Below, one piece after another: positions 1 to 64,000 of a stretch of DNA of 64,000 nucleotides. Every line of letters begins with the position of its first letter. Positions within the stretch are counted from its first letter, which is position 1. The position numbers and the translations under genes are program-made. Source of the stretch: Candidatus Gastranaerophilales bacterium (lineage in GTDB: Bacteria; Cyanobacteriota; Vampirovibrionia; Gastranaerophilales; Gastranaerophilaceae); contig CALUTI010000004.1 in assembly GCA_944323695.1 (NCBI GenBank), positions 1 to 64,000 on the forward strand, written 5' to 3'. Under the pieces are notes generated by a model. It worked only from the letters and a program-made list of their open reading frames with translations. It did no database searches and was not told where the DNA came from.

Positions 1-230
1 AAATAGGTTCACCAAAACCTAAATGTTACAGTTTTTTTGTAAAACTTTTTTTACAAAAAAAGTTTTCGGGATGTGGCACTCTGCCGAACAAACGATTGAA
101 TATCGTTTGTGAGAGGTTGGTAGCGCACCCGGCAACATTGATAATCAAATATCAAATAGGTTCACCAAAACCTAAATGTTACAGTTTTTTTGTAAAACTT
201 TTTTTACAAAAAAAGTTTTCGGGATGTGGC
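1..230 (+). repeat. 77-bp direct repeat that includes the first bases of tRNA-Pro
   Basis: Positions 1-77 recur at 154-230, offset 153 bp. The unit begins AAATAGGTTCACC, contains a long A/T hairpin (AAAACTTTTTTT-AC-AAAAAAAGTTTT, with an alternative pairing of T7GTAAA against TTTACA7), and ends with the first 11 bases of the tRNA, CGGGATGTGGC. The second copy leads into the intact tRNA-Pro. The first leads into a broken tRNA copy. The A/T hairpin directly before the tRNA could be a terminator or processing structure; that role is inferred. Confidence 0.9.
67..129 (+). pseudogene. Broken partial copy of tRNA-Pro
   Basis: The 5' acceptor and start of the D arm, CGGGATGTGGC (67-77), and the D-arm segment TTGGTAGCGCACC (117-129) match the intact tRNA-Pro downstream. 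In the intact gene these blocks are 5 nt apart (GCAGC). Here they are separated by 39 nt that contain a perfect 9-bp hairpin, ACAAACGAT (88-96) against ATCGTTTGT (102-110). The anticodon arm, T arm and 3' acceptor are absent, so this cannot be a functional tRNA. Confidence 0.7.
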
Positions 231-296
231 GCAGCTTGGTAGCGCACCTCGCTTGGGACGAGGGGGTCGCACGTTCAAATCGTGTCATCCCGACCA
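220..296 (+). tRNA. tRNA-Pro (anticodon TGG)
   Basis: A full cloverleaf can be drawn. The acceptor CGGGATG pairs with CATCCCG. The D arm is GCGC/GCGC. The anticodon stem CCTCG/CGAGG encloses loop CTTGGGA with anticodon TGG. The T arm is GCACG-TTCAAAT-CGTGT. Discriminator A is followed by an encoded CCA. It lies 47 nt upstream of yidC on the same strand. Confidence 0.95.
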
Positions 297-343
297 TTTT
301 TTAATTAATTCCAAAACATAGCCGAATAAGAGGATTAGGGACA

Positions 344-1429
344 TTGGATTTTACAACATTAACCATAGAATTTTTAAGCAAACTGGCGTCAATCGTCGGT
401 AATTACGGCTGGGCAATAATAGTATTAACAATCATCGTAAGGCTTTTCTTATGGCCGTTAAACGTCTCCCAGCAGCGTTCAATGCGAATGATGCAGACAT
501 TGCAGCCAAAATTAAAAGCAATTCAGGACAGATACAAAAGCAACCCGCAGGTAATGCAGCAAAAACTTATGGAATTTTATAAAGAACATAAGTTCAATCC
601 TATGGGCGGCTGTATGCCGTTATTAATCCAGATGCCGATATTCATCTTATTATATTCGGCATTAATGAGCCCGCAATTCATTCAAACAGCAGGCAACGCA
701 CCGTTTTTATTTGTAAACCGTCTTGACACAACGCTGAGAGCATCCGCAGGGATTTCAAACGACGGCGAAATGGGCGTATCCAAATACGACAGATTTATTG
801 TCGGAAAAACAGCGGTTGTGTATTTGCCTGATGAGACATTAGACGGTGTAAAAATAACAAAACCGAATCAAGCATTGGAAATTCAGGGCGAATTAACTCC
901 GGGAGAACCGATTGACTTTAAAATCAGCCTTGATAATTTGAATTTAAAATTCAGCCAGCTTCAAAATATTCAAAAAGCTGACGTAATAATAACAGACGTA
1001 AACACAAAAGAAACCGAAAAGGTAACCTTTGCGCGCCAGGGAGAAATCTTAGCGGCATCAGTTCCGTCAATAGAGGTAAAACAGGCGTTCCATTTTGATG
1101 TATTACTGTTGATTGTGTTGTTCGGAGTTACGATGTTCATATCACAAAAAGTAATGATGGCGACTTCAAAGACAGCAGAACCGCAGGATCCGACACAAGC
1201 AGCCATTCAAAAATCAATGGGCACATTTATGCCGATAATGATTATTGCGACATTTGTGATAATCCCGATTCCGGCAGGTGTTCTTTTGTATCTTGTAACA
1301 AGCAACTTAATCCAGATATTGCAGACAGTTGTTGTAAACAAACAAATGGATATAGAAGAAGCTCGCAAAAAACAGGTTGTTACGGATAGTGATTTAAACA
1401 ACGCCAAAAAGATTGACAATAAGGAGTAA
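344..1429 (+). CDS. yidC: YidC/Oxa1-type membrane protein insertase
   Basis: Inserts and folds inner-membrane proteins, alone or with SecYEG. The protein (361 aa) starts directly with the conserved insertase segment around WAIIVLTIIVRLFLWPL, followed by the cytoplasmic hairpin (QPKLKAIQDRYKSNPQ) and MGGCMPLLIQMPIFILLY. It lacks the N-terminal TM and large periplasmic P1 domain of E. coli YidC. About 110 polar, beta-like residues (roughly 128-245) are inserted between the second and third insertase TMs. I recall a comparable insert in cyanobacterial YidC. The start is TTG at 344, with GAGGA 9 nt upstream. It is followed 5 nt later by queA. Confidence 0.95.
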   Translation: MDFTTLTIEFLSKLASIVGNYGWAIIVLTIIVRLFLWPLNVSQQRSMRMMQTLQPKLKAIQDRYKSNPQVMQQKLMEFYKEHKFNPMGGCMPLLIQMPIFILLYSALMSPQFIQTAGNAPFLFVNRLDTTLRASAGISNDGEMGVSKYDRFIVGKTAVVYLPDETLDGVKITKPNQALEIQGELTPGEPIDFKISLDNLNLKFSQLQNIQKADVIITDVNTKETEKVTFARQGEILAASVPSIEVKQAFHFDVLLLIVLFGVTMFISQKVMMATSKTAEPQDPTQAAIQKSMGTFMPIMIIATFVIIPIPAGVLLYLVTSNLIQILQTVVVNKQMDIEEARKKQVVTDSDLNNAKKIDNKE

Positions 1430-1434
1430 ATGCG

Positions 1435-2478
1435 TTGCAGGTATCGGAATATGATTACGAATTGCCCGATGAATTAATAGCGCAAATGCCTGCCGACAAA
1501 CGCGAAAATTCCCGAATGCTTGTGCTGAACCGCAAAAACCACACGATTGAGCACAAACATTTCTACGACATTGTTGATTTACTGGATGAAAACACTCTTC
1601 TTGTTTTAAACAACACAAAAGTGCTTCCGGCAAGACTATACGGAACAAAAGAGACAGGGGCGAGGATTGAAGTATTTCTGCTTGAATCCAAAGGCGGGAA
1701 AGAATGGTCCTGCCTTATAAAACCTTCAAAACGCATAAAACCGGACACCTTAATAAAAATAAGCGACGAGCTGCAAGTCCGTGCAATAAAACGGCTTGAA
1801 GAAGACGGCGAATGGCTCGTTGAAATGATTTATGAAGGGGATTTGTTTGAAATTCTGCATAAAGTCGGCAACATTCCGCTTCCGCCGTATATTGAGCGAA
1901 AACTTCAGACAGACGAGATAAAAAACTTTGATATGGAGCGGTATCAGACGGTTTACGCAAAAGACGAGGGTTCTGTTGCAGCCCCTACTGCCGGTTTGCA
2001 TTTTACAAAAGAAATATTGAAAAAGCTTGAAGAAAAAGGAGTTGAAACAGCTTACGTAACCCTGAACGTCGGGCTTGGAACTTTCCGTCCCGTAAAATGC
2101 GACAGGATAGAAGACCACAAAATGCATTCCGAAACATTTGAAATAAGCGAAGAAACAGCCGAAATTATTAATCGTGCGAAAGCAAACGGCAAAAAACTTG
2201 TTGCGGTCGGGACAACAACAGTCAGGACACTTGAAACAGCCTTCAGGCAATTTGGCTGCATAAAGGCTTGCAAAAGCGCATCGGAACTTTTTATTTATCC
2301 GCCTTATGAATTCAAGGTTATTGACGGGCTTATAACAAACTTTCACCTGCCAAAATCCACACTCTTAATGCTTGTCAGCGCACTTGCGGGGAAGGATTTT
2401 ATCTTTGAAGCCTATAAAGAAGCTGTAAAAGATCGCTATAGATTTTTCTCCTACGGCGATTGCATGTTTATAATATAG
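1435..2478 (+). CDS. queA: S-adenosylmethionine:tRNA ribosyltransferase-isomerase
   Basis: Transfers and isomerises the ribosyl group of SAM onto 7-aminomethyl-7-deazaguanine at the tRNA wobble position, making epoxyqueuosine. At 347 aa it has normal family length. The N-terminus YDYELPDELIAQ and the core motifs SVAAPTAGLHFT and VGTTTVRTLE are typical. The start is TTG at 1435 with AAGGAG 8 nt upstream. An ATG at 1430 overlaps the yidC stop but is out of frame. It is cotranscribed with yidC by spacing (5 nt). Confidence 0.97.
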   Translation: MQVSEYDYELPDELIAQMPADKRENSRMLVLNRKNHTIEHKHFYDIVDLLDENTLLVLNNTKVLPARLYGTKETGARIEVFLLESKGGKEWSCLIKPSKRIKPDTLIKISDELQVRAIKRLEEDGEWLVEMIYEGDLFEILHKVGNIPLPPYIERKLQTDEIKNFDMERYQTVYAKDEGSVAAPTAGLHFTKEILKKLEEKGVETAYVTLNVGLGTFRPVKCDRIEDHKMHSETFEISEETAEIINRAKANGKKLVAVGTTTVRTLETAFRQFGCIKACKSASELFIYPPYEFKVIDGLITNFHLPKSTLLMLVSALAGKDFIFEAYKEAVKDRYRFFSYGDCMFII

Positions 2479-2577
2479 CAAAATTTCAGGCGCACAATTG
2501 ACATTTAGCTAAAAATCCTTAATTTATATGATACCAAACTTCAATAAAGCGTGTAGAATAAAATTGAGGGTAGGATT

Positions 2578-3297
2578 ATGTTTTCAGAAATGTTACAGAG
2601 GATGCTGAACAGCGGCGGACAGGCAGCAGCAATGCAAAGAGCCGCACAGATGAATCAGTATATAAATAATTTTTACAAGACAAAAAACGTAACTCAGGCG
2701 AATATAAACACAATACTTCCGCCTGCAAATCCTAACGTACAGTCTTTTGAAAATGTTTTATCCTCTGCGCAAAAAGTAAACTTCGGCAATCTGCTTTTAA
2801 ATCCCGAATCAATGAAGGTTAAAGCGGAATTTGCAAAAACAAATCCGACCGAAAGCCTTAACACAGCGCTTATGCAGGCTGCTGCGACATCAAATAACAT
2901 AGGGAATATCAACAACCCTTCCAAAAGCCAGATAATGAACATGGTAGAACAAATAGCCCAAAAACACGGAGTTGATGATAAACTGGTAAAAGCCCTGATT
3001 AAACAGGAATCAGGATTTAACCCCAATGCAAAATCAAAAGCAGGCGCAATGGGTTTAATGCAATTGATGCCGGCAACAGCAAAAGGTCTTGGCGTAACCG
3101 ATGCATATAACCCTGTCCAAAACGTAGACGGCGGCGTAAGATACTTGAAATCCATGCTGAATAAATATAACGGTAATATAATTTTGGCACTTGCGGCATA
3201 CAATGCAGGGCCGGGAGCAGTGGACAAATACGACGGGGTTCCGCCTTATAAAGAAACTCAAAATTACGTAAAAAATATCCTTGCAAATTATCTGTAG
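2578..3297 (+). CDS. Soluble lytic transglycosylase (SLT/GH23 domain)
   Basis: Cleaves the MurNAc-GlcNAc bond of peptidoglycan with 1,6-anhydro product formation. The C-terminal ~115 residues form the SLT domain: [17 protein letters not shown] with the catalytic Glu in KQESGF, then [13 protein letters not shown], and the [10 protein letters not shown] block. The N-terminal ~120 residues are Gln/Asn/Ala-rich and unrecognised, and no clear signal peptide is visible. Stand-alone SLT proteins of this build are often phage- or flagellum-associated, but nothing around it decides its role. GAGGG precedes the ATG. Confidence 0.9.
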
Positions 3298-3389
3298 AGT
3301 CTTTAACTTCCTTATAAATTTTAAGTTTTTGCATTTAAAAAAGTTTTTTGCTACAATAAAAAATGTAGATAATTTTTATGAGGGATTAC

Positions 3390-4748
3390 ATGAAATTCTC
3401 ATCATCGTTCAAAGTGGGTCTATTGACATTAATTGCACTGGTATTGCTTTTCGGGGTAGTATTCAAGGTTAAGGGAAGAACATTTTCGAATGCTGACAGA
3501 ATAGAAATTCAATTCAAAGATGTAAACGGCATGAGACCGGGTGCAGGGGTTCAGATGATGGGCTTAAGAGTCGGACAGGTGGAAGAAGTTACCCCTGTTG
3601 TCGACGGCGAAAACAATTATGTTAAAGTAAAATTCGTAATCACTGATCCCGATATAAAAATTCCGAAGGCGTCAATGTTTTCAATCCAGCAGTCAGGTTT
3701 AATCGGCGAATTATTTTTGGAAATCACCCCGCCAAAAACCAGAACGCTTTATATTCCGATGGAGTCAAAGGATTTGCTCTATAAGGACGATGTTGTCGAA
3801 ATGAAACTTGACGACAAATATTATGATGTAGGTAAAGTAAAAGCAATTGAGGTAATTTCGCGTGATGCAGTACCTTTTAATATGCGTGACTCAATAGAGA
3901 CAACTTATGCCTACAAAATAGATTACATGGTAGATTTGCCGGGGTTAATCCTTCCGGAATTTATGAAAGGCACACCGATATTTAAAAACGGTGAAAAGAA
4001 ACTGAGAATATCAACCCTTGACGATACAATTCTACCGTATCCGCCGCAGACTTCACCATATACCATCATTGAACCTATGAGAATAGCGGACTTTATGGAA
4101 TGGCAATACAGAGCGGCAGAATCATTAACTGAAACAAACAGAAAAATTAATGATTTATTATCCGATGAAGTTATTGCCGAACTCCAGATGTCAGTTACAA
4201 ACATAAATTCACTAACTGCACAGTCAGCATCAACAATTGCAAAATTTGACCAGCTGATTGACGCTTCACAGGGAGATTTGAAAGAATTAATGGCATTGTT
4301 AGACAGAACAAGCAATGATTTTTCAAAACTTTCCAATAACTTAAATAACATAATCGGCGACAAGGAATTTAAAACAAAACTATATACAACCGCGGATTCG
4401 CTTGATTTGTTAGCGCAAAACCTCAACAAAATTATGGATAACGGCAATGCAGAAGCCATTGCAGCTGACTTACGCGTAATTACGCATAATGTAAATGAAA
4501 TCAGCACCTACGTAAATTCCATGACAAAAGATGACAATTTGAAAAAGGATTTAACCAGAACTATCAATAGCGTAAACAAAGCGATGAGTGATATTTCTAC
4601 GGCACTGGCAGCCGTAAATCAGGTTACGCCGGAAAACAAAACCGAATTACAGTCAATAATCGATGATGCGGCAGTAACTACATGCAATTTAAGAAAATTC
4701 TCCGAAAAATTGAATAAAAGATTTTTATTATTCAGACTGATGTTTTAA
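3390..4748 (+). CDS. mlaD: MlaD-like MCE-domain lipid transport protein
   Basis: Periplasmic substrate-binding part of an MCE lipid transporter that moves phospholipid between the membranes. One N-terminal TM anchor (VGLLTLIALVLLFGVVF) is followed by an MCE domain (about residues 30-115, VNGMRPGAGVQMMGLRVGQV, SGLIGELFLEI) and a long helical, coiled-coil-like C-terminus. I chose ATG at 3390 because GAGGG lies 5 nt upstream. The in-frame ATG at 3378 has no ribosome site. lpxK follows after 3 nt, so it sits in an envelope operon. The matching permease and ATPase are about 34 kb away (37952-39507). Confidence 0.88.
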   Translation: MKFSSSFKVGLLTLIALVLLFGVVFKVKGRTFSNADRIEIQFKDVNGMRPGAGVQMMGLRVGQVEEVTPVVDGENNYVKVKFVITDPDIKIPKASMFSIQQSGLIGELFLEITPPKTRTLYIPMESKDLLYKDDVVEMKLDDKYYDVGKVKAIEVISRDAVPFNMRDSIETTYAYKIDYMVDLPGLILPEFMKGTPIFKNGEKKLRISTLDDTILPYPPQTSPYTIIEPMRIADFMEWQYRAAESLTETNRKINDLLSDEVIAELQMSVTNINSLTAQSASTIAKFDQLIDASQGDLKELMALLDRTSNDFSKLSNNLNNIIGDKEFKTKLYTTADSLDLLAQNLNKIMDNGNAEAIAADLRVITHNVNEISTYVNSMTKDDNLKKDLTRTINSVNKAMSDISTALAAVNQVTPENKTELQSIIDDAAVTTCNLRKFSEKLNKRFLLFRLMF

Positions 4749-4751
4749 ACT

Positions 4752-5783
4752 ATGAACCTGAAAACAAAGATTACAAAATTACATTATGACCGAAATGCAA
4801 AAGGCGTGCTGGTAAATATACTTGAGGGCATGTCATATTTCTACGGAGCAGGCAGCGGGTTTAAAAACTGGCTTTATGACAAAAAAATCCTGCGTCCGAA
4901 AAAAGTCGGAGCATACGTAATTTCAGTCGGCAATATGACAACGGGAGGCGTCGGAAAAACTCCTGTTGTACTGGAAATTGCACGATATTTGATTAAAAAA
5001 GGCGAAAAAGTCGCAATAATTTCACGCGGCTACGGGGGCAAATTGTCAAATAAAAAGGTCAACGTAATCTCAGACGGTCAATACGTACTGCATACAGCCG
5101 CAATGGCTGGTGATGAACCGTTCTGGCTGGCACAAAAAGCCGAAGGCGCCTGCGTTTTAACCTGCAAAGACAGATATAAAGCCGCAAAATACGCAATTGA
5201 AAACTTCGGGGTTACCAAAATAATCCTTGATGACGGATTTCAGCACAGAAAATTATACCGCGACATAGATATTGTCTTAATGGACAGCAAAATGGGCTTG
5301 GGGAATGAAAAACTTCTGCCCGCAGGACCTTTAAGAGAAGGCGCGGAAGCACTTGACAGAATTGACAAACTGCTTATCATAAGCAAAGACACAGACCACC
5401 GAAAAGCCGAAAAATTTGCACGGATTATGGAAAAAAGATTAAGCATTGAAACAATGGTCTGCGCAATAGAACCGGATTACATATACAACATAAAAACCGG
5501 AGAACACCTTGAAGAAGGAAATGCCGTCACGGCAATGTGCGCAATCGGTCAGCCAAAACAATTTTTTGACTTTTTGGACGGGTTTTACGTAAAAAAAGAA
5601 ATCGCGCTGGACGATCATCATCAGTATTCCCCGATAGATCTTGTGGATATTGACGGAAATATAGTCACGACAGAAAAAGATGCCGTAAAACTTTTGAGAT
5701 TTGACAAAGATAACATCTATGCGCTCAAATTACGTACAGTGCTTGACGTTGAAAGGCTTTTAAATGTTAAAAGAAAAAGTTGA
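4752..5783 (+). CDS. lpxK: Tetraacyldisaccharide 4'-kinase
   Basis: Phosphorylates the 4' position of the lipid A disaccharide at the inner membrane. The motif SVGNMTTGGVGKTPVV (P-loop), the IISRGYGG segment and the DDGFQHRKL block with DIVLMD are all family hallmarks. Length 343 aa is normal. It is direct evidence for LPS or lipid A synthesis and hence an outer membrane. It is tightly packed between mlaD (3-nt gap) and nth (20-nt overlap). Confidence 0.96.
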   Translation: MNLKTKITKLHYDRNAKGVLVNILEGMSYFYGAGSGFKNWLYDKKILRPKKVGAYVISVGNMTTGGVGKTPVVLEIARYLIKKGEKVAIISRGYGGKLSNKKVNVISDGQYVLHTAAMAGDEPFWLAQKAEGACVLTCKDRYKAAKYAIENFGVTKIILDDGFQHRKLYRDIDIVLMDSKMGLGNEKLLPAGPLREGAEALDRIDKLLIISKDTDHRKAEKFARIMEKRLSIETMVCAIEPDYIYNIKTGEHLEEGNAVTAMCAIGQPKQFFDFLDGFYVKKEIALDDHHQYSPIDLVDIDGNIVTTEKDAVKLLRFDKDNIYALKLRTVLDVERLLNVKRKS

Positions 5784-6408
5784 TATAGATAGCGTTGTAA
5801 AAAACTTAAAAGCTGCACGCCAGCCGCAAAGTGATTTTGTAAAGCTTATGGACGGATTTAAGGATCCTTACTTAGTGCTTATCGCCTGCATTTTAAGCCT
5901 TCGGACAAACGACAAAACAACATATCCTGCGACCTTAAGAATGCTGGAATTGGGCAGAACACCCGAGGATTTTGCAAAGCTTGACCCTAAGATGCTTGAA
6001 AAAGCTATTTATCCGGTTGGATTTTATGCAAACAAAGCGCGTCAGATAGTGGAATTATCCAAAGAGCTTGTTGAAAAATACAATTCAAAAGTTCCCGACG
6101 AAATAGAAGAGCTTGTAAAATTCAACGGAGTAGGGCGAAAAACAGCGAATTTAGTATTAAGCGAAGGCTTTCACAAGCCCGCAATCTGCGTGGATGTCCA
6201 CGTTCACAGAATAATGAACCGCCTTGGATATGTAAAAACCAAAACACCTGAGGAAACCGAATTTGCCCTAAGGGAAAAACTTCCCGTAAAATACTGGATA
6301 GATATAAATTCGCTTCTGGTAACCCACGGTCAAAACGTCTGCAAACCCCAAAAACCCAAATGCGATATCTGCCCGATTAAAGAATTTTGCGAAACTTACC
6401 GCGCCTGA
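5764..6408 (+). CDS. nth: Endonuclease III (DNA glycosylase/AP lyase)
   Basis: Excises oxidised pyrimidines and cleaves the abasic site. The helix-hairpin-helix FNGVGRKTANLV carries the catalytic Lys, VDVHVHRI carries the catalytic Asp, and the C-terminal [4Fe-4S] motif C-X6-C-X2-C-X5-C is intact. Length 214 aa is typical. The ATG lies inside the end of lpxK (20 nt overlap), so translation is probably coupled. The 3' side runs into a repeat-rich spacer. Confidence 0.97.
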   Translation: MLKEKVDIDSVVKNLKAARQPQSDFVKLMDGFKDPYLVLIACILSLRTNDKTTYPATLRMLELGRTPEDFAKLDPKMLEKAIYPVGFYANKARQIVELSKELVEKYNSKVPDEIEELVKFNGVGRKTANLVLSEGFHKPAICVDVHVHRIMNRLGYVKTKTPEETEFALREKLPVKYWIDINSLLVTHGQNVCKPQKPKCDICPIKEFCETYRA

Positions 6409-6735
6409 GAACCTGAAAAACCTAAGATATGTTAGTATTCAGGTCAAAAAATTTCTGTCGGATTTAACAATCCGACCTACTTTACTGCCGTCATTCTGAG
6501 CGCTAGCGAAGAATCTCCGGAGATTCTTCAGCTTCGCCTCAGGATGACAATCCGTAGCCTGTAATTTGGGCATACTTGCCCGACAGAAAGCTTAGTATCT
6601 TACTGCCCCCTTAATAAGTTTACCATGAGATCCTGAAACGAGTTCAGGATGACAGTAGGTTAGCATGCCTAAATATGTAGGTTGGGCATACTTGCCCGAC
6701 AGTAATATCTTATTAACTATATGATGCCTAAGGCA
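6409..6735. repeat. Mosaic of intergenic hairpin repeats downstream of nth
   Basis: No gene is seen here. There are at least five hairpins: GTCGGATT-TAAC-AATCCGAC (6457-6476); a composite at 6490-6548 whose outer arms GTCATTCTGAG/CTCAGGATGAC enclose a perfect 22-bp palindrome at 6508-6529; GGGCATACTTGCCC near 6568 and again near 6681; and ATCCTGAA-N5-TTCAGGAT near 6631. The same motifs recur in other spacers of the window (14.9, 20.3, 21.5, 29.7, 30.5, 37.6, 40.75, 42.65 kb). Confidence 0.8.
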
Positions 6736-6737
6736 CC

Positions 6738-6766
6738 TTGATTTATGAAAAAAATTATGCGATAAT
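6738..6766 (+). promoter_or_regulatory. Probable promoter of the hydrogenase operon
   Basis: TTGATT, a 17-nt spacer, then GATAAT, giving a leader of about 35 nt before hydC with GAGGAG 6 nt from the ATG. A small GGGG/CCCC hairpin (6773-6786) lies in the leader. The match to the sigma70 consensus is good; activity is inferred. Confidence 0.6.
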
Positions 6767-6807
6767 ATGCGTGGGGTAGTCGGCCCCGGCAATACGAGGA
6801 GTTAATA

Positions 6808-7302
6808 ATGAGTATAGACACATCCCGCAAAATCAGCACGTCAAAACTGGACGAAATTTTGCAGTCATACGGCTGTAAGAAATCCAATCTTATCGCGATT
6901 TTGCAAAAAGTACAGGAAGAGTACCGGTATCTTCCGGAAGAAGCTTTAATTTATATCGGGACAAAAATCGAAGGACTATCCCCTGCAACAGTTTTCGGGG
7001 TGGCAACCTTTTACGCACAATTTTCATTGGAGCCTAAGGGCAAATTTGAAATAAAAGTCTGCGACGGAACAGCATGCCATGTTAGAGGTTCAATGCCTGT
7101 TTTGAACGCAATAAGGAACAAACTCAACATCAAAGAGGGACAATTAACCAGCGAAAACGGACTGTTTTCACTGGAAACCGTAAGCTGTCTGGGGGCATGC
7201 GGTCTGGCACCGGTCGTTGTAATTAACGGAAAAGTTTATCCGCAAATGACCTCCGATGCCATCACTATTGTACTTGATACCCTTTTGAAAGAGGAAGAAT
7301 AA
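6808..7302 (+). CDS. hydC: NuoE-like [2Fe-2S] subunit of bifurcating [FeFe]-hydrogenase
   Basis: Small electron-transfer subunit of the trimeric NAD- and ferredoxin-dependent hydrogenase. The thioredoxin-like fold carries CDGTACHVRGS and CLGACGLAP, the four Cys of the [2Fe-2S] cluster. The N-terminal helical part contains YLPEEALIYIG, as in the NuoE family. Length 164 aa is normal. It begins the operon, with hydB starting 2 nt after its stop. It could be mistaken for complex I NuoE, but no other nuo genes are present and the third gene encodes an H-cluster. Confidence 0.93.
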   Translation: MSIDTSRKISTSKLDEILQSYGCKKSNLIAILQKVQEEYRYLPEEALIYIGTKIEGLSPATVFGVATFYAQFSLEPKGKFEIKVCDGTACHVRGSMPVLNAIRNKLNIKEGQLTSENGLFSLETVSCLGACGLAPVVVINGKVYPQMTSDAITIVLDTLLKEEE

Positions 7303-7303
7303 T

Positions 7304-9166
7304 ATGGAAACAAAAAGCTTAAGTATAGACATTAAAGAAGAACAGAAAAAAGCACAGGAGCTGGTAAAAAAACAGGGTTTAAGAGTTCTTGTATGTGCTG
7401 GAACCGGCTGTGTTGCAAACGGCTCTTTGGGTGTAATTGAAAGATTTAAGGAACTTGGAGCTGACGTATCGGTTTTAACCGATTACGATAAAATGACAAT
7501 AGTTCCGACAGGCTGCCACGGATTTTGCGAACAGGGTGTTCTGGTAAGCATCCCCGACAAACACGTAACCTACGTCAAAGTCCGCTACAAAGACGTTGAA
7601 GAAATTTACGAAACACACATAAGAGGCGGCAAACCTGTAGAAAGACTTTTATACACAGATCCGCAATCCGGTGAACACATTCATAAAGACGAAAACATTA
7701 ATTTTTACGCAAAACAAAACCGTACCGCGCTCAAAAACTGCGGTAACATAAACGCTGAAAGCATAGATGAAGCAATTGCCGTAAGAGGTTATGAGGCTTT
7801 ATACAATGTATTAACCGAAAACAATCCTGACGGAGTAATAGAAACAATAGAAAAATCAGGTTTACGCGGCAGAGGCGGCGGCGGATTTCCGACGGGAAGA
7901 AAATGGCGATTTACGGCAGCCAACCGCGGAGGAAAATCTTACGTGGTATGCAACGGCGACGAAGGTGATCCGGGCGCATTTATGGACAGAAGTATTATGG
8001 AGGGCGACCCGCATAAACTTCTTGAAGGTATGGCAATTGCAGCGTTTGCAATCGGCGCGGATGAAGGCTATATTTACGTAAGAGCTGAATACCCGCTGGC
8101 AATCGAACGTTTGAGAAAAGCTATAAAAGACGCCGAAGAAAGACATTTTTTAGGCAAAAACATAATGGGAAGCGGATTTTCATTCACGGTTCACATAAAA
8201 GAAGGCGCCGGAGCATTTGTTTGCGGCGAAGAAACCGCACTCATAGCATCAATAGAAGGCGAACGCGGAATGCCGAGACCAAAACCGCCATTCCCAGCAA
8301 ATAAAGGCTTATTTGGCAGACCGACATTGATTAATAACGTTGAGACACTGGCAAATGTGCCTGTGATTATCCTTAACGGCGCTGATTGGTTTGCACAAAT
8401 GGGTACTGAAACTTCAAAAGGCACGAAAACTTTTGCGCTTACCGGTGAAGTTAATAATACCGGCTTAATCGAAGTCCCGATGGGAACAACGTTAAGACAA
8501 ATTATATTTGACATAGGCGGCGGAATCCGCGGCGGAAAGAAGTTCAAAGCCGTCCAAATCGGCGGACCTTCAGGCGGCTGCTTGACGGAAGAACACCTTG
8601 ATTTGCCGATGGATTATGACAGTCTTATAAAAGCCGGCGCAATGGTGGGTTCAGGCGGTCTGGTTGTTATGGCGGAAGATACCTGTATGGTCGAAGTCGC
8701 AAGATTTTTCATGAACTTTACCAAAAACGAAAGCTGCGGCAAATGCGTTCCGTGCCGTGAAGGTACAAAAAATATGCTTAAAATCCTTGAAAAAATAGTA
8801 GCCGGAAAAGGCGAACTTTCGGATTTGGATTTGTTGGAGGAATTGGCGCACACAGTTAAGGAAGGTTCATTATGCGGACTCGGAAAAACTGCCCCGAACC
8901 CCGTTCTTTCAACCCTTAAATATTTCAGAGATGAATATATTGCACATATTGTTGATAAAAAATGTCCGGCAGGTGTTTGTACGGCAATGAAAAAAATCGT
9001 TATTAACGAAGAAAAATGCAAAGGCTGTACAAAATGCGCAAGAACCTGCCCTGTAGGAGCTATTGAAGGTACAGTAAAACAGCCGCACCACATTGATCAG
9101 GAAAAATGCATCAAGTGCGAAGCCTGTCTCAAGAGCTGTCCGTTTAAGGCAATAGAATTACAATAG
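7304..9166 (+). CDS. hydB: NuoF-like NADH/FMN subunit of bifurcating [FeFe]-hydrogenase
   Basis: Flavin subunit that binds NAD(H) and FMN and is thought to be the bifurcation site. Domains in order: an N-terminal [2Fe-2S] thioredoxin-like domain (Cys31, 36, 71, 75); the NuoF core with GLRGRGGGGFPTGRKW and VCNGDEGDPGAF for NADH/FMN; the [4Fe-4S] motif ESCGKCVPCREGT plus LCGLGKTAP; and a C-terminal 2x[4Fe-4S] ferredoxin domain (CKGCTKCARTCP, CIKCEACLKSCP). At 620 aa it matches HydB/HndC-type proteins and is larger than complex I NuoF. Confidence 0.95.
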   Translation: METKSLSIDIKEEQKKAQELVKKQGLRVLVCAGTGCVANGSLGVIERFKELGADVSVLTDYDKMTIVPTGCHGFCEQGVLVSIPDKHVTYVKVRYKDVEEIYETHIRGGKPVERLLYTDPQSGEHIHKDENINFYAKQNRTALKNCGNINAESIDEAIAVRGYEALYNVLTENNPDGVIETIEKSGLRGRGGGGFPTGRKWRFTAANRGGKSYVVCNGDEGDPGAFMDRSIMEGDPHKLLEGMAIAAFAIGADEGYIYVRAEYPLAIERLRKAIKDAEERHFLGKNIMGSGFSFTVHIKEGAGAFVCGEETALIASIEGERGMPRPKPPFPANKGLFGRPTLINNVETLANVPVIILNGADWFAQMGTETSKGTKTFALTGEVNNTGLIEVPMGTTLRQIIFDIGGGIRGGKKFKAVQIGGPSGGCLTEEHLDLPMDYDSLIKAGAMVGSGGLVVMAEDTCMVEVARFFMNFTKNESCGKCVPCREGTKNMLKILEKIVAGKGELSDLDLLEELAHTVKEGSLCGLGKTAPNPVLSTLKYFRDEYIAHIVDKKCPAGVCTAMKKIVINEEKCKGCTKCARTCPVGAIEGTVKQPHHIDQEKCIKCEACLKSCPFKAIELQ

Positions 9167-9193
9167 TGCGGTAGAATTTACGAGGAAATTAAA

Positions 9194-10942
9194 ATGACAG
9201 ATAAAAAAACATTATTTATAGACGGTAAAGAAGTAGAATTTACGGATGAGCCAAACCTTTTGGAGGTAATCCGAAAAGCAGGTATGAATGTTCCGACATT
9301 CTGCTACAGACCTGATTTAACCTCATTCGGCGCATGCAGAATGTGCGTTGTGGAGGTTGAAGGCAGAGGAATTCAATCATCCTGTACAATGCCTCCGGAA
9401 GCGGGTTTAAAAATTCATCTTAATACGGAAAAAACAAGACGCATCAGAAAAACCGTTCTGGAACTTCTTCTTGCAAACCATGACAGAAGCTGCTTAACCT
9501 GTGAAAAATCAGGTGACTGCGAGCTTCAAAAATACGCAGAAGAATACGGAATTACCAAAATCAGATACGCTGAAAAAGAGGATTACCTGCCGATAGACGA
9601 CAGTTCGCCTTCTATTGTAAGAGATCCGAACAAATGTATCTTGTGCGGTGCGTGTGTAAGAGCCTGCACGGAATTTCAGGGGCATTCGGTATTAGGCTTT
9701 GCAAACAGAGGTTCAAAAACCGTTGTACAGCCGATGAACGGCAGACCAATGGGTCAGGTAGACTGCGTAAACTGCGGTCAATGCGTTGCGGTTTGCCCGA
9801 CAGGAGCTTTGACTATAAAATCCGAACTCGACGATGTATGGAAAAGAATTACAAATCCTGAAATGAAAGTCGTTGCGCACATGGCACCGTCAGTCAGGGT
9901 GGCACTCGGTGAAATGTTTGGTCTTGAACCGGGCGAAAACACAATCGGCAAGATTAATGCAGCGCTAAGACGAATCGGATTTGATATGGTTTTTGATACA
10001 AATTTCGGTGCGGATTTAACAATTATGGAAGAAGCCACTGAATTTGTAGAAAGATTGAAAAAAGGTGAAAATCTTCCGTTATTCACATCATGCTGCCCTG
10101 CATGGGTTAAGTATCTTGAAATGATGCATCCTGATATGCTGAACCACTTATCAAGCTGTAAGTCTCCTATGTCAATGCAATCGCCTGTTTTGGTGGATTT
10201 GGTACCGAAAATTCTGGGTGTTGCAAGAGAGAATTTGACGGTTGTTGCAATTATGCCTTGTACAGCTAAAAAATATGAGGCGCTTCGCCCTGAATTAAGC
10301 CAGAACGGACGTCAGGACACAGATTTTGTAATAACGACAAAAGAGCTTGGCAAGATGATTAAAAGTGCAGGAATTGATTTCAATGCGCTTGAACCGGAAC
10401 AAGCCGATTCACCGTTTGGCGAATACACAGGTGCAGGTACAATCTTCGGGGCATCAGGCGGTGTTGCTGAAGCTGCAGTCAGAACAGCATACGAATTTGC
10501 AACGGGTGAAGTTTTGCAAAACATTGATATCAAAGAGATGCGCGGAACTTCAAACAGATGCAAAGACGTTGAAATAGATATTAAAGGCACAAAAGTTGTT
10601 GTAAGAGTGGTTTCAACGCTTAAAGAAGCTGAAAAATCCATTAAAGAAATAAAAGAAGGCAAGGCGCAATTCCAGATGCTGGAGGTTATGGCGTGCCCCG
10701 GCGGATGCATAAACGGCGGCGGACAGCCTTCAAGCTTTGATGATACAAAGATTAAAGCTGAACGTGCCGAAGGACTTTACAAAGAGGACGAACATCTTTC
10801 AATCCGCAAATCTCACATGAATCCTTCAATTCAAAAACTTTATCAGGAATTTTTGGAATATCCTAATTCACATAAAGCGCATGAATTGCTGCATACGGTT
10901 TATACGGACAAATTCAAAGATTCATACAGAGACATCAAATAA
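9194..10942 (+). CDS. hydA: [FeFe]-hydrogenase catalytic subunit, group A3-like
   Basis: Evolves or takes up H2 at the H-cluster. In order: a [2Fe-2S] domain (Cys37, 48, 51, 64), a His/Cys-ligated [4Fe-4S] (HDRSCLTCEKSGDC), two ferredoxin clusters (CILCGACVRAC, CVNCGQCVAVCPTGAL), then H-cluster motifs L1 TSCCPAWVKYLE, L2 MPCTAKKYE and L3 MACPGGCINGGGQP, and a C-terminal small-subunit-like tail. Length 582 aa fits trimeric electron-bifurcating enzymes that couple NADH and reduced ferredoxin to H2. The maturases HydE/F/G are not in the window. A strong terminator follows. Confidence 0.97.
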   Translation: MTDKKTLFIDGKEVEFTDEPNLLEVIRKAGMNVPTFCYRPDLTSFGACRMCVVEVEGRGIQSSCTMPPEAGLKIHLNTEKTRRIRKTVLELLLANHDRSCLTCEKSGDCELQKYAEEYGITKIRYAEKEDYLPIDDSSPSIVRDPNKCILCGACVRACTEFQGHSVLGFANRGSKTVVQPMNGRPMGQVDCVNCGQCVAVCPTGALTIKSELDDVWKRITNPEMKVVAHMAPSVRVALGEMFGLEPGENTIGKINAALRRIGFDMVFDTNFGADLTIMEEATEFVERLKKGENLPLFTSCCPAWVKYLEMMHPDMLNHLSSCKSPMSMQSPVLVDLVPKILGVARENLTVVAIMPCTAKKYEALRPELSQNGRQDTDFVITTKELGKMIKSAGIDFNALEPEQADSPFGEYTGAGTIFGASGGVAEAAVRTAYEFATGEVLQNIDIKEMRGTSNRCKDVEIDIKGTKVVVRVVSTLKEAEKSIKEIKEGKAQFQMLEVMACPGGCINGGGQPSSFDDTKIKAERAEGLYKEDEHLSIRKSHMNPSIQKLYQEFLEYPNSHKAHELLHTVYTDKFKDSYRDIK

Positions 10943-10947
10943 AAAAT

Positions 10948-10982
10948 CAAAAGGGTTAGATAAAAATTCTAACCCTTTTTAA
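10948..10982 (+). terminator. Rho-independent terminator of the hydrogenase operon
   Basis: AAAGGGTTAGA pairs with TCTAACCCTTT around a short A-rich loop and ends in a T run. It starts 6 nt after the hydA stop. Confidence 0.9.
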
Positions 10983-10999
10983 ATACACATAGAAAAAAA

Positions 11000-11151
11000 G
11001 GGAATTATATCGCAGTTTGCACCAAATGTATTTAAAATACAGTCAAGTTGTCATTCCGAACTTGTTTCGGAATCTCTGTGTTGATAGACCCTGAAACAAG
11101 TTCAGGGTGACATGTAAGATTTAGTTTGGTGCAAACTGCGATATAATTCCC
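11000..11151. repeat. 27-bp perfect inverted repeat enclosing two smaller palindromes
   Basis: GGGAATTATATCGCAGTTTG and the next 7 bases (11000-11026) are exactly complementary to 11125-11151. Between the arms are ATTCCGAA-CTTG-TTTCGGAAT (about 11053-11072) and CCCTGAA-ACAAG-TTCAGGG (about 11090-11108), members of the dispersed hairpin families. The unit is 152 bp with no coding capacity. It could fold as one cruciform or be a MITE-like element. No flanking target duplication is evident. Confidence 0.85.
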
Positions 11152-11165
11152 GAAAAAAAAAACTG

Positions 11166-11194
11166 TTGACAATAAAATTTGTTCTTGGTAGACT
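11166..11194 (+). promoter_or_regulatory. Probable promoter of tRNA-Lys
   Basis: TTGACA, a 17-nt spacer, then TAGACT. A hairpin CATTGAC/GTCAATG (about 11200-11220) lies between the promoter and the tRNA 5' end and may be a processing structure. Confidence 0.6.
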
Positions 11195-11234
11195 AAAAGC
11201 ATTGACGACACTGGTCAATGTGAATAGCGGTTAA

Positions 11235-11307
11235 GCGCTTGTAGCTCAGCAGGTAGAGCACTCCCCTTTTAAGGGATAGGTCGCGCGTTCGAATCGCGCC
11301 AAGCGCA
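11235..11307 (+). tRNA. tRNA-Lys (anticodon TTT)
   Basis: Acceptor GCGCTTG pairs with CAAGCGC. The D arm is GCTC/GAGC. The anticodon stem CTCCC/GGGAT encloses loop CTTTTAA with anticodon TTT. The T arm is GCGCG-TTCGAAT-CGCGC, with discriminator A. CCA is not encoded. A hairpin terminator follows at once. Confidence 0.95.
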
Positions 11308-11727
11308 AAATAAAAGAGGACATTATGTCCTCTTTTATTTTGCTGTTTAGCTAAGATGAGAACGCCTATTGCGTTTGAGCGACCTGCGAGCAGAGTGCGA
11401 AGGCTTGAGTGTGTAAAGAACGAAGTTCTTGTAACACTCAACCGTAGTCACGTTTAATGCGAGCAGGTCAAGACAATCGCGCCAAGCGTATAATGTTTCG
11501 ACAAGATTTACAGAACGCGCACAAGGCGTAAGCCTTGTTAAAGCGTTCGGCGGATTTGCGGACGGATGTAACGAAGTGAATCCGGATAGCGAGCAGAACG
11601 AACCGGCTAAGCCGCAAGGCTTCAAGGTGAGTTTCTGCGAGCGTGGAGCAAATCCAAGACGAATCGCGCCAAGCGCAAAATAAAAGGAAGGTTAAACCTT
11701 CCTTTTATTTTGCTGTTTAGCTAAGAT
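11290..11727 (+). repeat. Direct repeats of the tRNA-Lys 3' end and its terminator flanks, offset 370 bp
   Basis: The 26 bases ending the tRNA and starting its terminator (11290-11315) recur exactly at 11660-11685. TTTTATTTTGCTGTTTAGCT plus AAGAT (11333-11357) recurs at 11703-11727. The 17-nt hairpins between these flanks differ completely, GAGGACATTATGTCCTC against GGAAGGTTAAACCTTCC, yet both are perfect palindromes. A third, shorter copy (AATCGCGCCAAGCG) sits at 11475-11488. The segment between (11358-11659) has no convincing gene but contains several inverted repeats, for example GACCTGC/GCAGGTC, ACAAGGC-GTAA-GCCTTGT and AAGAAC-GAA-GTTCTT. Confidence 0.85.
11312..11340 (+). terminator. Terminator of tRNA-Lys
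   Basis: AAAA, then a perfect 8-1-8 palindrome GAGGACATTATGTCCTC (11316-11332), then TTTTATTTT. The flanks recur at 11682-11710 around a different 17-nt palindrome. Confidence 0.85.
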
Positions 11728-11742
11728 AAGAATGCCCATACC

Positions 11743-12306
11743 CTACTTAATATGCACAAACTTTTTAGCGCAGTCGAACATGGAATTTACAAGCGCGGCA
11801 TTGGAATAAATATTCATCCCGTTGATTTCCAAAACCTGCTTCATACGCTTTTCCCACATATTATAAATTTCGTCGACAGACAAGTCCAAAACCTGTCCTA
11901 TCATGGACAATTCTTTAAAGTCAATCGGCACAGGGAGTGTTCCGCGTAAAATATCCACCACGTCCAATCTTTTTTTGCGCGGGAAAGCCTTTAAAAAATT
12001 CACAACAGACATTTTTTTAGATTTTAAGGCATCTTTAATAAATTCCACTGAATCATCCAATAAAACCGGCTCCTGCGGGATTTTATACTCTTCAAATTCC
12101 TCGGGTTCAATCTCCATAACCGTCGCAATCCGCTCTAACGTAGTTCCGCGGGTAGAAAACGGTATTGATTCATCAATAAGGTTGTAGACATAGGACAATG
12201 TAACGCCGATCATCTCCGCAAAGTCTTTTTTATGTAATCCGTTTTTCTCCAAAAATCTGGCGACTTTTTCCGAACTTTTCTGCTGTATAATTTGTTTATC
12301 TTTCAT
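11743..12306 (-). CDS. XRE-family helix-turn-helix transcriptional regulator
   Basis: The N-terminal HTH_3 domain (about residues 12-75) contains KKDFAEMIGVTLSYVYNLID and a following LERIATVMEIEPEEF helix pair. A second, HTH-like helical region at about 85-155 (VVNFLKAFPRKKRLDVVDIL, LSMIGQVLDLSVDEIYNMW) suggests a tandem fold. 187 aa; the target is unknown. It faces divergently from pth, so the roughly 130-nt AT-rich gap between them probably holds both promoters and possibly its own operator. It sits next to the tRNA-Lys duplication, but no integrase is near. Confidence 0.8.
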   Translation of the reverse strand: MKDKQIIQQKSSEKVARFLEKNGLHKKDFAEMIGVTLSYVYNLIDESIPFSTRGTTLERIATVMEIEPEEFEEYKIPQEPVLLDDSVEFIKDALKSKKMSVVNFLKAFPRKKRLDVVDILRGTLPVPIDFKELSMIGQVLDLSVDEIYNMWEKRMKQVLEINGMNIYSNAALVNSMFDCAKKFVHIK

Positions 12307-12436
12307 AAATTAATCCTCACAATTGAACTTACAAACAAAATACGTTTATCTTATCGATTTGTTAAGCGAAATGTCGGTAAATCGACACGGTAATATTTAT
12401 TTACGTTAAAATAATAAATATAAAAGGTTTTGGAAA

Positions 12437-12994
12437 ATGAAATTAGTCACAGGATTAGGCAACATAGGAGAAAAATACTGCTTCACACGCCACAATGCAG
12501 GTTTTATGGCGGTCGACAAATGGGCGCTGAATAATGATTTGCAATTTAGGGAAGAAAAAAAATTCAAAGCTCTTATGACAAAATTCAATTTCAACGGCGA
12601 AGATGTAATAATTGCAAAGCCGACAACTTTTATGAATTTGTCGGGAGAAGCAGTCGGCGCGATTTGTAATTTTTACAAAATAGACGCAAAAGACATTTTA
12701 GTAATCTATGACGACATTGCAATAGACCTTGGCAGACTGCGTTTTCGCAAAAACGGTTCCGATGGCGGACACAACGGGATTAAATCAATTATAAAACATC
12801 TGGGCACATCTGAATTTGCACGGCTTAAAATCGGAATAGGCCCGCAGCCGCCAATTCCTTCAGAAAATTATGTGCTGGGAACATTTACAAAAGAACAGAC
12901 AGAAATTCTGAAGCCGACACTTTCGCGTGCGGTAAATGCCATTGAATGTTACCTTACAGACGGAATTGAAAAGGCTCAGAATATTTTCAATTAG
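12437..12994 (+). CDS. pth: Peptidyl-tRNA hydrolase
   Basis: Releases peptides from prematurely dropped peptidyl-tRNAs. The family's active-site residues are all visible: GLGN near the N-terminus, the catalytic His in TRHNAGF, TFMNLSG, DDIAIDLG, and GGHNGIKSI. Length 185 aa is normal. It is followed 56 nt later by a TPR gene with its own -10 (TATAAT near 13026) and AAGGAG. Confidence 0.97.
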   Translation: MKLVTGLGNIGEKYCFTRHNAGFMAVDKWALNNDLQFREEKKFKALMTKFNFNGEDVIIAKPTTFMNLSGEAVGAICNFYKIDAKDILVIYDDIAIDLGRLRFRKNGSDGGHNGIKSIIKHLGTSEFARLKIGIGPQPPIPSENYVLGTFTKEQTEILKPTLSRAVNAIECYLTDGIEKAQNIFN

Positions 12995-13050
12995 CCAACC
13001 GGACTTTTCAAACAAAATATTTTGTGTATAATTAACTCAAGGAGTATAAA

Positions 13051-14457
13051 ATGAGCATACAAACAGCAGAACAATATGAAGCCAACGAACAGTATGAACT
13101 GGCTTTTGAAGAATATAAAAAAGAACACGAAAAACGTCCTAATGATTTGAGTATAACAGAACGCCTCGGGCATCTGGCTATGATGCTTAATAAAAAAGAC
13201 GAAGCCGCCGATTATTATACACAAATTTTAGAAAAAGATATGACAAACACGCTTTGTTATGAACAACTAATGGACATCTACGTTGATACAGACAAATACA
13301 AGTACTATATCTATCGCGGGAACCTTCATTCTGTTGAGCATAAACTTGAGCAGGCAATAAACGATTACAAAAAAGCGCTTAACCACGCCGAAAGCGAACG
13401 CGATATTGTAATGACACGTTTTACGCTTGCAAATTTATACGACCAGACAGGAAATACAACAAAAGCTATTGACGAGTTTTTGAAAACACTTGAATACGAA
13501 GATAATCACGAAGAAGTTTTCCTCAAACTTGCCGATTTATACATAAAAGAAGATATGCTTTCAAGCGCAATTGATGTTCTTGAACGCGCACAAAAACGTT
13601 TTGATACGGATAACATAAGAGAAAACCTTGCAAAGCTTTACCTTCGCAATAATCAGCCCGACATGGCAAAAGATTTAACAAAAGATGACCTTCTTAAGAT
13701 AAAATGCATGCTTGAATCAGGCGAAAAAGATGATGCCTACAAAAAGCTCTGCGAAATCGAATTTATATACAAAAACAATCCGGAATACTATGCTCTAAGA
13801 GCGCAATACTATTACATACAGGAGGAATACGACAAAGCGCTTGAATACGTAGAAAAATACAACGAGCTTAACAGAAATTCAGCACTGGTATACCAGATGC
13901 GCGCGTTGATTTATGAAAACAAAAACGACGACTACAACGCACATCTTAACTGGGGCAAATTCAATCTGGTAAGGGGCAACAAAGATATTGCGGTAAATGA
14001 ATTTTTGAACGCATTTCAATTAAAAGAAGATGACGTTGATTTGATGAACACGCTTGCGGTTCTTCTGGAAGAAACCGGCGATAAAAACCACGCGGTTGAA
14101 TTCTGGGAAAGAATTGCAAAAGCTGAACCGACAAATAAAAAAGCTCTGGAAAAGCTTGCGGATTTCAGAGAAAATCTCGGCGACTACCGTGCCGAAGCAG
14201 ATTACCTTGAAAAACTTTATGAACTTGATAAACGCAACGCACTTGTTATAAGAAGGCTGGCGCAGGTTTATGAAAAGATTAAAAACAAACCTGATGCCGT
14301 TGAATTTTATAAAAAGTATCTTGAACTTGCAAAAGGCGCTCAGGATTACGAAAAAATCCGGCAAAAACTCCAAAAACTTGAACACACGGAACTTGTTCAG
14401 GAAGATGAAGGCTTGCTTGATAAAATAATGCGATTTTTTAATAAGGAGAATTTATGA
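13051..14457 (+). CDS. Tetratricopeptide repeat protein
   Basis: 468 aa made almost wholly of TPR-like helical pairs, for example AIDEFLKTLEYEDNHEEVFL, AIDVLERAQKRFDTD, ALEYVEKYNELNRNSALVYQ and AVEFYKKYLELAKGAQDYEK. There is no signal peptide or TM segment, so it is probably a cytoplasmic scaffold. The C-terminus DEGLLDKIMRFFNKENL looks like a short amphipathic tail. It overlaps the next small gene by 4 nt (ATGA). Partner and role cannot be read from the sequence. Confidence 0.85.
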   Translation: MSIQTAEQYEANEQYELAFEEYKKEHEKRPNDLSITERLGHLAMMLNKKDEAADYYTQILEKDMTNTLCYEQLMDIYVDTDKYKYYIYRGNLHSVEHKLEQAINDYKKALNHAESERDIVMTRFTLANLYDQTGNTTKAIDEFLKTLEYEDNHEEVFLKLADLYIKEDMLSSAIDVLERAQKRFDTDNIRENLAKLYLRNNQPDMAKDLTKDDLLKIKCMLESGEKDDAYKKLCEIEFIYKNNPEYYALRAQYYYIQEEYDKALEYVEKYNELNRNSALVYQMRALIYENKNDDYNAHLNWGKFNLVRGNKDIAVNEFLNAFQLKEDDVDLMNTLAVLLEETGDKNHAVEFWERIAKAEPTNKKALEKLADFRENLGDYRAEADYLEKLYELDKRNALVIRRLAQVYEKIKNKPDAVEFYKKYLELAKGAQDYEKIRQKLQKLEHTELVQEDEGLLDKIMRFFNKENL

Positions 14458-14845
14458 AAGTTACCGGAATAAATTCAACACAAACACCCTCTTTCGGAGT
14501 AAAAATACCAACGAAAGAACTAAAGGTTTCATATGCAAATCTACAACAACAGACAACAAATTTGCATCATCAGCCATTACAGTAACAAAACTTTCTAACG
14601 GAAAAATTCAAGGTCTGCATACACCTGTTATGGACATGTGGCAAACCTGCTGTGATTTTGCCGAAAAAATCAGAGCAAAATATCCGGAATTGAAAGAAGC
14701 TGCGGATTCCGTTGATAAATATTCAGTAAAAATTTTAAATAAGAAAAAAATATCTATTCCGGAATATTTACAAAAAATTGACAGAAAACTTAAATCTTTT
14801 GAAAAAACTCTCGGCAAAGAATACGATATAAAAGATTTTGAATAA
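14454..14845 (+). pseudogene. Frameshifted small gene with N-terminal SFG motif
   Basis: Frame 1 begins MKVTGINSTQTPSFGVKIPT with a good AAGGAG and ends at a stop at 14583-14585. A second frame is open across the same place and continues as TTTDNKFASSAITVTKLSNG through HTPVMDMWQTCCDF to a stop at 14845. Both halves look coding, so a one-base slip near 14538-14545 best explains them. The restored protein would be about 130 aa with a helical, Lys/Glu-rich C-terminus. It could be a decayed gene, an assembly error or, less likely, programmed frameshifting. The start resembles that of the 49262 protein (MKVEKING). Confidence 0.7.
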
Positions 14846-14869
14846 TTTATTAAGAGATTCTTCGAACCT

Positions 14870-15330
14870 AAAAATTCAGAGGGTATCAATATAGTAGGTT
14901 GGGCATACCTGCCCGACTTTGAGATCCCGGAACAAGTCCGGGATGACGGAAGTTTGTCATTGCGAGTGTGCTACGCACGTAGACATGTCTGACAATTTTG
15001 GTAAAGCCTATGCATGTCATTGCGAGGGTGGCTGAGCCACGACATCGTGTTTAACAACATTCGTGTAGCTTTCCAGGTCATTGCGAGGGCGCGGAGCGAC
15101 CGTCGCAATCGCAATGTCAGCAAATAATAATGAGATGCTGAAACAAGTTCAGCATGACAAGGTATTGTGTCATTACAAGGCGTCCACGACACATGATCCT
15201 TGTACATACGACCAATACCTAATGTGTTGTCCTGCCTCAGGCAGTGCGATTACTACGTCGTGTGCTGCGCACACTCCTCGTAATGACAGTTTTTATACGA
15301 ATGACGTCAGACATGTTGTCGTGCCTTTGG
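14870..15330. repeat. Repeat-rich convergent spacer before clpC
   Basis: No gene is supported. It holds GGGCATACCTGCCC (near 14903), ATCCCGGAACAAGTCCGGGAT (near 14925), and at least three TCATTGCGAG elements with different following stems (near 14958, 15017 and 15079), one followed by GACATGTCTGACAA as in the 37.2-kb tandem array. AGATGCTGAA/TTCAGCATGA follows near 15133. Apparent reading frames here are repeat artefacts. Confidence 0.75.
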
Positions 15331-15338
15331 CACCAAAA

Positions 15339-15358
15339 AAGAGGTCTTTCGACCTCTT
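15339..15358 (-). terminator. Terminator of clpC
   Basis: AAGAGGTC-TTTC-GACCTCTT, with an A run on the + strand (a T run in the clpC transcript). It abuts the clpC stop codon. Confidence 0.8.
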
Positions 15359-17870
15359 ATTCTGCCGGAATTTCTTCCTTAACTTCTTCTTCTTTAGCCT
15401 TTGTCCGGCGCTTTGTACCGCCTTTTTCAAACGCGATTTTACCGTCTTTCAGGACAATTTTTACGGTGTCGCCGTTTGCGTATTTGCCGGAGAGAATTTC
15501 TTCCGCAAGCTCATCTTCAATCTTGCGCTGAATTAATCTTCTCAAAGGTCTTGCACCATAAGCTTCTGAATAGCCGTTTTCAGCCAGATGATCTTTAACT
15601 TCATCGGTAACCTCAACTGACAATTCGCGTTCCTGCAAACGTTTGAACAAATCTTTCAGCATCAAATCTACAATTTGTCTGATTTCTTCCTTGCTCAGGT
15701 GAGAGAATACAATTGTTTCATCAATACGGTTCAAGAATTCCGGTCTGAAGGCTTTTTTCATTTCTTCGGAAACCGTTTCTTTTAATTTTTCGTATTTATC
15801 TTTTGATTCATCCTCACCGGTTGTAAAGCCGAGTTTTGCTGTATTTGTAATCATGCTTGCGCCGACGTTGGAGGTCATAATAATAATTGTATTTTTAAAG
15901 TTGATATGGCGACCTTTTGAATCGGTTAAGCGACCGTCGTCAAGGATTTGAAGCATAATATTGAATACATCCGGGTGAGCTTTTTCAATTTCATCAAAAA
16001 GCACAACGGAATACGGCTTTTTACGGATTAATTCGGTCAAGTGACCGCCGTCATCGTAGCCGACATAGCCCGGAGGAGAACCGATAAGTTTTGCGGTTGA
16101 ATGTTTTTCCATAAATTCTGACATATCAACCCTTATCATATTGTCTTCAGAACCGAATACGGCTTCTGCAAGAGCTTTTGCAAGTTCTGTTTTACCAACA
16201 CCTGTAGGACCGCAGAAGATAAAGCTTCCGATTGGTCTGTTTGGTGATTTCAAACCAACACGGGCACGTCTGATTGCTTTTGAAATAGCAACAACAGCGT
16301 CGTTTTGTCCGATAACCCTTGCGTGCAAAGTTTCTTCAAGTTTAAGGAGTCTTTCGCTTTCGCCTTCGGTTAATTTTGTAACCGGAACACCGGTCATTGT
16401 TGCAATAACTTCCGCAACGTTTTCCGCTGTTACGGTCGGTTTGTTAGCCTCGTGTTCTTCTTTCCATTTTGCGGACATTTCGCGGATTCTGTCTTTCATA
16501 TCAGCTTCTTCGTCGCGCAATTGAGACGCTTTTTCAAATTCCTGATTACGGATTGCGTCCTCTTTTTCCTTAATCAAAGCTCTTAATTCTTTTTCCATCT
16601 CTTTGCCTTCAGGAGAAAGCGTAGAAACTTTCAAACGGACTTTAGAGCTTGCCTCATCAAGAACATCAATTGCTTTATCCGGTAAAAATCTGTCTGTGAT
16701 GTATTTGTTAGACAATTTAACCGCCGCAACAACAGCCTCATCAGAGATTATAAGATTATGGTGTTCCTCGTATTTACCTTTAATACCTTTGATAATCTCA
16801 ATTGATTCATCTTCGGTCGGCTCATCAATCATAACGGGCTGGAAACGTCTTTCAAGAGCAGAATCTTTTTCGACGTATTTTCTGTATTCATCAAGTGTTG
16901 TTGCACCGATAACCTGAATTTCGCCGCGTGAAAGAGCCGGCTTCAAAATATTTGCGGCATCAATCGCGCCTTCTGCCGCACCTGCACCGATAAGTGTGTG
17001 CATTTCATCAATTACAAGAATAATATTACCTGCCTGTCTGATTTCGTCCATAATCTTTTTAAGACGTTCTTCAAACTCACCTCTGTATTTTGTACCGGCA
17101 ACCAAAAGCCCCATATCAAGCTGGATTACCTTTTTGCCGTCGAGGATGTCGGGAACCTCAGCATTAACAATTCTTGTTGCAAGCCCTTCTGCTACGGCGG
17201 TTTTACCCACACCAGGCTCACCGATTAACACAGGGTTATTTTTTGTTCTTCTTGCAAGAATTTGTATAACACGTTCAATTTCTTTTTCTCTGCCGACAAC
17301 AGGGTCAAGTCTCAATTCCTGAGCAGCAAGAGTTAAATCACGTCCGAATTCGTCCAAACTCGGGGTTTTTGTTTTTCCGCCGGAGGATGAACTTGATGAC
17401 GAGCTTGAGGAAGAACTGCTTGAAACCTGCGGTTTTGTCTCTCCAAGCATCTTTATAACATTGCTTCTGATTTTATTCAAATCAACACCCAAATTCTCCA
17501 GAACACGGGCGGCAACACCTTCACCTTCTCTTATTAAGCCTAACAAAAGGTGTTCTGTACCTATATAATTATGACCGAGCTGTCTTGCCTCATCCCATGA
17601 AAGTTCAAGAACTCGCTTTGCGCGCGGGGTGAAAGGAATTTCCACCGCAACAAACCCTGAACCGCGTCCGATAATTTTTTCAACTTCGGCTCTGGCATCT
17701 TTTAAGGTAACACCCATAGATTTAAGGGTTTTTGCCGCAACGCCCGTTCCTTCGCCTATAAGACCAAGCAAAACCTGCTCCGTACCTACAAAGTTATGTC
17801 CGAGTCTCCTTGCCTCTTCCTGGGCAAGCATTATGACCTTGATAGCTTTCTCAGTAAAACGTTCAAACAT
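15357..17870 (-). CDS. clpC: ATP-dependent Clp protease ATPase subunit ClpC
   Basis: Hsp100 unfoldase that feeds ClpP. 837 aa: a double Clp_N repeat (1-145), AAA-1 with Walker [14 protein letters not shown], a UvrB-like helical middle region, and AAA-2 with [16 protein letters not shown] and C-terminal ClpB_D2-small domain. The gram-positive/cyanobacterial ClpC type fits better than ClpA or ClpB. The linker after the N-domain contains 14 consecutive serines (residues 150-163) encoded by mixed Ser codons, followed by GGKTKT. A Lys/Glu-rich tail ends the protein. It has its own promoter and terminator. Confidence 0.96.
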
Positions 17871-17899
17871 TTTTTCTCCTATCTCTTCCTATGCTATAA

Positions 17900-17928
17900 A
17901 TTATATATCAAAACGTTTAATCTTTCAA
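17900..17928 (-). promoter_or_regulatory. Probable clpC promoter
   Basis: On the minus strand, TTGAAA, a 17-nt spacer and TATAAT lie about 30 nt upstream of the clpC ATG, with AGGAG in between. No CtsR-like operator repeat is obvious. Confidence 0.75.
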
Positions 17929-18059
17929 GGGGTAAATAAGCTTTAACGGAATATCCGACTTAAGTTATTTGACTTTTTTTCAAAAATCATTAAATCTCAT
18001 ACAAACAGATGTTTATTACGCAGACTTAATCCTTCATAATGAAGTCAAGAAAGTGTAAT

Positions 18060-18557
18060 ATGCCATTCAGATACCGTCTACAAAAAGTCCTGGATTTCAG
18101 AATCCGTAAAAAAGAAGAGCAGCTGCTTGTAGTACAAAAAGCCCAGCAGGCAGTGTATATAGCAGAGGAAAATATCAGAAAAAACGAAGCTGAAATTCAG
18201 GCAACAAAGGACGGTCTGAGAAAAGCTGATCCCATGATGTATGAAGCATATGACAAATATCTTAATCATCTTTGGGAAAAAGCCGAAGAACTTGAACAAA
18301 TAAGACAGCAGGCACAACAACAGCTTGACATTGAAAAAGAAAAACTTGTAAAGCTTGAGCAGGCAGTCAAAGTTCTTGAAAAACACAAAGAGCGGCACAG
18401 AGAAATCTATATAGAAGAAGAAAAAGCCGCCGAATTAAAGCAGTATTCCGAGCTCGGGGTAGTAAGATATTTCCGGCAGAATCAGGAAAAACTCGAGCAG
18501 GAAGAAAAAGAAATTCTTGAAGAATTACAAAAACTAGAGGGCGAAAATGGATATTAG
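18060..18557 (+). CDS. fliJ: Flagellar FliJ-family coiled-coil protein
   Basis: Soluble component of the flagellar type III export apparatus that works with the FliI ATPase. The N-terminus MPFRYRLQKVLDFRIRKKEE is a classic FliJ start. The remainder is one long Glu/Lys/Gln coiled coil. I chose ATG 18060 because it matches the family start; an upstream in-frame ATG at 18039 adds seven residues with no support. It overlaps the next gene by 11 nt, forming an operon with two more flagellar genes. Confidence 0.85.
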   Translation: MPFRYRLQKVLDFRIRKKEEQLLVVQKAQQAVYIAEENIRKNEAEIQATKDGLRKADPMMYEAYDKYLNHLWEKAEELEQIRQQAQQQLDIEKEKLVKLEQAVKVLEKHKERHREIYIEEEKAAELKQYSELGVVRYFRQNQEKLEQEEKEILEELQKLEGENGY

Positions 18558-19398
18558 TTCAACATCATCAGCGACAGCAACAGCAACGGAAGCAAGCACA
18601 TCTTCGCAAAGTCAAAAAACTTCCTCAAAGAGCAATTCGTCATTTAAAGACGAAATGAAAAAAGTTTCCGAAACAGAAAACAAGGAAACAGAAAAAACCG
18701 AGCAGGAAACCGAACAAAAAACAGAAGCTGTTGATAACAAAACTGATGATAAATCTAATGAGCAAAAAGATCAGGAACAAAACCAGAATCAGACGCTCAA
18801 AGGCGAAGTCAATATGATTGCAGGTCAAAATCGACAGCCGGTAATGCTTAATAATGTACAGAATATGCAGAATAATAATATTCAGACGCTTCTGGATGCA
18901 AATATGCAGCTTTCCAATATAACAAAGATGGGCAGCGGGCTTTTGGAAGCCAAAGTCGATTATTCAAATATAAATATGTCGGCAGATGACGCCAAATTTT
19001 TCTCTGATCTGGTTCAAAACACCGACAAAACACTTCAGGGTGTTGTGAATGATTTAAAAAACGGCGTTGAACAAAATGTTCAAAAGGCAGCTCAGCACGT
19101 AAAAGTTTCATCAACCTTGATGACGGCATTAAACGATGCTGTGAAATCAAACCAGCCCGTCAGAATTAACCTTGACAAAGATGTCTCCATTATCTTAAAA
19201 GTTGACAAAGACGGCGCTTTGTCAGCAACATTTATCCCCGGGGACAAGGCTGTTGAGGAATACTTAAGACAAAATATTTCCACACTTCGCCAGAGATTTG
19301 ACGAACAGGAACTTTCATACAGAGACCTGTCATATTCAAGGCAAAAACAAAATCAGGAACAAAACAGAAGAAATAATAAGGAGAAGGATAATGAATGA
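18547..19398 (+). CDS. FliK-like flagellar hook-length control protein
   Basis: The N-terminal ~90 residues are low complexity (Ser/Thr/Gln/Glu), the middle is Asn/Gln-rich, and the C-terminal ~75 residues (PVRINLDKDVSIILKVDKDG, ATFIPGDKAVEEYLRQN, ISTLRQRFDEQ) have the strand-strand-helix pattern of the Flg_hook (FliK C-terminal) domain that triggers the export specificity switch. Position between fliJ and a hook/rod gene supports the call, although the sequence is divergent. 283 aa. Confidence 0.65.
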   Translation: MDISSTSSATATATEASTSSQSQKTSSKSNSSFKDEMKKVSETENKETEKTEQETEQKTEAVDNKTDDKSNEQKDQEQNQNQTLKGEVNMIAGQNRQPVMLNNVQNMQNNNIQTLLDANMQLSNITKMGSGLLEAKVDYSNINMSADDAKFFSDLVQNTDKTLQGVVNDLKNGVEQNVQKAAQHVKVSSTLMTALNDAVKSNQPVRINLDKDVSIILKVDKDGALSATFIPGDKAVEEYLRQNISTLRQRFDEQELSYRDLSYSRQKQNQEQNRRNNKEKDNE

Positions 19399-20227
19399 TT
19401 CATTTATCACGGCACTGAATACGCAGTTTGCGACAAACAACTGGATGGATGTAATCGCGGATAACATGACAAACGTCTACACCCCCGGTTTCCGTGAAAA
19501 ACAGGTGAACTTCAAAACCTTTTTGGGCGGCGCAATTGCAGATGACTATAACAAAAATTTAGGTCAGGGTAAATCAACCCCCGGTACCTCCACTGAAAAC
19601 CTATTTTTGGAAGGCAAAGGATTTTTCCTTGTGAAAAATGCCGAAGGTAAAAGTATCTATACCCGTCTGGGTGAATTCAAATTTGACAGCGAAGGTGTTT
19701 ACCGCGACACACACGGTAATACAGTGCAGGGGTATATTTTGAATGACAAAGGCGAAATTATGCAGGGCACCAAATCCGTAAGCTCTGATTTATACCAGCA
19801 GACAGCACTTAAAGGCGGCTCGCTGGATATTCCGACAACAAACATCAAAATGTGGATTGACCCGAATAACGGAAAATACCTCGGTAAATATGATGATTAT
19901 GAAATAAAAGGCGACGGAACAATTTACGGAAAAGCAGACGGCGGAAAACGTATGGTGCCGCTTTATAGAATTACCACAAGGAATTTCCACAATGCGGCAG
20001 GTCTGTATGAATTTGAGGACGGTCAGTTTATAGAAACAGCAGAATCCGGCAAGCCCGTAATCGGTTACGGCGAAATCAGATCAGGGCTTTTGGAACTTTC
20101 AAACGCTGACTTCAAGGCCAATATTTCATATTACCAGATGGCAAAACTCCAGATGGAAATAACAAATAAACTTATTTCAACCAACAAAGAATTGCTGCAG
20201 GAAGCCTTGAGGCTTGTCGGCAGTTAA
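19391..20227 (+). CDS. Flagellar hook/basal-body rod protein (FlgE/F/G family)
   Basis: Axial flagellar protein exported through the type III apparatus. The N-terminal ALNTQFATNNWMDVIADNMTNVYTPGFREKQ is the flg_bb_rod motif. LFLEGKGFFLVKNAEGKSIYTRLGEFKFDSEG is the hook/rod core, and the C-terminal helix (SYYQMAKLQMEITNKLISTN) closes the coiled-coil. 278 aa is closest to FlgF/FlgG length. ATG 19391 is chosen because AAGGAG lies 7 nt upstream. It overlaps the FliK-like gene by 8 nt. Confidence 0.88.
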   Translation: MNDSFITALNTQFATNNWMDVIADNMTNVYTPGFREKQVNFKTFLGGAIADDYNKNLGQGKSTPGTSTENLFLEGKGFFLVKNAEGKSIYTRLGEFKFDSEGVYRDTHGNTVQGYILNDKGEIMQGTKSVSSDLYQQTALKGGSLDIPTTNIKMWIDPNNGKYLGKYDDYEIKGDGTIYGKADGGKRMVPLYRITTRNFHNAAGLYEFEDGQFIETAESGKPVIGYGEIRSGLLELSNADFKANISYYQMAKLQMEITNKLISTNKELLQEALRLVGS

Positions 20228-20251
20228 TAATTAAACTCCATTTTTCAAATC

Positions 20252-20276
20252 GGAACCCTGCAGGGTTCCTTTTTTT
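20252..20276 (+). terminator. Terminator of the flagellar operon
   Basis: The perfect palindrome GGAACCCTG/CAGGGTTCC is followed by seven T residues, 24 nt after the hook/rod stop. Confidence 0.9.
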
Positions 20277-20280
20277 GTGC

Positions 20281-20516
20281 TAATTGAATACGTCATCCTG
20301 AATTTATTTCAGGATCTCATAAATATTCCACGACTTTGCGATTGCGACGTCGCTTTGCTCCTCGCAATGACATATAAAGTTACGCGAATATTGTCATACA
20401 GGGCTACGTGTCTTTGATTATGCACGGCTCGCAAAAGCGTGGTTGCCAGCCAGGACGAACTCGCTTCGCTCTTGTGCAAATCCGCTGCGTTGCACCTCGT
20501 AATGCCAATAACATAC
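20281..20516. repeat. Dispersed hairpin repeats in a convergent spacer
   Basis: Contains CATCCTGAA-TTTAT-TTCAGGATC (near 20294), an element with arms CATTGCGAG-like around TCGCTTTGCTCCTCG (near 20340-20371) and ACTCGCTTCGCTCTTG (near 20459). No gene is seen. Confidence 0.65.
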
Positions 20517-20517
20517 C

Positions 20518-21342
20518 TTAGGGCAGAATATGAACACCTGCGCCCATATCGCCGTAACGTTGTCCCCAGCGTTCTCTATAAGAACCGTTAAATCTTTGCT
20601 TTCCGCTTGGATTGTAACCGTTATAAGCATCATAAGGTCCGTTATATCCATGGTAACCGTTTACGTAAGGCGAATAAATCTGCGGCGAAAAACCCGTTGG
20701 CATACCTACAAACTGTCTGTTCATAAAGTTTGTAAATGAACCTGCAAGACTTCTTATGCCGCCTGAGGAGGGAGGAAGTCCAAAATAGGGATCATCCGGA
20801 ATTGCACTTGAAAATGTGCTGGGTGTATTATAATGTGATACGGCCTTGGTAAGCATAGAATAACGGCTGTTTATATCACCGCTTTGTATTGTTCCGAAAA
20901 TCTGCTCCTCGAGCCTGGAAATTCTGTTTTCTGCGGTATCGTTTGCAAACTGACGGTTAAAAACTTTCTTTTCCATTTTACCCAGCTTTTTGCTTACCGC
21001 ACTGTCGTTTGAAACATTATTATTTTTATAATTTACAATAATATTATTCATTCTCTGCTCGTAGCTCATATTAGGATATGTTCTGTTAAACACTGAGCGT
21101 TCAAGCCTGTTGAGCCTGACATCTATATGCTGGTTTTCATAGGTCTGGCCGAGAATTGTTTTTTCCGCCTGAGTTACTTTGTTGTAATTAAGCTTATTGT
21201 AGCTGTTTTTTTCAAGTGTTTTAACGGTGTTTTGCCCTGCCGGCTGAAGCGGCGGAAACCCCTCTTTTGCATAGTCAATAACCTTTGCCTGAACAGCTTG
21301 CGAAAACAATATTAAACATAAAACTAAGAACACTTTTTTCAT
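20518..21342 (-). CDS. Secreted protein with four LE-x2-(V/I)F-type repeats
   Basis: 274 aa, not a family I recognise. A signal peptide is clear (MKKVFLVLCLILFSQAVQAK, cleavage near AQAVQA-K). Residues ~55-155 hold four ~22-residue repeats: AEKTILGQTYENQHIDVRLN, LERSVFNRTYPNMSYEQRM, MEKKVFNRQFANDTAENRIS and LEEQIFGTIQSGDINSRYSM. The consensus is E-K/R-x-[VI][FL]-[NG]-x-[TQ][YF]-x-N-x5-R. The C-terminal third is Gly/Tyr/Asn/Pro-rich. It is probably periplasmic or surface-exposed, which is inference. Confidence 0.75.
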   Translation of the reverse strand: MKKVFLVLCLILFSQAVQAKVIDYAKEGFPPLQPAGQNTVKTLEKNSYNKLNYNKVTQAEKTILGQTYENQHIDVRLNRLERSVFNRTYPNMSYEQRMNNIIVNYKNNNVSNDSAVSKKLGKMEKKVFNRQFANDTAENRISRLEEQIFGTIQSGDINSRYSMLTKAVSHYNTPSTFSSAIPDDPYFGLPPSSGGIRSLAGSFTNFMNRQFVGMPTGFSPQIYSPYVNGYHGYNGPYDAYNGYNPSGKQRFNGSYRERWGQRYGDMGAGVHILP

Positions 21343-21464
21343 ATTATTTAACCCTCAAAACAGAATGTAAAATAAACTTCACGTGTTTACATCGGACAGG
21401 CAGCTTGCCCTGGTGAGTAATCTTCACTACCCACCAGATGCACAAAGGGCGAGGAGAAATTTCT

Positions 21465-21540
21465 TGTCATCCTGAATTTATTTCAGGATCTCATAGATTC
21501 TTCGCTGACGCTCAGAATGACGGTTGCAGCTGTATCACCT
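21465..21540. repeat. Two dispersed hairpin elements
   Basis: CATCCTGAA-TTTAT-TTCAGGATC (near 21474) and ATTCTTCGCTGACGCTCAGAAT (near 21498) are the same modules as in the 29.65- and 37.5-kb spacers. Just before them (21411-21438) a 10-bp hairpin CTGGTGAGTA/TACCCACCAG with one mismatch lies in the upstream region of the secreted repeat protein. Confidence 0.65.
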
Positions 21541-21575
21541 TGCAGAGGCGGAATAATTGAACAGCTATCCCAAAG

Positions 21576-21604
21576 TTGCCCAAAACACTAAAACATGCTA
21601 AAAT
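21576..21604 (+). promoter_or_regulatory. Probable promoter of the mannosidase, leaderless layout
   Basis: TTGCCC, 17-nt spacer, TAAAAT; the -10 ends 6 nt before the ATG, and no Shine-Dalgarno is present. Transcription would begin at or next to the start codon. Confidence 0.55.
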
Positions 21605-21610
21605 TAGCTT

Positions 21611-23518
21611 ATGAAAAAAAAGGTAATTGCATATCTGCATACACACTGGGACAGGGAATGGTACAGAGAGTTTGAAGTTTTCCGTCTGAGGCTTTTGAGG
21701 GTGTTTGATAATGTTCTTGAAATGCTTGAAAATGGCGATATACCGTCGTTTTATTTTGACGGGCAGGTTGCGGCGCTATTGGATTACCTTAAAATAAGAC
21801 CGGAAAAAGAGCCTCTGATACGCAAATTTATTGCAGAAAAAAAGCTTTTTATAGGTCCTTTTTATTGTCTTGTTGATGAATTTTTGACGGACAGAACATG
21901 TTTTGAAAAGAATTTGGAAATAGGTTTGAAAATTTCCAGTGATTTCGGCTGTGAGGACTTTTTAGGCTACCTTGCAGATACCTTCGGGCACAGCAAAAAT
22001 ATTCCGCCTATCCTGCAAAAATTCGGGATAGATAAGGCAATGGTCTGGCGCGGAGTCGGGGATTTGCCGGCAGACTTTGTATTTAACGGCGTAAATACGG
22101 TTAACCTTGTGCGAGGCTACTTTATGGATATATTTTCCGCCCGGATTTCCATTGAAGAAAAAGCCGGCTGGCTTGAAAATGATTTGGACAAAATCGCCCC
22201 GAAAGCCTCTGATTACATCCTTATGCCAATCGGAGCCGACCACCTCGGAGTTGAAAAAGATATCGCAAAACAGGTTGCGGAGGTCAACAAACTCCTTGCA
22301 AATTACGAAATTGAACTCGGCTCACCGTTTGATTACTTTGAAAAAGTTAAGTTTGAAACAAAATTTGACGATGAATTGCGCGATAATTCAAAAACCTTCA
22401 TACTTCCCGGCTCATATTCCGCGCGGATGAAGCTTAAACAGTACAATACAAAATGCTCTTACCTGCTTGAACAAGCTGATAAGCTCCAAAAATTCTACGG
22501 CGAAAAATATAATGCGGTTATTGAATATGCGTATAAGCTTTTACTTCAAAATCAGGCACACGACAGCATTTGCGGATGTTCTACGGATTTGGTTCACCGC
22601 GAAAATATCACCCGCTATGAAAAAATTATCCAAATAGCAAACACAATTATTGAAGAATTAAGGCTCGAGCATCACTTTGAAACACCTGTTATGCGAACAA
22701 CAGAACCCATTTCGGGCTATGAGGTGGTAAAAACGGAACAGGGCTTTGCAAACGAAATTTTGTATAATACCCAAAAAATTCCCGTCACCGAAGATTACAG
22801 AACAATTTATACACTTAAAAAATCACCGAAAACGCGGACTGAATTGCAGCCTGAAGTTAAAGACGGAAAACTTTTTATAAAAAATATTCAGGTTGAATTT
22901 GTAATCCGCGAGGACAAAGGCGATACCTACAATTTCGGCGCTGTTGAAGGAGATTACGGGAAAAACGCTGAAATTTATGAATTGAGCGGAAATGCAATAA
23001 AAACAAGCTTTTTTGATGTTAATTTTACACGCAGCGAAAACCTTATTAATTTCACGATAAACTGGGATAACAAATTTAAAAATAAATTGCAGCAGGTTAG
23101 ATTTTTACTTCCAAAGCCCGTCACAGAAACATTTTCAGAGGATATGAATACAATTATCCGACGCGAATTTGATCCGGATTACGATATGCTCAAACACCTT
23201 CCAAAAACCCGCGGAATTGAGGTTAAAACAAATTTTGCACCTATGCAAAGATTAGTCTGGGCGCAGGGTTTCGGAGTTATCACACAGGGTTTGACCGAAT
23301 ACGAAGTTTTTAAAAACGGACTGTCCGTAACAATTTTGAGAAGCACCGGCGTCATCTCCAATCCGCACAACCCTTCCCGCTCAACCCCTGCAGGTCCGCC
23401 GATTGAAGTCCCAGATGCACAGCAATTGGGCGAAAATACCGCAGAATTTTCCGTTGGATTTTTTGATATTAAAGATTACCAAAAATACATCGACGAGGTC
23501 TTTTTGCCAATAATATAA
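21611..23518 (+). CDS. Glycoside hydrolase family 38 alpha-mannosidase
   Basis: Removes alpha-linked mannose with retention, using a metal-bound active site. The N-terminal catalytic domain has the metal motif HTHWDREWY (residues 10-18), FYFDGQ with a metal/active-site Asp, and the nucleophile Asp in YLADTFGHS. The middle helical domain has QNQAHDSICGCS, the second metal His-Asp pair. The C-terminal beta domains are short (635 aa against about 850-1000 in many bacterial members). No signal peptide, so it is cytoplasmic. Probable use is breakdown of imported mannosides. No transporter is adjacent. Confidence 0.92.
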   Translation: MKKKVIAYLHTHWDREWYREFEVFRLRLLRVFDNVLEMLENGDIPSFYFDGQVAALLDYLKIRPEKEPLIRKFIAEKKLFIGPFYCLVDEFLTDRTCFEKNLEIGLKISSDFGCEDFLGYLADTFGHSKNIPPILQKFGIDKAMVWRGVGDLPADFVFNGVNTVNLVRGYFMDIFSARISIEEKAGWLENDLDKIAPKASDYILMPIGADHLGVEKDIAKQVAEVNKLLANYEIELGSPFDYFEKVKFETKFDDELRDNSKTFILPGSYSARMKLKQYNTKCSYLLEQADKLQKFYGEKYNAVIEYAYKLLLQNQAHDSICGCSTDLVHRENITRYEKIIQIANTIIEELRLEHHFETPVMRTTEPISGYEVVKTEQGFANEILYNTQKIPVTEDYRTIYTLKKSPKTRTELQPEVKDGKLFIKNIQVEFVIREDKGDTYNFGAVEGDYGKNAEIYELSGNAIKTSFFDVNFTRSENLINFTINWDNKFKNKLQQVRFLLPKPVTETFSEDMNTIIRREFDPDYDMLKHLPKTRGIEVKTNFAPMQRLVWAQGFGVITQGLTEYEVFKNGLSVTILRSTGVISNPHNPSRSTPAGPPIEVPDAQQLGENTAEFSVGFFDIKDYQKYIDEVFLPII

Positions 23519-23802
23519 TATTGCCTATATTATAGTCTACATAATAAAAAACCCTATCTTTCGATAGAGTTCGGAATTCTTTTTCGTAATTCCTCGTGTG
23601 TAGAAGGTTAGTGTGTAGTAGGTAGTGTAAATAGTGTATTATGTATCTCGTGTTTATTTAATCAATCCTTACATATTAATAAAGTATTTCTGCAGTATAT
23701 AATTGCTATATACATTAAATATCGTTACAAAACTTAACAATATCCGTTAAAATCCGCACGGTTATCAATTGTCACAATAGTTTAACAAAATTCAAAAATA
23801 AC
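23519..23802. other. Non-coding spacer between mannosidase and glnA
   Basis: AT-rich and without a gene. A small hairpin CTATC-TTTC-GATAG (23554-23567) preceded by an A run lies 35 nt after the mannosidase stop. It is a weak terminator candidate. The rest shows no structure I can name, apart from the glnA promoter at its right edge. Confidence 0.5.
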
Positions 23803-23831
23803 TTGACCTTTTTTGAAAAAATCTATATTCT
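23803..23831 (+). promoter_or_regulatory. Probable glnA promoter
   Basis: TTGACC, a 17-nt spacer (T/A-rich) and TATTCT; AAGGAG precedes the ATG at 23855. No obvious NtcA (GTA-N8-TAC) or GlnR palindrome overlaps it. Confidence 0.65.
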
Positions 23832-23854
23832 AAATAAATGTAAGGAGACAGGAT

Positions 23855-25219
23855 ATGAAAGAATTTAAACACACAAGACTGGACAACAGACAGTTTACTG
23901 AAGATGACATCAAGGGGTACATAAAAGAATACAATATAAAGTTTATAAAGCTTCAATTTGTGGATATAAACGGACAGGTTAAGAACCTTACAATTCCGTC
24001 AGAACATATTGATAAAGCACTTGCAAACGAAATGATGCTTGACGGATCATCAATTAAAGGCTTCAGAAGTATTGAAACCTCTGATATGTTTTTCCATCCG
24101 GATATAAATTCATTCCAAATCCTTCCGTGGAGAGAAAATGACGGAGTTACATCAGCACGTCTTATCTGTGATATTTACAACTCGGACGGTACACCGTTTG
24201 AAGGGTGTCCGAGATGCAACCTTAAACGGGTTATGAAAGAAGCCGAAAAAATGGGCTTTTCAATGAATGTAGGTCCTGAGGCTGAATTTTTCTTATTTGA
24301 AAAAGACAAAGACGGAAAAGTTACCACAACAACACAAGATAGAGCCGGTTACTATGACGTAGGGCCGGAGGATTTGGGCGAAGATGTCCGCGAGCATATC
24401 GTTTTAACCCTCAAAGAAATGGGCTTTGATATAGAAGCATCACACCACGAGGTTGCAGACGGCCAGCACGAGATAGATTTCAGATATACTGATATTTTGA
24501 CGGCAGCAGATAACGTTGTAACCTTTAGAATTGCAGTTAAAGCAATTGCTGCAAAGTACAACCTGCTTGCAACGTTTATGCCGAAACCTATTTTCGGAAT
24601 TAACGGATCAGGTATGCACTGCAATGTTTCGCTTTTTAAAGACGGCAAAAACGCTTTTTACGACGAAAACACTGAATACCAATTGTCAGATGTCGCAAAA
24701 TATTCAATCGGAGGCATGCTGAAACACGTCAAAAGCATTACCGCAATCACAAACCCGACGGTCAACAGCTACAAACGTCTTGTTCCGGGTTATGAAGCAC
24801 CGGTATATCTTGCATGGTCACTTGCAAACAGAAGCGCGCTTCTAAGAGTTCCGGCAAAAAGAGGAAACGCAACAAGAGTTGAATTAAGATCACCCGATCC
24901 TGCATGCAACCCGTATTTAGCATTCGCTGCAATTTTGGAAGCATGTATTGACGGAGTCAGAAACAAAATCGACCCGCCGGCACCGGTTGAAAGCAATATC
25001 TATCAGCTTACATCTAAAGAACGTAAAAAACAAAGAATTGATTCTCTGCCGGGCAGCCTTGCAGAAGCCCTTGAACAGCTTGACAAGTCACTCGTTGCAA
25101 GAGCGGCTCTGGGTGAACATATTTTCAATGAATTTATGTCATCAAAACGAAAAGAATGGGATTCGTTTAGAACATACGTTTCTAAATGGGAGCTCGACAA
25201 ATACCTGGAAAGATATTAA
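23855..25219 (+). CDS. glnA: Glutamine synthetase type I, alpha-like
   Basis: Makes glutamine from glutamate, ammonia and ATP as a dodecamer. 454 aa. Motifs: FVDINGQVKNL, LDGSSIKGF, VGPEAEFFLF, the ATP-binding region PIFGINGSGMHCN, NSYKRLVPGYEAPV, and LRVPAKRGNATRVELRSPDP. The C-terminal region lacks the NLYDLPPEE-type adenylylation site of GSI-beta enzymes and carries SNIYQLTSKERKKQ instead, so control by feedback inhibition or protein partners is more likely than by GlnE. Single gene with its own promoter and terminator. Confidence 0.97.
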   Translation: MKEFKHTRLDNRQFTEDDIKGYIKEYNIKFIKLQFVDINGQVKNLTIPSEHIDKALANEMMLDGSSIKGFRSIETSDMFFHPDINSFQILPWRENDGVTSARLICDIYNSDGTPFEGCPRCNLKRVMKEAEKMGFSMNVGPEAEFFLFEKDKDGKVTTTTQDRAGYYDVGPEDLGEDVREHIVLTLKEMGFDIEASHHEVADGQHEIDFRYTDILTAADNVVTFRIAVKAIAAKYNLLATFMPKPIFGINGSGMHCNVSLFKDGKNAFYDENTEYQLSDVAKYSIGGMLKHVKSITAITNPTVNSYKRLVPGYEAPVYLAWSLANRSALLRVPAKRGNATRVELRSPDPACNPYLAFAAILEACIDGVRNKIDPPAPVESNIYQLTSKERKKQRIDSLPGSLAEALEQLDKSLVARAALGEHIFNEFMSSKRKEWDSFRTYVSKWELDKYLERY

Positions 25220-25235
25220 AAATAACCTATTAATA

Positions 25236-25266
25236 AGGCGGCGGAACACTTCATTCCGCCGTTTTG
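25236..25266 (+). terminator. glnA terminator
   Basis: CGGCGGAA-CACTTCA-TTCCGCCG followed by TTTTG, 19 nt after the stop. Confidence 0.88.
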
Positions 25267-25418
25267 TTATCTTGGTGGCTAATATTGACATGCCTGTGTT
25301 GATATGCTATAAAATAAATACTTTTAGTGTTTTGTAACAAAATGTTTATTTGCGGAGGAGAAACTCGCAAAAAAATTTTTGACATGCGTTTTATAAATGG
25401 AAATTTAAAGGAGTTATT

Positions 25419-28232
25419 ATGCCGTCAGTTCAAAAAATCACATTTAGAGGTGAGAATACAAATCTTTTAAACAAAAATTTAAACAAATCAGGCTTTACCC
25501 AGCCAACAGTAATAGCAGCACCGGCGTCAACACCTGTGCAAAATCAGGATACGGCACCGGAAAAACAACCGGTAAAAAAGAAGCTGTCCGGTGAAAAAAT
25601 TGCCTATGTAAGTTCCGCAATTGCAATTGCATCTCTGGGCATTTCCACAATATATGCAGCTAAAAACGGGAAATTATCCAAAAAAATTGCAGAATTATCA
25701 AAAAGCGGTAAAAATCTGTCCGCTGATTTAACAGATAAGGTAGAAAAAGAGCTGAGTAAGTTTAAAGATATGTCTAACGGTATAAACTCAAAAATAGAAG
25801 GAGTTAAAAAGAGTGTTAAAGATCTCGGCAAATGGCAGGATGGTCAGATAGAAGGTGTACGTAGTGATTTATCGGCACAGATTTCACAGGTAGCATCTTC
25901 GGTAAAATCACCTAACGCACAGGAAATTCTGGTCTCTCCTGTAAATGTAAACGGCATGGAATTACAACTTGCAACAGTTATGAACGGATACGGCAAACAT
26001 ACCGGAGAACTGGAAAAAGCACTACGGCAGGAATCTACAAAACGTATATTTGGTATTGTTGACCGCTCCGGAATGGTTCCGCGTGATGATATTATGATAA
26101 GAGTACCGACATCTGAATTTAAAGGTTTTAGAAGCACAGGCGGCATGTCAGCTGTTCCCAAAGAAGTTATTGCTAATTTAGGCGGCATAATCAATCAAAA
26201 ACAAAATGCACGCCTTGTCGTTGATATGCCTATGTATCTGGGGCAGGTGGAAGATAATGCATATTCCGCAATAGTGAAAGCTAAAGATAATGCCTACAAA
26301 TATATTTTGGATACCGACAAAGGCAGAAGTGTAATCGCAAATCTTGAGCATTTAAATACTATACAAATTCCTATTTATAATGATAAGGGCAAAACAAATG
26401 AACTAGTTGATATTTACATAGCAAGAAATAATACCCAGGAAGTTGACTTTAATCTTTTACACCAATGGCTGGAAAAGAATCTTGCCCAGGAAGTTGACAC
26501 AGCATTAAAAGCAGGGGAACCGCTATCAATAGATCGCAATATGTTTTCAATTGAATATAATCCGGCTAAATCACAAAAAGTGACTGCCAAAATAAAATAT
26601 GATGCTGTATTCTATAAAAGCGATAAGTTCAGAATGGACGGTCCGGTAATAGACGGAAAAGCTAAAAATATATATAACGATCTGACACACGAAGCCGGCG
26701 AAACTGAAAGATTCATGTACTTTGATAAATTTTTCTATGAAACACTTTTAAAAGGTGCAGAAACATCAAATGAAAATTTAAGAGCGGATTTAATCATAGG
26801 AAACGATTGGCAGACGGGCGGAATCAGCGCAATGATGAAAATGCTGACAACAACAAAAAAATACTTTGGTCTTGATCCCAATGTTGCTGACAAAATATAT
26901 AATATTCCGGTGATAACTATAATGCATAATGCAAGACTTGCAGGTGCAGTAAATCATAGTCAGGCAAAACTGCTTAATATACTATTCGGAGAACATTCCG
27001 CAATGATTACCCGAAATGCCTATATGCCAAAAGAAGCCTCCGTTAAACCTGAAGCCTTTAACGCACTGTTCCACGGTACTTCATTTAACCCGCAGACAAT
27101 GGCTGCAGCGTATTCAGATGTTGTTATACCTGTATCAAAAGGTTACGGACATGAAATGGCATCCCACAGCGGATTTGGAATGGCAAACCACGACATTTTC
27201 AGGATGCGGGCAAGATATCACGAATTTAGCAGCATGGAACACTTGAAACATATTGCAGAAAAAAACAATCTTGACGCGAATCTGGTATCGGATGTTAATA
27301 TTGCATACAGACCGATTACAAATGGTTCAGATAAAGTTAACAACACATTAACGGCAAATAAACTTCATGAAATTGAGACTAATTTGTCTTTAAAACCTAA
27401 TTCCTTAAGACTTTTAAGCGAATGTAACTCCATACCGGAATGGCACATGCATAATAAAGAAGTTTACCTGAATAAGGTAATAAATGATTTAAATATGGCA
27501 AAATCCGGACGCGGGAATCCCATGAATATTGAACTCGCAGAAATGACAAATCTTGACGGTGTAACAAAAGACACTATGGTAGTGTCTACTGCAGGCCGAG
27601 TTGTTGACCAAAAAGGTCTGGATATTTTTGCGGAAGCAATTGACGAATTTTTATCAAGACATAATGGCGAAGATTATCCTGTATTCTACGCACAGGGTGT
27701 CGGCGACAAGGTATATATTAATAAATTGCTTGAAATAAAACAAAATGCAGCGAAGAAATACGGACAAAAAGCCGCTGATAGAATAGTTTTTGCAAGGTTA
27801 TTCAACGAAGCAGGCAGATATGACGGATGCAAACTAATGTCAGACTTTACGGTCATGTCAAGCTGGTTTGAACCTTGCGGTCTGGTACATAAAGAAATTG
27901 CAGCCTTCAGCGGTTCAATACCAATCGTCAACAAAGTCGGCGGATTAACAGACGGATTAACAGACGGAGTTAATGCAATTTTCTCTGAAATTCAACCGAA
28001 ATATGAAAAAGATTTTGATCCGGAAGCACTTGCATTTAACAGAAAGGCTTTTGCTGATGCGATTGATAAAGCGTATAATCTGTTCAAGGATAAAGATAAA
28101 TTTAATTACATGCTTGAAAATTCATACAATGCAGACCACAGCTGGCTGAAGCTGGGCGGGCCTATGGAAGAATATGCAAGATTATTCACTGATTTAAAAG
28201 TACTTAAACCGGAAGTTTTACAACACACATAG
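25419..28232 (+). CDS. Membrane-anchored GT5 (glycogen/starch synthase-like) glycosyltransferase
   Basis: 937 aa, about twice a normal GlgA. The N-terminus MPSVQKITFRGE carries the F-x-G tag, then a Pro/Gln-rich stretch, a TM segment at 61-81 (KIAYVSSAIAIASLGISTIY) and a coiled coil to ~150. A divergent GT5 core follows: FRSTGGMSAVPKEV replaces the usual KTGGLGDVVGALP, and the C-terminal Rossmann domain has STAGRVVDQKGLDIFAEA and SWFEPCGLVHKEIAAF with PIVNKVGGLTDG. The Lys of KTGGL is not conserved. It may use ADP-glucose or another nucleotide sugar; substrate is unknown. AAAGGAG precedes the ATG. Confidence 0.8.
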   Translation: MPSVQKITFRGENTNLLNKNLNKSGFTQPTVIAAPASTPVQNQDTAPEKQPVKKKLSGEKIAYVSSAIAIASLGISTIYAAKNGKLSKKIAELSKSGKNLSADLTDKVEKELSKFKDMSNGINSKIEGVKKSVKDLGKWQDGQIEGVRSDLSAQISQVASSVKSPNAQEILVSPVNVNGMELQLATVMNGYGKHTGELEKALRQESTKRIFGIVDRSGMVPRDDIMIRVPTSEFKGFRSTGGMSAVPKEVIANLGGIINQKQNARLVVDMPMYLGQVEDNAYSAIVKAKDNAYKYILDTDKGRSVIANLEHLNTIQIPIYNDKGKTNELVDIYIARNNTQEVDFNLLHQWLEKNLAQEVDTALKAGEPLSIDRNMFSIEYNPAKSQKVTAKIKYDAVFYKSDKFRMDGPVIDGKAKNIYNDLTHEAGETERFMYFDKFFYETLLKGAETSNENLRADLIIGNDWQTGGISAMMKMLTTTKKYFGLDPNVADKIYNIPVITIMHNARLAGAVNHSQAKLLNILFGEHSAMITRNAYMPKEASVKPEAFNALFHGTSFNPQTMAAAYSDVVIPVSKGYGHEMASHSGFGMANHDIFRMRARYHEFSSMEHLKHIAEKNNLDANLVSDVNIAYRPITNGSDKVNNTLTANKLHEIETNLSLKPNSLRLLSECNSIPEWHMHNKEVYLNKVINDLNMAKSGRGNPMNIELAEMTNLDGVTKDTMVVSTAGRVVDQKGLDIFAEAIDEFLSRHNGEDYPVFYAQGVGDKVYINKLLEIKQNAAKKYGQKAADRIVFARLFNEAGRYDGCKLMSDFTVMSSWFEPCGLVHKEIAAFSGSIPIVNKVGGLTDGLTDGVNAIFSEIQPKYEKDFDPEALAFNRKAFADAIDKAYNLFKDKDKFNYMLENSYNADHSWLKLGGPMEEYARLFTDLKVLKPEVLQHT

Positions 28233-28251
28233 GTTAACTTTTATCACATTT

Positions 28252-28287
28252 AAAAAACAAAGGCGTATATATGCGCCTTGTTTTTTG
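28252..28287 (+). terminator. Terminator after the GT5 gene
   Basis: AACAAAGGCG and CGCCTTGTT pair around TATATATG with one bulge, followed by TTTTTT. Confidence 0.75.
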
Positions 28288-28324
28288 TATAATTATTTTG
28301 TGAAAGAGTTTTTAAAGGGTTAAG

Positions 28325-29596
28325 ATGGAAAGATTTTTTGGAATTTTCGGGATAATATTTATATTTGCCATAGCATTTTTGATGTCAAACAACAGAAAGG
28401 CAATAAATTACAAGACGGTGGTAACCGGATTTGTATTACAGATATTATTGGCGGTATTTGTATTTAAGGTTCCGTTCGGGCGGAAATTATTTTTGGCAAT
28501 AGGGGAATTTATCCAGAAGATTCTTGAATTTGCAAAAGAAGGCGGACAATTTGTCTTTGGCGGGCTTATGGACGGCAAATGGGAGCTTGCAAACGGCGGA
28601 CAAATTTTCGCATTACAGTTAATAAGCTCCATAATCTTTATGATGATTTTGGTAAACATGCTTTATTATTACGGTATAATGCAGCGAGTTGTAGCGGTTT
28701 TAGGCAAAGGCATGAACAAACTCATGTCAGTTTCAGGCGCGGAAGCCTTGTCAAACGTTGCAAGCGCATTTGTAGGACAGATTGTGGCACAGATTATGAT
28801 AAAACCTTATCTGCCAAAGCTTACAAGGTCAGAATTGTTGGCATCAATGGCAGGAAGCATGGCGTGTATTTCAGGTGCGACAATGCCTTTATATATAGGG
28901 ATGGGAATTCCGGCACCGTACATTCTTGCATCGTCAATTATGGCGGCACCGGGTGCATTGGTAATCTCCAAAATTGTATATCCGGAGGTTAATACACCTG
29001 AGACAAGCGAAAATTTTCAGGTTAATTTCAGCAAAAGAAAAAGAACTCATGCGAACGTATTTGACGCAATTTCAGCCGGCGCATCAGAGGGTATGAAGGT
29101 TGCAATCAATGTTACGGCAATGATTTTGGCGCTTGTTGCACTTGTTGCTATGATAGACTGGTTTTTAGGCGGCGTCGGAAGTTTAATCGTAAAATATCTG
29201 CATATAAATTCATTCTTGGGAATGGATTTGGCGCATTTGTCATTGAAAATGATTTTAGGCGAAATTTTTGCGATATTTGCATTTTTAATGGGTGTTCCGT
29301 TGAGTGAGGCAACGACCGTCGGAAGCTTAATGGGTACAAAACTTGTTTTAAACGAAATGGTCGCGTATGTTGATTTAACACATTTACCTGTGGCGCTTTC
29401 GGAAAAAAGCTTTTTGATAGCAAGTTTTGCACTATGCAGCTTTGGTAATTTCGGTTCAATTGCAATACAACTAGGCGGTATCGGCGAGCTTGCTCCGAAC
29501 CAGCGAAAAAACCTTGCAAGATTAGGTGTCAGAGCGCTGATTTGCGGTACTTTAACCTGCTATATGTCTGCTGCTATCGCAGGGATATTATTCTAG
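28325..29596 (+). CDS. nupC: Concentrative nucleoside transporter (CNT/NupC family)
   Basis: Proton- or sodium-coupled nucleoside uptake at the inner membrane. 423 aa with an N-terminal Nucleos_tra2_N region (RKAINYKTVVTGFVLQ), a gate region (FGIIFIFAIAFL, VSGAEALSNVASAFVGQ), and the C-terminal core with GVPLSEATTVGSLMGTKLVLNE and LCSFGNFGSIAIQLGGIGEL. About ten TM segments are visible. It is monocistronic, with a TATAAT at 28288-28293 just after the upstream terminator. Confidence 0.93.
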   Translation: MERFFGIFGIIFIFAIAFLMSNNRKAINYKTVVTGFVLQILLAVFVFKVPFGRKLFLAIGEFIQKILEFAKEGGQFVFGGLMDGKWELANGGQIFALQLISSIIFMMILVNMLYYYGIMQRVVAVLGKGMNKLMSVSGAEALSNVASAFVGQIVAQIMIKPYLPKLTRSELLASMAGSMACISGATMPLYIGMGIPAPYILASSIMAAPGALVISKIVYPEVNTPETSENFQVNFSKRKRTHANVFDAISAGASEGMKVAINVTAMILALVALVAMIDWFLGGVGSLIVKYLHINSFLGMDLAHLSLKMILGEIFAIFAFLMGVPLSEATTVGSLMGTKLVLNEMVAYVDLTHLPVALSEKSFLIASFALCSFGNFGSIAIQLGGIGELAPNQRKNLARLGVRALICGTLTCYMSAAIAGILF

Positions 29597-29634
29597 AATT
29601 TGAGATCTGTAGACCAAGTCATCAGGTGTTTCAG

Positions 29635-29735
29635 TAGCTCATGTCATCCTGAGGCGAAGCCGAAGGATCTCAAGAGATTCTTCGCTGACGCGCAGAATGA
29701 CAATCCTTTAGGGCATACTCGCCCTAAAGTTATCA
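29635..29735. repeat. Cluster of three dispersed hairpin modules
   Basis: GTCATCCTGAGGCGAAGCCG with its GGATCTC partner, ATTCTTCGCTGACGCGCAGAAT, and CTTTAGGGC-ATACTC-GCCCTAAAG (29706-29729). The last is a GGGCATAC-type hairpin with a lower stem different from the usual GTT/AAC, kept complementary. Confidence 0.75.
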
Positions 29736-29870
29736 CAATGACGATAGCTTTAGTACGACAAAACTTCCGCCTAATTAATTAAGCGTATAACAAACACTTT
29801 TTACTCTCTACACTTCCCTGATTGGCGCCGGAACAACGTCAGCAGATTTACGTCTTAACTTTTAGAAGTT

Positions 29871-29966
29871 TTATCCTTCTGTTGTTAATTCTTCCCAAAT
29901 GCTTGGAACTACGATTAACGCAGTGTAAACGATAAAACCAAATAGGATTAAATTAATAGCTTCCAT
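29871..29966 (-). CDS. 31-residue single-pass membrane peptide
   Basis: The minus strand encodes MEAINLILFGFIVYTALIVV followed by PSIWEELTTEG, one hydrophobic segment (residues ~4-21) with an acidic C-terminus. AAAGGAG is placed 6 nt before the ATG, which is the main reason to accept it. After the stop the same frame, beyond a second stop, stays open as RRKSADVVPAPIREV to 29808, so the gene may once have been longer. I do not recognise the family. Known one-TM accessory subunits (CydX-, PetN- or PsbM-like) have a similar size, but no sequence match can be claimed. Confidence 0.6.
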   Translation of the reverse strand: MEAINLILFGFIVYTALIVVPSIWEELTTEG

Positions 29967-30077
29967 GACACGCTCCTTTTGTCACATGTATATTATTCCC
30001 GTTTTGTTATATTTATTAACATAAATTTTAAAATTTATAGAAAAATCAGAAAGAAATTGTTATAATAAAGAGGTAAT

Positions 30078-30383
30078 ATGAAAAAGAATATCAAAAAATT
30101 ATTGGAAAATTTATGTTGTGCAAGCTGCAAACAAGGATTTGACGAGGATTCAATATTCGTAAACCGTTATGAGCAGGATTTAATGGTCATTCAGCTCAAG
30201 TGCAAACATTGCGGCAGAAGCTACGGCATTGCATTCTTAGGATTTTCCGGAGGAATACCTTTAAAAGAGCCCTTGGAGGTTCAGGAAGGACCTGATGCCA
30301 TCAATTACGACGACGTAATTGATGCGCACAGGTTTATCCAAAATTTAGACGAACACTGGCAGGATTATTTGCCGAAGGGCTAA
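30078..30383 (+). CDS. Small zinc-ribbon-like protein
   Basis: 101 aa. CCASCKQGF and KCKHCGRSYG form a two-knuckle CxxC...CxxC zinc ribbon in the first half. The second half is acidic (PLEVQEGPDAINYDDVID) and ends HWQDYLPKG. No TM or signal. GAGG precedes the ATG, with a TATAAT 11 nt upstream of the ATG. The function is unknown; a nucleic-acid- or protein-binding role would fit such ribbons. Confidence 0.75.
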   Translation: MKKNIKKLLENLCCASCKQGFDEDSIFVNRYEQDLMVIQLKCKHCGRSYGIAFLGFSGGIPLKEPLEVQEGPDAINYDDVIDAHRFIQNLDEHWQDYLPKG

Positions 30384-30394
30384 CGATAACATAC

Positions 30395-30600
30395 TGTCAT
30401 CCTGAACTCGTTTCGGCATTATTATTTATATGCGGGACAACATTGGTATTACTCAACAACATTGCGATTACTACGCAAACTACGTTTGCTTGTAATGACA
30501 CCTCTCACCCGTAATTGTGTGAGCGAAGCGAATGAAATAACTTATTACCTTATTTACTTATTCCAATATTTACCGGTTGGGCAAGGATGCCCAACCTACT
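30395..30600. repeat. Hairpin repeats in a convergent spacer
   Basis: GTCATCCTGAACTCGTTTCGG (near 30398), a CATTGCGATTACTACGC element with TGTAATGACA partner (near 30460-30500), and GGTTGGGCA-AGGA-TGCCCAACC (30575-30595). The last may double as a terminator for bioA. No gene. Confidence 0.65.
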
Positions 30601-30613
30601 GAGTAACAAATTA

Positions 30614-31963
30614 TTACAAACTTCCAAGTACTTCCCGAGCGCATTCAAACGCAGTCTCGACAACAAAATCCATATCCGGTTTTTCAATAATCAATGGCGG
30701 ATTAAAATAGATTACGTTGCCCAAGGGGCGTAGAAGCACACCTTTTTTGAGCGCTTTTTTATAAATCTGATACCCAACACGCAAACCGCTTTCAAAAGGT
30801 TCTTTTGTAGTTTTATCTTTTACAAGCTCAATTGCGTTAATAAGCCCGATTGAGCGGACTTCTCCGACATTTTTAAGCGGCAGGAATTTTTCCTTAATCA
30901 TATTTGTAAAATACGGAGCTTTTTCGGCGGCTTTTGGAATAATTTGTTCATCTTCAAGGATATTCAAGACTTCGCACGCAGCGGAGGCCGCAAGGGGGTT
31001 GCCGCTGTAAGTATGACTGTGCATAAACGCCTTGCCCTCATCGTAATCCGCATAAAAAGCATCGTAAATCTTTTGCGTTGCAATAAATACCGCCATAGGC
31101 ATATAACCGCCTGTCAAACCTTTTGAAAGACACATTATATCAGGCGAAACACCGGCATGGTCAAACGCAAACATTTTGCCTGTTCTGCCGTAACCCGTTG
31201 CGATTTCATCCGCAATTAAATGGACATTGTATTTGTCGCAAAGCGCACGGAGTTTTTTCAAATACAAAGGCGGATAAACCTTCATTCCTGCAGAGCCTTG
31301 TAAAAGCGGCTCGACAAGGATTGCGGCGGTTTCATCCCCGTATTTCGCAAACATTTTTTCAGCATGTTCAAAACATTCACATGCACAATTATCACGGCAT
31401 TTTCCATACGGACATCTGAAACAATCAGGGCCGTCTATTCTTACTATATCAAGCAAAATCGGCTTGTAAATCTCGGAATACAAATCCACCCCGCCAACCG
31501 AAAGCGCCCCGATAGTTTCACCATGATACGCGTCAGAAAGTGCCATAAATCTTTTCTTTTGAGGATTTCCACTCTGGTAATGATACTGAAAGCTGACTTT
31601 CATTGCGGCCTCTATTGCGGATGAGCCGTTGTCGGTAAAGTTAAATTTACAAAGCCCTTCAGGCAAAACTTTTGAAAGCTTTTCACACAAATTAATAATC
31701 GGTTTATGGGTGAAATTGGCAAAAATAACGTGTTCAAGTGAATCGATTTGCTTTTTTACGGCATTATTAATCCTCGGGTTGCAGTGCCCGAGAAGGTTGC
31801 ACCACCATGAGCTTACGACATCCGCGTAACGGTTTCCGTCAACATCGTACAAATACATTCCCTTGCCATGGTCAATTACAATCGGCGGTAAGTCCTCGTA
31901 ATCCTTCATCTGGGAGCAGGGATGCCAGATGTATCCCAAATCTTTTTTTTGCCATTCGTTCAT
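30614..31963 (-). CDS. bioA: Adenosylmethionine-8-amino-7-oxononanoate aminotransferase
   Basis: PLP enzyme that uses SAM as amino donor to convert KAPA to DAPA in biotin synthesis. WHPCSQMKDYEDLPP at the N-terminus, SSWWCNLLGH, DNGSSAIEAAMK, SDAYHGETIGALS, ADEIATGYGRTG and the PLP lysine in CLSKGLTGGYMPMA are all present. A Cys-rich segment (CFRCPYGKCRDNCACEC) lies mid-protein. 449 aa. It begins 2 nt after bioD, so the two form an operon. bioB and bioF are not in the window. Confidence 0.96.
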   Translation of the reverse strand: MNEWQKKDLGYIWHPCSQMKDYEDLPPIVIDHGKGMYLYDVDGNRYADVVSSWWCNLLGHCNPRINNAVKKQIDSLEHVIFANFTHKPIINLCEKLSKVLPEGLCKFNFTDNGSSAIEAAMKVSFQYHYQSGNPQKKRFMALSDAYHGETIGALSVGGVDLYSEIYKPILLDIVRIDGPDCFRCPYGKCRDNCACECFEHAEKMFAKYGDETAAILVEPLLQGSAGMKVYPPLYLKKLRALCDKYNVHLIADEIATGYGRTGKMFAFDHAGVSPDIMCLSKGLTGGYMPMAVFIATQKIYDAFYADYDEGKAFMHSHTYSGNPLAASAACEVLNILEDEQIIPKAAEKAPYFTNMIKEKFLPLKNVGEVRSIGLINAIELVKDKTTKEPFESGLRVGYQIYKKALKKGVLLRPLGNVIYFNPPLIIEKPDMDFVVETAFECAREVLGSL

Positions 31964-31965
31964 TT

Positions 31966-32655
31966 TTATATCTCCCTGAAAACGCTCAATAATGCGTCTT
32001 TTTCAATTTCAATGCTGTCGGCGCCTGATTTTACAACGGCAATTACACTTACCCCAGTCAAATCCTCAATTGCCCGCTTATTATCCGTGTGCATAAGATT
32101 ATTTTCTTCAAAGTTATTCAAAATTATGCCTTTTACATTAATTTTGAGTTTTTTTGCATATTCAACCGTCAAAAAAGCTGAATTAATGCTTCCCAAACCC
32201 GCCGGCGCAACAATTACAATATCCAAATCCAAAAGTTTTATAACTTCGGGCAAAAGTATTTGACCGTCTTTTTCGAGCTTAAAAGGACACACAATACCGC
32301 CGGCGCCCTCTGTGATTATATAATCGTACCCGCGCTTTATCCTTTCAAAATCAGATTTAATTTTTTCAAGCGTAACGGACTTGTCCTCAATTCTTGCCGC
32401 CAAATGCGGGGAAACAGCAGGCTTATATGCAAAACTCACAAAATCATACGGATCCGCGTCTATTTTTGCGGTTTTCAAAACAAAATCCACATCACCGGGG
32501 ATTAACTTACCTGATTTTTCTTCCAACCCGCTCAAAACAGGTTTGTAATATCCGCAATTCAAGCCGAATTCCCGCATTCTTTTAACCAGAAGCCCTGATA
32601 TATAGGTTTTTCCGACATCAGTGCCCGTTGCTGTTATAAATATCCCTTTTGCCAT
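31966..32655 (-). CDS. bioD: Dethiobiotin synthetase
   Basis: Closes the ureido ring of dethiobiotin using CO2 and ATP. The P-loop TATGTDVGKTY at the N-terminus, YYKPVLSG, and TEGAGGIVCPF are diagnostic. 229 aa. GGGGAGGA lies just before the ATG. It is the first gene of bioDA. The terminator of the upstream barrel gene ends only about 18 nt before its ATG, so a promoter must overlap that hairpin or transcription must read through. Confidence 0.96.
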   Translation of the reverse strand: MAKGIFITATGTDVGKTYISGLLVKRMREFGLNCGYYKPVLSGLEEKSGKLIPGDVDFVLKTAKIDADPYDFVSFAYKPAVSPHLAARIEDKSVTLEKIKSDFERIKRGYDYIITEGAGGIVCPFKLEKDGQILLPEVIKLLDLDIVIVAPAGLGSINSAFLTVEYAKKLKINVKGIILNNFEENNLMHTDNKRAIEDLTGVSVIAVVKSGADSIEIEKDALLSVFREI

Positions 32656-32672
32656 GTCCTCCCCTTAAAAAC

Positions 32673-32700
32673 ATGCGATAACTTTTTTAAGTTATCGCAT
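32673..32700 (-). terminator. Terminator of the TpsB-like gene
   Basis: A perfect 12-bp inverted repeat, ATGCGATAACTT and AAGTTATCGCAT around TTTT. On the minus strand it is followed by GTTTTTAAGG. It lies between the barrel gene and bioD. Confidence 0.8.
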
Positions 32701-32724
32701 AAATATATATGAAGATTGTCTTAT

Positions 32725-34680
32725 TTACAAAGCACCGCCGCCGTCAAGGAAGTAATCATAATGTCTTACGTCATCATAATTGTTTATATATTCGGCCTCA
32801 ACTTCTTTTTGAACCTGAGGAACAACCTTGGCAGCTACAGATCTGCTCTTAAGTAACTTATCAATATTAGGTTCTAATGTCAATTCAAAGTGGAAACGTC
32901 CGTATTTTCTGTCTTGTTCATAAACATTATTAATCAACGGATAGCCCCAATACAATCTGGCACTCAAATCACCCGGTAATTGAACCCTTAACCCCATACC
33001 GACTGATGCAAGGAAATAACTTCCTCCTGCATAGTCTTGATTTGCAGCAGGAAATACACCTGCGTGATCGGCAAATACTACACCCTGAACATATTTACCT
33101 AAGAAAGGAATTTTCTCACCTGTTCTGGGGCTTGTAATTTGTCTTGGCAATAACGGAAATATCAAATCACCGCTGATAAAGTAGCCGTTCTTACCAATCA
33201 TTATACCTTCCGAATATCCTCTGGTGGTTAATAAACCGCCGGCCTGGAATTGATCGATATACGGAATATCCTTACTGTTTGGAATAATTTGATAGTTTGA
33301 ACGAAGTTGTCCATATACGCCGTGTGAAAAATCATGAATTCTATACACGCTGCCTGAATATTTGAAATAGCTTGATCTGCTGTCAAATATCGGGAATGCC
33401 ATAGACGCATTCTGGTTCAAATACCAAATACCACGTGCGGTATCTTTTCTTATATTAAACCCGATATCAGCACTGGTAACCTGATCTGTCGGGAAAAATC
33501 TTGATGATAAAGGTCCAAGTATGTCCATTCCGGTAAATACACGTTTGTAATTCAATGAACCGTAACCTTTAAGTTCAAACCCTTGTGTACGTTTTATCGG
33601 TTGTGAATAATACAATGAATAAACATAAGATCTCGTTCTTAATCCATATGGTGAATAACCGCCCCATTTTACTTTAGCAAATGTAGATGCATAGCTAAAC
33701 CCTACACGACCGTCATATTTGTTAACCGGAATATTATAATCAAAGAACGGGCTTATTGCACCGCCGCTGAAATATGAACCTAAGCTCATTCTGTCACGGT
33801 AACCGAACAAGCTGTCGGCAATCAACATCGGACCGCCTCTTAATTTACCTGTCTGGTACCTTCCGGCGTTATCCATTACACCGACAATATGAAACGGGAA
33901 TTTTTCATCTGCTGATAATTCTATATCAGTTGTCCCGGGCTTTTCCCCCGCCTTTAAGTTTGCTGAAAGTTTTACACCTTCATTATATCTGTTAAAATCA
34001 AGAACGTCTTTTTCCAATTTTACAATATCAAACAATTCATGTTCTTTATCCGGAATTCTATCGAGAATATAATTTGATTTTGTCCATTTATTGCCGTCAA
34101 TTGTAACTTTACCGATACGGCTTTCGATCAAATCTATATATATAGCACCGTTTTCAACCTGCTGTTCGGGAAGATATGCCTTTGCAGTCACAAAACCTTT
34201 TTTTGCATAAAGTCCGTTAATCTCATCAATCATTGCCTGAATATCAGAAATGAAGAGGTTTTTACCTGCGTATTTTGAAATAATCGGTTCAATTTCTTCT
34301 TTTGTTAATATTTCAGAAGGTGCAACCTCAATAGAATCTACATAAACACCCTTTGTTTCAAGTTCTTCAACCTTTGCGCGTATAACATCTCCTGAACCTT
34401 CCGGAGCGCCTTTAATTACAGTGCTGCCTTTAGTTCCGCCCTCTTCACGCTGCTGTTGATACTGTTCATAATCGATTTGAACATTTTGACGCTGTTCTTC
34501 AAATTTTCTTGTGTCAAAATCGTGCTTTACATTTGAACCTGCATCACGCTGTATAATTTCCTGAACTGATTGAATATTATCCAAAGGCCCGGCTGCAAAT
34601 ACATTTTGGGGCATACAACACAGCGATGCAAGCGCAAGAACTGCGCCTAAATATATTCTTTTTGAGATCACCTTTTTCAT
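32725..34680 (-). CDS. Two-partner-secretion (ShlB/FhaC-type) outer-membrane transporter
   Basis: 651 aa. A signal peptide ends near NVFA-AGP. A Gln/Glu-rich helical plug-like region (to ~100) is followed by POTRA domains (~115-260: VYVDSIEVAPSEILTKEEIE, ESRIGKVTIDGNKW) and a beta-barrel, with the substrate-lock motif TRGY in GLLTTRGYSEG. The apparent last strand GRFHFELTLEP is followed by about 50 more residues rich in charged residues and ending DGGGAL rather than the terminal Phe seen in most barrels. No TpsA exoprotein is adjacent. It may instead be an Omp85 relative with another substrate. Confidence 0.8.
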   Translation of the reverse strand: MKKVISKRIYLGAVLALASLCCMPQNVFAAGPLDNIQSVQEIIQRDAGSNVKHDFDTRKFEEQRQNVQIDYEQYQQQREEGGTKGSTVIKGAPEGSGDVIRAKVEELETKGVYVDSIEVAPSEILTKEEIEPIISKYAGKNLFISDIQAMIDEINGLYAKKGFVTAKAYLPEQQVENGAIYIDLIESRIGKVTIDGNKWTKSNYILDRIPDKEHELFDIVKLEKDVLDFNRYNEGVKLSANLKAGEKPGTTDIELSADEKFPFHIVGVMDNAGRYQTGKLRGGPMLIADSLFGYRDRMSLGSYFSGGAISPFFDYNIPVNKYDGRVGFSYASTFAKVKWGGYSPYGLRTRSYVYSLYYSQPIKRTQGFELKGYGSLNYKRVFTGMDILGPLSSRFFPTDQVTSADIGFNIRKDTARGIWYLNQNASMAFPIFDSRSSYFKYSGSVYRIHDFSHGVYGQLRSNYQIIPNSKDIPYIDQFQAGGLLTTRGYSEGIMIGKNGYFISGDLIFPLLPRQITSPRTGEKIPFLGKYVQGVVFADHAGVFPAANQDYAGGSYFLASVGMGLRVQLPGDLSARLYWGYPLINNVYEQDRKYGRFHFELTLEPNIDKLLKSRSVAAKVVPQVQKEVEAEYINNYDDVRHYDYFLDGGGAL

Positions 34681-34881
34681 CTTTATTCTATTACCTTTTA
34701 AATTTCGTCCGGCTATTATCTATTTTCTTACTATAAAACACGGACATAAAGTTTTTTTGTATTTTTATTACAATTTAGTAACAAAAATTTATTTTTTAAC
34801 ACAAATAAGTGTTCACCTGTTATTATTATAGAGTATTATTTTACTCTTGTAAATATTATGACGAAAATTTAACGTATTTAC

Positions 34882-34909
34882 TTGAATAAAAATAAAAAAA
34901 TCGTATATT
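34882..34909 (+). promoter_or_regulatory. Probable promoter of skp
   Basis: TTGAAT, a 16-nt A-rich spacer and TATATT, followed by AAAAGGACGGAG before the ATG at 34932. The rest of the divergent spacer (34681-34881) is AT-rich with no gene. Confidence 0.55.
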
Positions 34910-34931
34910 TGGTGTAGAAAAGGACGGAGTT

Positions 34932-35381
34932 ATGAAAATCAAAACATTAACAATTTTGACAGCAGTAGTTTTAGGGTTGTGCATAAATTCTGCAAATGCA
35001 AGTGAAGTTGCAAGTATTGACGTACAAAAGGTAGTAAGTGCATCTCCTAAAGTTCAGGCACTAAAAAAAGAACAGCAGGCAAAGGCAAAAGAAATTTTGT
35101 CTTTTATCGACAAGGCACGAAAAGATGTTGCTAACGTATCAGATGTCAAGAAAAAAGGGGATTTAGAGACAAAATACAACAAACAGCTTGTCGAGAAAAA
35201 AGACAAAATGGATAAAGAATATGCTAATAAGCTTAAAAAAATAGAGGATGAAATTTCAAAAGTTATTGCAGAACAGGCAAAAGCAAAAGGCTACGACATG
35301 GTTGTTGCAAAGGGAGTTGTTCTTTACGGCACAAATGATATTACGGAAGATGTAATCAAAGCTGTTAAAAGCCTAAAATAA
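34932..35381 (+). CDS. skp: Skp/OmpH-family periplasmic chaperone
   Basis: Holds unfolded outer-membrane proteins in the periplasm for delivery to BAM. A signal peptide MKIKTLTILTAVVLGLCINS ends near ANA-SEV. Then comes the short beta segment VASIDVQKVVSASPKVQALK, a long coiled-coil (residues ~45-115), and the closing VVAKGVVLYGTNDITEDVIK. 149 aa is normal. It lies divergent to the TpsB-like barrel, a plausible client. Confidence 0.9.
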   Translation: MKIKTLTILTAVVLGLCINSANASEVASIDVQKVVSASPKVQALKKEQQAKAKEILSFIDKARKDVANVSDVKKKGDLETKYNKQLVEKKDKMDKEYANKLKKIEDEISKVIAEQAKAKGYDMVVAKGVVLYGTNDITEDVIKAVKSLK

Positions 35382-35385
35382 AACT

Positions 35386-35413
35386 TAAAAATCCCAGCTT
35401 CGGGATTTTTTTA
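35386..35413 (+). terminator. skp terminator
   Basis: AATCCC-AGCTTC-GGGATT followed by a T run, ending at the stop of the convergent radical SAM gene. Confidence 0.85.
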
Positions 35414-36682
35414 TTATGCTAAAGTTTGCAAATATTCAACCAATTCGCCCATGGAATAGATATTTTTCACCACAAAAAACTTTTTATTCGTAACTTTTTT
35501 GACATAATCCAGAGTTTTTCCGTCCAAAAAGTCCTCGCTGTAGGGTCTTAGCATAACAGAGGGGATTACGACAAAGTCCGCATCAACATCTTTGATTGTT
35601 CTTATCAAATCATCAGTTGTTATAAGCCCCGCAACGGTGATATCTTCGCCCCAGTAATCGGATTTGACAGGGTTGACATAGCACGAAAGATTTTGGATTT
35701 TGTTAAGCTTTTCGGCGATTTTCTCTATTGCAAAGCGCGCCGCGTATGAGGTTGCAAAAATAAATTTCAAAGGCTTTTTGAGCTTTTTGGGAAGCTTATA
35801 TTTTTTAAAATCTTCCAACAAAAGCCTTATAGCGCCAACACCATCGTCAAGCTGTTCAAAATTCCCGTAATATTTGGCAGGCGGAACCTCACGTCCCGCA
35901 AGCAAAAAGAATTCATCGGAGCAGCAAACTCGCTTGTAGCGTGAAGCAATATCAATTGTTTCTTCCGCACATTTTTTATCAACCTGCTTGAGCCCGCCTT
36001 GTCTGAACTGTGTAATCCCGACAGGCACAATCGCCGTTGAAAGAACGGTGTTTTTCAATTCCGCAAGGTCATTAAGCGTCCGCTCAAGCTCTTTTCCGTC
36101 GTTTAAGCCGGGGCACAAAACAATTTGCGCATGAAAAGGAATTTTATTTTTCCTGAACCATTTAAGATTTTCCAAAGCCTTGCCGGCGTTGGGATTTTGA
36201 AGCATTTTGCACCGAAGCTCAGGATTTGTTGTGTGCACGGACACGTAAAACGGTCCCAAATGCATTCTTTTAATTCTTTCGCGGTCTTTATCCGTAAAAT
36301 TCGTGAGAGTAATATAAGTTCCCTGAAGGTATGAAAGTCTGTAATCGTCGTCTTTTACGTACAAAGTTTCCCTCAAACCCTTTGGCTGCTGGTCTACAAA
36401 ACAAAATACACAGTGGTTAAGGCAGGGTTTTACGCGGTCAAAAACAGCGCTTTCAAACACTATTCCCAAATCCTCGTCAAAATCCTTTTCTATCTCAATT
36501 TCTTCAATTTCTCCGGAAATTTTCTTTACCTCAAGTGTCAAAAGCTCTGTTTTGCAGTAAAAATTATAGTCAATCATATCGGACATTTTATTTCCGTCAA
36601 TTGACAAAATCTCGTCGCCGGACGTGATTTCCAGCTCCTCGGCTATTGAATTTTCCACAACACTATTTACTATTGCCGGCAT
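35414..36682 (-). CDS. PDZ/radical SAM/DUF512 protein
   Basis: 422 aa. The N-terminal PDZ-like part (IVNSVVENSIAEELEITSGD) is followed by a radical SAM domain with C-X3-C-X2-C in CLNHCVFCFVDQQPKG, then the DUF512 C-terminal domain (GGLKQVDK, VGAIRLLLEDF, DITVAGLITTDDLI). This architecture is conserved in Firmicutes and Cyanobacteria, often next to the ribosome-assembly GTPase Der, but the reaction is not known. Der is not in the window. The ATG overlaps the upstream PadR gene by 20 nt, an unusual partner. Confidence 0.9.
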   Translation of the reverse strand: MPAIVNSVVENSIAEELEITSGDEILSIDGNKMSDMIDYNFYCKTELLTLEVKKISGEIEEIEIEKDFDEDLGIVFESAVFDRVKPCLNHCVFCFVDQQPKGLRETLYVKDDDYRLSYLQGTYITLTNFTDKDRERIKRMHLGPFYVSVHTTNPELRCKMLQNPNAGKALENLKWFRKNKIPFHAQIVLCPGLNDGKELERTLNDLAELKNTVLSTAIVPVGITQFRQGGLKQVDKKCAEETIDIASRYKRVCCSDEFFLLAGREVPPAKYYGNFEQLDDGVGAIRLLLEDFKKYKLPKKLKKPLKFIFATSYAARFAIEKIAEKLNKIQNLSCYVNPVKSDYWGEDITVAGLITTDDLIRTIKDVDADFVVIPSVMLRPYSEDFLDGKTLDYVKKVTNKKFFVVKNIYSMGELVEYLQTLA

Positions 36683-37190
36683 TTTCCTTTTCCAAACCTT
36701 CCAGAATAGTTATAAAATTAGCATATTCGCAAATCGCATTGTCAAGAATAATTCTCTGATAGAAGCTCAGGTGGTTGTATTCATCGTTAATGACAGCTTC
36801 TGCGTTGAATTTGTGCTGCATTGCAAGTGATTTGATATGGAAAAACAAATCAGCGCATTCATCTTTAGACAAAAAAGATGCGCAGGAAAGCTTAATCCTT
36901 GCATTTGACAAAAATTGAACCGGATTTTCGCTCAAATTCTCAAGAATTAGCCGTCTTAATTCTTCAAGTCCGTTTTTTGTGATTGAATAAAAAACAGAAA
37001 GTTTGCCGCCGTCAGACATCATTTTGCGGGAGGTAAGACACCCTTCTTTTTCCAACCTGACAAGCGCTGGCTTAATCGCACCGATGCTCGGCTTTGAAAA
37101 TGCGCCAAAGTTTTCAAAAATAAACTTCTGCACGGAATACATTGTCAATTCCCGCTTGGACAGTACATATAATATCATTAGTTCAATCAT
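36663..37190 (-). CDS. PadR-family transcriptional regulator
   Basis: 175 aa. An N-terminal winged helix (MIELMILYVLSKRELTMYSV, SIGAIKPALVRLEKEGCL, the wing GGKLSVFYSITKNGLEEL) and a C-terminal helical dimerisation region (about 95-170) are typical of PadR. It is first in a two-gene unit with the radical SAM protein. The upstream region is the 61-bp repeat array, so its promoter must lie close to or within the first repeat. Confidence 0.85.
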   Translation of the reverse strand: MIELMILYVLSKRELTMYSVQKFIFENFGAFSKPSIGAIKPALVRLEKEGCLTSRKMMSDGGKLSVFYSITKNGLEELRRLILENLSENPVQFLSNARIKLSCASFLSKDECADLFFHIKSLAMQHKFNAEAVINDEYNHLSFYQRIILDNAICEYANFITILEGLEKENAGNSK

Positions 37191-37207
37191 ACAACTATTA
37201 TATCACA

Positions 37208-37490
37208 GTGCCAAAGGCACGACAACATGTCTGACAACATTTGTGCGACTTTTCATATCATTGTGAGAGTGCCAAAGGCACGACAACATGTCTGACAACA
37301 TTTGTGCGACTTTTCATATCATTGTGAGAGTGCCAAAGGCACGACAACATGTTTGACAACATTTATGTGACTTTTCATATCATTGTGAGAGTGCCAAAGG
37401 CACGACAATATGTTTGACAACATTTATGTGACTTTTCATATCATTGTGAGGGTGCCTGAGGCACGACAACATGTTTGACAGTTTTGGCAT
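37208..37490. repeat. Tandem array of a 61-bp unit, about 4.6 copies
   Basis: Units begin at 37208, 37269, 37330, 37391 and 37452. Each has the hairpin GTGCC-AAA-GGCAC, then GACAACATGT(C/T)TGACAACATTT, then CTTTTCATATCATTGTGAGA. Copies drift gradually: CTGACA to TTGACA, GTGCGAC to ATGTGAC. The last copy has GTGCCTGAGGCAC, a compensatory-looking loop change. The unit is related to the TCATTGCGAG...GACATGTCTGACAA element at 14.95 kb. No coding potential. Confidence 0.9.
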
Positions 37491-37499
37491 ATTTATCTG

Positions 37500-37860
37500 T
37501 ATCAACATGAGAGACGCACGACACCATACCGTCATCCTGAGGCGAAGCCGAAGGATCTCAAAAGATTCTTCGCTAGCGCTCAGAATAACACTGACTTTGG
37601 TATAAATTAGTCAGTAGGTTGGGCATACCTGCCCAACTTGAAAGATCCTGAACCTAGTTCAGTATGACAAGAAAATTCCCCTCATTGGCTCGCTTTGCTC
37701 CAAGAGGTACAGCATTTTGTCATTCCGAACTCGTTTCGGAATCTCTGCATGAGATCCTGAAACCAGTTCAGGATGACACCGCACTCCAAAGCCCTTACTA
37801 TCAGTACTTAGGAGAGACGCCCCCCCCCGTTTCTGCAAATTCTTCTTAAATCCATAAGCT
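37500..37860. repeat. Mosaic of dispersed hairpin repeats upstream of mlaE
   Basis: GTCATCCTGAGGCGAAGCCG (near 37531), ATTCTTCGCTAGCGCTCAGAAT (near 37565), GTTGGGCATACCTGCCCAAC (near 37618), GATCCTGAACCTAGTTCAG (near 37645), ATTCCGAACTCGTTTCGGAAT (near 37722) and ATCCTGAAACCAGTTCAGGAT (near 37755), then a run of nine C residues near 37830. No gene is supported. Confidence 0.75.
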
Positions 37861-37914
37861 TTCTCCTTTTTTTTCTTAAAAATATCAATTTTTCAAAATT
37901 TAGTCAAGCAAAAA

Positions 37915-37944
37915 TTGACATAAGCATTGATTTTTTAGTATAAT
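37915..37944 (+). promoter_or_regulatory. Consensus promoter of mlaEF, leaderless layout
   Basis: A perfect TTGACA and TATAAT separated by 18 nt. The -10 ends 7 nt before the mlaE ATG, so the transcript would start at or beside the start codon. AAGG at 37947-37950 is only 1 nt from the ATG, too close to act as a Shine-Dalgarno. Confidence 0.75.
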
Positions 37945-37951
37945 TTAAGGT

Positions 37952-38761
37952 ATGGGGACATTACAAAAATACTTCAGGCAATCCGCGACATACAAGGTTT
38001 TTACAGGGTTATACGAAACCTTTTACGATTTTGTGGATACTCTTGGCAAGATTACCCAAAACGGAATTCAGCTTGTCAAATGCCTTTTGAAAGGCGGAAT
38101 TGACCGGAAGGAATTAATCTATCAATGCTCCAGATTCGGCGTAAGTTCGCTCCCCATAACGCTTACCATTGTCGGGATGACGTCAGTAATCGTCGCATCG
38201 CAGGTCGCGCTGGAAATGGTTAAGCAGGGCGGCGGAAATTTTATCGGCATGATGATGTCAATTCTGATAGTAAGGGAAGTTGCGGTTATTATGTCCGGAT
38301 TTGCGATAATTTCAATGATAGGCTCATCAATAGCCTCTGAAATTGCCACAATGCGGGTTACGGAACAAATTGACGCCATTGAGGTTTTGAAGGTTGATCC
38401 TATATGTTACCTTTTTGTGCCGAGGGTTTTGTCAGGAATAATCATGATGCCTTTTGTAACCATAATTGCAGCAGCAGTCGGAGTTATTGCGGGTGCTGTG
38501 ACATCTGATTTGTTTGCCGGGCTGAGTTATATGGCATATTTTGATTCGGCATGGCTCGGGATTTACATGAAGGATTTGTGGGTAAGTATGCTTAAAGCAG
38601 TATTTTTCGGAGGGACAATAGCTTTAATAAGCTGTTCCTGCGGGTACCACGCATCAGGCGGAGCAAAGGGCGTAGGGCTTGCGACTACAAAAGCCGTTGT
38701 ATGGTCTTTTGTATCTATTGTTGTTTGGGATATGATATTTGCGGTAGCATTTTTCTTTTAA
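37952..38761 (+). CDS. mlaE: MlaE-family lipid ABC transporter permease
   Basis: Inner-membrane permease of the MCE lipid transporter. 269 aa with an amphipathic N-terminal helix, then the family block SLPITLTIVGMTSVIVASQ, and the EQIDAIEVLKVDPICYLFVPR coupling segment with following TMs. mlaF follows 11 nt later. No MCE-domain gene is in this unit; the only mlaD-like gene seen is at 3390, so the complex is encoded at separate loci. Confidence 0.93.
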   Translation: MGTLQKYFRQSATYKVFTGLYETFYDFVDTLGKITQNGIQLVKCLLKGGIDRKELIYQCSRFGVSSLPITLTIVGMTSVIVASQVALEMVKQGGGNFIGMMMSILIVREVAVIMSGFAIISMIGSSIASEIATMRVTEQIDAIEVLKVDPICYLFVPRVLSGIIMMPFVTIIAAAVGVIAGAVTSDLFAGLSYMAYFDSAWLGIYMKDLWVSMLKAVFFGGTIALISCSCGYHASGGAKGVGLATTKAVVWSFVSIVVWDMIFAVAFFF

Positions 38762-38772
38762 AGGTATAAATT

Positions 38773-39507
38773 ATGAGTATTGAAGTTAAAAATCTGGTTA
38801 AAATTTTCGGAGATAAAAAAGTCATTGACGATGTGTCCTTCAAGGTTAATGATAAAGAGACACTTGCCATTGTGGGTTTTTCCGGCTCCGGTAAAAGTAC
38901 GATTTTGAAGCTGATTTCAGGACTCATAGAAAAAGACGGCGGAGAAATTATTACCTCAAAAGGCGATATTGCAATGGTTTTTCAATATTCAGCACTTTTT
39001 GATTCTTTAAATGTAGCCGACAACATTGCGTTTGCACTTCATGAAAGACGTGATTTGCGTAAAAAATACACCGAAGACCGGATTAAAGAAATCGTTGCAC
39101 AAAAGCTTGAGCTGGTTGGTTTGCGCGGGATAGAAAATCTTTTCCCGTCAGAGCTTTCAGGCGGTATGCAAAAACGTGTAAGCTTTGCCCGTGCAATTGT
39201 AACGGAGCCCAATACAATTCTCTATGATGAACCAACAGCGGGGCTGGATCCGATATCTTCTACACTTATTGAGGATTATATAGTAAGATTAAAAGAGGAG
39301 ACCAATGCGGCATCTATTGTTGTAACCCACCAGATGTCAACAATTACAAGAACCGCAGACAAAGTGGTTATGCTCTATAACGGAAGAATAGTTTTTGAAG
39401 GTACGCCTGAAGAAATGCTGAAACAGGATAACGAATACACAAAACAGTTTGTAACAGCGTCTTTGGAAGGCCCTATGAAGATGATGGAAGGGAAAAAAGA
39501 TGAGTAA
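38773..39507 (+). CDS. mlaF: MlaF-family ABC transporter ATPase
   Basis: Powers the MlaE permease. 244 aa with Walker A GFSGSGKST, signature ELSGGMQKRVSFARAI, Walker B TILYDEPTAGLDP and the switch His in VVTHQMST. Overlaps the aminotransferase gene by 8 nt. Confidence 0.95.
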   Translation: MSIEVKNLVKIFGDKKVIDDVSFKVNDKETLAIVGFSGSGKSTILKLISGLIEKDGGEIITSKGDIAMVFQYSALFDSLNVADNIAFALHERRDLRKKYTEDRIKEIVAQKLELVGLRGIENLFPSELSGGMQKRVSFARAIVTEPNTILYDEPTAGLDPISSTLIEDYIVRLKEETNAASIVVTHQMSTITRTADKVVMLYNGRIVFEGTPEEMLKQDNEYTKQFVTASLEGPMKMMEGKKDE

Positions 39508-40741
39508 CTTTAAGGAAAATTTGTTTAACAAAGACGTAATGTCTCTTGATACATATATTATGTTTAAGCTGAAAGAGCAGACAGCGAAGCTGAAACCGGA
39601 ATTAACCGCAAAAAACAGAGCGCCGATTTCATTATCAATGGGTGCGCCGACCGCAAACCCGCCTAAAGCGCTTGTGGAAAGGCTTAAACAAATTCTTGAC
39701 GAGGACGGAATTCACACATATTCAACCCCGAAGGGCGAAGATTACTTTAGAAAAGCAATTGCGCAAAGGATGAAAAACCGCTTCGGCGTTGATTTGGATC
39801 CTGATAAGGAAATTTATTCACTGGTAGGCTCAAAAGAGGGCATTGCAAATCTTATAAGATTTTTGATTACCCAAAAAGATACGGATAAAGATATCATAAT
39901 GGTTCCGGATCCGTGTTATGCATCATATTTGCAATTTATTCAATGCGCGGGCGGGCTTGCTTATCATATACCGTTGACTGCCGAAAACAACTATATGCCG
40001 AATTTGGATGAGGTTTACGACAAGTTTACAAAAGAGGGTTACAAGCCCGAAAACTTAAAGGCACTTGTCATAAATTACCCGAACAATCCGCTCGGTGTCA
40101 GCGCAACAAGAGAATACGTAAAATCAGCCGTTGATTTTTGTAAAAAACACAAAATTCTTTTGATATCAGATTTAGCATACTCGGATTTGTATTTCAGCGA
40201 AGCTGAAAAACCTTTCAGCGTATTTGAAATTGAGGGTGCAAAAGATATTGCGGTTGAATTCCACAGTTTTTCAAAACCTTATGCGGTAACGGGCTGGCGT
40301 CTCGGCTGGGTTTGCGGAAACGAGTTTGCGGTTCAGCGTCTGGGTAAAGGAAAATCCACAATTGATAACGGGATTTTCAAGGCGCTTCAAAAGGCTTGCG
40401 CTGAAATTTTGAACTCAAAAGAGGGTGATGATTACATAAAAGAAGGGAACCTCGGTTACAAACGCAAACAGGCTATTATGGTAAAAGGCTTCACAGAGCT
40501 TGGCTGGGATATGTCAAAAGTTCCGCACACAACGTTTTACCTGTGGATGCCGATTCCGAGAAAATACAAATCCTCTTTTGAATTCTGTGAGGATTTATTG
40601 AAAACCTCAGGAATTGTTGTTGTGCCTGGTACGGCTTTCGGCGACTGCGGAGAAGGGTTCTTCAGATTGTCTTACGTATGCTCTGACGAGCAGCTGCAGG
40701 AAGTCATCGACCGTATGAAAGCCGACGGCTTCAGATACTAG
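39500..40741 (+). CDS. Class I/II PLP-dependent aminotransferase
   Basis: 413 aa. Fold-type I motifs: TYSTPKGEDYFRKAIA, SLVGSKEGIANL, the YPNNPLG substrate loop, SDLAYSDLYF, the PLP lysine in HSFSKPYAVTGWRLGW, and a C-terminal GEGFFRLSYVC with the carboxylate-binding Arg. It resembles LL-diaminopimelate or alanine/aspartate aminotransferases. The amino acid cannot be fixed by reading alone. A lysine role would fit with lysA at 59.5 kb, but that is inference. It is translationally coupled to mlaF by overlap. Confidence 0.85.
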   Translation: MSNFKENLFNKDVMSLDTYIMFKLKEQTAKLKPELTAKNRAPISLSMGAPTANPPKALVERLKQILDEDGIHTYSTPKGEDYFRKAIAQRMKNRFGVDLDPDKEIYSLVGSKEGIANLIRFLITQKDTDKDIIMVPDPCYASYLQFIQCAGGLAYHIPLTAENNYMPNLDEVYDKFTKEGYKPENLKALVINYPNNPLGVSATREYVKSAVDFCKKHKILLISDLAYSDLYFSEAEKPFSVFEIEGAKDIAVEFHSFSKPYAVTGWRLGWVCGNEFAVQRLGKGKSTIDNGIFKALQKACAEILNSKEGDDYIKEGNLGYKRKQAIMVKGFTELGWDMSKVPHTTFYLWMPIPRKYKSSFEFCEDLLKTSGIVVVPGTAFGDCGEGFFRLSYVCSDEQLQEVIDRMKADGFRY

Positions 40742-40746
40742 ATTTC

Positions 40747-40798
40747 TTGTTGGGCAGGTATGCCCAACAAGAGATCCTGAAATAAATTCAGGATGACA
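40747..40798. repeat. Two dispersed hairpins after the aminotransferase
   Basis: TTGTTGGGCA-GGTA-TGCCCAACAA (40747-40770) and ATCCTGAA-ATAAA-TTCAGGAT. The first may serve as terminator of the mlaEF operon. Confidence 0.7.
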
Positions 40799-40843
40799 AA
40801 TTTTTGCATTTTTTTCACAAGGCTCGGAGAAAACTTTAGCAAC

Positions 40844-40873
40844 AAAAAAAGCGGTCATTAAGACCGCCTTTTT
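40844..40873 (-). terminator. Terminator of the 40892-41738 unit
   Basis: GCGGTC-ATTAA-GACCGC flanked by A7 on the left and CTTTTTT on the right, so it can work in both directions. It ends about 20 nt from the minus-strand stop. Confidence 0.82.
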
Positions 40874-40891
40874 TCACTTTATAAAATCTTA

Positions 40892-41260
40892 TTAGCTCAA
40901 AGCCATTAAAGCTTTTACTGAACGTGCATTTTCTCTGACTTCTTCGTCTGAATGCATTTCAATTGTATCAGATAAAATTTTGATAGCTTCTTCTTTATTA
41001 TCAAGAGCTAAAAGTTCGTTTATTGTGCTCATTGCAACAACAGTTGACATATCGTTGATGCCTTTGCCTTTGTTTGTAATAGTAACTGCAAGAGAGTCGT
41101 GATTGTTTTTTCTGACCAAAGCTCTGGCGGTCAATTCTCTGATTTCATCATCAGCTGAATTTGTTCCCATTTGTTCCAAAACTCTGATTGAATCATTATC
41201 TGAGTGCAAGCATAAAGCTTCTATTATATTTCTGATTTTTCTGTTTTTATTATCCTTCAT
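40892..41260 (-). CDS. Small helical-repeat protein (HEAT-like), unknown function
   Basis: 122 aa, all helical: NRKIRNIIEALCLHSDN, DDEIRELTARALVRKNN, STINELLALDNKEEAIKIL and DEEVRENARSVKALMALS recall two or three HEAT/armadillo-like pairs. I start it at 41260 because GAGGAGGAG lies just upstream. A longer frame to 41287 would overlap the preceding gene without an SD. It lies 13 nt downstream of the 41274-41738 gene and ends in a strong terminator. No function can be assigned. Confidence 0.7.
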   Translation of the reverse strand: MKDNKNRKIRNIIEALCLHSDNDSIRVLEQMGTNSADDEIRELTARALVRKNNHDSLAVTITNKGKGINDMSTVVAMSTINELLALDNKEEAIKILSDTIEMHSDEEVRENARSVKALMALS

Positions 41261-41273
41261 CTTTTCTCCTCCT

Positions 41274-41738
41274 CTATGCCGCAACATTTATTCCTGATAA
41301 ATCTTTCCACATAGCTTCAAGTGAAGCAACATCCTGCTTTTTCAATTTTTGTACGCTGTAATTGTCCGCAATTGACGTAAAACCTGATTTAATGGCGCGG
41401 CCTGCACCTGCAAAATCAATAGAAATTTCCATTGAACCGATTTCGTTCAATTTGTTCATTGCAGATGAAAATCCTTCTTTCATTCTGTTACCGAATGCAA
41501 CGACTGATTCAATTCCTTTACGGAAAGTCGGGAATGCATCACCGATTGAACCTACAAATGCGCTTAATTTTAATTTGTCTTTTAAAGACGGTTTTGCCGC
41601 TTTTGTTTCAAACACATCTGCCGTTAAAACATTACCCTTGAATGTTGATGCCGCAAACGGGTTTGATGAATGATTTACTGTCTTTCCGATTTTAATCGGG
41701 GTGTTTAGAACCTGACCAATCTTTGCAATTATTGCCAT
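41274..41738 (-). CDS. Unknown protein with N-terminal STFKG tag
   Basis: 154 aa, family not recognised. The first 45 residues (IIAKIGQVLNTPIKIGKTV then FAASTFKGNVLTADVFE) end in an F-K-G motif like those in the 14454, 25419 and 49262 proteins. The rest is helical (LKLSAFVGSIGDAFPTFRKG, VVAFGNRMKEGFSSAMNKL) and alternates Gly/Ala/Lys without a TM segment. A GAGAGAGG run lies 3 nt... upstream of the ATG region (41741-41748 read on the minus strand). It forms a unit with the HEAT-like gene. Confidence 0.65.
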   Translation of the reverse strand: MAIIAKIGQVLNTPIKIGKTVNHSSNPFAASTFKGNVLTADVFETKAAKPSLKDKLKLSAFVGSIGDAFPTFRKGIESVVAFGNRMKEGFSSAMNKLNEIGSMEISIDFAGAGRAIKSGFTSIADNYSVQKLKKQDVASLEAMWKDLSGINVAA

Positions 41739-41868
41739 TAATGTATACCTCTCTCTTCACTATTCACATACTAAGAATAACATACTAACCGGATATGAAA
41801 TCCACCTTTTGATGTAATTTTCAAAAAAGAATACAAACTTTAGTTGGAGTTTGTGTTAAAATTTGAAT

Positions 41869-42636
41869 ATGGGATATAAGAATTTAGAAGAATTAATTGA
41901 AGTAATCAGACGCTTGAGAGCGCCGGACGGATGCAAATGGGACAGAGAGCAGACGCACAAAACCCTTCGTCCGAATATGCTGGAAGAAGCCTACGAGGCA
42001 GTTGATGCCATAGATGACGATGATATGAAGCATTTGAAAGAAGAATTGGGCGATGTGCTTTTGCAGGTTGTACTTCACGCGCAAATTGCAGACGAAGAAG
42101 GCGCTTTTAATATAGATGATGTTGCAAAAGGGATTAAGGATAAACTAATCCACCGCCACCCGCACGTTTTCGGGAATATTAAAGTAAATTCCACAGATGA
42201 AATTCTTGATAACTGGGATAAATTAAAGGCAGAAGAAAAACCTCACCGCAAATCCGCAATGGACGGGATTTCAAAAGCGCAATCCGCCCTGATGAGCGCG
42301 CAAAAAATCAGCAAACGCGCCGTAAAAACAGGTTTTGAATGGCCGGATGAAAAATCGCTTTATGAATGCATTTTTTCCGAATTTGATGAATTTAAAGAAG
42401 CCTGCCGGCAAGAGGATAAAGACCATATGGAGGACGAATTCGGCGACATTTTGTTTGCCGTGGTGAACCTTGCACGCTGGAACAAAATTGACGCGGAACA
42501 GGCACTTTTGCTTGCAAACAAAAAGTTTGAAAAACGTTTCAGAAAAATGGAAGAACTTGCTGAAAAGCCTTTGACGGAATATTCATTTGAAGAATTTGAC
42601 GCGCTCTGGAAACAGGCAAAAAAATCCACTAATTGA
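41869..42636 (+). CDS. mazG: Nucleoside triphosphate pyrophosphohydrolase MazG
   Basis: Hydrolyses NTPs to NMP and PPi, cleaning nucleotide pools. Two MazG domains: RLRAPDGCKWDREQTHKTLR with EEAYEAVDAID and LKEELGDVLLQVVLHAQ in the first, FSEFDEFKEA and MEDEFGDILFAVVNLARW in the second. 255 aa. ATG 41869 is preferred; TTG 41863 is also in frame, and neither has an SD. TAAAAT ends 6 nt before the ATG, another leaderless-type arrangement. Confidence 0.95.
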   Translation: MGYKNLEELIEVIRRLRAPDGCKWDREQTHKTLRPNMLEEAYEAVDAIDDDDMKHLKEELGDVLLQVVLHAQIADEEGAFNIDDVAKGIKDKLIHRHPHVFGNIKVNSTDEILDNWDKLKAEEKPHRKSAMDGISKAQSALMSAQKISKRAVKTGFEWPDEKSLYECIFSEFDEFKEACRQEDKDHMEDEFGDILFAVVNLARWNKIDAEQALLLANKKFEKRFRKMEELAEKPLTEYSFEEFDALWKQAKKSTN

Positions 42637-42639
42637 TTT

Positions 42640-42870
42640 TTACCGTTGGGCAAGTATGCCCAACCTACATTCTTCGCTAACGCTCAGAATGACGCCATTG
42701 TCATTGCGATGTGCCAAAGCGTGAGCGAGCAGAGGCTGGAGGGCTTTGCGAAGGCAAAGACCGCAACGCCGTTTAATGCGAGCGAACAAGAGAGGCACGA
42801 CATCAGTATTATTTGTACGGACGAGCAATACCTAATGTGTTGTCCTGCCTCAGGCAGTGTCATTGCAAGA
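42640..42870. repeat. Dispersed repeats between mazG and the phage-like module
   Basis: GTTGGGCA-AGTA-TGCCCAAC (42645-42664), ATTCTTCGCTAACGCTCAGAAT (near 42670), a long CATTGCGATGTGCCAAAGCG element with partly complementary GAGCGAGCAGAGG blocks, and TGTTGTCCTGCCTCAGGCAG (near 42838), also present at 15.23 kb with the same preceding words (CAATACCTAATGTG). No gene. Confidence 0.65.
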
Positions 42871-42872
42871 CG

Positions 42873-43481
42873 CTACAGCCCTCTTGAAAGATTTTTGATA
42901 ACCCTTCCGACTATGGTAATTTCTACATCACTATTCGGCTTTAAGGTTTCCATCGGATATTTCGGATTATCGGAAATTATGTCCAATTCGCCTGTAACCC
43001 GCAATCTTAAACGTTTTACATACCAGTCGTTATTGATTGTTAATACAAATATTCCGCCATTATTAAAATCTCTGCGAGAAGTATCCACCAGCAAAATATT
43101 CCCGTCCTCAATTATGGTTTCCATGCTGTCGCCGGATGCTTTAAATAATTTTAAATCCGACGGCTGCGGAATCTTCCATAATTCACGAATAATCTCCCTG
43201 CCGATTTTTACAGGCGTAACATCCGCCTCATCCAGCACAACCGTTCCCCTGCCGCATGACGGGTTTATCTGAATGTATTCTAACTCCACGCAATCTGATG
43301 TTAATTCTATTCCGTAATGCGCCTCAATAAGCGCAATTTCCCCCTCCGTAAATTCACTGTCTCTCGCCGCACGCGCAGACATCGCAGCCTTCTTTATCTG
43401 CAATATCTCACACAAATCCGTCTGTTTTGGCTTGAACCCTATTAAATTTTGTAAAGTATTTAAAAGCTTACTATACTTCAT
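42873..43481 (-). CDS. Phage-type repressor with S24 (LexA-like) peptidase domain
   Basis: 202 aa. The N-terminal ~60 residues are an HTH domain (TDLCEILQIKKAAMSARAAR). The C-terminal S24 domain has the catalytic Ser in KASGDSMETIIEDGNILLVD and the Lys in WYVKRLRLRVTGEL, so RecA-stimulated self-cleavage is expected. It faces away from the replication-like genes across an operator region, as in a cI/cro switch. This and the next six entries look like one small phage-derived or satellite module. Confidence 0.88.
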   Translation of the reverse strand: MKYSKLLNTLQNLIGFKPKQTDLCEILQIKKAAMSARAARDSEFTEGEIALIEAHYGIELTSDCVELEYIQINPSCGRGTVVLDEADVTPVKIGREIIRELWKIPQPSDLKLFKASGDSMETIIEDGNILLVDTSRRDFNNGGIFVLTINNDWYVKRLRLRVTGELDIISDNPKYPMETLKPNSDVEITIVGRVIKNLSRGL

Positions 43482-43502
43482 CTTTCACCTATAAGTACAC
43501 TT

Positions 43503-43556
43503 TATGTTGACTTTATTAACATTAGTGTTGACTTTTATCTACATTTATGTTAATCT
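43503..43556 (+). promoter_or_regulatory. Operator cluster and rightward promoter of the phage-like module
   Basis: Half-sites of the type ATGTT(G/A)A occur repeatedly: ATGTT-N9-AACAT forms a perfect dyad (43504-43522), GTGTTGAC...CTACAT a weaker one, and ATGTTAATC ends the array. Embedded is a promoter TTGACT (43528-43533), 17 nt, TAATCT (43551-43556) reading right. Repressor binding here is inferred from layout. A similar TTGTTAACATTTGTAACA word is at about 45571-45588, upstream of the module's last gene. Confidence 0.65.
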
Positions 43557-43565
43557 GATAATGTG

Positions 43566-43673
43566 ATGGGAAAAATATTTTGTAAAAATAACTCCGGTAA
43601 AGAAACCGGATACATATTGAACATAGATGCAACAGTATCCGAAAAACCTTACGGCAGGCTTTTAAAAGCCTGA
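43566..43673 (+). CDS. Possible 35-residue leader peptide of the phage-like module
   Basis: The frame reads MGKIFCKNNSGKETGYILNI then DATVSEKPYGRLLKA. There is no SD, but the ATG is only 9 nt after the -10 box, so it could be translated leaderless. Two hairpins lie within it: TCCGGT-N6-ACCGGA, and CAGGCTTTTAAAAGCCTG over the last codons. It is not a Cro-like HTH. It may be a regulatory leader or non-coding; no homologue can be named. Confidence 0.35.
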   Translation: MGKIFCKNNSGKETGYILNIDATVSEKPYGRLLKA

Positions 43674-43773
43674 ATTCCAACATTATTATAATACAACAAA
43701 TACACACGGCTATCACCTGACTGGATATATTTGTTGTAAAAAAATTTACAAATCATTTACAATCCCTAACCCT

Positions 43774-43794
43774 CGGGCATTTGCCCGTTTTTTT
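43774..43794 (+). terminator. Terminator between the promoter and first gene of the phage-like module
   Basis: CGGGC-ATTT-GCCCG followed by seven T. It lies about 220 nt downstream of the rightward promoter and 24 nt before the 43818 gene, so the transcript would end early unless antiterminated or unless a second promoter exists. Confidence 0.75.
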
Positions 43795-43817
43795 AAACAA
43801 TAATCAAGGAGAGCAAT

Positions 43818-44015
43818 ATGATACAACAGTTAATGAACAAGGAAAACAAAAAGGAAATTTTGAGAAAAAGACTCATTGAGTATTACGAAACAGTCAACAA
43901 AGACAAAGTTAATATCCCGGCATTTATGCTTGCTCAGGAAGATATCCGGCTTATAGAAAAAAAAGGTACACTTAATTTTTGGTATAAAAATTTCAAAAAT
44001 GGCATTGGAAGATAA
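43818..44015 (+). CDS. Small phage-like protein, 65 aa
   Basis: Helical, charged protein (RKRLIEYYETVNKDKV, FMLAQEDIRLIEKKGTLNFW) with a good AAGGAG. Unrecognised. It overlaps the next gene by 17 nt and is first in a four-gene rightward unit. Confidence 0.7.
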   Translation: MIQQLMNKENKKEILRKRLIEYYETVNKDKVNIPAFMLAQEDIRLIEKKGTLNFWYKNFKNGIGR

Positions 44016-44181
44016 TTTTTTACGGCTTGATGCCGAATACGCTTTGAGTGAGGTAAAAAAACGTGCGCTTGACGGTGATTTTACACATTCTGATATAGAA
44101 GAAATTTATCAGCAGGGTTTGATATCCTCTGAGGAATATGAATACTGCCTTGAAATTTTAGAAAGGAATAAAAATGTCTAA
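43999..44181 (+). CDS. Small phage-like protein, 60 aa
   Basis: Acidic helical protein (ALEDNFLRLDAEYALSEVKK, SDIEEIYQQGLISSEEYEYC). Unrecognised. It overlaps both neighbours (17 and 8 nt), the tight packing typical of phage early genes. Confidence 0.7.
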   Translation: MALEDNFLRLDAEYALSEVKKRALDGDFTHSDIEEIYQQGLISSEEYEYCLEILERNKNV

Positions 44182-45112
44182 GAGGCTTACTGACACAACT
44201 ATCTGGAATAAGGACTGGTATTTGGATCTGCCTTTGAAGAAAAAGCTTTTGTTAAGGTATATCTATGACAACTGCGATTGCGCAGGGGTTTATGAGATTT
44301 CTTACAGAACTTTAAAAAATTGCTTTGACCAGGAAATTACAAAAGAAGATTTTGAAGGACTTAAGCAAATAAAATTTATTGATGAAAATAAAATACTTGT
44401 AGAGGATTTTATAAAGTTTCAATACGGAGTCACTCCGGACAAGCTAAAACCCAAAAATAGCGTGCATAAAGGCATTATCCGATGCCTTGAAAAACATAAA
44501 CTCTTAACTAACCCTTTTATAACAGTTAAAGATAAGGATAAAGATAAAGATAAGGATAAGGTTAAAGATATGAATTTTGATATTAAAAATCATAACGACA
44601 ATATTCATTTTGATATGCAAAATAATCACACTATTGGCATGCCAAATAAAAGTGATATTAAAAATAATCGCGACAAAGAATTAAAGAGCAGTTTTAATGA
44701 CCTAAAAGACAAAATGTTTAAGACTTACGATGAACTATGCCCGCACCTAATTCCGCTTAGCGGGGAGAAAACAAGCAGCCGCACGGATGAAAAAATCCGG
44801 CTTTACTTGAGTGAAACAAAAAACAACATGGAGCTATTCGGACAGATTTGCCAAAAAGCAGACAAACTCAAAACAATCGGCACAATTAATATAGATTTTG
44901 AGACAATGCTGAACTGCAGAATAGGGATTATGAACGGGAAATATGAATCCCCGCAACTTCGTGAGAAAGAACGAATAAAAGACCGGGCACGCAGAGAAAT
45001 ACTGCAAACTCAACGGCGGAACGAAGAATACAGAAGTTTTAAGGGAGATCCGATGCCGGAAAGCTTCAAAAATCTCGGGGAAAAATTACGGAGCATAAAG
45101 GAGCAAAAATGA
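44174..45112 (+). CDS. Phage replication-initiator-like protein
   Basis: 312 aa. The N-terminal ~110 residues (TTIWNKDWYLDLPLKKKLLL, RYIYDNCDCAGVYEIS) resemble the winged-helix N-domain of phage replisome organisers, which bind the origin. A linker has five KD dipeptides in a row, encoded by GATAAG/GATAAA hexamers (44530-44562). The Asn/Asp-rich middle is followed by a helical C-terminal part (ELFGQICQKADKLK) and a basic tail. The DnaC/DnaB-loader partner is not present. Call is by fold pattern and context. Confidence 0.6.
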   Translation: MSKRLTDTTIWNKDWYLDLPLKKKLLLRYIYDNCDCAGVYEISYRTLKNCFDQEITKEDFEGLKQIKFIDENKILVEDFIKFQYGVTPDKLKPKNSVHKGIIRCLEKHKLLTNPFITVKDKDKDKDKDKVKDMNFDIKNHNDNIHFDMQNNHTIGMPNKSDIKNNRDKELKSSFNDLKDKMFKTYDELCPHLIPLSGEKTSSRTDEKIRLYLSETKNNMELFGQICQKADKLKTIGTINIDFETMLNCRIGIMNGKYESPQLREKERIKDRARREILQTQRRNEEYRSFKGDPMPESFKNLGEKLRSIKEQK

Positions 45113-45561
45113 CACTGACAACACAGAGGTTGAACGATTATACGGAGATAGTTAAAGAATTAGACTTTTTATTAAGGAAAAAAGAACAGATAAAGGAACG
45201 CTTGAACGCCCTTAAAAGTCCGGATTACAGAGAAATAAAGGTTACGAAAGGCACCAAAAACAAAACCAGCGAACAGGAAACATACGTAATCAAGCTGGAA
45301 AAAATTAACCGAAAAATAGATGAATACAAGGCCTGGCTTCTTCCGGAACACGAAACCATAAAACAGGAAATCGCACGTATTAAAAAGTGGCAGTATAGAA
45401 AACTGCTTGTCTACAGATACCTTGAAAAATGGAAATGGTCTGAAATTATTCAGGATTTTTTTGAATTTGAAGACGATTTTGAGGCGGAAAAAGATTTCAA
45501 ATACAAGGAAAAGATTATGTACTGGCACAGAAGAGCGCTTAAAGAGCTTACAGAGGAGTGA
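45109..45561 (+). CDS. Phage transcriptional regulator-like protein (DUF1492/ArpU-like)
   Basis: 150 aa. A coiled-coil N-terminal half with a Lys/Thr-rich loop is followed by the sequence IARIKKWQYRKLLVYRYLEK then WKWSEIIQDFFEFEDD and MYWHRRALKELTEE, a sigma-region-4-like HTH layout seen in phage late-gene activators. It overlaps the replication-like gene by 4 nt. Confidence 0.6.
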   Translation: MTLTTQRLNDYTEIVKELDFLLRKKEQIKERLNALKSPDYREIKVTKGTKNKTSEQETYVIKLEKINRKIDEYKAWLLPEHETIKQEIARIKKWQYRKLLVYRYLEKWKWSEIIQDFFEFEDDFEAEKDFKYKEKIMYWHRRALKELTEE

Positions 45562-45666
45562 TTTTCTCATTTGTTAACATTTGTAACACACCTCAAAGTC
45601 AAAAAAGCAATTTTCATATAATAAAACTCTTTATATAAATATACAGGTTGGAAAGAGGATAACTCA

Positions 45667-45870
45667 ATGAAAGAACAAGAATTAAATACAATGATGTCAG
45701 TGGTGTCAGATCCGATTAAAAATGTTTATAAAATCGAAACAAGAAAGGATTTGGAAGAAATCCAACGCATCATCAGAATTTTTAATATAGCTGAAGAACA
45801 GCATAACAAACACGCTATGCTTTCTATAAAGAATTTAGCAACATTCAGATTAGTGTTAAGCAATAATTAG
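45667..45870 (+). CDS. Small protein at the right edge of the phage-like module
   Basis: 67 aa, helical: VVSDPIKNVYKIETRKDLEE, IQRIIRIFNIAEEQHNKHAM. GAGG precedes the ATG. The upstream region carries TTGTTAACATTTGTAACA, like the repressor operator words, so it may belong to the same regulon. Unrecognised. Confidence 0.6.
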   Translation: MKEQELNTMMSVVSDPIKNVYKIETRKDLEEIQRIIRIFNIAEEQHNKHAMLSIKNLATFRLVLSNN

Positions 45871-45898
45871 GAAATAGGATTATAAAGGAAATGTGATT

Positions 45899-45926
45899 AG
45901 TCTTGAAGCAATTCAAGACTTTTTTA
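45899..45926 (+). terminator. Terminator closing the phage-like module
   Basis: AGTCTTGAA-GCAA-TTCAAGACT followed by six T. It separates the module from convergent dgkA. Confidence 0.85.
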
Positions 45927-45943
45927 TTTGATAGAAATAGGTT

Positions 45944-46327
45944 TTACCAATTTGAAACAACATCCCAAATAGCCGGAACAAACAACAAAAGCCCGACGGC
46001 AATTGCAACAAATGTCGTAAACATTACGGCGCCTGCGGAAATATCCTTTGCCATCCCCACAAGTTTGGAATACTTGTTGTGAAATACCGCGTCAAGCGAA
46101 AACTCTATGGCTGAATTCACCATCTCCGCGCAAATTACTGACGAAATAGTCAGCAAAAGAACACAGATTTTTGTTACAGAAAATCCTAAACATGCCGCAA
46201 ATATAAGGATTAAAAGTGCTGCGCAAAAATGAATTCTTATGTTAATTTCGCTTTTCAAAACAAGCCGTAAGCCCTTTCTTGCGTTTTTAAAAGTGTTTGA
46301 GAACCCCTGAGACTTATATTTTGTCAT
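45944..46327 (-). CDS. dgkA: Diacylglycerol/undecaprenol kinase (DgkA family)
   Basis: Small membrane kinase that rephosphorylates undecaprenol or diacylglycerol. 127 aa, N-terminal amphipathic helix (FKNARKGLRLVLKSEINIRI), then three TMs; the catalytic CAEMVNSAIEFSLDAV with Glu/Asn residues is clear. It overlaps ybeY by 4 nt, the classic pgpH-ybeY-dgkA order of Firmicutes and relatives. Confidence 0.94.
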   Translation of the reverse strand: MTKYKSQGFSNTFKNARKGLRLVLKSEINIRIHFCAALLILIFAACLGFSVTKICVLLLTISSVICAEMVNSAIEFSLDAVFHNKYSKLVGMAKDISAGAVMFTTFVAIAVGLLLFVPAIWDVVSNW

Positions 46328-46818
46328 ACCCCTATACCTTCCAGCGCTTTATTCTGTAATCCGACAACAAAATTATAATCCTCTTCCGTCCGGTGGTCAA
46401 ATCCCAATAGATGCATTATCCCGTGACTTATCAAAAATGCAAGCTCATGGTCAAACGTAGTGCCTTTTTTAACAGCTTCCTCCTGAACCTTATCCAGCGC
46501 AATAATAACTTCCCCGAGGTTAATCTCCCCGTCAAATATGAACTTTTCTTCGCTGTCTGCAAATATCGCAAAGGTGATTATATCTGCCGGATAGTCTTTA
46601 TTTCTGTATTCACGGTTAATTTCATGCGTTTTGTCGCTTTTACAATACAAAATGTCAAAAGAAATTGTGTCAAAATCATGCCCGAAAAGGCAAGACTCCT
46701 CAAAGATTTCCGACATATAAAATTTCAGCACTTTTTTTGCAATATCAATGAATTTTTTTTCATTAATCTTGAAATCATCCGCTATATTTTCCGTAAAAAT
46801 ATTAATCTTTTTTCTCAT
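46324..46818 (-). CDS. ybeY: Endoribonuclease YbeY
   Basis: Zinc-dependent RNase for 16S rRNA 3' maturation and ribosome quality control. The metal motif HGIMHLLGFDH, the upstream PADIITFAIF and GEINLGEVIIALDKV are diagnostic. I set the start at 46818 (MRKKINIF, 164 aa), inside the 3' end of the pgpH-like gene (17-nt overlap). A longer frame to 46992 lies wholly over the HD-domain gene and is unsupported. Confidence 0.93.
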   Translation of the reverse strand: MRKKINIFTENIADDFKINEKKFIDIAKKVLKFYMSEIFEESCLFGHDFDTISFDILYCKSDKTHEINREYRNKDYPADIITFAIFADSEEKFIFDGEINLGEVIIALDKVQEEAVKKGTTFDHELAFLISHGIMHLLGFDHRTEEDYNFVVGLQNKALEGIGV

Positions 46819-49003
46819 CTTTATCATCGTCAGAGCGGTTTTCCAGCTGTTTAATCTTATTTTCCAAATCTTCATCGAGAATTTTATTCGGCATGACAAT
46901 TTTATTTTTGCCGAATTCTTCCGCGAGATTTTCCTGATACTTAATTCTGTTATGCTGCATGCCTCTAAGGATTCTGCTGAAGGTAGCTGCAATAACCTTC
47001 AAATCATGCAGCGTCAACGGGCTGTCCGCAAGCTGAGTGTCGTTAAGACGTTCCACAATAATCTTATCAATAATCTTTTCGATTTCCTCAGGTGTTGGAT
47101 TTTTCAAAGAGCGCACCGCAGATTCAACCGCATCGGCAATCATAAGGATTGCGGTTTCCTTAGTATTAGGTTTGGGCCCCGTGTAGCGGAATTGTTCTTC
47201 CTTAACGTTTTCGATACCTTCTTCCTGTACCGCCTGGTTGTAAAAATAGCTTGCCAAACCTTCACCGTGGTGCTGCAAAATAAAATTGTGAATAATCGGC
47301 GGAAGTCCGTATTCTTTTGCCAATTCCACCCCGTCTTTCGGGTGGGCGGTAATAACCATCTTGCTTAATCTCGGATTAAGTTTGGTGTGCGGGTTTTCAA
47401 TCCCGAAATAAGACTGGTTTTCAACGAAAAACAACGGGCGTTTTAATTTACCTATATCATGATAAAACGCTCCGACACGTGCCAAAATCGGGTTTGCGCC
47501 GATAGCTTCTGCTGCAGCTTCGCAAAGGTTAGACACCATAAGACTATGGTGATAAGTCCCCGGAGCTTCAAACTGCAGACGCTTTAATAAAGGCTGATTG
47601 TGATCTGCAAGTTCCGCCAAGCCGTAAGGTGTTATTATCTTAAACCAGCTTTCAAATACAGGGAAAAGTCCCAATGCAATGATTGAGCTTAAAATTCCGT
47701 TTAAAAATAATAACACACTGTTTTGTACAATTAAAATATTACTTACGTCAATCAAACATTTTTCTAAAAGGTAAATACTCAAAAGTATTACCAAACCGGC
47801 AGCAGATATATGAAAGCCTGTCTTAATCAAATCAACGCGTCTTGAATATCTTATTCGGGAAATAGCAATCATGGAAATAACTGCCAGAAGAACAAATGTT
47901 ATAAGCCACTGAATATCATACTGGGCGCCCGCAGAAATAACCGTTGCAAGGATTACTGTTGCAATGCAAGCGACACGCGGATTCAAGAATATTGACATCA
48001 TAATCATATACGCGGGCAACGGCAGAATATACGGTGAAAAACCTGTCGGAATGACGGTTACAATTATCGCTATTATTATGGATAATACAGCAGATATCGC
48101 AAGGTAGCTGCTTTCCAGAAATTTCTTTTCAAAAAATTTCATATATCCTAAGAACATCAGAGTTGTTAATAAAACAAGGATATAAATTGCGGAAAGTCCC
48201 TGCCAGTTCAATTCATAAACATTATAACCGGCCTGTCTTAAGGCATCACGTTTCAAACGGGTAACAGGCTCGCCCTCAAATAAAATTTTGTCTCCCTTTT
48301 GGAAGGTTATCTCATAAGGCTTCACTGAATTCATGGCATTTTTACGTGCAATTTCCGTAGCGAACTCATCCACCACAAGGTTTGGCACAATTACCTGTTC
48401 CAAAAGCGCGCTGATAATGGAAATTTGGCGTCTGGAAACATTCGTGGCCATATTATTCACAACAAGCAGGTGAATATCATTGTTTTCGTAATCACTTTCG
48501 CTTATCCCGACCCTCAAGATTTTGTCGAGCGTCATATTTGCCTTTTCAAAAACGTCATGAAGGCTTGCGTCGTCTGATTTTAGAAGAAATGTTGTAATAA
48601 ATTCTTTCTTAGGGTTTCCTGACAAATCCAAAAGAGTGTTTAAATCTTCCAATTTAACGGAATCATCAGTATCCTTTTTTCTTATTTGGACAATAGAATT
48701 TTCCATTGTCACAAGATTTGTTTTAATAAATTCATCTTCAGCAGCCGTCAAAACAGGCTCAACCTTTGAAGCAACTTCTTTTCTGTGCTGCTCCGTGCGT
48801 TTGACGTCAACTACGGTCAATGTCTTTTGCGCAATAATATCACGCTTGCTTATACCGTTTTCAATAATATTCTGGAAAAAATAATTCTGAGAGGCAATAA
48901 CCGCCGTCATTAAAAAGGTAAAACCTATAAGTGCGGAAACCTTTACTGTGTTCGACGAGGTTACAAACCCTTTAATTGCTGTAATAAATTTGTTATCAAA
49001 CAT
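46802..49003 (-). CDS. pgpH: 7TM-HD domain phosphodiesterase, PgpH family (cyclic di-AMP)
   Basis: 733 aa. N-terminal TM, a ~200-residue extracytoplasmic 7TMR-HDED domain, seven TM segments (~260-450), and a cytoplasmic HD domain with YHHSLMVSNLCEAAAEAIG, FYHDIGKLKRP, TAHPKDGVELAKEYGLP and LQHHGEG. This is the PgpH architecture that hydrolyses c-di-AMP to pApA. The matching diadenylate cyclase is at 58649 in the same window. The C-terminus is charged (DDDKDEKKD). Confidence 0.93.
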   Translation of the reverse strand: MFDNKFITAIKGFVTSSNTVKVSALIGFTFLMTAVIASQNYFFQNIIENGISKRDIIAQKTLTVVDVKRTEQHRKEVASKVEPVLTAAEDEFIKTNLVTMENSIVQIRKKDTDDSVKLEDLNTLLDLSGNPKKEFITTFLLKSDDASLHDVFEKANMTLDKILRVGISESDYENNDIHLLVVNNMATNVSRRQISIISALLEQVIVPNLVVDEFATEIARKNAMNSVKPYEITFQKGDKILFEGEPVTRLKRDALRQAGYNVYELNWQGLSAIYILVLLTTLMFLGYMKFFEKKFLESSYLAISAVLSIIIAIIVTVIPTGFSPYILPLPAYMIMMSIFLNPRVACIATVILATVISAGAQYDIQWLITFVLLAVISMIAISRIRYSRRVDLIKTGFHISAAGLVILLSIYLLEKCLIDVSNILIVQNSVLLFLNGILSSIIALGLFPVFESWFKIITPYGLAELADHNQPLLKRLQFEAPGTYHHSLMVSNLCEAAAEAIGANPILARVGAFYHDIGKLKRPLFFVENQSYFGIENPHTKLNPRLSKMVITAHPKDGVELAKEYGLPPIIHNFILQHHGEGLASYFYNQAVQEEGIENVKEEQFRYTGPKPNTKETAILMIADAVESAVRSLKNPTPEEIEKIIDKIIVERLNDTQLADSPLTLHDLKVIAATFSRILRGMQHNRIKYQENLAEEFGKNKIVMPNKILDEDLENKIKQLENRSDDDKDEKKD

Positions 49004-49060
49004 ATCTTATATTCCTTTTTCTATATATTTTATAACTTCCTGTATTTTTTGCAAGTATGC

Positions 49061-49087
49061 TTGACATCACGGTTGATGATGTATAAT
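49061..49087 (+). promoter_or_regulatory. Possible promoter upstream of the 49262 gene
   Basis: TTGACA, only 15 nt, TATAAT. It leaves a leader of about 165 nt before the 49262 gene with no clear gene or terminator. The short spacing lowers confidence. Confidence 0.4.
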
Positions 49088-49261
49088 AAACATGTATCCC
49101 CTCTTGGGAAAGATTAGGGAATCAAAGTTAATTTTACGTATTCTGCTTTAATCAACATGAAAAAAGAGATGATGACAGTAATTAACAAAACTTAACAATT
49201 ACGGCAGATATAGCAATTTTAATTTTGTTCAACACTCTATATATATAGAAGGTATGTAGGT

Positions 49262-50770
49262 ATGAAAGTAGAAAAAATTAACGGAAATTATGCGGTACAA
49301 CGCGCACAAAAGCGCAGCCAGTCGCCTAATTTTACCGGCGGTATAGTTTCTCTGGCCGATGAAATTACCAATTCACTTCCTGCAAAAAATGCTTTGACAA
49401 AGATGAAAAAGCTTGAATGGTTAAAAGGTGAAATCGGAGGTATATTACTAACCGCCATAGGCACAGGTTTGGTTGCACCTGTATTCATAGGATTTAACCC
49501 GTTTGTAAAAGCCCCGAAAGGATCTTCAGAAGAAAAGAAAAAAGAAGTTACCAACACAAAATTATACACTGCAATGAGGCAGCCTATATCAGCCGTACTT
49601 TCAATATTATTCCAGGTAGGAGCCTTAAAACCGATAGACAAGGTTCTGGATAAAGTATTTAATAATGAAGAATATTCAAAAAATTTAAGTATAAATGTAG
49701 ACCAATCAGCCTTGAACAGCAAATCATACTTAAAAACGATTGTAAAAGAAGATTTGAAAGAAAAAGGAATAACAAAACCATCAATATTTGCAGGATTCAA
49801 AGAAGGATTCAGCAAGGTCAAAAAACAGCGCAAAGAATTTAATGCACTTGTAGACGAAACAGTAAGCAAGAAAGCTGAAGCACAGCTGCAGCATGTAACG
49901 GATACATTCCGTCAAACCGGCAAAATCAAAGTTGGCAAACGTAATCTTAACAATGAAACATTGGCCGGCTTAATCAATAACCAGATAGATGATTATATAT
50001 CAGATGCAACAAAATTAAAAATTGACAATAACGGTCTTGCCTTCTACACGGAAAGAGCAAAAACTCTTATGGAAAACGAACACCACATAAGAGAAATCTT
50101 CAAAGATATTCCGGTAGAAGAAATAGATAAAACAACAGATGCAAAAGAGCTTCAAAAATTATACAAACAAACAGACTCAATTTTAAAAGGAGCACTGGCA
50201 AAAGAACGTGATCCTAAGGTTCAAAAGCTTATTCAGGAAATTCTTGATAAACCTGAAGACATTAGAGCAAGCCGTGTTGCAAGAACTCTTCATCGTATAG
50301 ATACAATAAAAGATATCTGCAAAGAGCATTACAACCCTGAAGACTATCTTAACGCAATGTCATTAAGAAATTCAGAGCTTGATAAGACAATCACAAAATT
50401 AAAATTAAATAAAATAGCCGAACCTGCGAAAGCTACAACGGCAACAATACAAGATGCTATGAAACAGTTAATTGACAACTGCCAGTTCAAAACATCCGAT
50501 AACCTGTTAAAATCAATTCTACATGACACAAACACATTTGATTCAGACGGTGAAAAATTAACCAAAAAAATATATAAAGATGTAACAAAACTCTACAAAA
50601 AATTTGTAGAAAACAATTATAAAGCTCCGAACCAGATTATAAAAATTCTGATCGGCGTATGCATAACATTACCGATAACCTGCAACGCTTTAAACTGGGT
50701 ATATCCAAGATTCATGGAATTGGTATTCCCAAAACTTGCGGGTGTAAAAAAGGACGGAGGTGATAAATAA
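49262..50770 (+). CDS. Unknown membrane protein with N-terminal NFTGG tag
   Basis: 502 aa, family not recognised. MKVEKINGNYAVQRAQKRSQ leads into SPNFTGGIVSLADEI, the F-x-G tag. Hydrophobic segments lie at about 60-80 (GGILLTAIGTGLVAPVFIGF) and 460-485 (IKILIGVCITLPITCNALNW), with a weaker one near 105-120. Between them is a ~330-residue Lys/Glu/Asn-rich helical domain. There is no classical signal peptide. It ends exactly at the first base of the next gene, so the two are cotranscribed and probably act together. Confidence 0.7.
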   Translation: MKVEKINGNYAVQRAQKRSQSPNFTGGIVSLADEITNSLPAKNALTKMKKLEWLKGEIGGILLTAIGTGLVAPVFIGFNPFVKAPKGSSEEKKKEVTNTKLYTAMRQPISAVLSILFQVGALKPIDKVLDKVFNNEEYSKNLSINVDQSALNSKSYLKTIVKEDLKEKGITKPSIFAGFKEGFSKVKKQRKEFNALVDETVSKKAEAQLQHVTDTFRQTGKIKVGKRNLNNETLAGLINNQIDDYISDATKLKIDNNGLAFYTERAKTLMENEHHIREIFKDIPVEEIDKTTDAKELQKLYKQTDSILKGALAKERDPKVQKLIQEILDKPEDIRASRVARTLHRIDTIKDICKEHYNPEDYLNAMSLRNSELDKTITKLKLNKIAEPAKATTATIQDAMKQLIDNCQFKTSDNLLKSILHDTNTFDSDGEKLTKKIYKDVTKLYKKFVENNYKAPNQIIKILIGVCITLPITCNALNWVYPRFMELVFPKLAGVKKDGGDK

Positions 50771-51474
50771 TGCCGGTAAATAAAATATTATCAGCAACCT
50801 CCAAAGTTATCGGAAAAGTTGAAAAAAGCAAACCCATGCAATGGGCAGAAAAGAAATTCAATCTGGATACGGAAAAAGCATTAGGACTCGCTACCGTAAC
50901 GTCAATTGTAATTAAAGACGGTGTCGGCTGCTACAAATATGTAACTCAAAGTTTAAATAACAAGAAAATTCCTGATGAAAAACGTAAATTTGTTGCCGCA
51001 TTGGATTTAACAAACGGTATATTAATGATTACGGCGCAAATAGCAATGTACTTTGCAATGAGAAAATACAGCGGACCGTTATTTGAAAAATTATTCCAAA
51101 AATCATTCAATCCTGAAATGTCTAAAAACATTGCGTCCAGAATTCGTATGAAACAGGTACAGGCAGGTGAGCCGGCATCAAGGAAACTTCCTATTGAAAA
51201 AGAATACAATAAAGTAAAATCCGACGGATTAGATGTATTCAAATTTGTAGCTGATATTGCGGCTGCAACAATTATAGGAAAACGTGTCATAGTACCTTGT
51301 ATAGCAACACCTCTTGCGGCTAAGGTTCAAAAGAAAATGGAAGCTTATGAGCACACACATCATCCGGAAAGATTTACTGAACCCGTAGCAGAAGAACAGC
51401 CTCAAGTTGGTGAAAAACTTGATATAACAACCCACAACACGAACTTGCTAAAAAGATACTACAATTATCACTAA
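50770..51474 (+). CDS. Unknown membrane protein paired with the 49262 product
   Basis: 234 aa, unrecognised. Segments at ~37-52 (ALGLATVTSIVIKDGVGCYK), ~80-100 (NGILMITAQIAMYFAMRKYS) and ~158-180 (VFKFVADIAAATIIGKRVIV, PCIATPLAA) could be membrane helices, giving a three-helix protein with a polar C-terminal tail (HTHHPERFTEPVAEEQPQVG). No F-x-G tag. The start overlaps the upstream stop by 1 nt (TAATG). Confidence 0.7.
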   Translation: MPVNKILSATSKVIGKVEKSKPMQWAEKKFNLDTEKALGLATVTSIVIKDGVGCYKYVTQSLNNKKIPDEKRKFVAALDLTNGILMITAQIAMYFAMRKYSGPLFEKLFQKSFNPEMSKNIASRIRMKQVQAGEPASRKLPIEKEYNKVKSDGLDVFKFVADIAAATIIGKRVIVPCIATPLAAKVQKKMEAYEHTHHPERFTEPVAEEQPQVGEKLDITTHNTNLLKRYYNYH

Positions 51475-51540
51475 TCAGGTGCCGCAGGCATTATGTCTGA
51501 TGTGATATACCAATGATATTCGGGTTTAACGTTGTCGAGC

Positions 51541-52443
51541 TTATGAAGCCAAGAATTCCACGACCTTTTCGGCAATTTCTTTGGCAACTTTTTGTTGCGT
51601 TTCAATGGTACTTGCGCCCAAATGAGGAACTGCAACGACTTTATCCGGAAACTTCAAAAGCGGGGAGGAAGCGACATCAGGTTCGTTTTCAAAAACATCT
51701 GTTGCAATGCCGGAAATAATTCCACTTTCAAGCCCCTGAACCAAATCTTTTTCGACAGCAAGTCCGCCGCGGGCACAGTTAATAATCTTGACCCCTTGTT
51801 TCATAAGCTTTATGGTTTCCGAATTAATTATCCCGACGGTTTCAGGTGTTTTAGGAAGATGCAGCGATACGTAATCACAGAGAGGAAGGATCTCCTCAAG
51901 CCTGTCAAAACACCGGTAATCATTTATTTTACGTCTGGAATACACAATAACCTTCATACCGAAAGCTTCACAAAGCTTTGCAACACGGGCGCCTATTCTG
52001 CCAAACCCTATTATTCCTATTGTCTTTCCATACAAATCATTTCCCATAAACCTTTGGCGCTCCCATTTTCCTCCGAAAACAGAAGCACACGCCATAGGAA
52101 TTTTTCTTGATAAAGCCAGCATCAGGGCGATTGTATGTTCTGAGGTTGCAATAGTATTTCCGTCAGGCGAATTAATAACGCGGATTTTGGCATCCTCTGC
52201 CGCCTGCATATCAATATTGTCAAGACCTGAGCCAACACGGCCTATTATTTTAAGCTTTTTTGCTTTTTTAATAACTTTTTCTGTAATATAAGTCAGATTT
52301 CTCAATAAAATTGCATCAAAATCAGAAATGACCTCACATAAAGCATCTTCCGGAAGAGAATGCATAACAACCGTCTCAATACCTGCATTATTGAGGATAT
52401 CAACAGCAATATTATTTACATTATCAACTAATAGAGCTTTCAT
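51541..52443 (-). CDS. serA: D-3-phosphoglycerate dehydrogenase-like 2-hydroxyacid dehydrogenase
   Basis: 300 aa, the short form without an ACT domain. NAD-binding IGIIGFGRIGARVAKL, the active-site Arg in NCARGGLAV, Glu in FENEP and His in PHLGAST match the D-isomer 2-hydroxyacid dehydrogenase family. GRVGSGLDNID is typical of SerA. Serine synthesis is likely, though other 2-hydroxyacids are possible. It begins directly after the 52444 gene with no gap. Confidence 0.88.
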   Translation of the reverse strand: MKALLVDNVNNIAVDILNNAGIETVVMHSLPEDALCEVISDFDAILLRNLTYITEKVIKKAKKLKIIGRVGSGLDNIDMQAAEDAKIRVINSPDGNTIATSEHTIALMLALSRKIPMACASVFGGKWERQRFMGNDLYGKTIGIIGFGRIGARVAKLCEAFGMKVIVYSRRKINDYRCFDRLEEILPLCDYVSLHLPKTPETVGIINSETIKLMKQGVKIINCARGGLAVEKDLVQGLESGIISGIATDVFENEPDVASSPLLKFPDKVVAVPHLGASTIETQQKVAKEIAEKVVEFLAS

Positions 52444-52791
52444 CTAAAACGGCTTTGTCTGGTTAAGCTTAAGTCTCAAATCTCTGAAACGTGCTATATC
52501 TTCCTGAGTTTTGCCGGAATCTCTGAAAACTGCCTGTGTTGCAGGATGAACCATCAAAACATAATCCATGTGGATTTCCAAAAAATTATATCTTCTCGGA
52601 GACTGGTTAGCATTTCTCGGGTAGATTTCAGCATTGGTTACAGCCAGAAATCTTCTTTCCCTGTCATTTAACAAATCTGTCAATTCACGATTTGTATTTG
52701 TATATTTTGAGACATGTACAACACCTTTAATATCATGGTCAGCTGTCAAAATACAAACTTCTATAGGAACCGTATCAATATTTTTTGCCAT
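52444..52791 (-). CDS. Conserved-looking hypothetical protein upstream of serA
   Basis: 115 aa. A compact, beta-rich first part (VPIEVCILTADHDIKGVVHV, FLAVTNAEIYPR, RYNFLEIHMDYVLMVHP) and a charged helical tail (EDIARFRDLRLKLNQ). No signal or TM. AGGAAG precedes the ATG. The stop is immediately followed by the serA ATG, so they form an operon. Function unknown. Confidence 0.75.
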   Translation of the reverse strand: MAKNIDTVPIEVCILTADHDIKGVVHVSKYTNTNRELTDLLNDRERRFLAVTNAEIYPRNANQSPRRYNFLEIHMDYVLMVHPATQAVFRDSGKTQEDIARFRDLRLKLNQTKPF

Positions 52792-52894
52792 AAAACTTCC
52801 TCTTAATGATACAAGTATATTATATTTTTTTAAAATTGTCTATATGTAAAGTTATTGTTAGATATAAAAAGTACGGGATATTAAATTTTTCTGC

Positions 52895-52900
52895 TATAAT
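52895..52900 (+). promoter_or_regulatory. -10 box of folE2, 6 nt from the ATG
   Basis: TATAAT ends 6 nt before the folE2 ATG. AAGG at 52901-52904 is only 2 nt from the ATG. This is a leaderless arrangement; no clear -35 is seen. Confidence 0.5.
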
Positions 52901-52906
52901 AAGGTT

Positions 52907-53686
52907 ATGAAAGATATTCAGAGTCTGGAAGATACAAGAGAAGTCGATATACAAAAAGTAGGGATAAAGCACATTGAGCTGCCTTTGATTATCCAGCGAA
53001 AAAACAACTCCAATCAGGTGGTTTGTGCAAAAGCCCGCGTGAGCGTTTCTTTGCCGAAAAAATACAAAGGAACCCATATGTCACGATTTGTGGAGGTTTT
53101 GAGCGAATGGAAAACCAAAAACCTTCTTGGAGTTGATATTAAAGGCTGCCTTGAGAAAATTATCAAAAAACTTCACGCCGAAAGCGGCGAATTGGAGTTT
53201 AAATTCAAATATTTTGTTGACAAATCCGCGCCCGTAACGGGTTTTACGGCGCCTATGAGCTACGAAAGCTCGTTTGAAGGAAGAATTATTGACGGGGATT
53301 ATAAATTCATCCTCGGGGTTGTTGTTCCTGTGACAACGCTTTGCCCGTGTTCAAAAGAGATTTCCGATAACGGCGCTCATAACCAGCGGGCTTATGTATC
53401 AGTCAAAGTTTCCTATGACGAGGATGAACACATCTGGCTTGAGGACTTGATAGAACTTGTTGAAAGCTGTGCTTCATGTCCGGTTTACCCTCTGCTGAAG
53501 CGTAAAGACGAAAAATTTGTTACAGAAAAAGCATGGGATAACCCGAAATTTGTCGAGGATGTTTTGCGAGACGTTGTTGTAAGACTCCGCAAACACCCCG
53601 TTGTTAAAGAGTTTGAAGTGGAATGCGAAGCGTTTGAAAGCATTCATAACCACTCAGCATGGGCTTATCAAAAGGAAATCCGCTAG
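52907..53686 (+). CDS. folE2: GTP cyclohydrolase FolE2 (type IB)
   Basis: Converts GTP to dihydroneopterin triphosphate for folate (and for queuosine, where queA above acts later). 259 aa, a normal length. Motifs: MSRFVEVLSEW, TLCPCSKEISDNGAHNQR with the catalytic/metal Cys, ESCASCPVYPLLKRKDEKFV, and the C-terminal ESIHNHSAWA. FolE2 can replace FolE when zinc is short. Confidence 0.96.
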   Translation: MKDIQSLEDTREVDIQKVGIKHIELPLIIQRKNNSNQVVCAKARVSVSLPKKYKGTHMSRFVEVLSEWKTKNLLGVDIKGCLEKIIKKLHAESGELEFKFKYFVDKSAPVTGFTAPMSYESSFEGRIIDGDYKFILGVVVPVTTLCPCSKEISDNGAHNQRAYVSVKVSYDEDEHIWLEDLIELVESCASCPVYPLLKRKDEKFVTEKAWDNPKFVEDVLRDVVVRLRKHPVVKEFEVECEAFESIHNHSAWAYQKEIR

Positions 53687-54207
53687 AATTTGTAGGATAA
53701 AATTACGTTTGCGCTCCAGTTTTGCCCGCTGTTGTCCGTTGGATTTTGAAGATTATAGCGCTGGACTTCTACGGAAATTGAGGTTTTGTCGCCGATTTTT
53801 TGGGTTACGCCCCCGAAAATTCCTATAGAATGATTGCTTTTGGCTGAATTATCATAATCCAATTTATAAGCGTAATACGGATTAATATAAAGTGTTGTAT
53901 TTTTGCCGATATGCTCCTGAACTCCCGGTGAAATTCTGAATTGTGTTGTATTTTTACCTGCACCGTGAGAGCTTCTTATACGGGCTTGCAGACTGTGGTT
54001 TGCATCTATTTGAAGATTACCTTTCAAATCAAACACAGCGCCGGTATAGCCGCTAAAGTTTGTATCCGCTCCGCCGCCCGCAAAAACAGTAATATTTTTT
54101 GCTGCCTGAATGTCAACGCCATACATTGCAATCGTTCGATTGTCTCCGTTAAAAGACTGAAAACTCTGCACAGTTACATTCTGTTTTACATCCCCGACAT
54201 TTGGCAT
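53683..54207 (-). CDS. Small beta-barrel-like outer-membrane protein
   Basis: 174 aa of alternating beta strands (ITVFAGGGADTNFSGYTGAV, TTLYINPYYAYKLDY, KTSISVEVQRYNLQ) ending ANVILSYKF, with the terminal Phe expected for BAM substrates. No signal peptide is seen at the only ATG with an SD. Either the start is elsewhere, export is atypical, or the N-terminus has been lost. The SD (AAGGGGA) sits in the 3' arm of a hairpin. Its 3' end overlaps the folE2 stop by 4 nt on the other strand. Confidence 0.6.
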   Translation of the reverse strand: MPNVGDVKQNVTVQSFQSFNGDNRTIAMYGVDIQAAKNITVFAGGGADTNFSGYTGAVFDLKGNLQIDANHSLQARIRSSHGAGKNTTQFRISPGVQEHIGKNTTLYINPYYAYKLDYDNSAKSNHSIGIFGGVTQKIGDKTSISVEVQRYNLQNPTDNSGQNWSANVILSYKF

Positions 54208-54252
54208 AAAAATCCCCTTGTTATTTATATAAAAACAAAGGGATTTTTTTAA
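54208..54252 (-). promoter_or_regulatory. Hairpin holding the Shine-Dalgarno of the barrel gene
   Basis: Read on the minus strand, AAAAATCCC-TTTGTT pairs with AACAA-GGGGATTTTT across an A/T loop, directly 5' of the ATG at 54207. It follows the M49-like gene by about 50 nt, so it can be a terminator for that gene, an SD-sequestering switch for the barrel gene, or both. Confidence 0.6.
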
Positions 54253-54299
54253 TTGACTTTTGTAAAGTTATCTTTACAAATTCCAAGAACACTGCGAAA

Positions 54300-56027
54300 T
54301 TATTTTTCCTTAGCCAATTTGTCGGCCAGTTTGGTTTCGAGTCTGCCGTTAAGGGTTTTGCTGACCTTTTGGAGAGCTTTTGCAATAACTTCCATATTTT
54401 CAGTCCAGACAAAGTTTTCCTTAACATATTTGTCTGCTTTTTCAAAATCCTCGTCGATTTGCAGACGGATAATTTCTTTAAGCATTTCCTTTGCCGCGGG
54501 CACGACTTTATCGATATTAACGTGGATTTTCCCGTCTACAAGCTCATAGGCGCCTCTTTCCGCCATAAACTTGTTTTGCATAACCGTTCTCACGCGGTGT
54601 GCCTGGCTTAAGGTCGGTTTTGATTTCAAAAAATTATCGGCAACAACGGTCACAAGGATTTGTTTGCGCTGTTCGGGCGTATACATTCCAAGCTCGGTCA
54701 GCAAATCCACAAACGCCAAAGATGCCATATCAGCCTTGTTTTCTTCGATAATATTTCTGTATTTGCCAAGCTTTTCGCAGCCTTTTTTAGGTCCTAAAGA
54801 GTGAGCGTTTTCATGACCTATTGTGAACCAGTGGTCAGCCTCGTCAAGATAATATTTGTGCTGATCTTTGTCCAAAATCGCGTCAAGTCTTTCCTGAAGC
54901 TTTTTCTTATCGCTTATAAATCTTATCTGTCTGTGGTAAACATTACGTCTGCCGCCGCCGATTTGAAGGGAGGGTTTGTCGTCGTTGGGAAGGTTTTCGG
55001 CAAGGGTTATACCGCCTCTATAAGCTCCGACATCACCCGCTGCCTGCACCATATCAACGTCCACCATTGTCTGCTTTGTGTCTTTGTCCGGCGAAATATT
55101 TTGTTCGTATTCGTCAGCAAAAGGCATATTTTTTGCAAGCTCCGGAAGGTATTTTTTTATCGCCATTAAGGCTTCCGTTCCTTTTTTATTAACAATTCCG
55201 ACTCTGCCGCCGAGAAAATCCTTTGGTGTCGGAGTTATGCCGTGTTTTGCAAGGAGTTCTTTTAATCCCGGATTCTCCATAATTGTTCCGGTCATCTCAT
55301 CCTCGTAGTTTTCGCGTGTAATCGTGAATTCCAGAGGGGTATCCTGCAAAGTCGCCCATTTTTTGTCCGCAAATGCGTCAAATGTCGGGTCAGCCGTTCT
55401 CAAAGCTTTTGATTGCAAAATTAAATATTCGTTAAAATCATCATTTGTGGAGGTTTCAGCGGCTTTTTCAAGCTCGTCGGCAATTTTTTGGCAGTCTTCG
55501 CGGAATTTATCCACGTAATCAATTCCGACAAGATATTTTCCGCTTCTTTCAACAACAGAGCGCTGATTTAAAATTTTCTTAACCTCATCAATCTTATTTG
55601 AATTAATCATATCTGTCAGGATTTTATGGAATTCTTTTACGCTCAAATCCTTTGGATAAACGCCTTTTCCGGGTAATTCTTTTATCCCTTTTGCAAGGTT
55701 AATCTTTGTGGACATTGTATCTATTGCGTTCATGCCCTTTTGGGCGTCAAAGAGGATTTTTGTCAATTTTGCGCGGTGGTTTCCGTTTTTAACTTCACGC
55801 TCAAGGTATGCTTTGAAATCCAAATTATCGTGGCAGTCAAGCTGCATGTTAATTTTTTCGATAATGTTTGCGGCCTTTACAAGATGTACAAGCGCTTTTT
55901 TGTCGCCTTCATCAAGTTCAAGATATTCGGGCGCATCAGGTGCCAGAAATTTTTTCGTCACCAGATAGTCTTTATTGGTGCGTTTTTCAAGCTCTTTTTC
56001 CGATAGATTTAATTCAAATTCTCTCAT
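54300..56027 (-). CDS. M49-like (dipeptidyl-peptidase III family) metallopeptidase, putative
   Basis: 575 aa. The zinc site is visible as IGHENAHSLGPKKG (HExxH) followed about 20 residues later by IEENKADMASLAF, resembling the EExxA(E/D) motif of M49-type peptidases. No signal peptide, so it is cytoplasmic. The N-terminal half is helical and Lys/Glu/Asp-rich (LELDEGDKKALVHLVKAANI). It would trim dipeptides from short peptides. The spacing HExxH differs from the HExxGH of eukaryotic DPP III, so the subfamily is not certain. Confidence 0.65.
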   Translation of the reverse strand: MREFELNLSEKELEKRTNKDYLVTKKFLAPDAPEYLELDEGDKKALVHLVKAANIIEKINMQLDCHDNLDFKAYLEREVKNGNHRAKLTKILFDAQKGMNAIDTMSTKINLAKGIKELPGKGVYPKDLSVKEFHKILTDMINSNKIDEVKKILNQRSVVERSGKYLVGIDYVDKFREDCQKIADELEKAAETSTNDDFNEYLILQSKALRTADPTFDAFADKKWATLQDTPLEFTITRENYEDEMTGTIMENPGLKELLAKHGITPTPKDFLGGRVGIVNKKGTEALMAIKKYLPELAKNMPFADEYEQNISPDKDTKQTMVDVDMVQAAGDVGAYRGGITLAENLPNDDKPSLQIGGGRRNVYHRQIRFISDKKKLQERLDAILDKDQHKYYLDEADHWFTIGHENAHSLGPKKGCEKLGKYRNIIEENKADMASLAFVDLLTELGMYTPEQRKQILVTVVADNFLKSKPTLSQAHRVRTVMQNKFMAERGAYELVDGKIHVNIDKVVPAAKEMLKEIIRLQIDEDFEKADKYVKENFVWTENMEVIAKALQKVSKTLNGRLETKLADKLAKEK

Positions 56028-56081
56028 AGATAAACTCCTTTTGCCCCAAATTATAGCATATTTTTTTCAAAATGGGTTCAT

Positions 56082-56552
56082 CTATTTATGGTAAGTTTCG
56101 CCCTTTATTATTTTGAAGGCGCGGTAAATCTGTTCGACAAGCAAAAGCCTTGCAAATTGATGCAGAAATGTCATCTTTGACATACTTAATTTGAAATCGG
56201 CGCGGTTTGAAACGTTTTTGGAAAGTCCATAGGATGAGCCGATTACAAAAATAATTTCTCCAATCCCGTCATTTGTAAGCGATTGGATTTTTTCCGCCAA
56301 TTCTTCACTGGAAAGCATTTTTCCCTTGATTTCCAGCGTAATTACGTAAGAATGCGGCTTTATAAGTGCGAGGATTTTTTCGCCCTCCTCATCAAGCGCT
56401 TTTTCAATAAGGTTTTCATCCTTAATCTCAACTGGCGAAAGCTCGATTACTTCAACATTCGCGTATGGTGTAAGCCGTTTTAGGAATTCTTCAATTCCGT
56501 CTTTCAAAAACTTTTCTTTAATTTTTCCTGTCGCTATAACTTTTATTTTCAT
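56082..56552 (-). CDS. rlmH: 23S rRNA (pseudouridine1915-N3)-methyltransferase
   Basis: SPOUT-class methyltransferase for helix 69. 156 aa. VIATGKIKEKFLKDGIEEF, the SAM loop FVIGSSYGLSK and the C-terminal knot EQIYRAFKIIKGETYHK are diagnostic. It overlaps the upstream mscS-like gene by 4 nt. Confidence 0.97.
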   Translation of the reverse strand: MKIKVIATGKIKEKFLKDGIEEFLKRLTPYANVEVIELSPVEIKDENLIEKALDEEGEKILALIKPHSYVITLEIKGKMLSSEELAEKIQSLTNDGIGEIIFVIGSSYGLSKNVSNRADFKLSMSKMTFLHQFARLLLVEQIYRAFKIIKGETYHK

Positions 56553-57400
56553 TTTTTCTCAATGTATATAGATTGTGACGGGAACGCAAAGTCGATATTT
56601 TCCGCGCGGAAGTGTTTTACGATTTCGAGTATAACATCGGAGCGCACTTTGATTAGCTCATTAAAGCTGTTTGTTTTGACATAAGCATAAAGTCTGATGT
56701 TAATTGAGCTTTCCGCAAGAGTTTCCACGACAACAACAGGATTTTTATATAGCCTTGCGTCACTGTCGCAAACCTCTTTGATAATCTCGATTGCGCGCTG
56801 TAATTTCTCGTCGCTTGTATCGTACGTAACCCCGAAAACTTCGTTTATTCGGCGTTTATGAGCCTTGGAAATATTTGTAATTACGGTTCCTGAAATATTG
56901 TTGTTCGGTATTGATACCACAAAGTCATCCAGTGTTCGGATTTTTGTGGACAAAAGGTTAATATCTTCAACAGTGCCTTCCACATCGCCTATTTTTACGT
57001 AATCACCAATCTTGTAGATTTTATCCGCAATAATTGCAAGGGTTCCGAAAAAGTCTGCGATTGTCTGCTGTGCCGCAAAACCTACTGCCAAACCTGTTAT
57101 ACCAAAGCCTGCTATCAATGAGGTTATTGAATATCCGTTACTTTGCAAAAATGATGCAACAATAAAAAACAGAATTAAAAATTTTATTACTTTATCCAAT
57201 ATGGGTATCAAATGCACGGATAAAGTCGTTGTGTCTGATTTTTGGGTATGCTCCTTAAGTTTCCTTATAAAAACATCCGTAATCTTAAACAGAACAACCG
57301 CTATTATTACGTTGATTACAACACTTATTATAAAACCGAATTTTAAAGTTTTTAGTGCCGCCTCAATCTTATCAACAAATTCCAATATTTCCGTAATCAT
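56549..57400 (-). CDS. Small-conductance mechanosensitive channel (MscS family)
   Basis: Osmotic safety valve. 283 aa: three TM helices (VISVVINVIIAVVLFKI; FLILFFIVASFLQS; TM3 SLIAGFGITGLAVGFAAQQT), then the beta domain YKIGDYVKIGDVEGTVEDIN and VVSIPNNNISGTVITN. It is cotranscribed with rlmH. Confidence 0.93.
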   Translation of the reverse strand: MITEILEFVDKIEAALKTLKFGFIISVVINVIIAVVLFKITDVFIRKLKEHTQKSDTTTLSVHLIPILDKVIKFLILFFIVASFLQSNGYSITSLIAGFGITGLAVGFAAQQTIADFFGTLAIIADKIYKIGDYVKIGDVEGTVEDINLLSTKIRTLDDFVVSIPNNNISGTVITNISKAHKRRINEVFGVTYDTSDEKLQRAIEIIKEVCDSDARLYKNPVVVVETLAESSINIRLYAYVKTNSFNELIKVRSDVILEIVKHFRAENIDFAFPSQSIYIEKK

Positions 57401-57455
57401 ATATACTCCTTAATTTATTATACTTTAGGCAAATTTACCAATTCAAACTGTAATA

Positions 57456-57658
57456 TTTGCGGTTCTCGTCCGCCGATATTCTGTTTTCAACAAAAGCGGA
57501 AGCCACACGGGGTACTTCATCTCTAAACTCACTTCGTTCGTTAAGAGCTGAAGCAACGGGACTCTACTTATTTGCCGCTCCGTCCGCAAACAGCTTTTTG
57601 CAAAGCTTCGCTTTGCGGTTCTCGTCCGCCGGTATTCTGTTTTCAACAAAAGCGGAAG
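57456..57658 (-). repeat. Duplicated tRNA-Gly 3' end and flank, offset 156 bp
   Basis: A 47-bp block (57612-57658) comprising the last 8 bases of the tRNA-Gly gene and its downstream flank recurs at 57456-57502 with one mismatch. Read on the minus strand the block is CTTCCGCTTTTGTTGAAAAC and onward. Before the second copy, GAGTCCCGT (the tRNA T-arm) reappears, separated from CTTCCGC by about 50 nt that include CTCTTAAC...GTTTAGAG. So a tRNA tail has been copied and split. Confidence 0.85.
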
Positions 57659-57722
57659 ACGGGACTCGAACCCGCGACGTCAACCTTGGGAAGGTTGCAT
57701 TCTACCACTGAATTACTTCCGC
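57651..57722 (-). tRNA. tRNA-Gly (anticodon CCC)
   Basis: Acceptor GCGGAAG pairs with CTTCCGC. The D arm is ATTC/GAAT. The anticodon stem CAACC/GGTTG encloses loop TTCCCAA with anticodon CCC. The T arm is GCGGG-TTCGAGT-CCCGT, with discriminator T. No encoded CCA. It lies downstream of yitT on the same strand. Confidence 0.93.
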
Positions 57723-57772
57723 GCTTATTTTATTTATACTACAAATAAATTCTTTTTTAAACTATGCAGTAC

Positions 57773-58645
57773 TTATATTTTATTAACTCTTTTTTTCAGC
57801 CTTGCGCCGTAAGTTTCGTGAACATCAACAATTGACATAAACGCATTCGGGTCAATTTCGCGGACAATTTCTTTCATTTTTGACATTTCAAGACGCGAAA
57901 TAATGCAGTAAATCATTGTTTTATCAATTTTGGAATATCCGCCCTGTCCGTAAATATAAGTAATTCCTATATCAAGTTTTTCAATAAGCTGCTGACCGAT
58001 TTCGTAAGATTTGTCGCTGATTACACGTACAGCCTTTGAACTGTTCAAACCTTCCATAACAATGTCAATAACCTTATACGCAATAAAATAGGTCAGCATT
58101 GAATACATTGCCTTTTCCCAGCCAAAAACAAGTCCTGCGCCGCAATAGATGAAAATATTCATCCCCATAATAAATTCCCCGACGGAAAATCCCCATTTTT
58201 TTGACAAAACAAGTGATAAGATTTCCGTACCGTCAAGGGAGCCTTCATTTTTAAGAATTATGCCGACGCCGGTGCCTAAAATTATCCCGCCAAATACCGT
58301 TGCCAGAAGCAAATCCTCCGTTGCATGATGCCCGTGAAATACGTTCAAAAACAACGAAAACATCATAATCGCATAAAATGTCTGCAAAACAAATTTCTTA
58401 CCCATTTTTGTAAAAGCAAGGCAGATAAACGGAAAGTTAATCAATACAACAAGTAAACCCAAATTTTTACCTGTCAGATAGCTCGTAATCATAGAAACAC
58501 CGACAACCCCGCCGTCAATAATGTTATTCGGAAGCAAAAAACCCTCGATTGCTGCGGCCGCAATAAATGCACCGATTGTTAAAAAAAGCATTTTGCGAAT
58601 TATCATTGCAATCTTAAGTTTTAAGGGTATAGGTTTATTTTGCAT
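57773..58645 (-). CDS. YitT-family membrane protein
   Basis: 290 aa. Five to six TM helices (LFLTIGAFIAAAAIEGFLLP with NNIIDGGVVGVSMI; VFGGIILGTGVGIILKNEGS) and a C-terminal DUF2179 domain (AVRVISDKSYEIGQQLIEKL, IYCIISRLEMSKMKEIV). The family is widespread in Firmicutes; function is unresolved. It is the last gene of the nanE-to-yitT unit, 3 nt after cdaA. Confidence 0.9.
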   Translation of the reverse strand: MQNKPIPLKLKIAMIIRKMLFLTIGAFIAAAAIEGFLLPNNIIDGGVVGVSMITSYLTGKNLGLLVVLINFPFICLAFTKMGKKFVLQTFYAIMMFSLFLNVFHGHHATEDLLLATVFGGIILGTGVGIILKNEGSLDGTEILSLVLSKKWGFSVGEFIMGMNIFIYCGAGLVFGWEKAMYSMLTYFIAYKVIDIVMEGLNSSKAVRVISDKSYEIGQQLIEKLDIGITYIYGQGGYSKIDKTMIYCIISRLEMSKMKEIVREIDPNAFMSIVDVHETYGARLKKRVNKI

Positions 58646-58648
58646 ATA

Positions 58649-59536
58649 TTACTTCTTCTTTATTGTTATAAAATTATTTATTTTGAAAACTGTTTTTTTG
58701 TCGTTATTTTCTTCTTCAGTTTTCACCCCGAGGATATTTTCCAAATCCGCCTTAAGGGTAACCAGATCATCATATTTTTTCAAGGTTCCGTCCATACAGA
58801 TTGAAACGTCGCCTGTTTCTTCAGAAACCACAAGACAAGCCGCGTCGCTGACTTCAGACATCCCGATTGCCGCACGGTGGCGTGTACCGTATTTCCAGCT
58901 CAGCTTCGGATCTTCCGTCAACGGTAAAAGCACCCCTGCAGAAATTATTTTGTCACCGTTAATCACCACAGCACCGTCGTGAAGAGGCGTGTTCGGGTGG
59001 AAAATTGTCAGCAAAAGTTCAGTAGAAACATCCGCGTTCAACTCTGTTCCTACGTCATAATAGGTATTGCTCAAGTCATCCTGAAATACTATCAAAGCAC
59101 CGGTGTGGGATCTTGAAAAATACTTAACGGATTCCACAATTTCTTTCACAACGTCAATCCGTTTGTCGTTGTCTTTTTTAGAGTTATCAAACAGTTTGTT
59201 GATAAAATCCACCTGTCCCAAAAAGCCCAAAAATCTTCTGAGTTCCGGCTGGAAGATTACAATCAAACTCAAAGAAACAAGGGTTACGACGGATTTCAGG
59301 AATACTCCGATAATTTTCAGGTCAAATCGGATTAAGATTTCGCTGAAAATCCACAGGAATACTAAGAAAAATGCGCCTTTTACAAATTTTTCGGACTGGG
59401 TATTTTTAATGAATTTTTTATAGAAAAACCACAAGATTCCGATGATTACGCATATTTCAGCCAGATTAGTCCAGTTAAAGGCCAGATCCATAGGTGCTAT
59501 TAAACTTTGAAAATATGCCCAAATTTCAGAAATCAT
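58649..59536 (-). CDS. cdaA: Diadenylate cyclase (CdaA/DacA)
   Basis: Makes c-di-AMP from two ATP. 295 aa: three TM helices (NLAEICVIIGILWFFYKKFI and two more), then the DAC domain with PLHDGAVVINGDKI (DGA) and GTRHRAAIGMSE (RHR). It belongs to the membrane CdaA type. Overlaps lysA by 4 nt. With pgpH at 46802 it completes a synthesis/hydrolysis pair. Usual companions CdaR and GlmM are not adjacent. Confidence 0.96.
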   Translation of the reverse strand: MISEIWAYFQSLIAPMDLAFNWTNLAEICVIIGILWFFYKKFIKNTQSEKFVKGAFFLVFLWIFSEILIRFDLKIIGVFLKSVVTLVSLSLIVIFQPELRRFLGFLGQVDFINKLFDNSKKDNDKRIDVVKEIVESVKYFSRSHTGALIVFQDDLSNTYYDVGTELNADVSTELLLTIFHPNTPLHDGAVVINGDKIISAGVLLPLTEDPKLSWKYGTRHRAAIGMSEVSDAACLVVSEETGDVSICMDGTLKKYDDLVTLKADLENILGVKTEEENNDKKTVFKINNFITIKKK

Positions 59537-60852
59537 ACTAACTCGTCCGCGTCGTGAGAAATCAAATCATCTAATGTCTCTCTATATACTATAATAGCAG
59601 ATTGTGAATTATTTACAAGTACCATGCCGGATTTTTGTACGCGATTATAGTTAGACGCCATGGAATAATTATACGCACCTGTGTTGAAAACGCATAAAAT
59701 GTCGCCTTTTTCGGGATTAGGGAGCTGAATATTTTTAATCAAAATATCACCTGATTCGCAAAATCTTCCGGCAATTGTTACCGTTTGTAAATTTTCATTA
59801 CAATCAGGCTTATTTGCAATTTTAGCGGAATACAAAGCCTGATACATGGAAGGTCTCGGATTATCTGCCATCCCGCCGTCTACCGCAATATATTTTGTGC
59901 CGTTTGGAACCTGTTTTTCACATCCGATCGTGTAAAGAGTTACGCCGGCCGTTGAAATTATGCTTCTTCCGGGTTCTATATAGACCAAAGGAGCTTCTAT
60001 GCCGTATTTTTGGACAGCATTATTGAGAGCGGAAATAATCACGTCAGCGATTTTTTGAACTGACGGCGGGTTATCCGCATCTGTATATTTAACCCCCAGG
60101 CCGCCTCCGAGGTTGATTTCATTCAGGTTAAGATTGAATTTTTCGTTCAGACGGACAATTTCCTTAACCAGAATTTCGACCTCATCGCCGTAGATTTTTG
60201 TTTCAAAGATTTGGGAGCCGATGTGGGCGTGAACCCCTTTTAATTCAAGGTTTTTGTATTTGTTCAAAATAAGCTCAAGCGCCCCGTCAATTTGTGTAAG
60301 GTCAAATCCGAATTTGGAATCAAGATGCCCGGTCTGGATATACTCGTGCGTATGGCATTCAATCCCGGGGGTAACTCTCAAAAGGATTTGGACGGTTTTG
60401 TTTTTGGATAAAGCAATTTCGTTGAGCATTTCAAGCTCTGTGAAGTTATCAACGGAAATTCTTCCGACTCCGAGATCAATTGCAAGCGACAATTCATCAA
60501 AGGATTTGTTGTTACCGTTAAAAAGCACATTAGACATATCGACGCCGGCTTTATACACCGTATAAATTTCGCCTGCCGATACCGCATCAAATCCGAACCC
60601 TTCATTTGCAAGCAGTTTTGAAGTTGCAATTGTGCAAAGCGCCTTTGACGCGTACATCATACGGATTTTAGGGTATGCCTTGAACGCGTTTTTGTAATCC
60701 GCGCAGATACTTTTTATTGTATATTCATCCATAACATACAACGGTGTGCCGTATTTTTTTGCTAGTTCAACTGTGTCGCACCCGCCGATTTCAAGATTTC
60801 CCGCTGAATTCACACGACAGGTCAGGGGTTCCGATGATTGGTTTGTACTCAT
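59533..60852 (-). CDS. lysA: Diaminopimelate decarboxylase
   Basis: Last step of lysine synthesis, PLP-dependent, fold type III. YASKALCTIA holds the PLP lysine, then FGFDAVSAGE, GVHAHIGSQI, LGGGLGVKY, IEPGRSIISTAG and FCESGDIL. The start at 60852 (MSTNQSSEPL, 439 aa) has AAAGGAGAG upstream; a longer frame to 60954 runs into ubiA and is unsupported. Overlaps cdaA by 4 nt. Confidence 0.96.
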   Translation of the reverse strand: MSTNQSSEPLTCRVNSAGNLEIGGCDTVELAKKYGTPLYVMDEYTIKSICADYKNAFKAYPKIRMMYASKALCTIATSKLLANEGFGFDAVSAGEIYTVYKAGVDMSNVLFNGNNKSFDELSLAIDLGVGRISVDNFTELEMLNEIALSKNKTVQILLRVTPGIECHTHEYIQTGHLDSKFGFDLTQIDGALELILNKYKNLELKGVHAHIGSQIFETKIYGDEVEILVKEIVRLNEKFNLNLNEINLGGGLGVKYTDADNPPSVQKIADVIISALNNAVQKYGIEAPLVYIEPGRSIISTAGVTLYTIGCEKQVPNGTKYIAVDGGMADNPRPSMYQALYSAKIANKPDCNENLQTVTIAGRFCESGDILIKNIQLPNPEKGDILCVFNTGAYNYSMASNYNRVQKSGMVLVNNSQSAIIVYRETLDDLISHDADELV

Positions 60853-60883
60853 AATCTCTCCTTTTACTATAAGAGTAGCAGAA

Positions 60884-61855
60884 TTAAAGAAATTTTTCAA
60901 GCGCAAATGCAATACACACAAGCACGGTGAAATATGTCGTAATATTCCGTGCAAGATATAACCTTAAATAAAAGCTCTGAGTCCCCTCTTTTTCAATATG
61001 CTCCCAGTTTCCCAGAGGGTAATTCCACCACTTAACCTCCGGTACAAGGGTTTTGTCAAAATTGTAAACCTTTAGACTCTTATACAAAAGAATAATCAAA
61101 GGCAGTGCCAAAAGCGAAATTAAAATCCAATAAATCTGCGTGAGGTACGCAAAAATCCCGATAAAAATATATCCGAGTGCGTAAAATCCGCCAAGCACCT
61201 TCAGCGAATTATTTTTATCCGAAAACGAGCAGGCAAGAGTTTTTTTGTGTGAGCACAAATCCCCGTCGTAATCCAGAATAGTATGGGTGTACAAAAAAGC
61301 AATCACAAAAGGACATACCCCGATTGATAAAATTAATACGTCGATTGAAAATACCCCCGTCATAACGTAATACACACCCTCAAATAACAAAGGTCCGTAT
61401 GTAATCCCTACCGCCAATTCGCCAAGCCCGGCAAAGGTGAATATAGAATAAAATATTACAAATACACTTGCCAAAAGAGCGACTATAACTGCCCCCCATC
61501 CAGTAAGATACGTCAACACAGCACCAAAACACACTGCAGCAAATAAACACACCAAACCCGCAATAAGCATTCCCTTATGTGTTACAAGCCCGTCGGTTAT
61601 GAATTTACATTTGCAAATCTGCGCGGATTTAAGGTATTTTTCATCCTTAGAGAGAATTTTGTAATCAAAATAATCGTCAAAAATATTAGCAGCCAGATGC
61701 GCAAAACAAACTCCAAAAAGCGCAATTACACCGTACAAAGCGTTTCCGCCGGATATGAGAGCGTAAATAAAAACCACAAGCCACGACATCACAGTCACGG
61801 GCAATGCAAAGGCTCTTGAGCAATTCCACCAAAAATTCAATTTTTCAAATATCAC
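60884..61855 (-). CDS. UbiA-family prenyltransferase
   Basis: 323 aa, about nine TM helices. The two Mg-prenyl-diphosphate motifs are LAANIFDDYFDYKI (NxxxDxxxD) and HTILDYDGDLCSHKKTLA (DxxxD with trailing basic residues). It resembles MenA-like enzymes, which prenylate DHNA for menaquinone, but the aromatic acceptor is not determined. No other quinone gene is present. Overlaps the 72-aa gene by 4 nt. Confidence 0.88.
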   Translation of the reverse strand: MIFEKLNFWWNCSRAFALPVTVMSWLVVFIYALISGGNALYGVIALFGVCFAHLAANIFDDYFDYKILSKDEKYLKSAQICKCKFITDGLVTHKGMLIAGLVCLFAAVCFGAVLTYLTGWGAVIVALLASVFVIFYSIFTFAGLGELAVGITYGPLLFEGVYYVMTGVFSIDVLILSIGVCPFVIAFLYTHTILDYDGDLCSHKKTLACSFSDKNNSLKVLGGFYALGYIFIGIFAYLTQIYWILISLLALPLIILLYKSLKVYNFDKTLVPEVKWWNYPLGNWEHIEKEGTQSFYLRLYLARNITTYFTVLVCIAFALEKFL

Positions 61856-62070
61856 GATAAAATATTCCCCATACCTAGCACGGATTCATAACTTGCACCT
61901 GCTTCAAGAATTTCCTCCGCGGTAAGCCCGAAAAGCGTAATCAGTGCATAAACATCCTTGTCGCCGTTTTCAAGCATTTCAACAACGGTTTCCACCGCCT
62001 CATCTCTTGAAAGCTTTGAAAACCTGTCATTTATGCCCAAATGTAAACTTCTTTTCTTAGCCTTGCCCAC
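61852..62070 (-). CDS. Small hypothetical protein between nanK and ubiA
   Basis: 72 aa: a basic start MGKAKKRSLHLGINDRFSKL and a helical acidic remainder (SRDEAVETVVEMLENGDKDV, GLTAEEILEAGASYES). It follows nanK by 11 nt and overlaps ubiA by 4 nt. Unrecognised. Confidence 0.7.
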   Translation of the reverse strand: MGKAKKRSLHLGINDRFSKLSRDEAVETVVEMLENGDKDVYALITLFGLTAEEILEAGASYESVLGMGNILS

Positions 62071-62081
62071 AAATTTGTCCT

Positions 62082-62954
62082 TTACATTTTTTCAAACGCG
62101 AGAATTGCCGCACCGACCATCCCTGAATAATTACCGACAGACGCTTTAACAACACGTGTCGGGGTTGTCACGATTTCACTATTCACCGCCTCTGTCAGGT
62201 AATCCGTATTAACAAATTCAGCCATAGAACCTGATAACACAATAACCTCCGGATCAAAAAGGTTTGCAAGCCCGATAAGCCCTTGCAGAATGTCATTTTG
62301 CCAGCGTTCGTAAATCATTGTCATAACAACATCACAAAGCTTATACCCGCCTATTATGTCGTAAGTCGTAATATTCGGATTGCCTGAAATTTCTTCGCCG
62401 GTAAGTTTCAGCCCCGTGCCTGACGCGTAAGCTTCAAAGCAGTCCCAAGAACCGCAGGAACATTTTCTGTGCTTGTCACAGCGCATTTTAAAATGCATTT
62501 CGCCTGCCGCACCGTTTTGACCTTTCAAAAGTTTTCCGTCAATGATAATTCCGCCGCCCACACCTGTTCCGAGTGTAAGGGTTATGGAATGCCCGCAGCC
62601 TTTTGAAGCGCCAATTCTATATTCTGCCCATGCAGCGCAATTTGCATCATTTTCAAGAAATACGGGCTTTGATGATAAGCTTTGAAAATCCGTTGTCGGA
62701 TATTCTTTTGCAATATTTCCGGTTGAGCCTAAAATCTTTGTGTTTTCGTTATTAACGGCACCGCAGGTTGAAATTGCTATCAAATCAACCTCTTTTTCTG
62801 CTTTGTGAATAATATTTTTTAAGGTTAAAATCAAACCTTCATACTGTTTCGGGGTAGAAGTTTTTTCGACGCGCGAAAGGATTTCGCCTTTTTCATCCAC
62901 AATTGCCGAATAAATTTTTGTACCTCCGATATCAATAGCAAGCGCTTTTCTCAT
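62082..62954 (-). CDS. ROK-family sugar kinase, probably N-acetylmannosamine kinase or glucokinase
   Basis: 290 aa. ATP site LAIDIGGTKIYSAIVD, catalytic EN-D in VFLENDANCAAWAEY, LTLGTGVGGGIIIDG, and the ROK zinc motif in MHFKMRCDKHRKCSCGSWDC with the C-x-CGx4C pattern. Pairing with nanE (1-nt overlap, TAATG) suggests NanK, phosphorylating ManNAc. Glucose or GlcNAc are alternatives. Confidence 0.85.
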   Translation of the reverse strand: MRKALAIDIGGTKIYSAIVDEKGEILSRVEKTSTPKQYEGLILTLKNIIHKAEKEVDLIAISTCGAVNNENTKILGSTGNIAKEYPTTDFQSLSSKPVFLENDANCAAWAEYRIGASKGCGHSITLTLGTGVGGGIIIDGKLLKGQNGAAGEMHFKMRCDKHRKCSCGSWDCFEAYASGTGLKLTGEEISGNPNITTYDIIGGYKLCDVVMTMIYERWQNDILQGLIGLANLFDPEVIVLSGSMAEFVNTDYLTEAVNSEIVTTPTRVVKASVGNYSGMVGAAILAFEKM

Positions 62955-63643
62955 TATTTATTTCCCCTCTGGACAAACCGTTTTGTAATAAGCTGCGGGC
63001 GGGTAATAGCGGATCCGATAACAACACAGTGCGCACCGAGCGCAAATGCTCTGTCAACTTCTTCGGGCGCCCAAATTCTGCCTTCCAGACAAACTGGTAC
63101 ATTAACTGATTGCACAAGTCTTTCCAGCAGAGGAAAATCCGGACCTGCCGGAGAATCTTTTGATTCCAGCGTATATCCCGCAAGCGTTGTTGATAAAATA
63201 TCAGCACCGAGCTTTGCCGCCTCAATTCCTTCTTCAACCGTTGAAATATCGGCCATTGCAGCTTTGTTATTAATGTGAATATATTTAATCATTTCCGCCA
63301 AAGATGCCTTATTAGGGCGCGGTCTTTGGGTTCCGTCAAATGCTATAATATCAGCACCTGCTTCTATAAGCGAAATTACATCCTTTAATTCCGGCGTAAT
63401 ATAGACTATTTCTTTATAATTTGCCGGAATAATATCGGGCTTTGTAATTCCTATAACAGGGACGTCAAAAAGTGTCTTTGCATTTCTGACATCACGTGTT
63501 CCCGCAACCCGCAGGCCGCCTGCTCCGCCTTTTACAACAGATTTCATCATTGCAGCCATGCACTTTTCCAAATACAAAGGCTCGCTCGGCATTGCCTGAA
63601 CAGAAACCACTACCTTGTTTTTCAAACGATCAATAATATACAT
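62954..63643 (-). CDS. nanE: N-acylmannosamine-6-phosphate 2-epimerase
   Basis: Converts ManNAc-6-P to GlcNAc-6-P. 229 aa TIM barrel with SVQAMPSEPLY, GGAGGLRVAGTRDVRNAK, GITKPDIIPANYKEIVYITP, GADIIAFDGTQRPRP, STVEEGIEAAKLGADILSTT and LEGRIWAPEEVDRAFALGAH. It leads the unit. TATAAT at 63651-63656 (minus strand) ends 7 nt from the ATG with no SD. Sialate lyase NanA is not in the window. Confidence 0.95.
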   Translation of the reverse strand: MYIIDRLKNKVVVSVQAMPSEPLYLEKCMAAMMKSVVKGGAGGLRVAGTRDVRNAKTLFDVPVIGITKPDIIPANYKEIVYITPELKDVISLIEAGADIIAFDGTQRPRPNKASLAEMIKYIHINNKAAMADISTVEEGIEAAKLGADILSTTLAGYTLESKDSPAGPDFPLLERLVQSVNVPVCLEGRIWAPEEVDRAFALGAHCVVIGSAITRPQLITKRFVQRGNK

Positions 63644-63705
63644 ACATTATATTATATACCAAAAAAACTTTTTGCGATATAATTATTAATAACGAGAGAG
63701 GTAAT

Positions 63706-64000
63706 ATGAAAAAAAGTTTGGTAAAATACCCGTATTTAACGCAGGATGTTGAAGTTTACACCCGCGACAACGGGCACAAAATTGTTCTGGCACACAAAGA
63801 AGGCACCCTTGCAAACCTTAGTACATGGGTTAAAACAGGCTCCATTAACGAAAATGACCAAAATAACGGAATTTCGCATTTTCTGGAGCACTTGATGTTC
63901 AAAGGAACCCATAAGCATAAAGCAGGCTACTTTGACAAAACCCTTGAGGCAAAAGGCGCTATTGTCAATGCCGCAACCTGGAAAGACTATACTTTTTATT
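63706..64000 (+). CDS. M16-family zinc metallopeptidase (5' part)
   Basis: Truncated by the window end; 98 residues are visible. ISHFLEHLMFKGTHKH holds the inverted zinc motif HxxEH, and GSINENDQNNG precedes it as in processing-peptidase/PqqL-like M16B proteins. No signal peptide. TATAAT at 63678-63683 and AGAGAGG before the ATG mark its promoter and ribosome site. It diverges from nanE. Confidence 0.9.
   Translation, partial: MKKSLVKYPYLTQDVEVYTRDNGHKIVLAHKEGTLANLSTWVKTGSINENDQNNGISHFLEHLMFKGTHKHKAGYFDKTLEAKGAIVNAATWKDYTFY

Follow-up and report, generated by a model that had tools for sequence, protein, structure and literature searches.

Encapsulins, microcompartments and contractile injection systems each gather unrelated cargo in one structure by means of a short peptide located in a disordered terminus. 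Early flagellar subunits carry an N-terminal hydrophobic signal and, separated from it, a gate recognition motif (Bryant et al. 2022, PMC8983047); in FlgD, these elements are residues 2–5 and 36–40 (PMC8983047). Type III effectors, whose bodies are varied, have a disordered N-terminus in which Ser and Pro are frequent and Leu and acidic residues scarce (Arnold et al. 2009, PMC2669295), and the type III signals known so far have no common peptide sequence (PMC8983047). Cyanelle transit peptides, which belong to a system of cyanobacterial descent, are N-terminal leaders with one indispensable Phe (PMC2222254).

The N-terminal tag described here is carried by unrelated proteins of a Candidatus Gastranaerophilales bacterium and was noticed in a 64,000-nt stretch of its genome (contig CALUTI010000004.1, positions 1 to 64,000; hereafter the window). 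Like the early flagellar signals, it consists of two separated elements. However, the flagellar gate recognition motif is small and hydrophobic, is not F-x-G and belongs to rod and hook subunits (PMC8983047), whereas the tag is found on enzymes and membrane proteins and the FliK-like and FlgE-like proteins of the window have no such box. With type III effectors, the tag shares the character of the leader and the variety of the bodies; effectors have composition alone in common, with no fixed residue, whereas the tag has a fixed Phe. The single Phe recalls cyanelle transit peptides, but these are organelle import signals of another cell type and contain no F-x-G. The cargo sequences of encapsulins, microcompartments and contractile injection systems also differ from the tag. 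No description of it was found in the open-licence full texts searched, and none of the listed titles on secretion systems of Gastranaerophilales suggests one. We consider it likely that this is a sorting tag, and the observation proves broader than in the earlier note on the window, which had proposed an F-x-G tag shared by four proteins.

A two-part tag on unrelated proteins

The four sequences in question were found at the positions given for them (49262, 14454, 25419 and, on the minus strand, 41738). A 502-aa helical protein encoded at 49262..50770 (plus strand) begins with MKVEKINGNYAVQRAQKRSQSPNFTGG. Its two-part tag occupies residues 1–27 (49262..49342) and comprises the start box MKVEKIN, a spacer and the end box PNFTGG, with F24-T25-G26 at 49331–49339; orthologues are present in 29 of 40 relatives. 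The glycogen/starch-synthase-like protein (GT5; 937 aa, 25419..28232, plus strand; Pfam Glyco_transf_5, 1.6e-12) starts with MPSVQKITFRGE and has the box ITFRGE, with FRG at 25443–25451. On the minus strand, a small protein of 154 aa (41274..41738) has the leader ...SNPFAASTFKGN, in which the Phe is F33 (FKG at 41634–41642) and the box is embedded in a longer conserved stretch, NPF...SFKGNVLTADVF. The fourth gene, 14454..14845 (plus strand), encodes the N-terminus MKVTGINSTQTPSFGVKI with its box at 14487–14498. This box reads P-S-F-G, with F-G in place of F-x-G; the reading frame is apparently frameshifted near 14540–14560, an apparent assembly error or pseudogene. The earlier descriptions of the bodies needed small corrections: the protein at 25419 is GT5-like with one hydrophobic segment behind the tag, and that at 49262 is helical with two.

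The 49262 gene and its neighbour form a conserved two-gene unit of all-helical proteins of no known family (49262–51474 in the window; L161–L235). The partner (50770..51474, plus strand; 234 aa, all-helical in the structure model) is untagged in the window, and the gene order is the same in relatives, one of which (L048) has a partner with a tag-like INFKA N-terminus. Neither protein matched a Pfam or NCBIfam family above the cut-off or a PDB fold at E <= 0.001; the fold search with the partner returned weak BAR-like matches with a probability < 0.45.

The tag consists of a start box (consensus M-x-[VI]-x-x-[IV]-[NS]), a disordered, acid-poor spacer of variable length rich in N, Q, S and P, and an end box (consensus [PSVN]-x-F-[TKSQ]-G, with the variants F-G-x and F-x-A/S/N). 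The formula 'F-x-G' by itself blurs this structure and is a poor detector. All tag counts were made on sampled stretches, which in the own genome covered 864 kb of 1.73 Mb and 604 proteins. Signal peptides and prepilin leaders dominated the raw counts of N-terminal words, which were therefore filtered, the counted proteins having neither a hydrophobic stretch in residues 1–45 nor a prepilin motif. Prepilin-like leaders (FTLAEVLITLGIIG...MTIPTL) look very numerous in this genome (L003–L022, L052–L071). Bare F-x-G is weakly N-terminal in the 604 proteins (3.97 per 1000 residues at positions 5–34 against 2.2–2.6 beyond residue 64), a signal too weak for the count to be kept as support for the tag. 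The pattern [PSNVAQIT]F[TKSQREN]G, by comparison, occurs in residues 2–60 of 33/604 proteins; shuffling those residues gives 14.8 +- 3.6 proteins, and the pattern is found in 1.8% of internal segments. No N-terminal excess was seen for control motifs in which F was replaced by L or Y, or G by D or E. The earlier note had made N-terminal enrichment the test of its own proposal; the test was run, the motif stood above background and the proposal was not refuted.

The MKV-x2-IN beginning, previously remarked in two of the four proteins, turned out to be general and to co-occur with the F box. A start of the form M-x-[VI]-x-x-[IVLTF]-[NSQ...] was found in 38/604 proteins, 13 of which have an F box, as against 36/566 of the others (odds ratio 7.7, p = 1.6e-6). 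Two-part examples beyond the window include MKVQQINQQQNFERKNSPNFTG (L007:11541), MQVNKTSSVNFTG (L009:3404), MHITPVNNQSFTG (L014:14569), MQVNAINSFSNVNFEG (L066:8746) and MKVNTISLNNPAFGY (L010:12420). The residues ahead of the box are enriched in N+Q (26% vs 10%), S (12.4 vs 6.1) and P (5.4 vs 2.8) and depleted of D+E (3.2% vs 12.5%) and L (4.7 vs 9.2), and Thr is not enriched. Inspection of half of the own genome led us to accept about 32 tagged proteins, which extrapolates to roughly 40–65 per genome; the excess over shuffles taken alone favours the lower figure of that range. The frequency of the tag in these bacteria is roughly one protein in 20 to 30.

Most tagged proteins are without a known family. 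Those with an assignment include a GH77 4-alpha-glucanotransferase (L070:2589), an HNH protein (L010:12420; a second, L053:6864, lies below the cut-off) and a CheR-like methyltransferase (L071:17300), and tyrosine-phosphatase-like and transglutaminase-like bodies gave matches below the cut-off. The same genome encodes an untagged GH77 paralogue (L021:10579) that starts at its own domain (MRANMSFDEKAVKIIRQALDVLG...), whereas the tagged enzyme has MRILGVNSVVNFQRRPTKKEEP... ahead of the domain. Hydrophobic segments occur in 9/32 tagged vs 64/572 untagged proteins (p = 0.009). Four adjacent pairs of tagged genes were counted vs 1.2 expected (p = 0.02), two of them being paralogue pairs. Some tagged proteins are near-universal core proteins, present in 38/40 genomes. 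Two adjoining tagged paralogues of about 518 aa (L007:9972–13097) occur in 38/40 genomes.

Conservation and phylogenetic range

In an alignment of 55 orthologues of the 49262 protein, F24 is kept in 98% and G26 in 89% of the sequences, and residues 8–21 and 27–38 are mostly 11–45% conserved. An unrelated 518-aa family (23 sequences from several families of the order) gives the same picture: F20, which is among the 20 invariant columns of the protein, is conserved in 100% and G22 in 87%. Of the aligned sequences of the two families, 54/55 and 23/23 contain the box, against shuffled expectations of 24.9 and 13.7; in the 49262 family it lies anywhere between residues 8 and 45. Orthologues of the GT5-like protein have the boxes ITFRG, ISFRG, ISFKG, ITFSA, ISFKD and ISFKS, and the 154-aa family retains SFKG within its longer conserved stretch. 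This variation at the Gly position indicates that G is preferred but not absolute, and that F is the anchor. AlphaFold predicts residues 1–29 of the 49262 protein, the one family modelled, to be disordered (pLDDT < 50).

Every synonymous codon of Gly (four), Thr (four) and Phe (two) is in use in the box. Since synonymous codons vary freely, the constraint is at the protein level, and a DNA-level element was ruled out. The reading that there is no functional tag, but chance F-x-G in N/Q-rich disordered leaders or such a DNA-level element, draws on the fact that half of the matches to the loose pattern are expected by chance. However, the Phe is fixed in the hypervariable leaders of two unrelated families, control families show no enrichment, and the motif is also found in a genome group at 50% GC; we regard this reading as extremely improbable, and it is refuted by these results if the orthologue alignments are correct.

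The range of the tag was scanned with the refined motif plus acid-poor context, compared with shuffles. The own genome yielded 33/604 proteins (shuffles 13.4 +- 3.6, z 5.5), other genera of the family 17/368 (shuffles 8.5, z 2.8) and other families of the order Gastranaerophilales 22/379 (shuffles 8.6 +- 2.9, z 4.6). The class family f9 was the densest, with 27/126 (shuffles 7.4 +- 2.4, z 8.2), a 21% that is an overestimate, as some f9 stretches were picked around a tagged family. The f9 genomes are at 50% GC and have boxes such as VKFGG, PKFSG, LRFGA and VQFGS; the motif thus survives a changed base composition. The remaining class families sampled showed no excess (3/110 vs 3.4 from shuffles). 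The proposal of a lineage-restricted N-terminal tag on unrelated proteins is therefore borne out, the tag being kept in orthologues and not found in the other class families sampled. The lineage, a non-photosynthetic sister group of cyanobacteria, is common in animal guts.

Flagellar-type export genes and candidate readers of the tag

One aromatic residue kept constant in the otherwise variable, disordered leaders of unrelated proteins looks like a short docking signal, and this reading is well supported; that the N-terminus is a shared targeting or docking signal is, in our judgement, quite probable. As to what reads it, the export genes of the order offer a candidate. FHIPEP, the FlhA/SctV-type gate, is encoded in 40/40 Gastranaerophilales genomes and in all seven f9 genomes sampled. 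Full-length FlhA is of two types, one scoring about 880 bits and confined to some genera, the other about 720 bits and found in nearly all. The own genome has the second type only, beside FliE, FliF and FliH genes; its FlhA is 78% identical to the second-type FlhA of the relative G034 and 38% identical to the first, flagellar-type FlhA of G034. The second FliE/FliF/FliH/FlhA set lies at L296:11159–16997 (own contig C12) and L300:13978–19735, and the second FlhA paralogue was seen in all or nearly all Gastranaerophilales genomes searched, even those without a flagellar-type FlhA. Earlier studies took the incomplete flagellar gene sets found in non-motile Gastranaerophilales not to encode a functional flagellum (PMC4040986; PMC3787301); these 'flagellar remnants' may be a separate export system.

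Nearly every genome also encodes a stand-alone FlhA C-terminal domain protein, a domain that serves as the docking platform in flagellar export (PMC8983047; PMC10965912). In the own copy (L298:11628–13097), the domain is preceded by an N-terminal part of 150 aa without assignment. A GH77 gene forms an operon with that of the stand-alone domain in 17 genomes of three genera, lying directly downstream on the same strand (its tag was read in the own genome). The product of L298:6934–8571, near the stand-alone domain gene, resembles the ~518-aa tagged paralogues by eye. The N-terminus MGMAASQAR[FYL]L.[LI]TAR is common to several large proteins (L006:17136, L008:8048, L018:7854, L018:14287, L011:18659 and L296:4874); the two tested had no Pfam family above the cut-off, and such proteins are possibly axial or secreted parts of the second export system. 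Export of tagged proteins by a type IV secretion system was rejected, as the VirB4-type ATPase (PF03135) is absent from all the genomes searched (0/40). Nor is the tag a Sec/Tat signal peptide or prepilin leader, since it was counted in proteins filtered for the absence of such features.

We tentatively put forward, at somewhat under even odds as a whole, a two-part targeting signal read by the second type III apparatus. The hydrophobic start box, the disordered spacer and the F-x-G end box would together be recognized on unrelated proteins by one shared receptor, which would be part of the second flagellar-type apparatus (FliE, FliF, FliH and FlhA paralogues) together with the stand-alone FlhA C-domain protein. 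Once docked there, tagged proteins would be assembled at the cell envelope or exported to it. In favour of this are the composition of the leader, which with Ser and Pro up and Leu and acidic residues down resembles type III effector N-termini, and the occurrence of the gate gene in the tag-bearing Gastranaerophilales and f9. Further points in favour are the position of the GH77 gene behind that of the stand-alone domain and the layout of the leader, a hydrophobic beginning followed by a separate docking motif, as in early flagellar subunits (PMC8983047). However, the FliK-like hook-length protein (18547..19398, plus strand; Pfam Flg_hook, 4.6e-07) and the FlgE/F/G-like protein (19391..20227, plus strand; Pfam LlgE_F_G_D1, 1.4e-10), both expected substrates, are without the box, although they may represent another substrate class. 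Family f9, the richest in tags, is mostly without the stand-alone domain, so that strict co-travel of the tag with this domain was not upheld, and families f12 and f14 encode FHIPEP while the few stretches of them that were read contain no tag. Moreover, tagged proteins have hydrophobic segments more often than untagged ones and some are near-universal core proteins, unlike typical effectors.

For these reasons, namely the expected substrates without the box, f9 mostly without the domain and the core-membrane-like bodies, type III docking or export in particular is possible but short of an even chance, and docking on an internal scaffold, the reading of the earlier note, is nearly as likely, if doubtful in its own right. 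A short linear motif would in that case hold cytoplasmic enzymes and membrane proteins at one internal scaffold or membrane domain, with no export, as would suit the over-represented hydrophobic segments, the near-universal core proteins among the carriers, the lack of any Sec-type signal on them and the action of two tagged enzymes, the GT5-like protein and GH77, on alpha-glucans. Against it, no candidate scaffold was identified and the enzyme classes are mixed (HNH, CheR-like and, weakly, phosphatase-like and transglutaminase-like). For several of the observations, a type III export signal is no worse a fit than an internal anchor. A degradation or regulatory tag, bound by a protease adaptor or chaperone, would agree with a short disordered N-terminal motif on unrelated bodies, but its presence on near-universal, structural-looking proteins and on one of two GH77 paralogues makes it very improbable, and nothing in the data points to a protease. 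By analogy with cyanelle import, in which the N-terminal Phe is essential and is recognized by Omp85 (PMC2222254), the motif might be read by an Omp85/POTRA-type outer-membrane protein, and an Omp85/ShlB-type protein is encoded in the window at 32725–34680; the cyanelle signal, however, guides import into an organelle from outside, and there is no path by which tagged proteins would cross the inner membrane, so we consider this very improbable.

Implications for Gastranaerophilales

A shared address would assign dozens of 'hypothetical' proteins to a single system, the receptor of which could then be searched for. The boldest reading is an undescribed sorting code common to Gastranaerophilales and one more family of the class: a dedicated receptor would recognize the MxVxxIN...xF-x-G leader on about 40–65 unrelated proteins per genome, and this receptor may be the FlhA-like docking domain of a second type III export system, filament-less and kept even where flagella have been lost; we offer this fuller picture with less than even confidence. 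If the reader is indeed the second FlhA-type gate, the flagellar gene subset of non-motile Gastranaerophilales (PMC4040986) would be a working secretion apparatus with a candidate list of cargo, and not a flagellar remnant.
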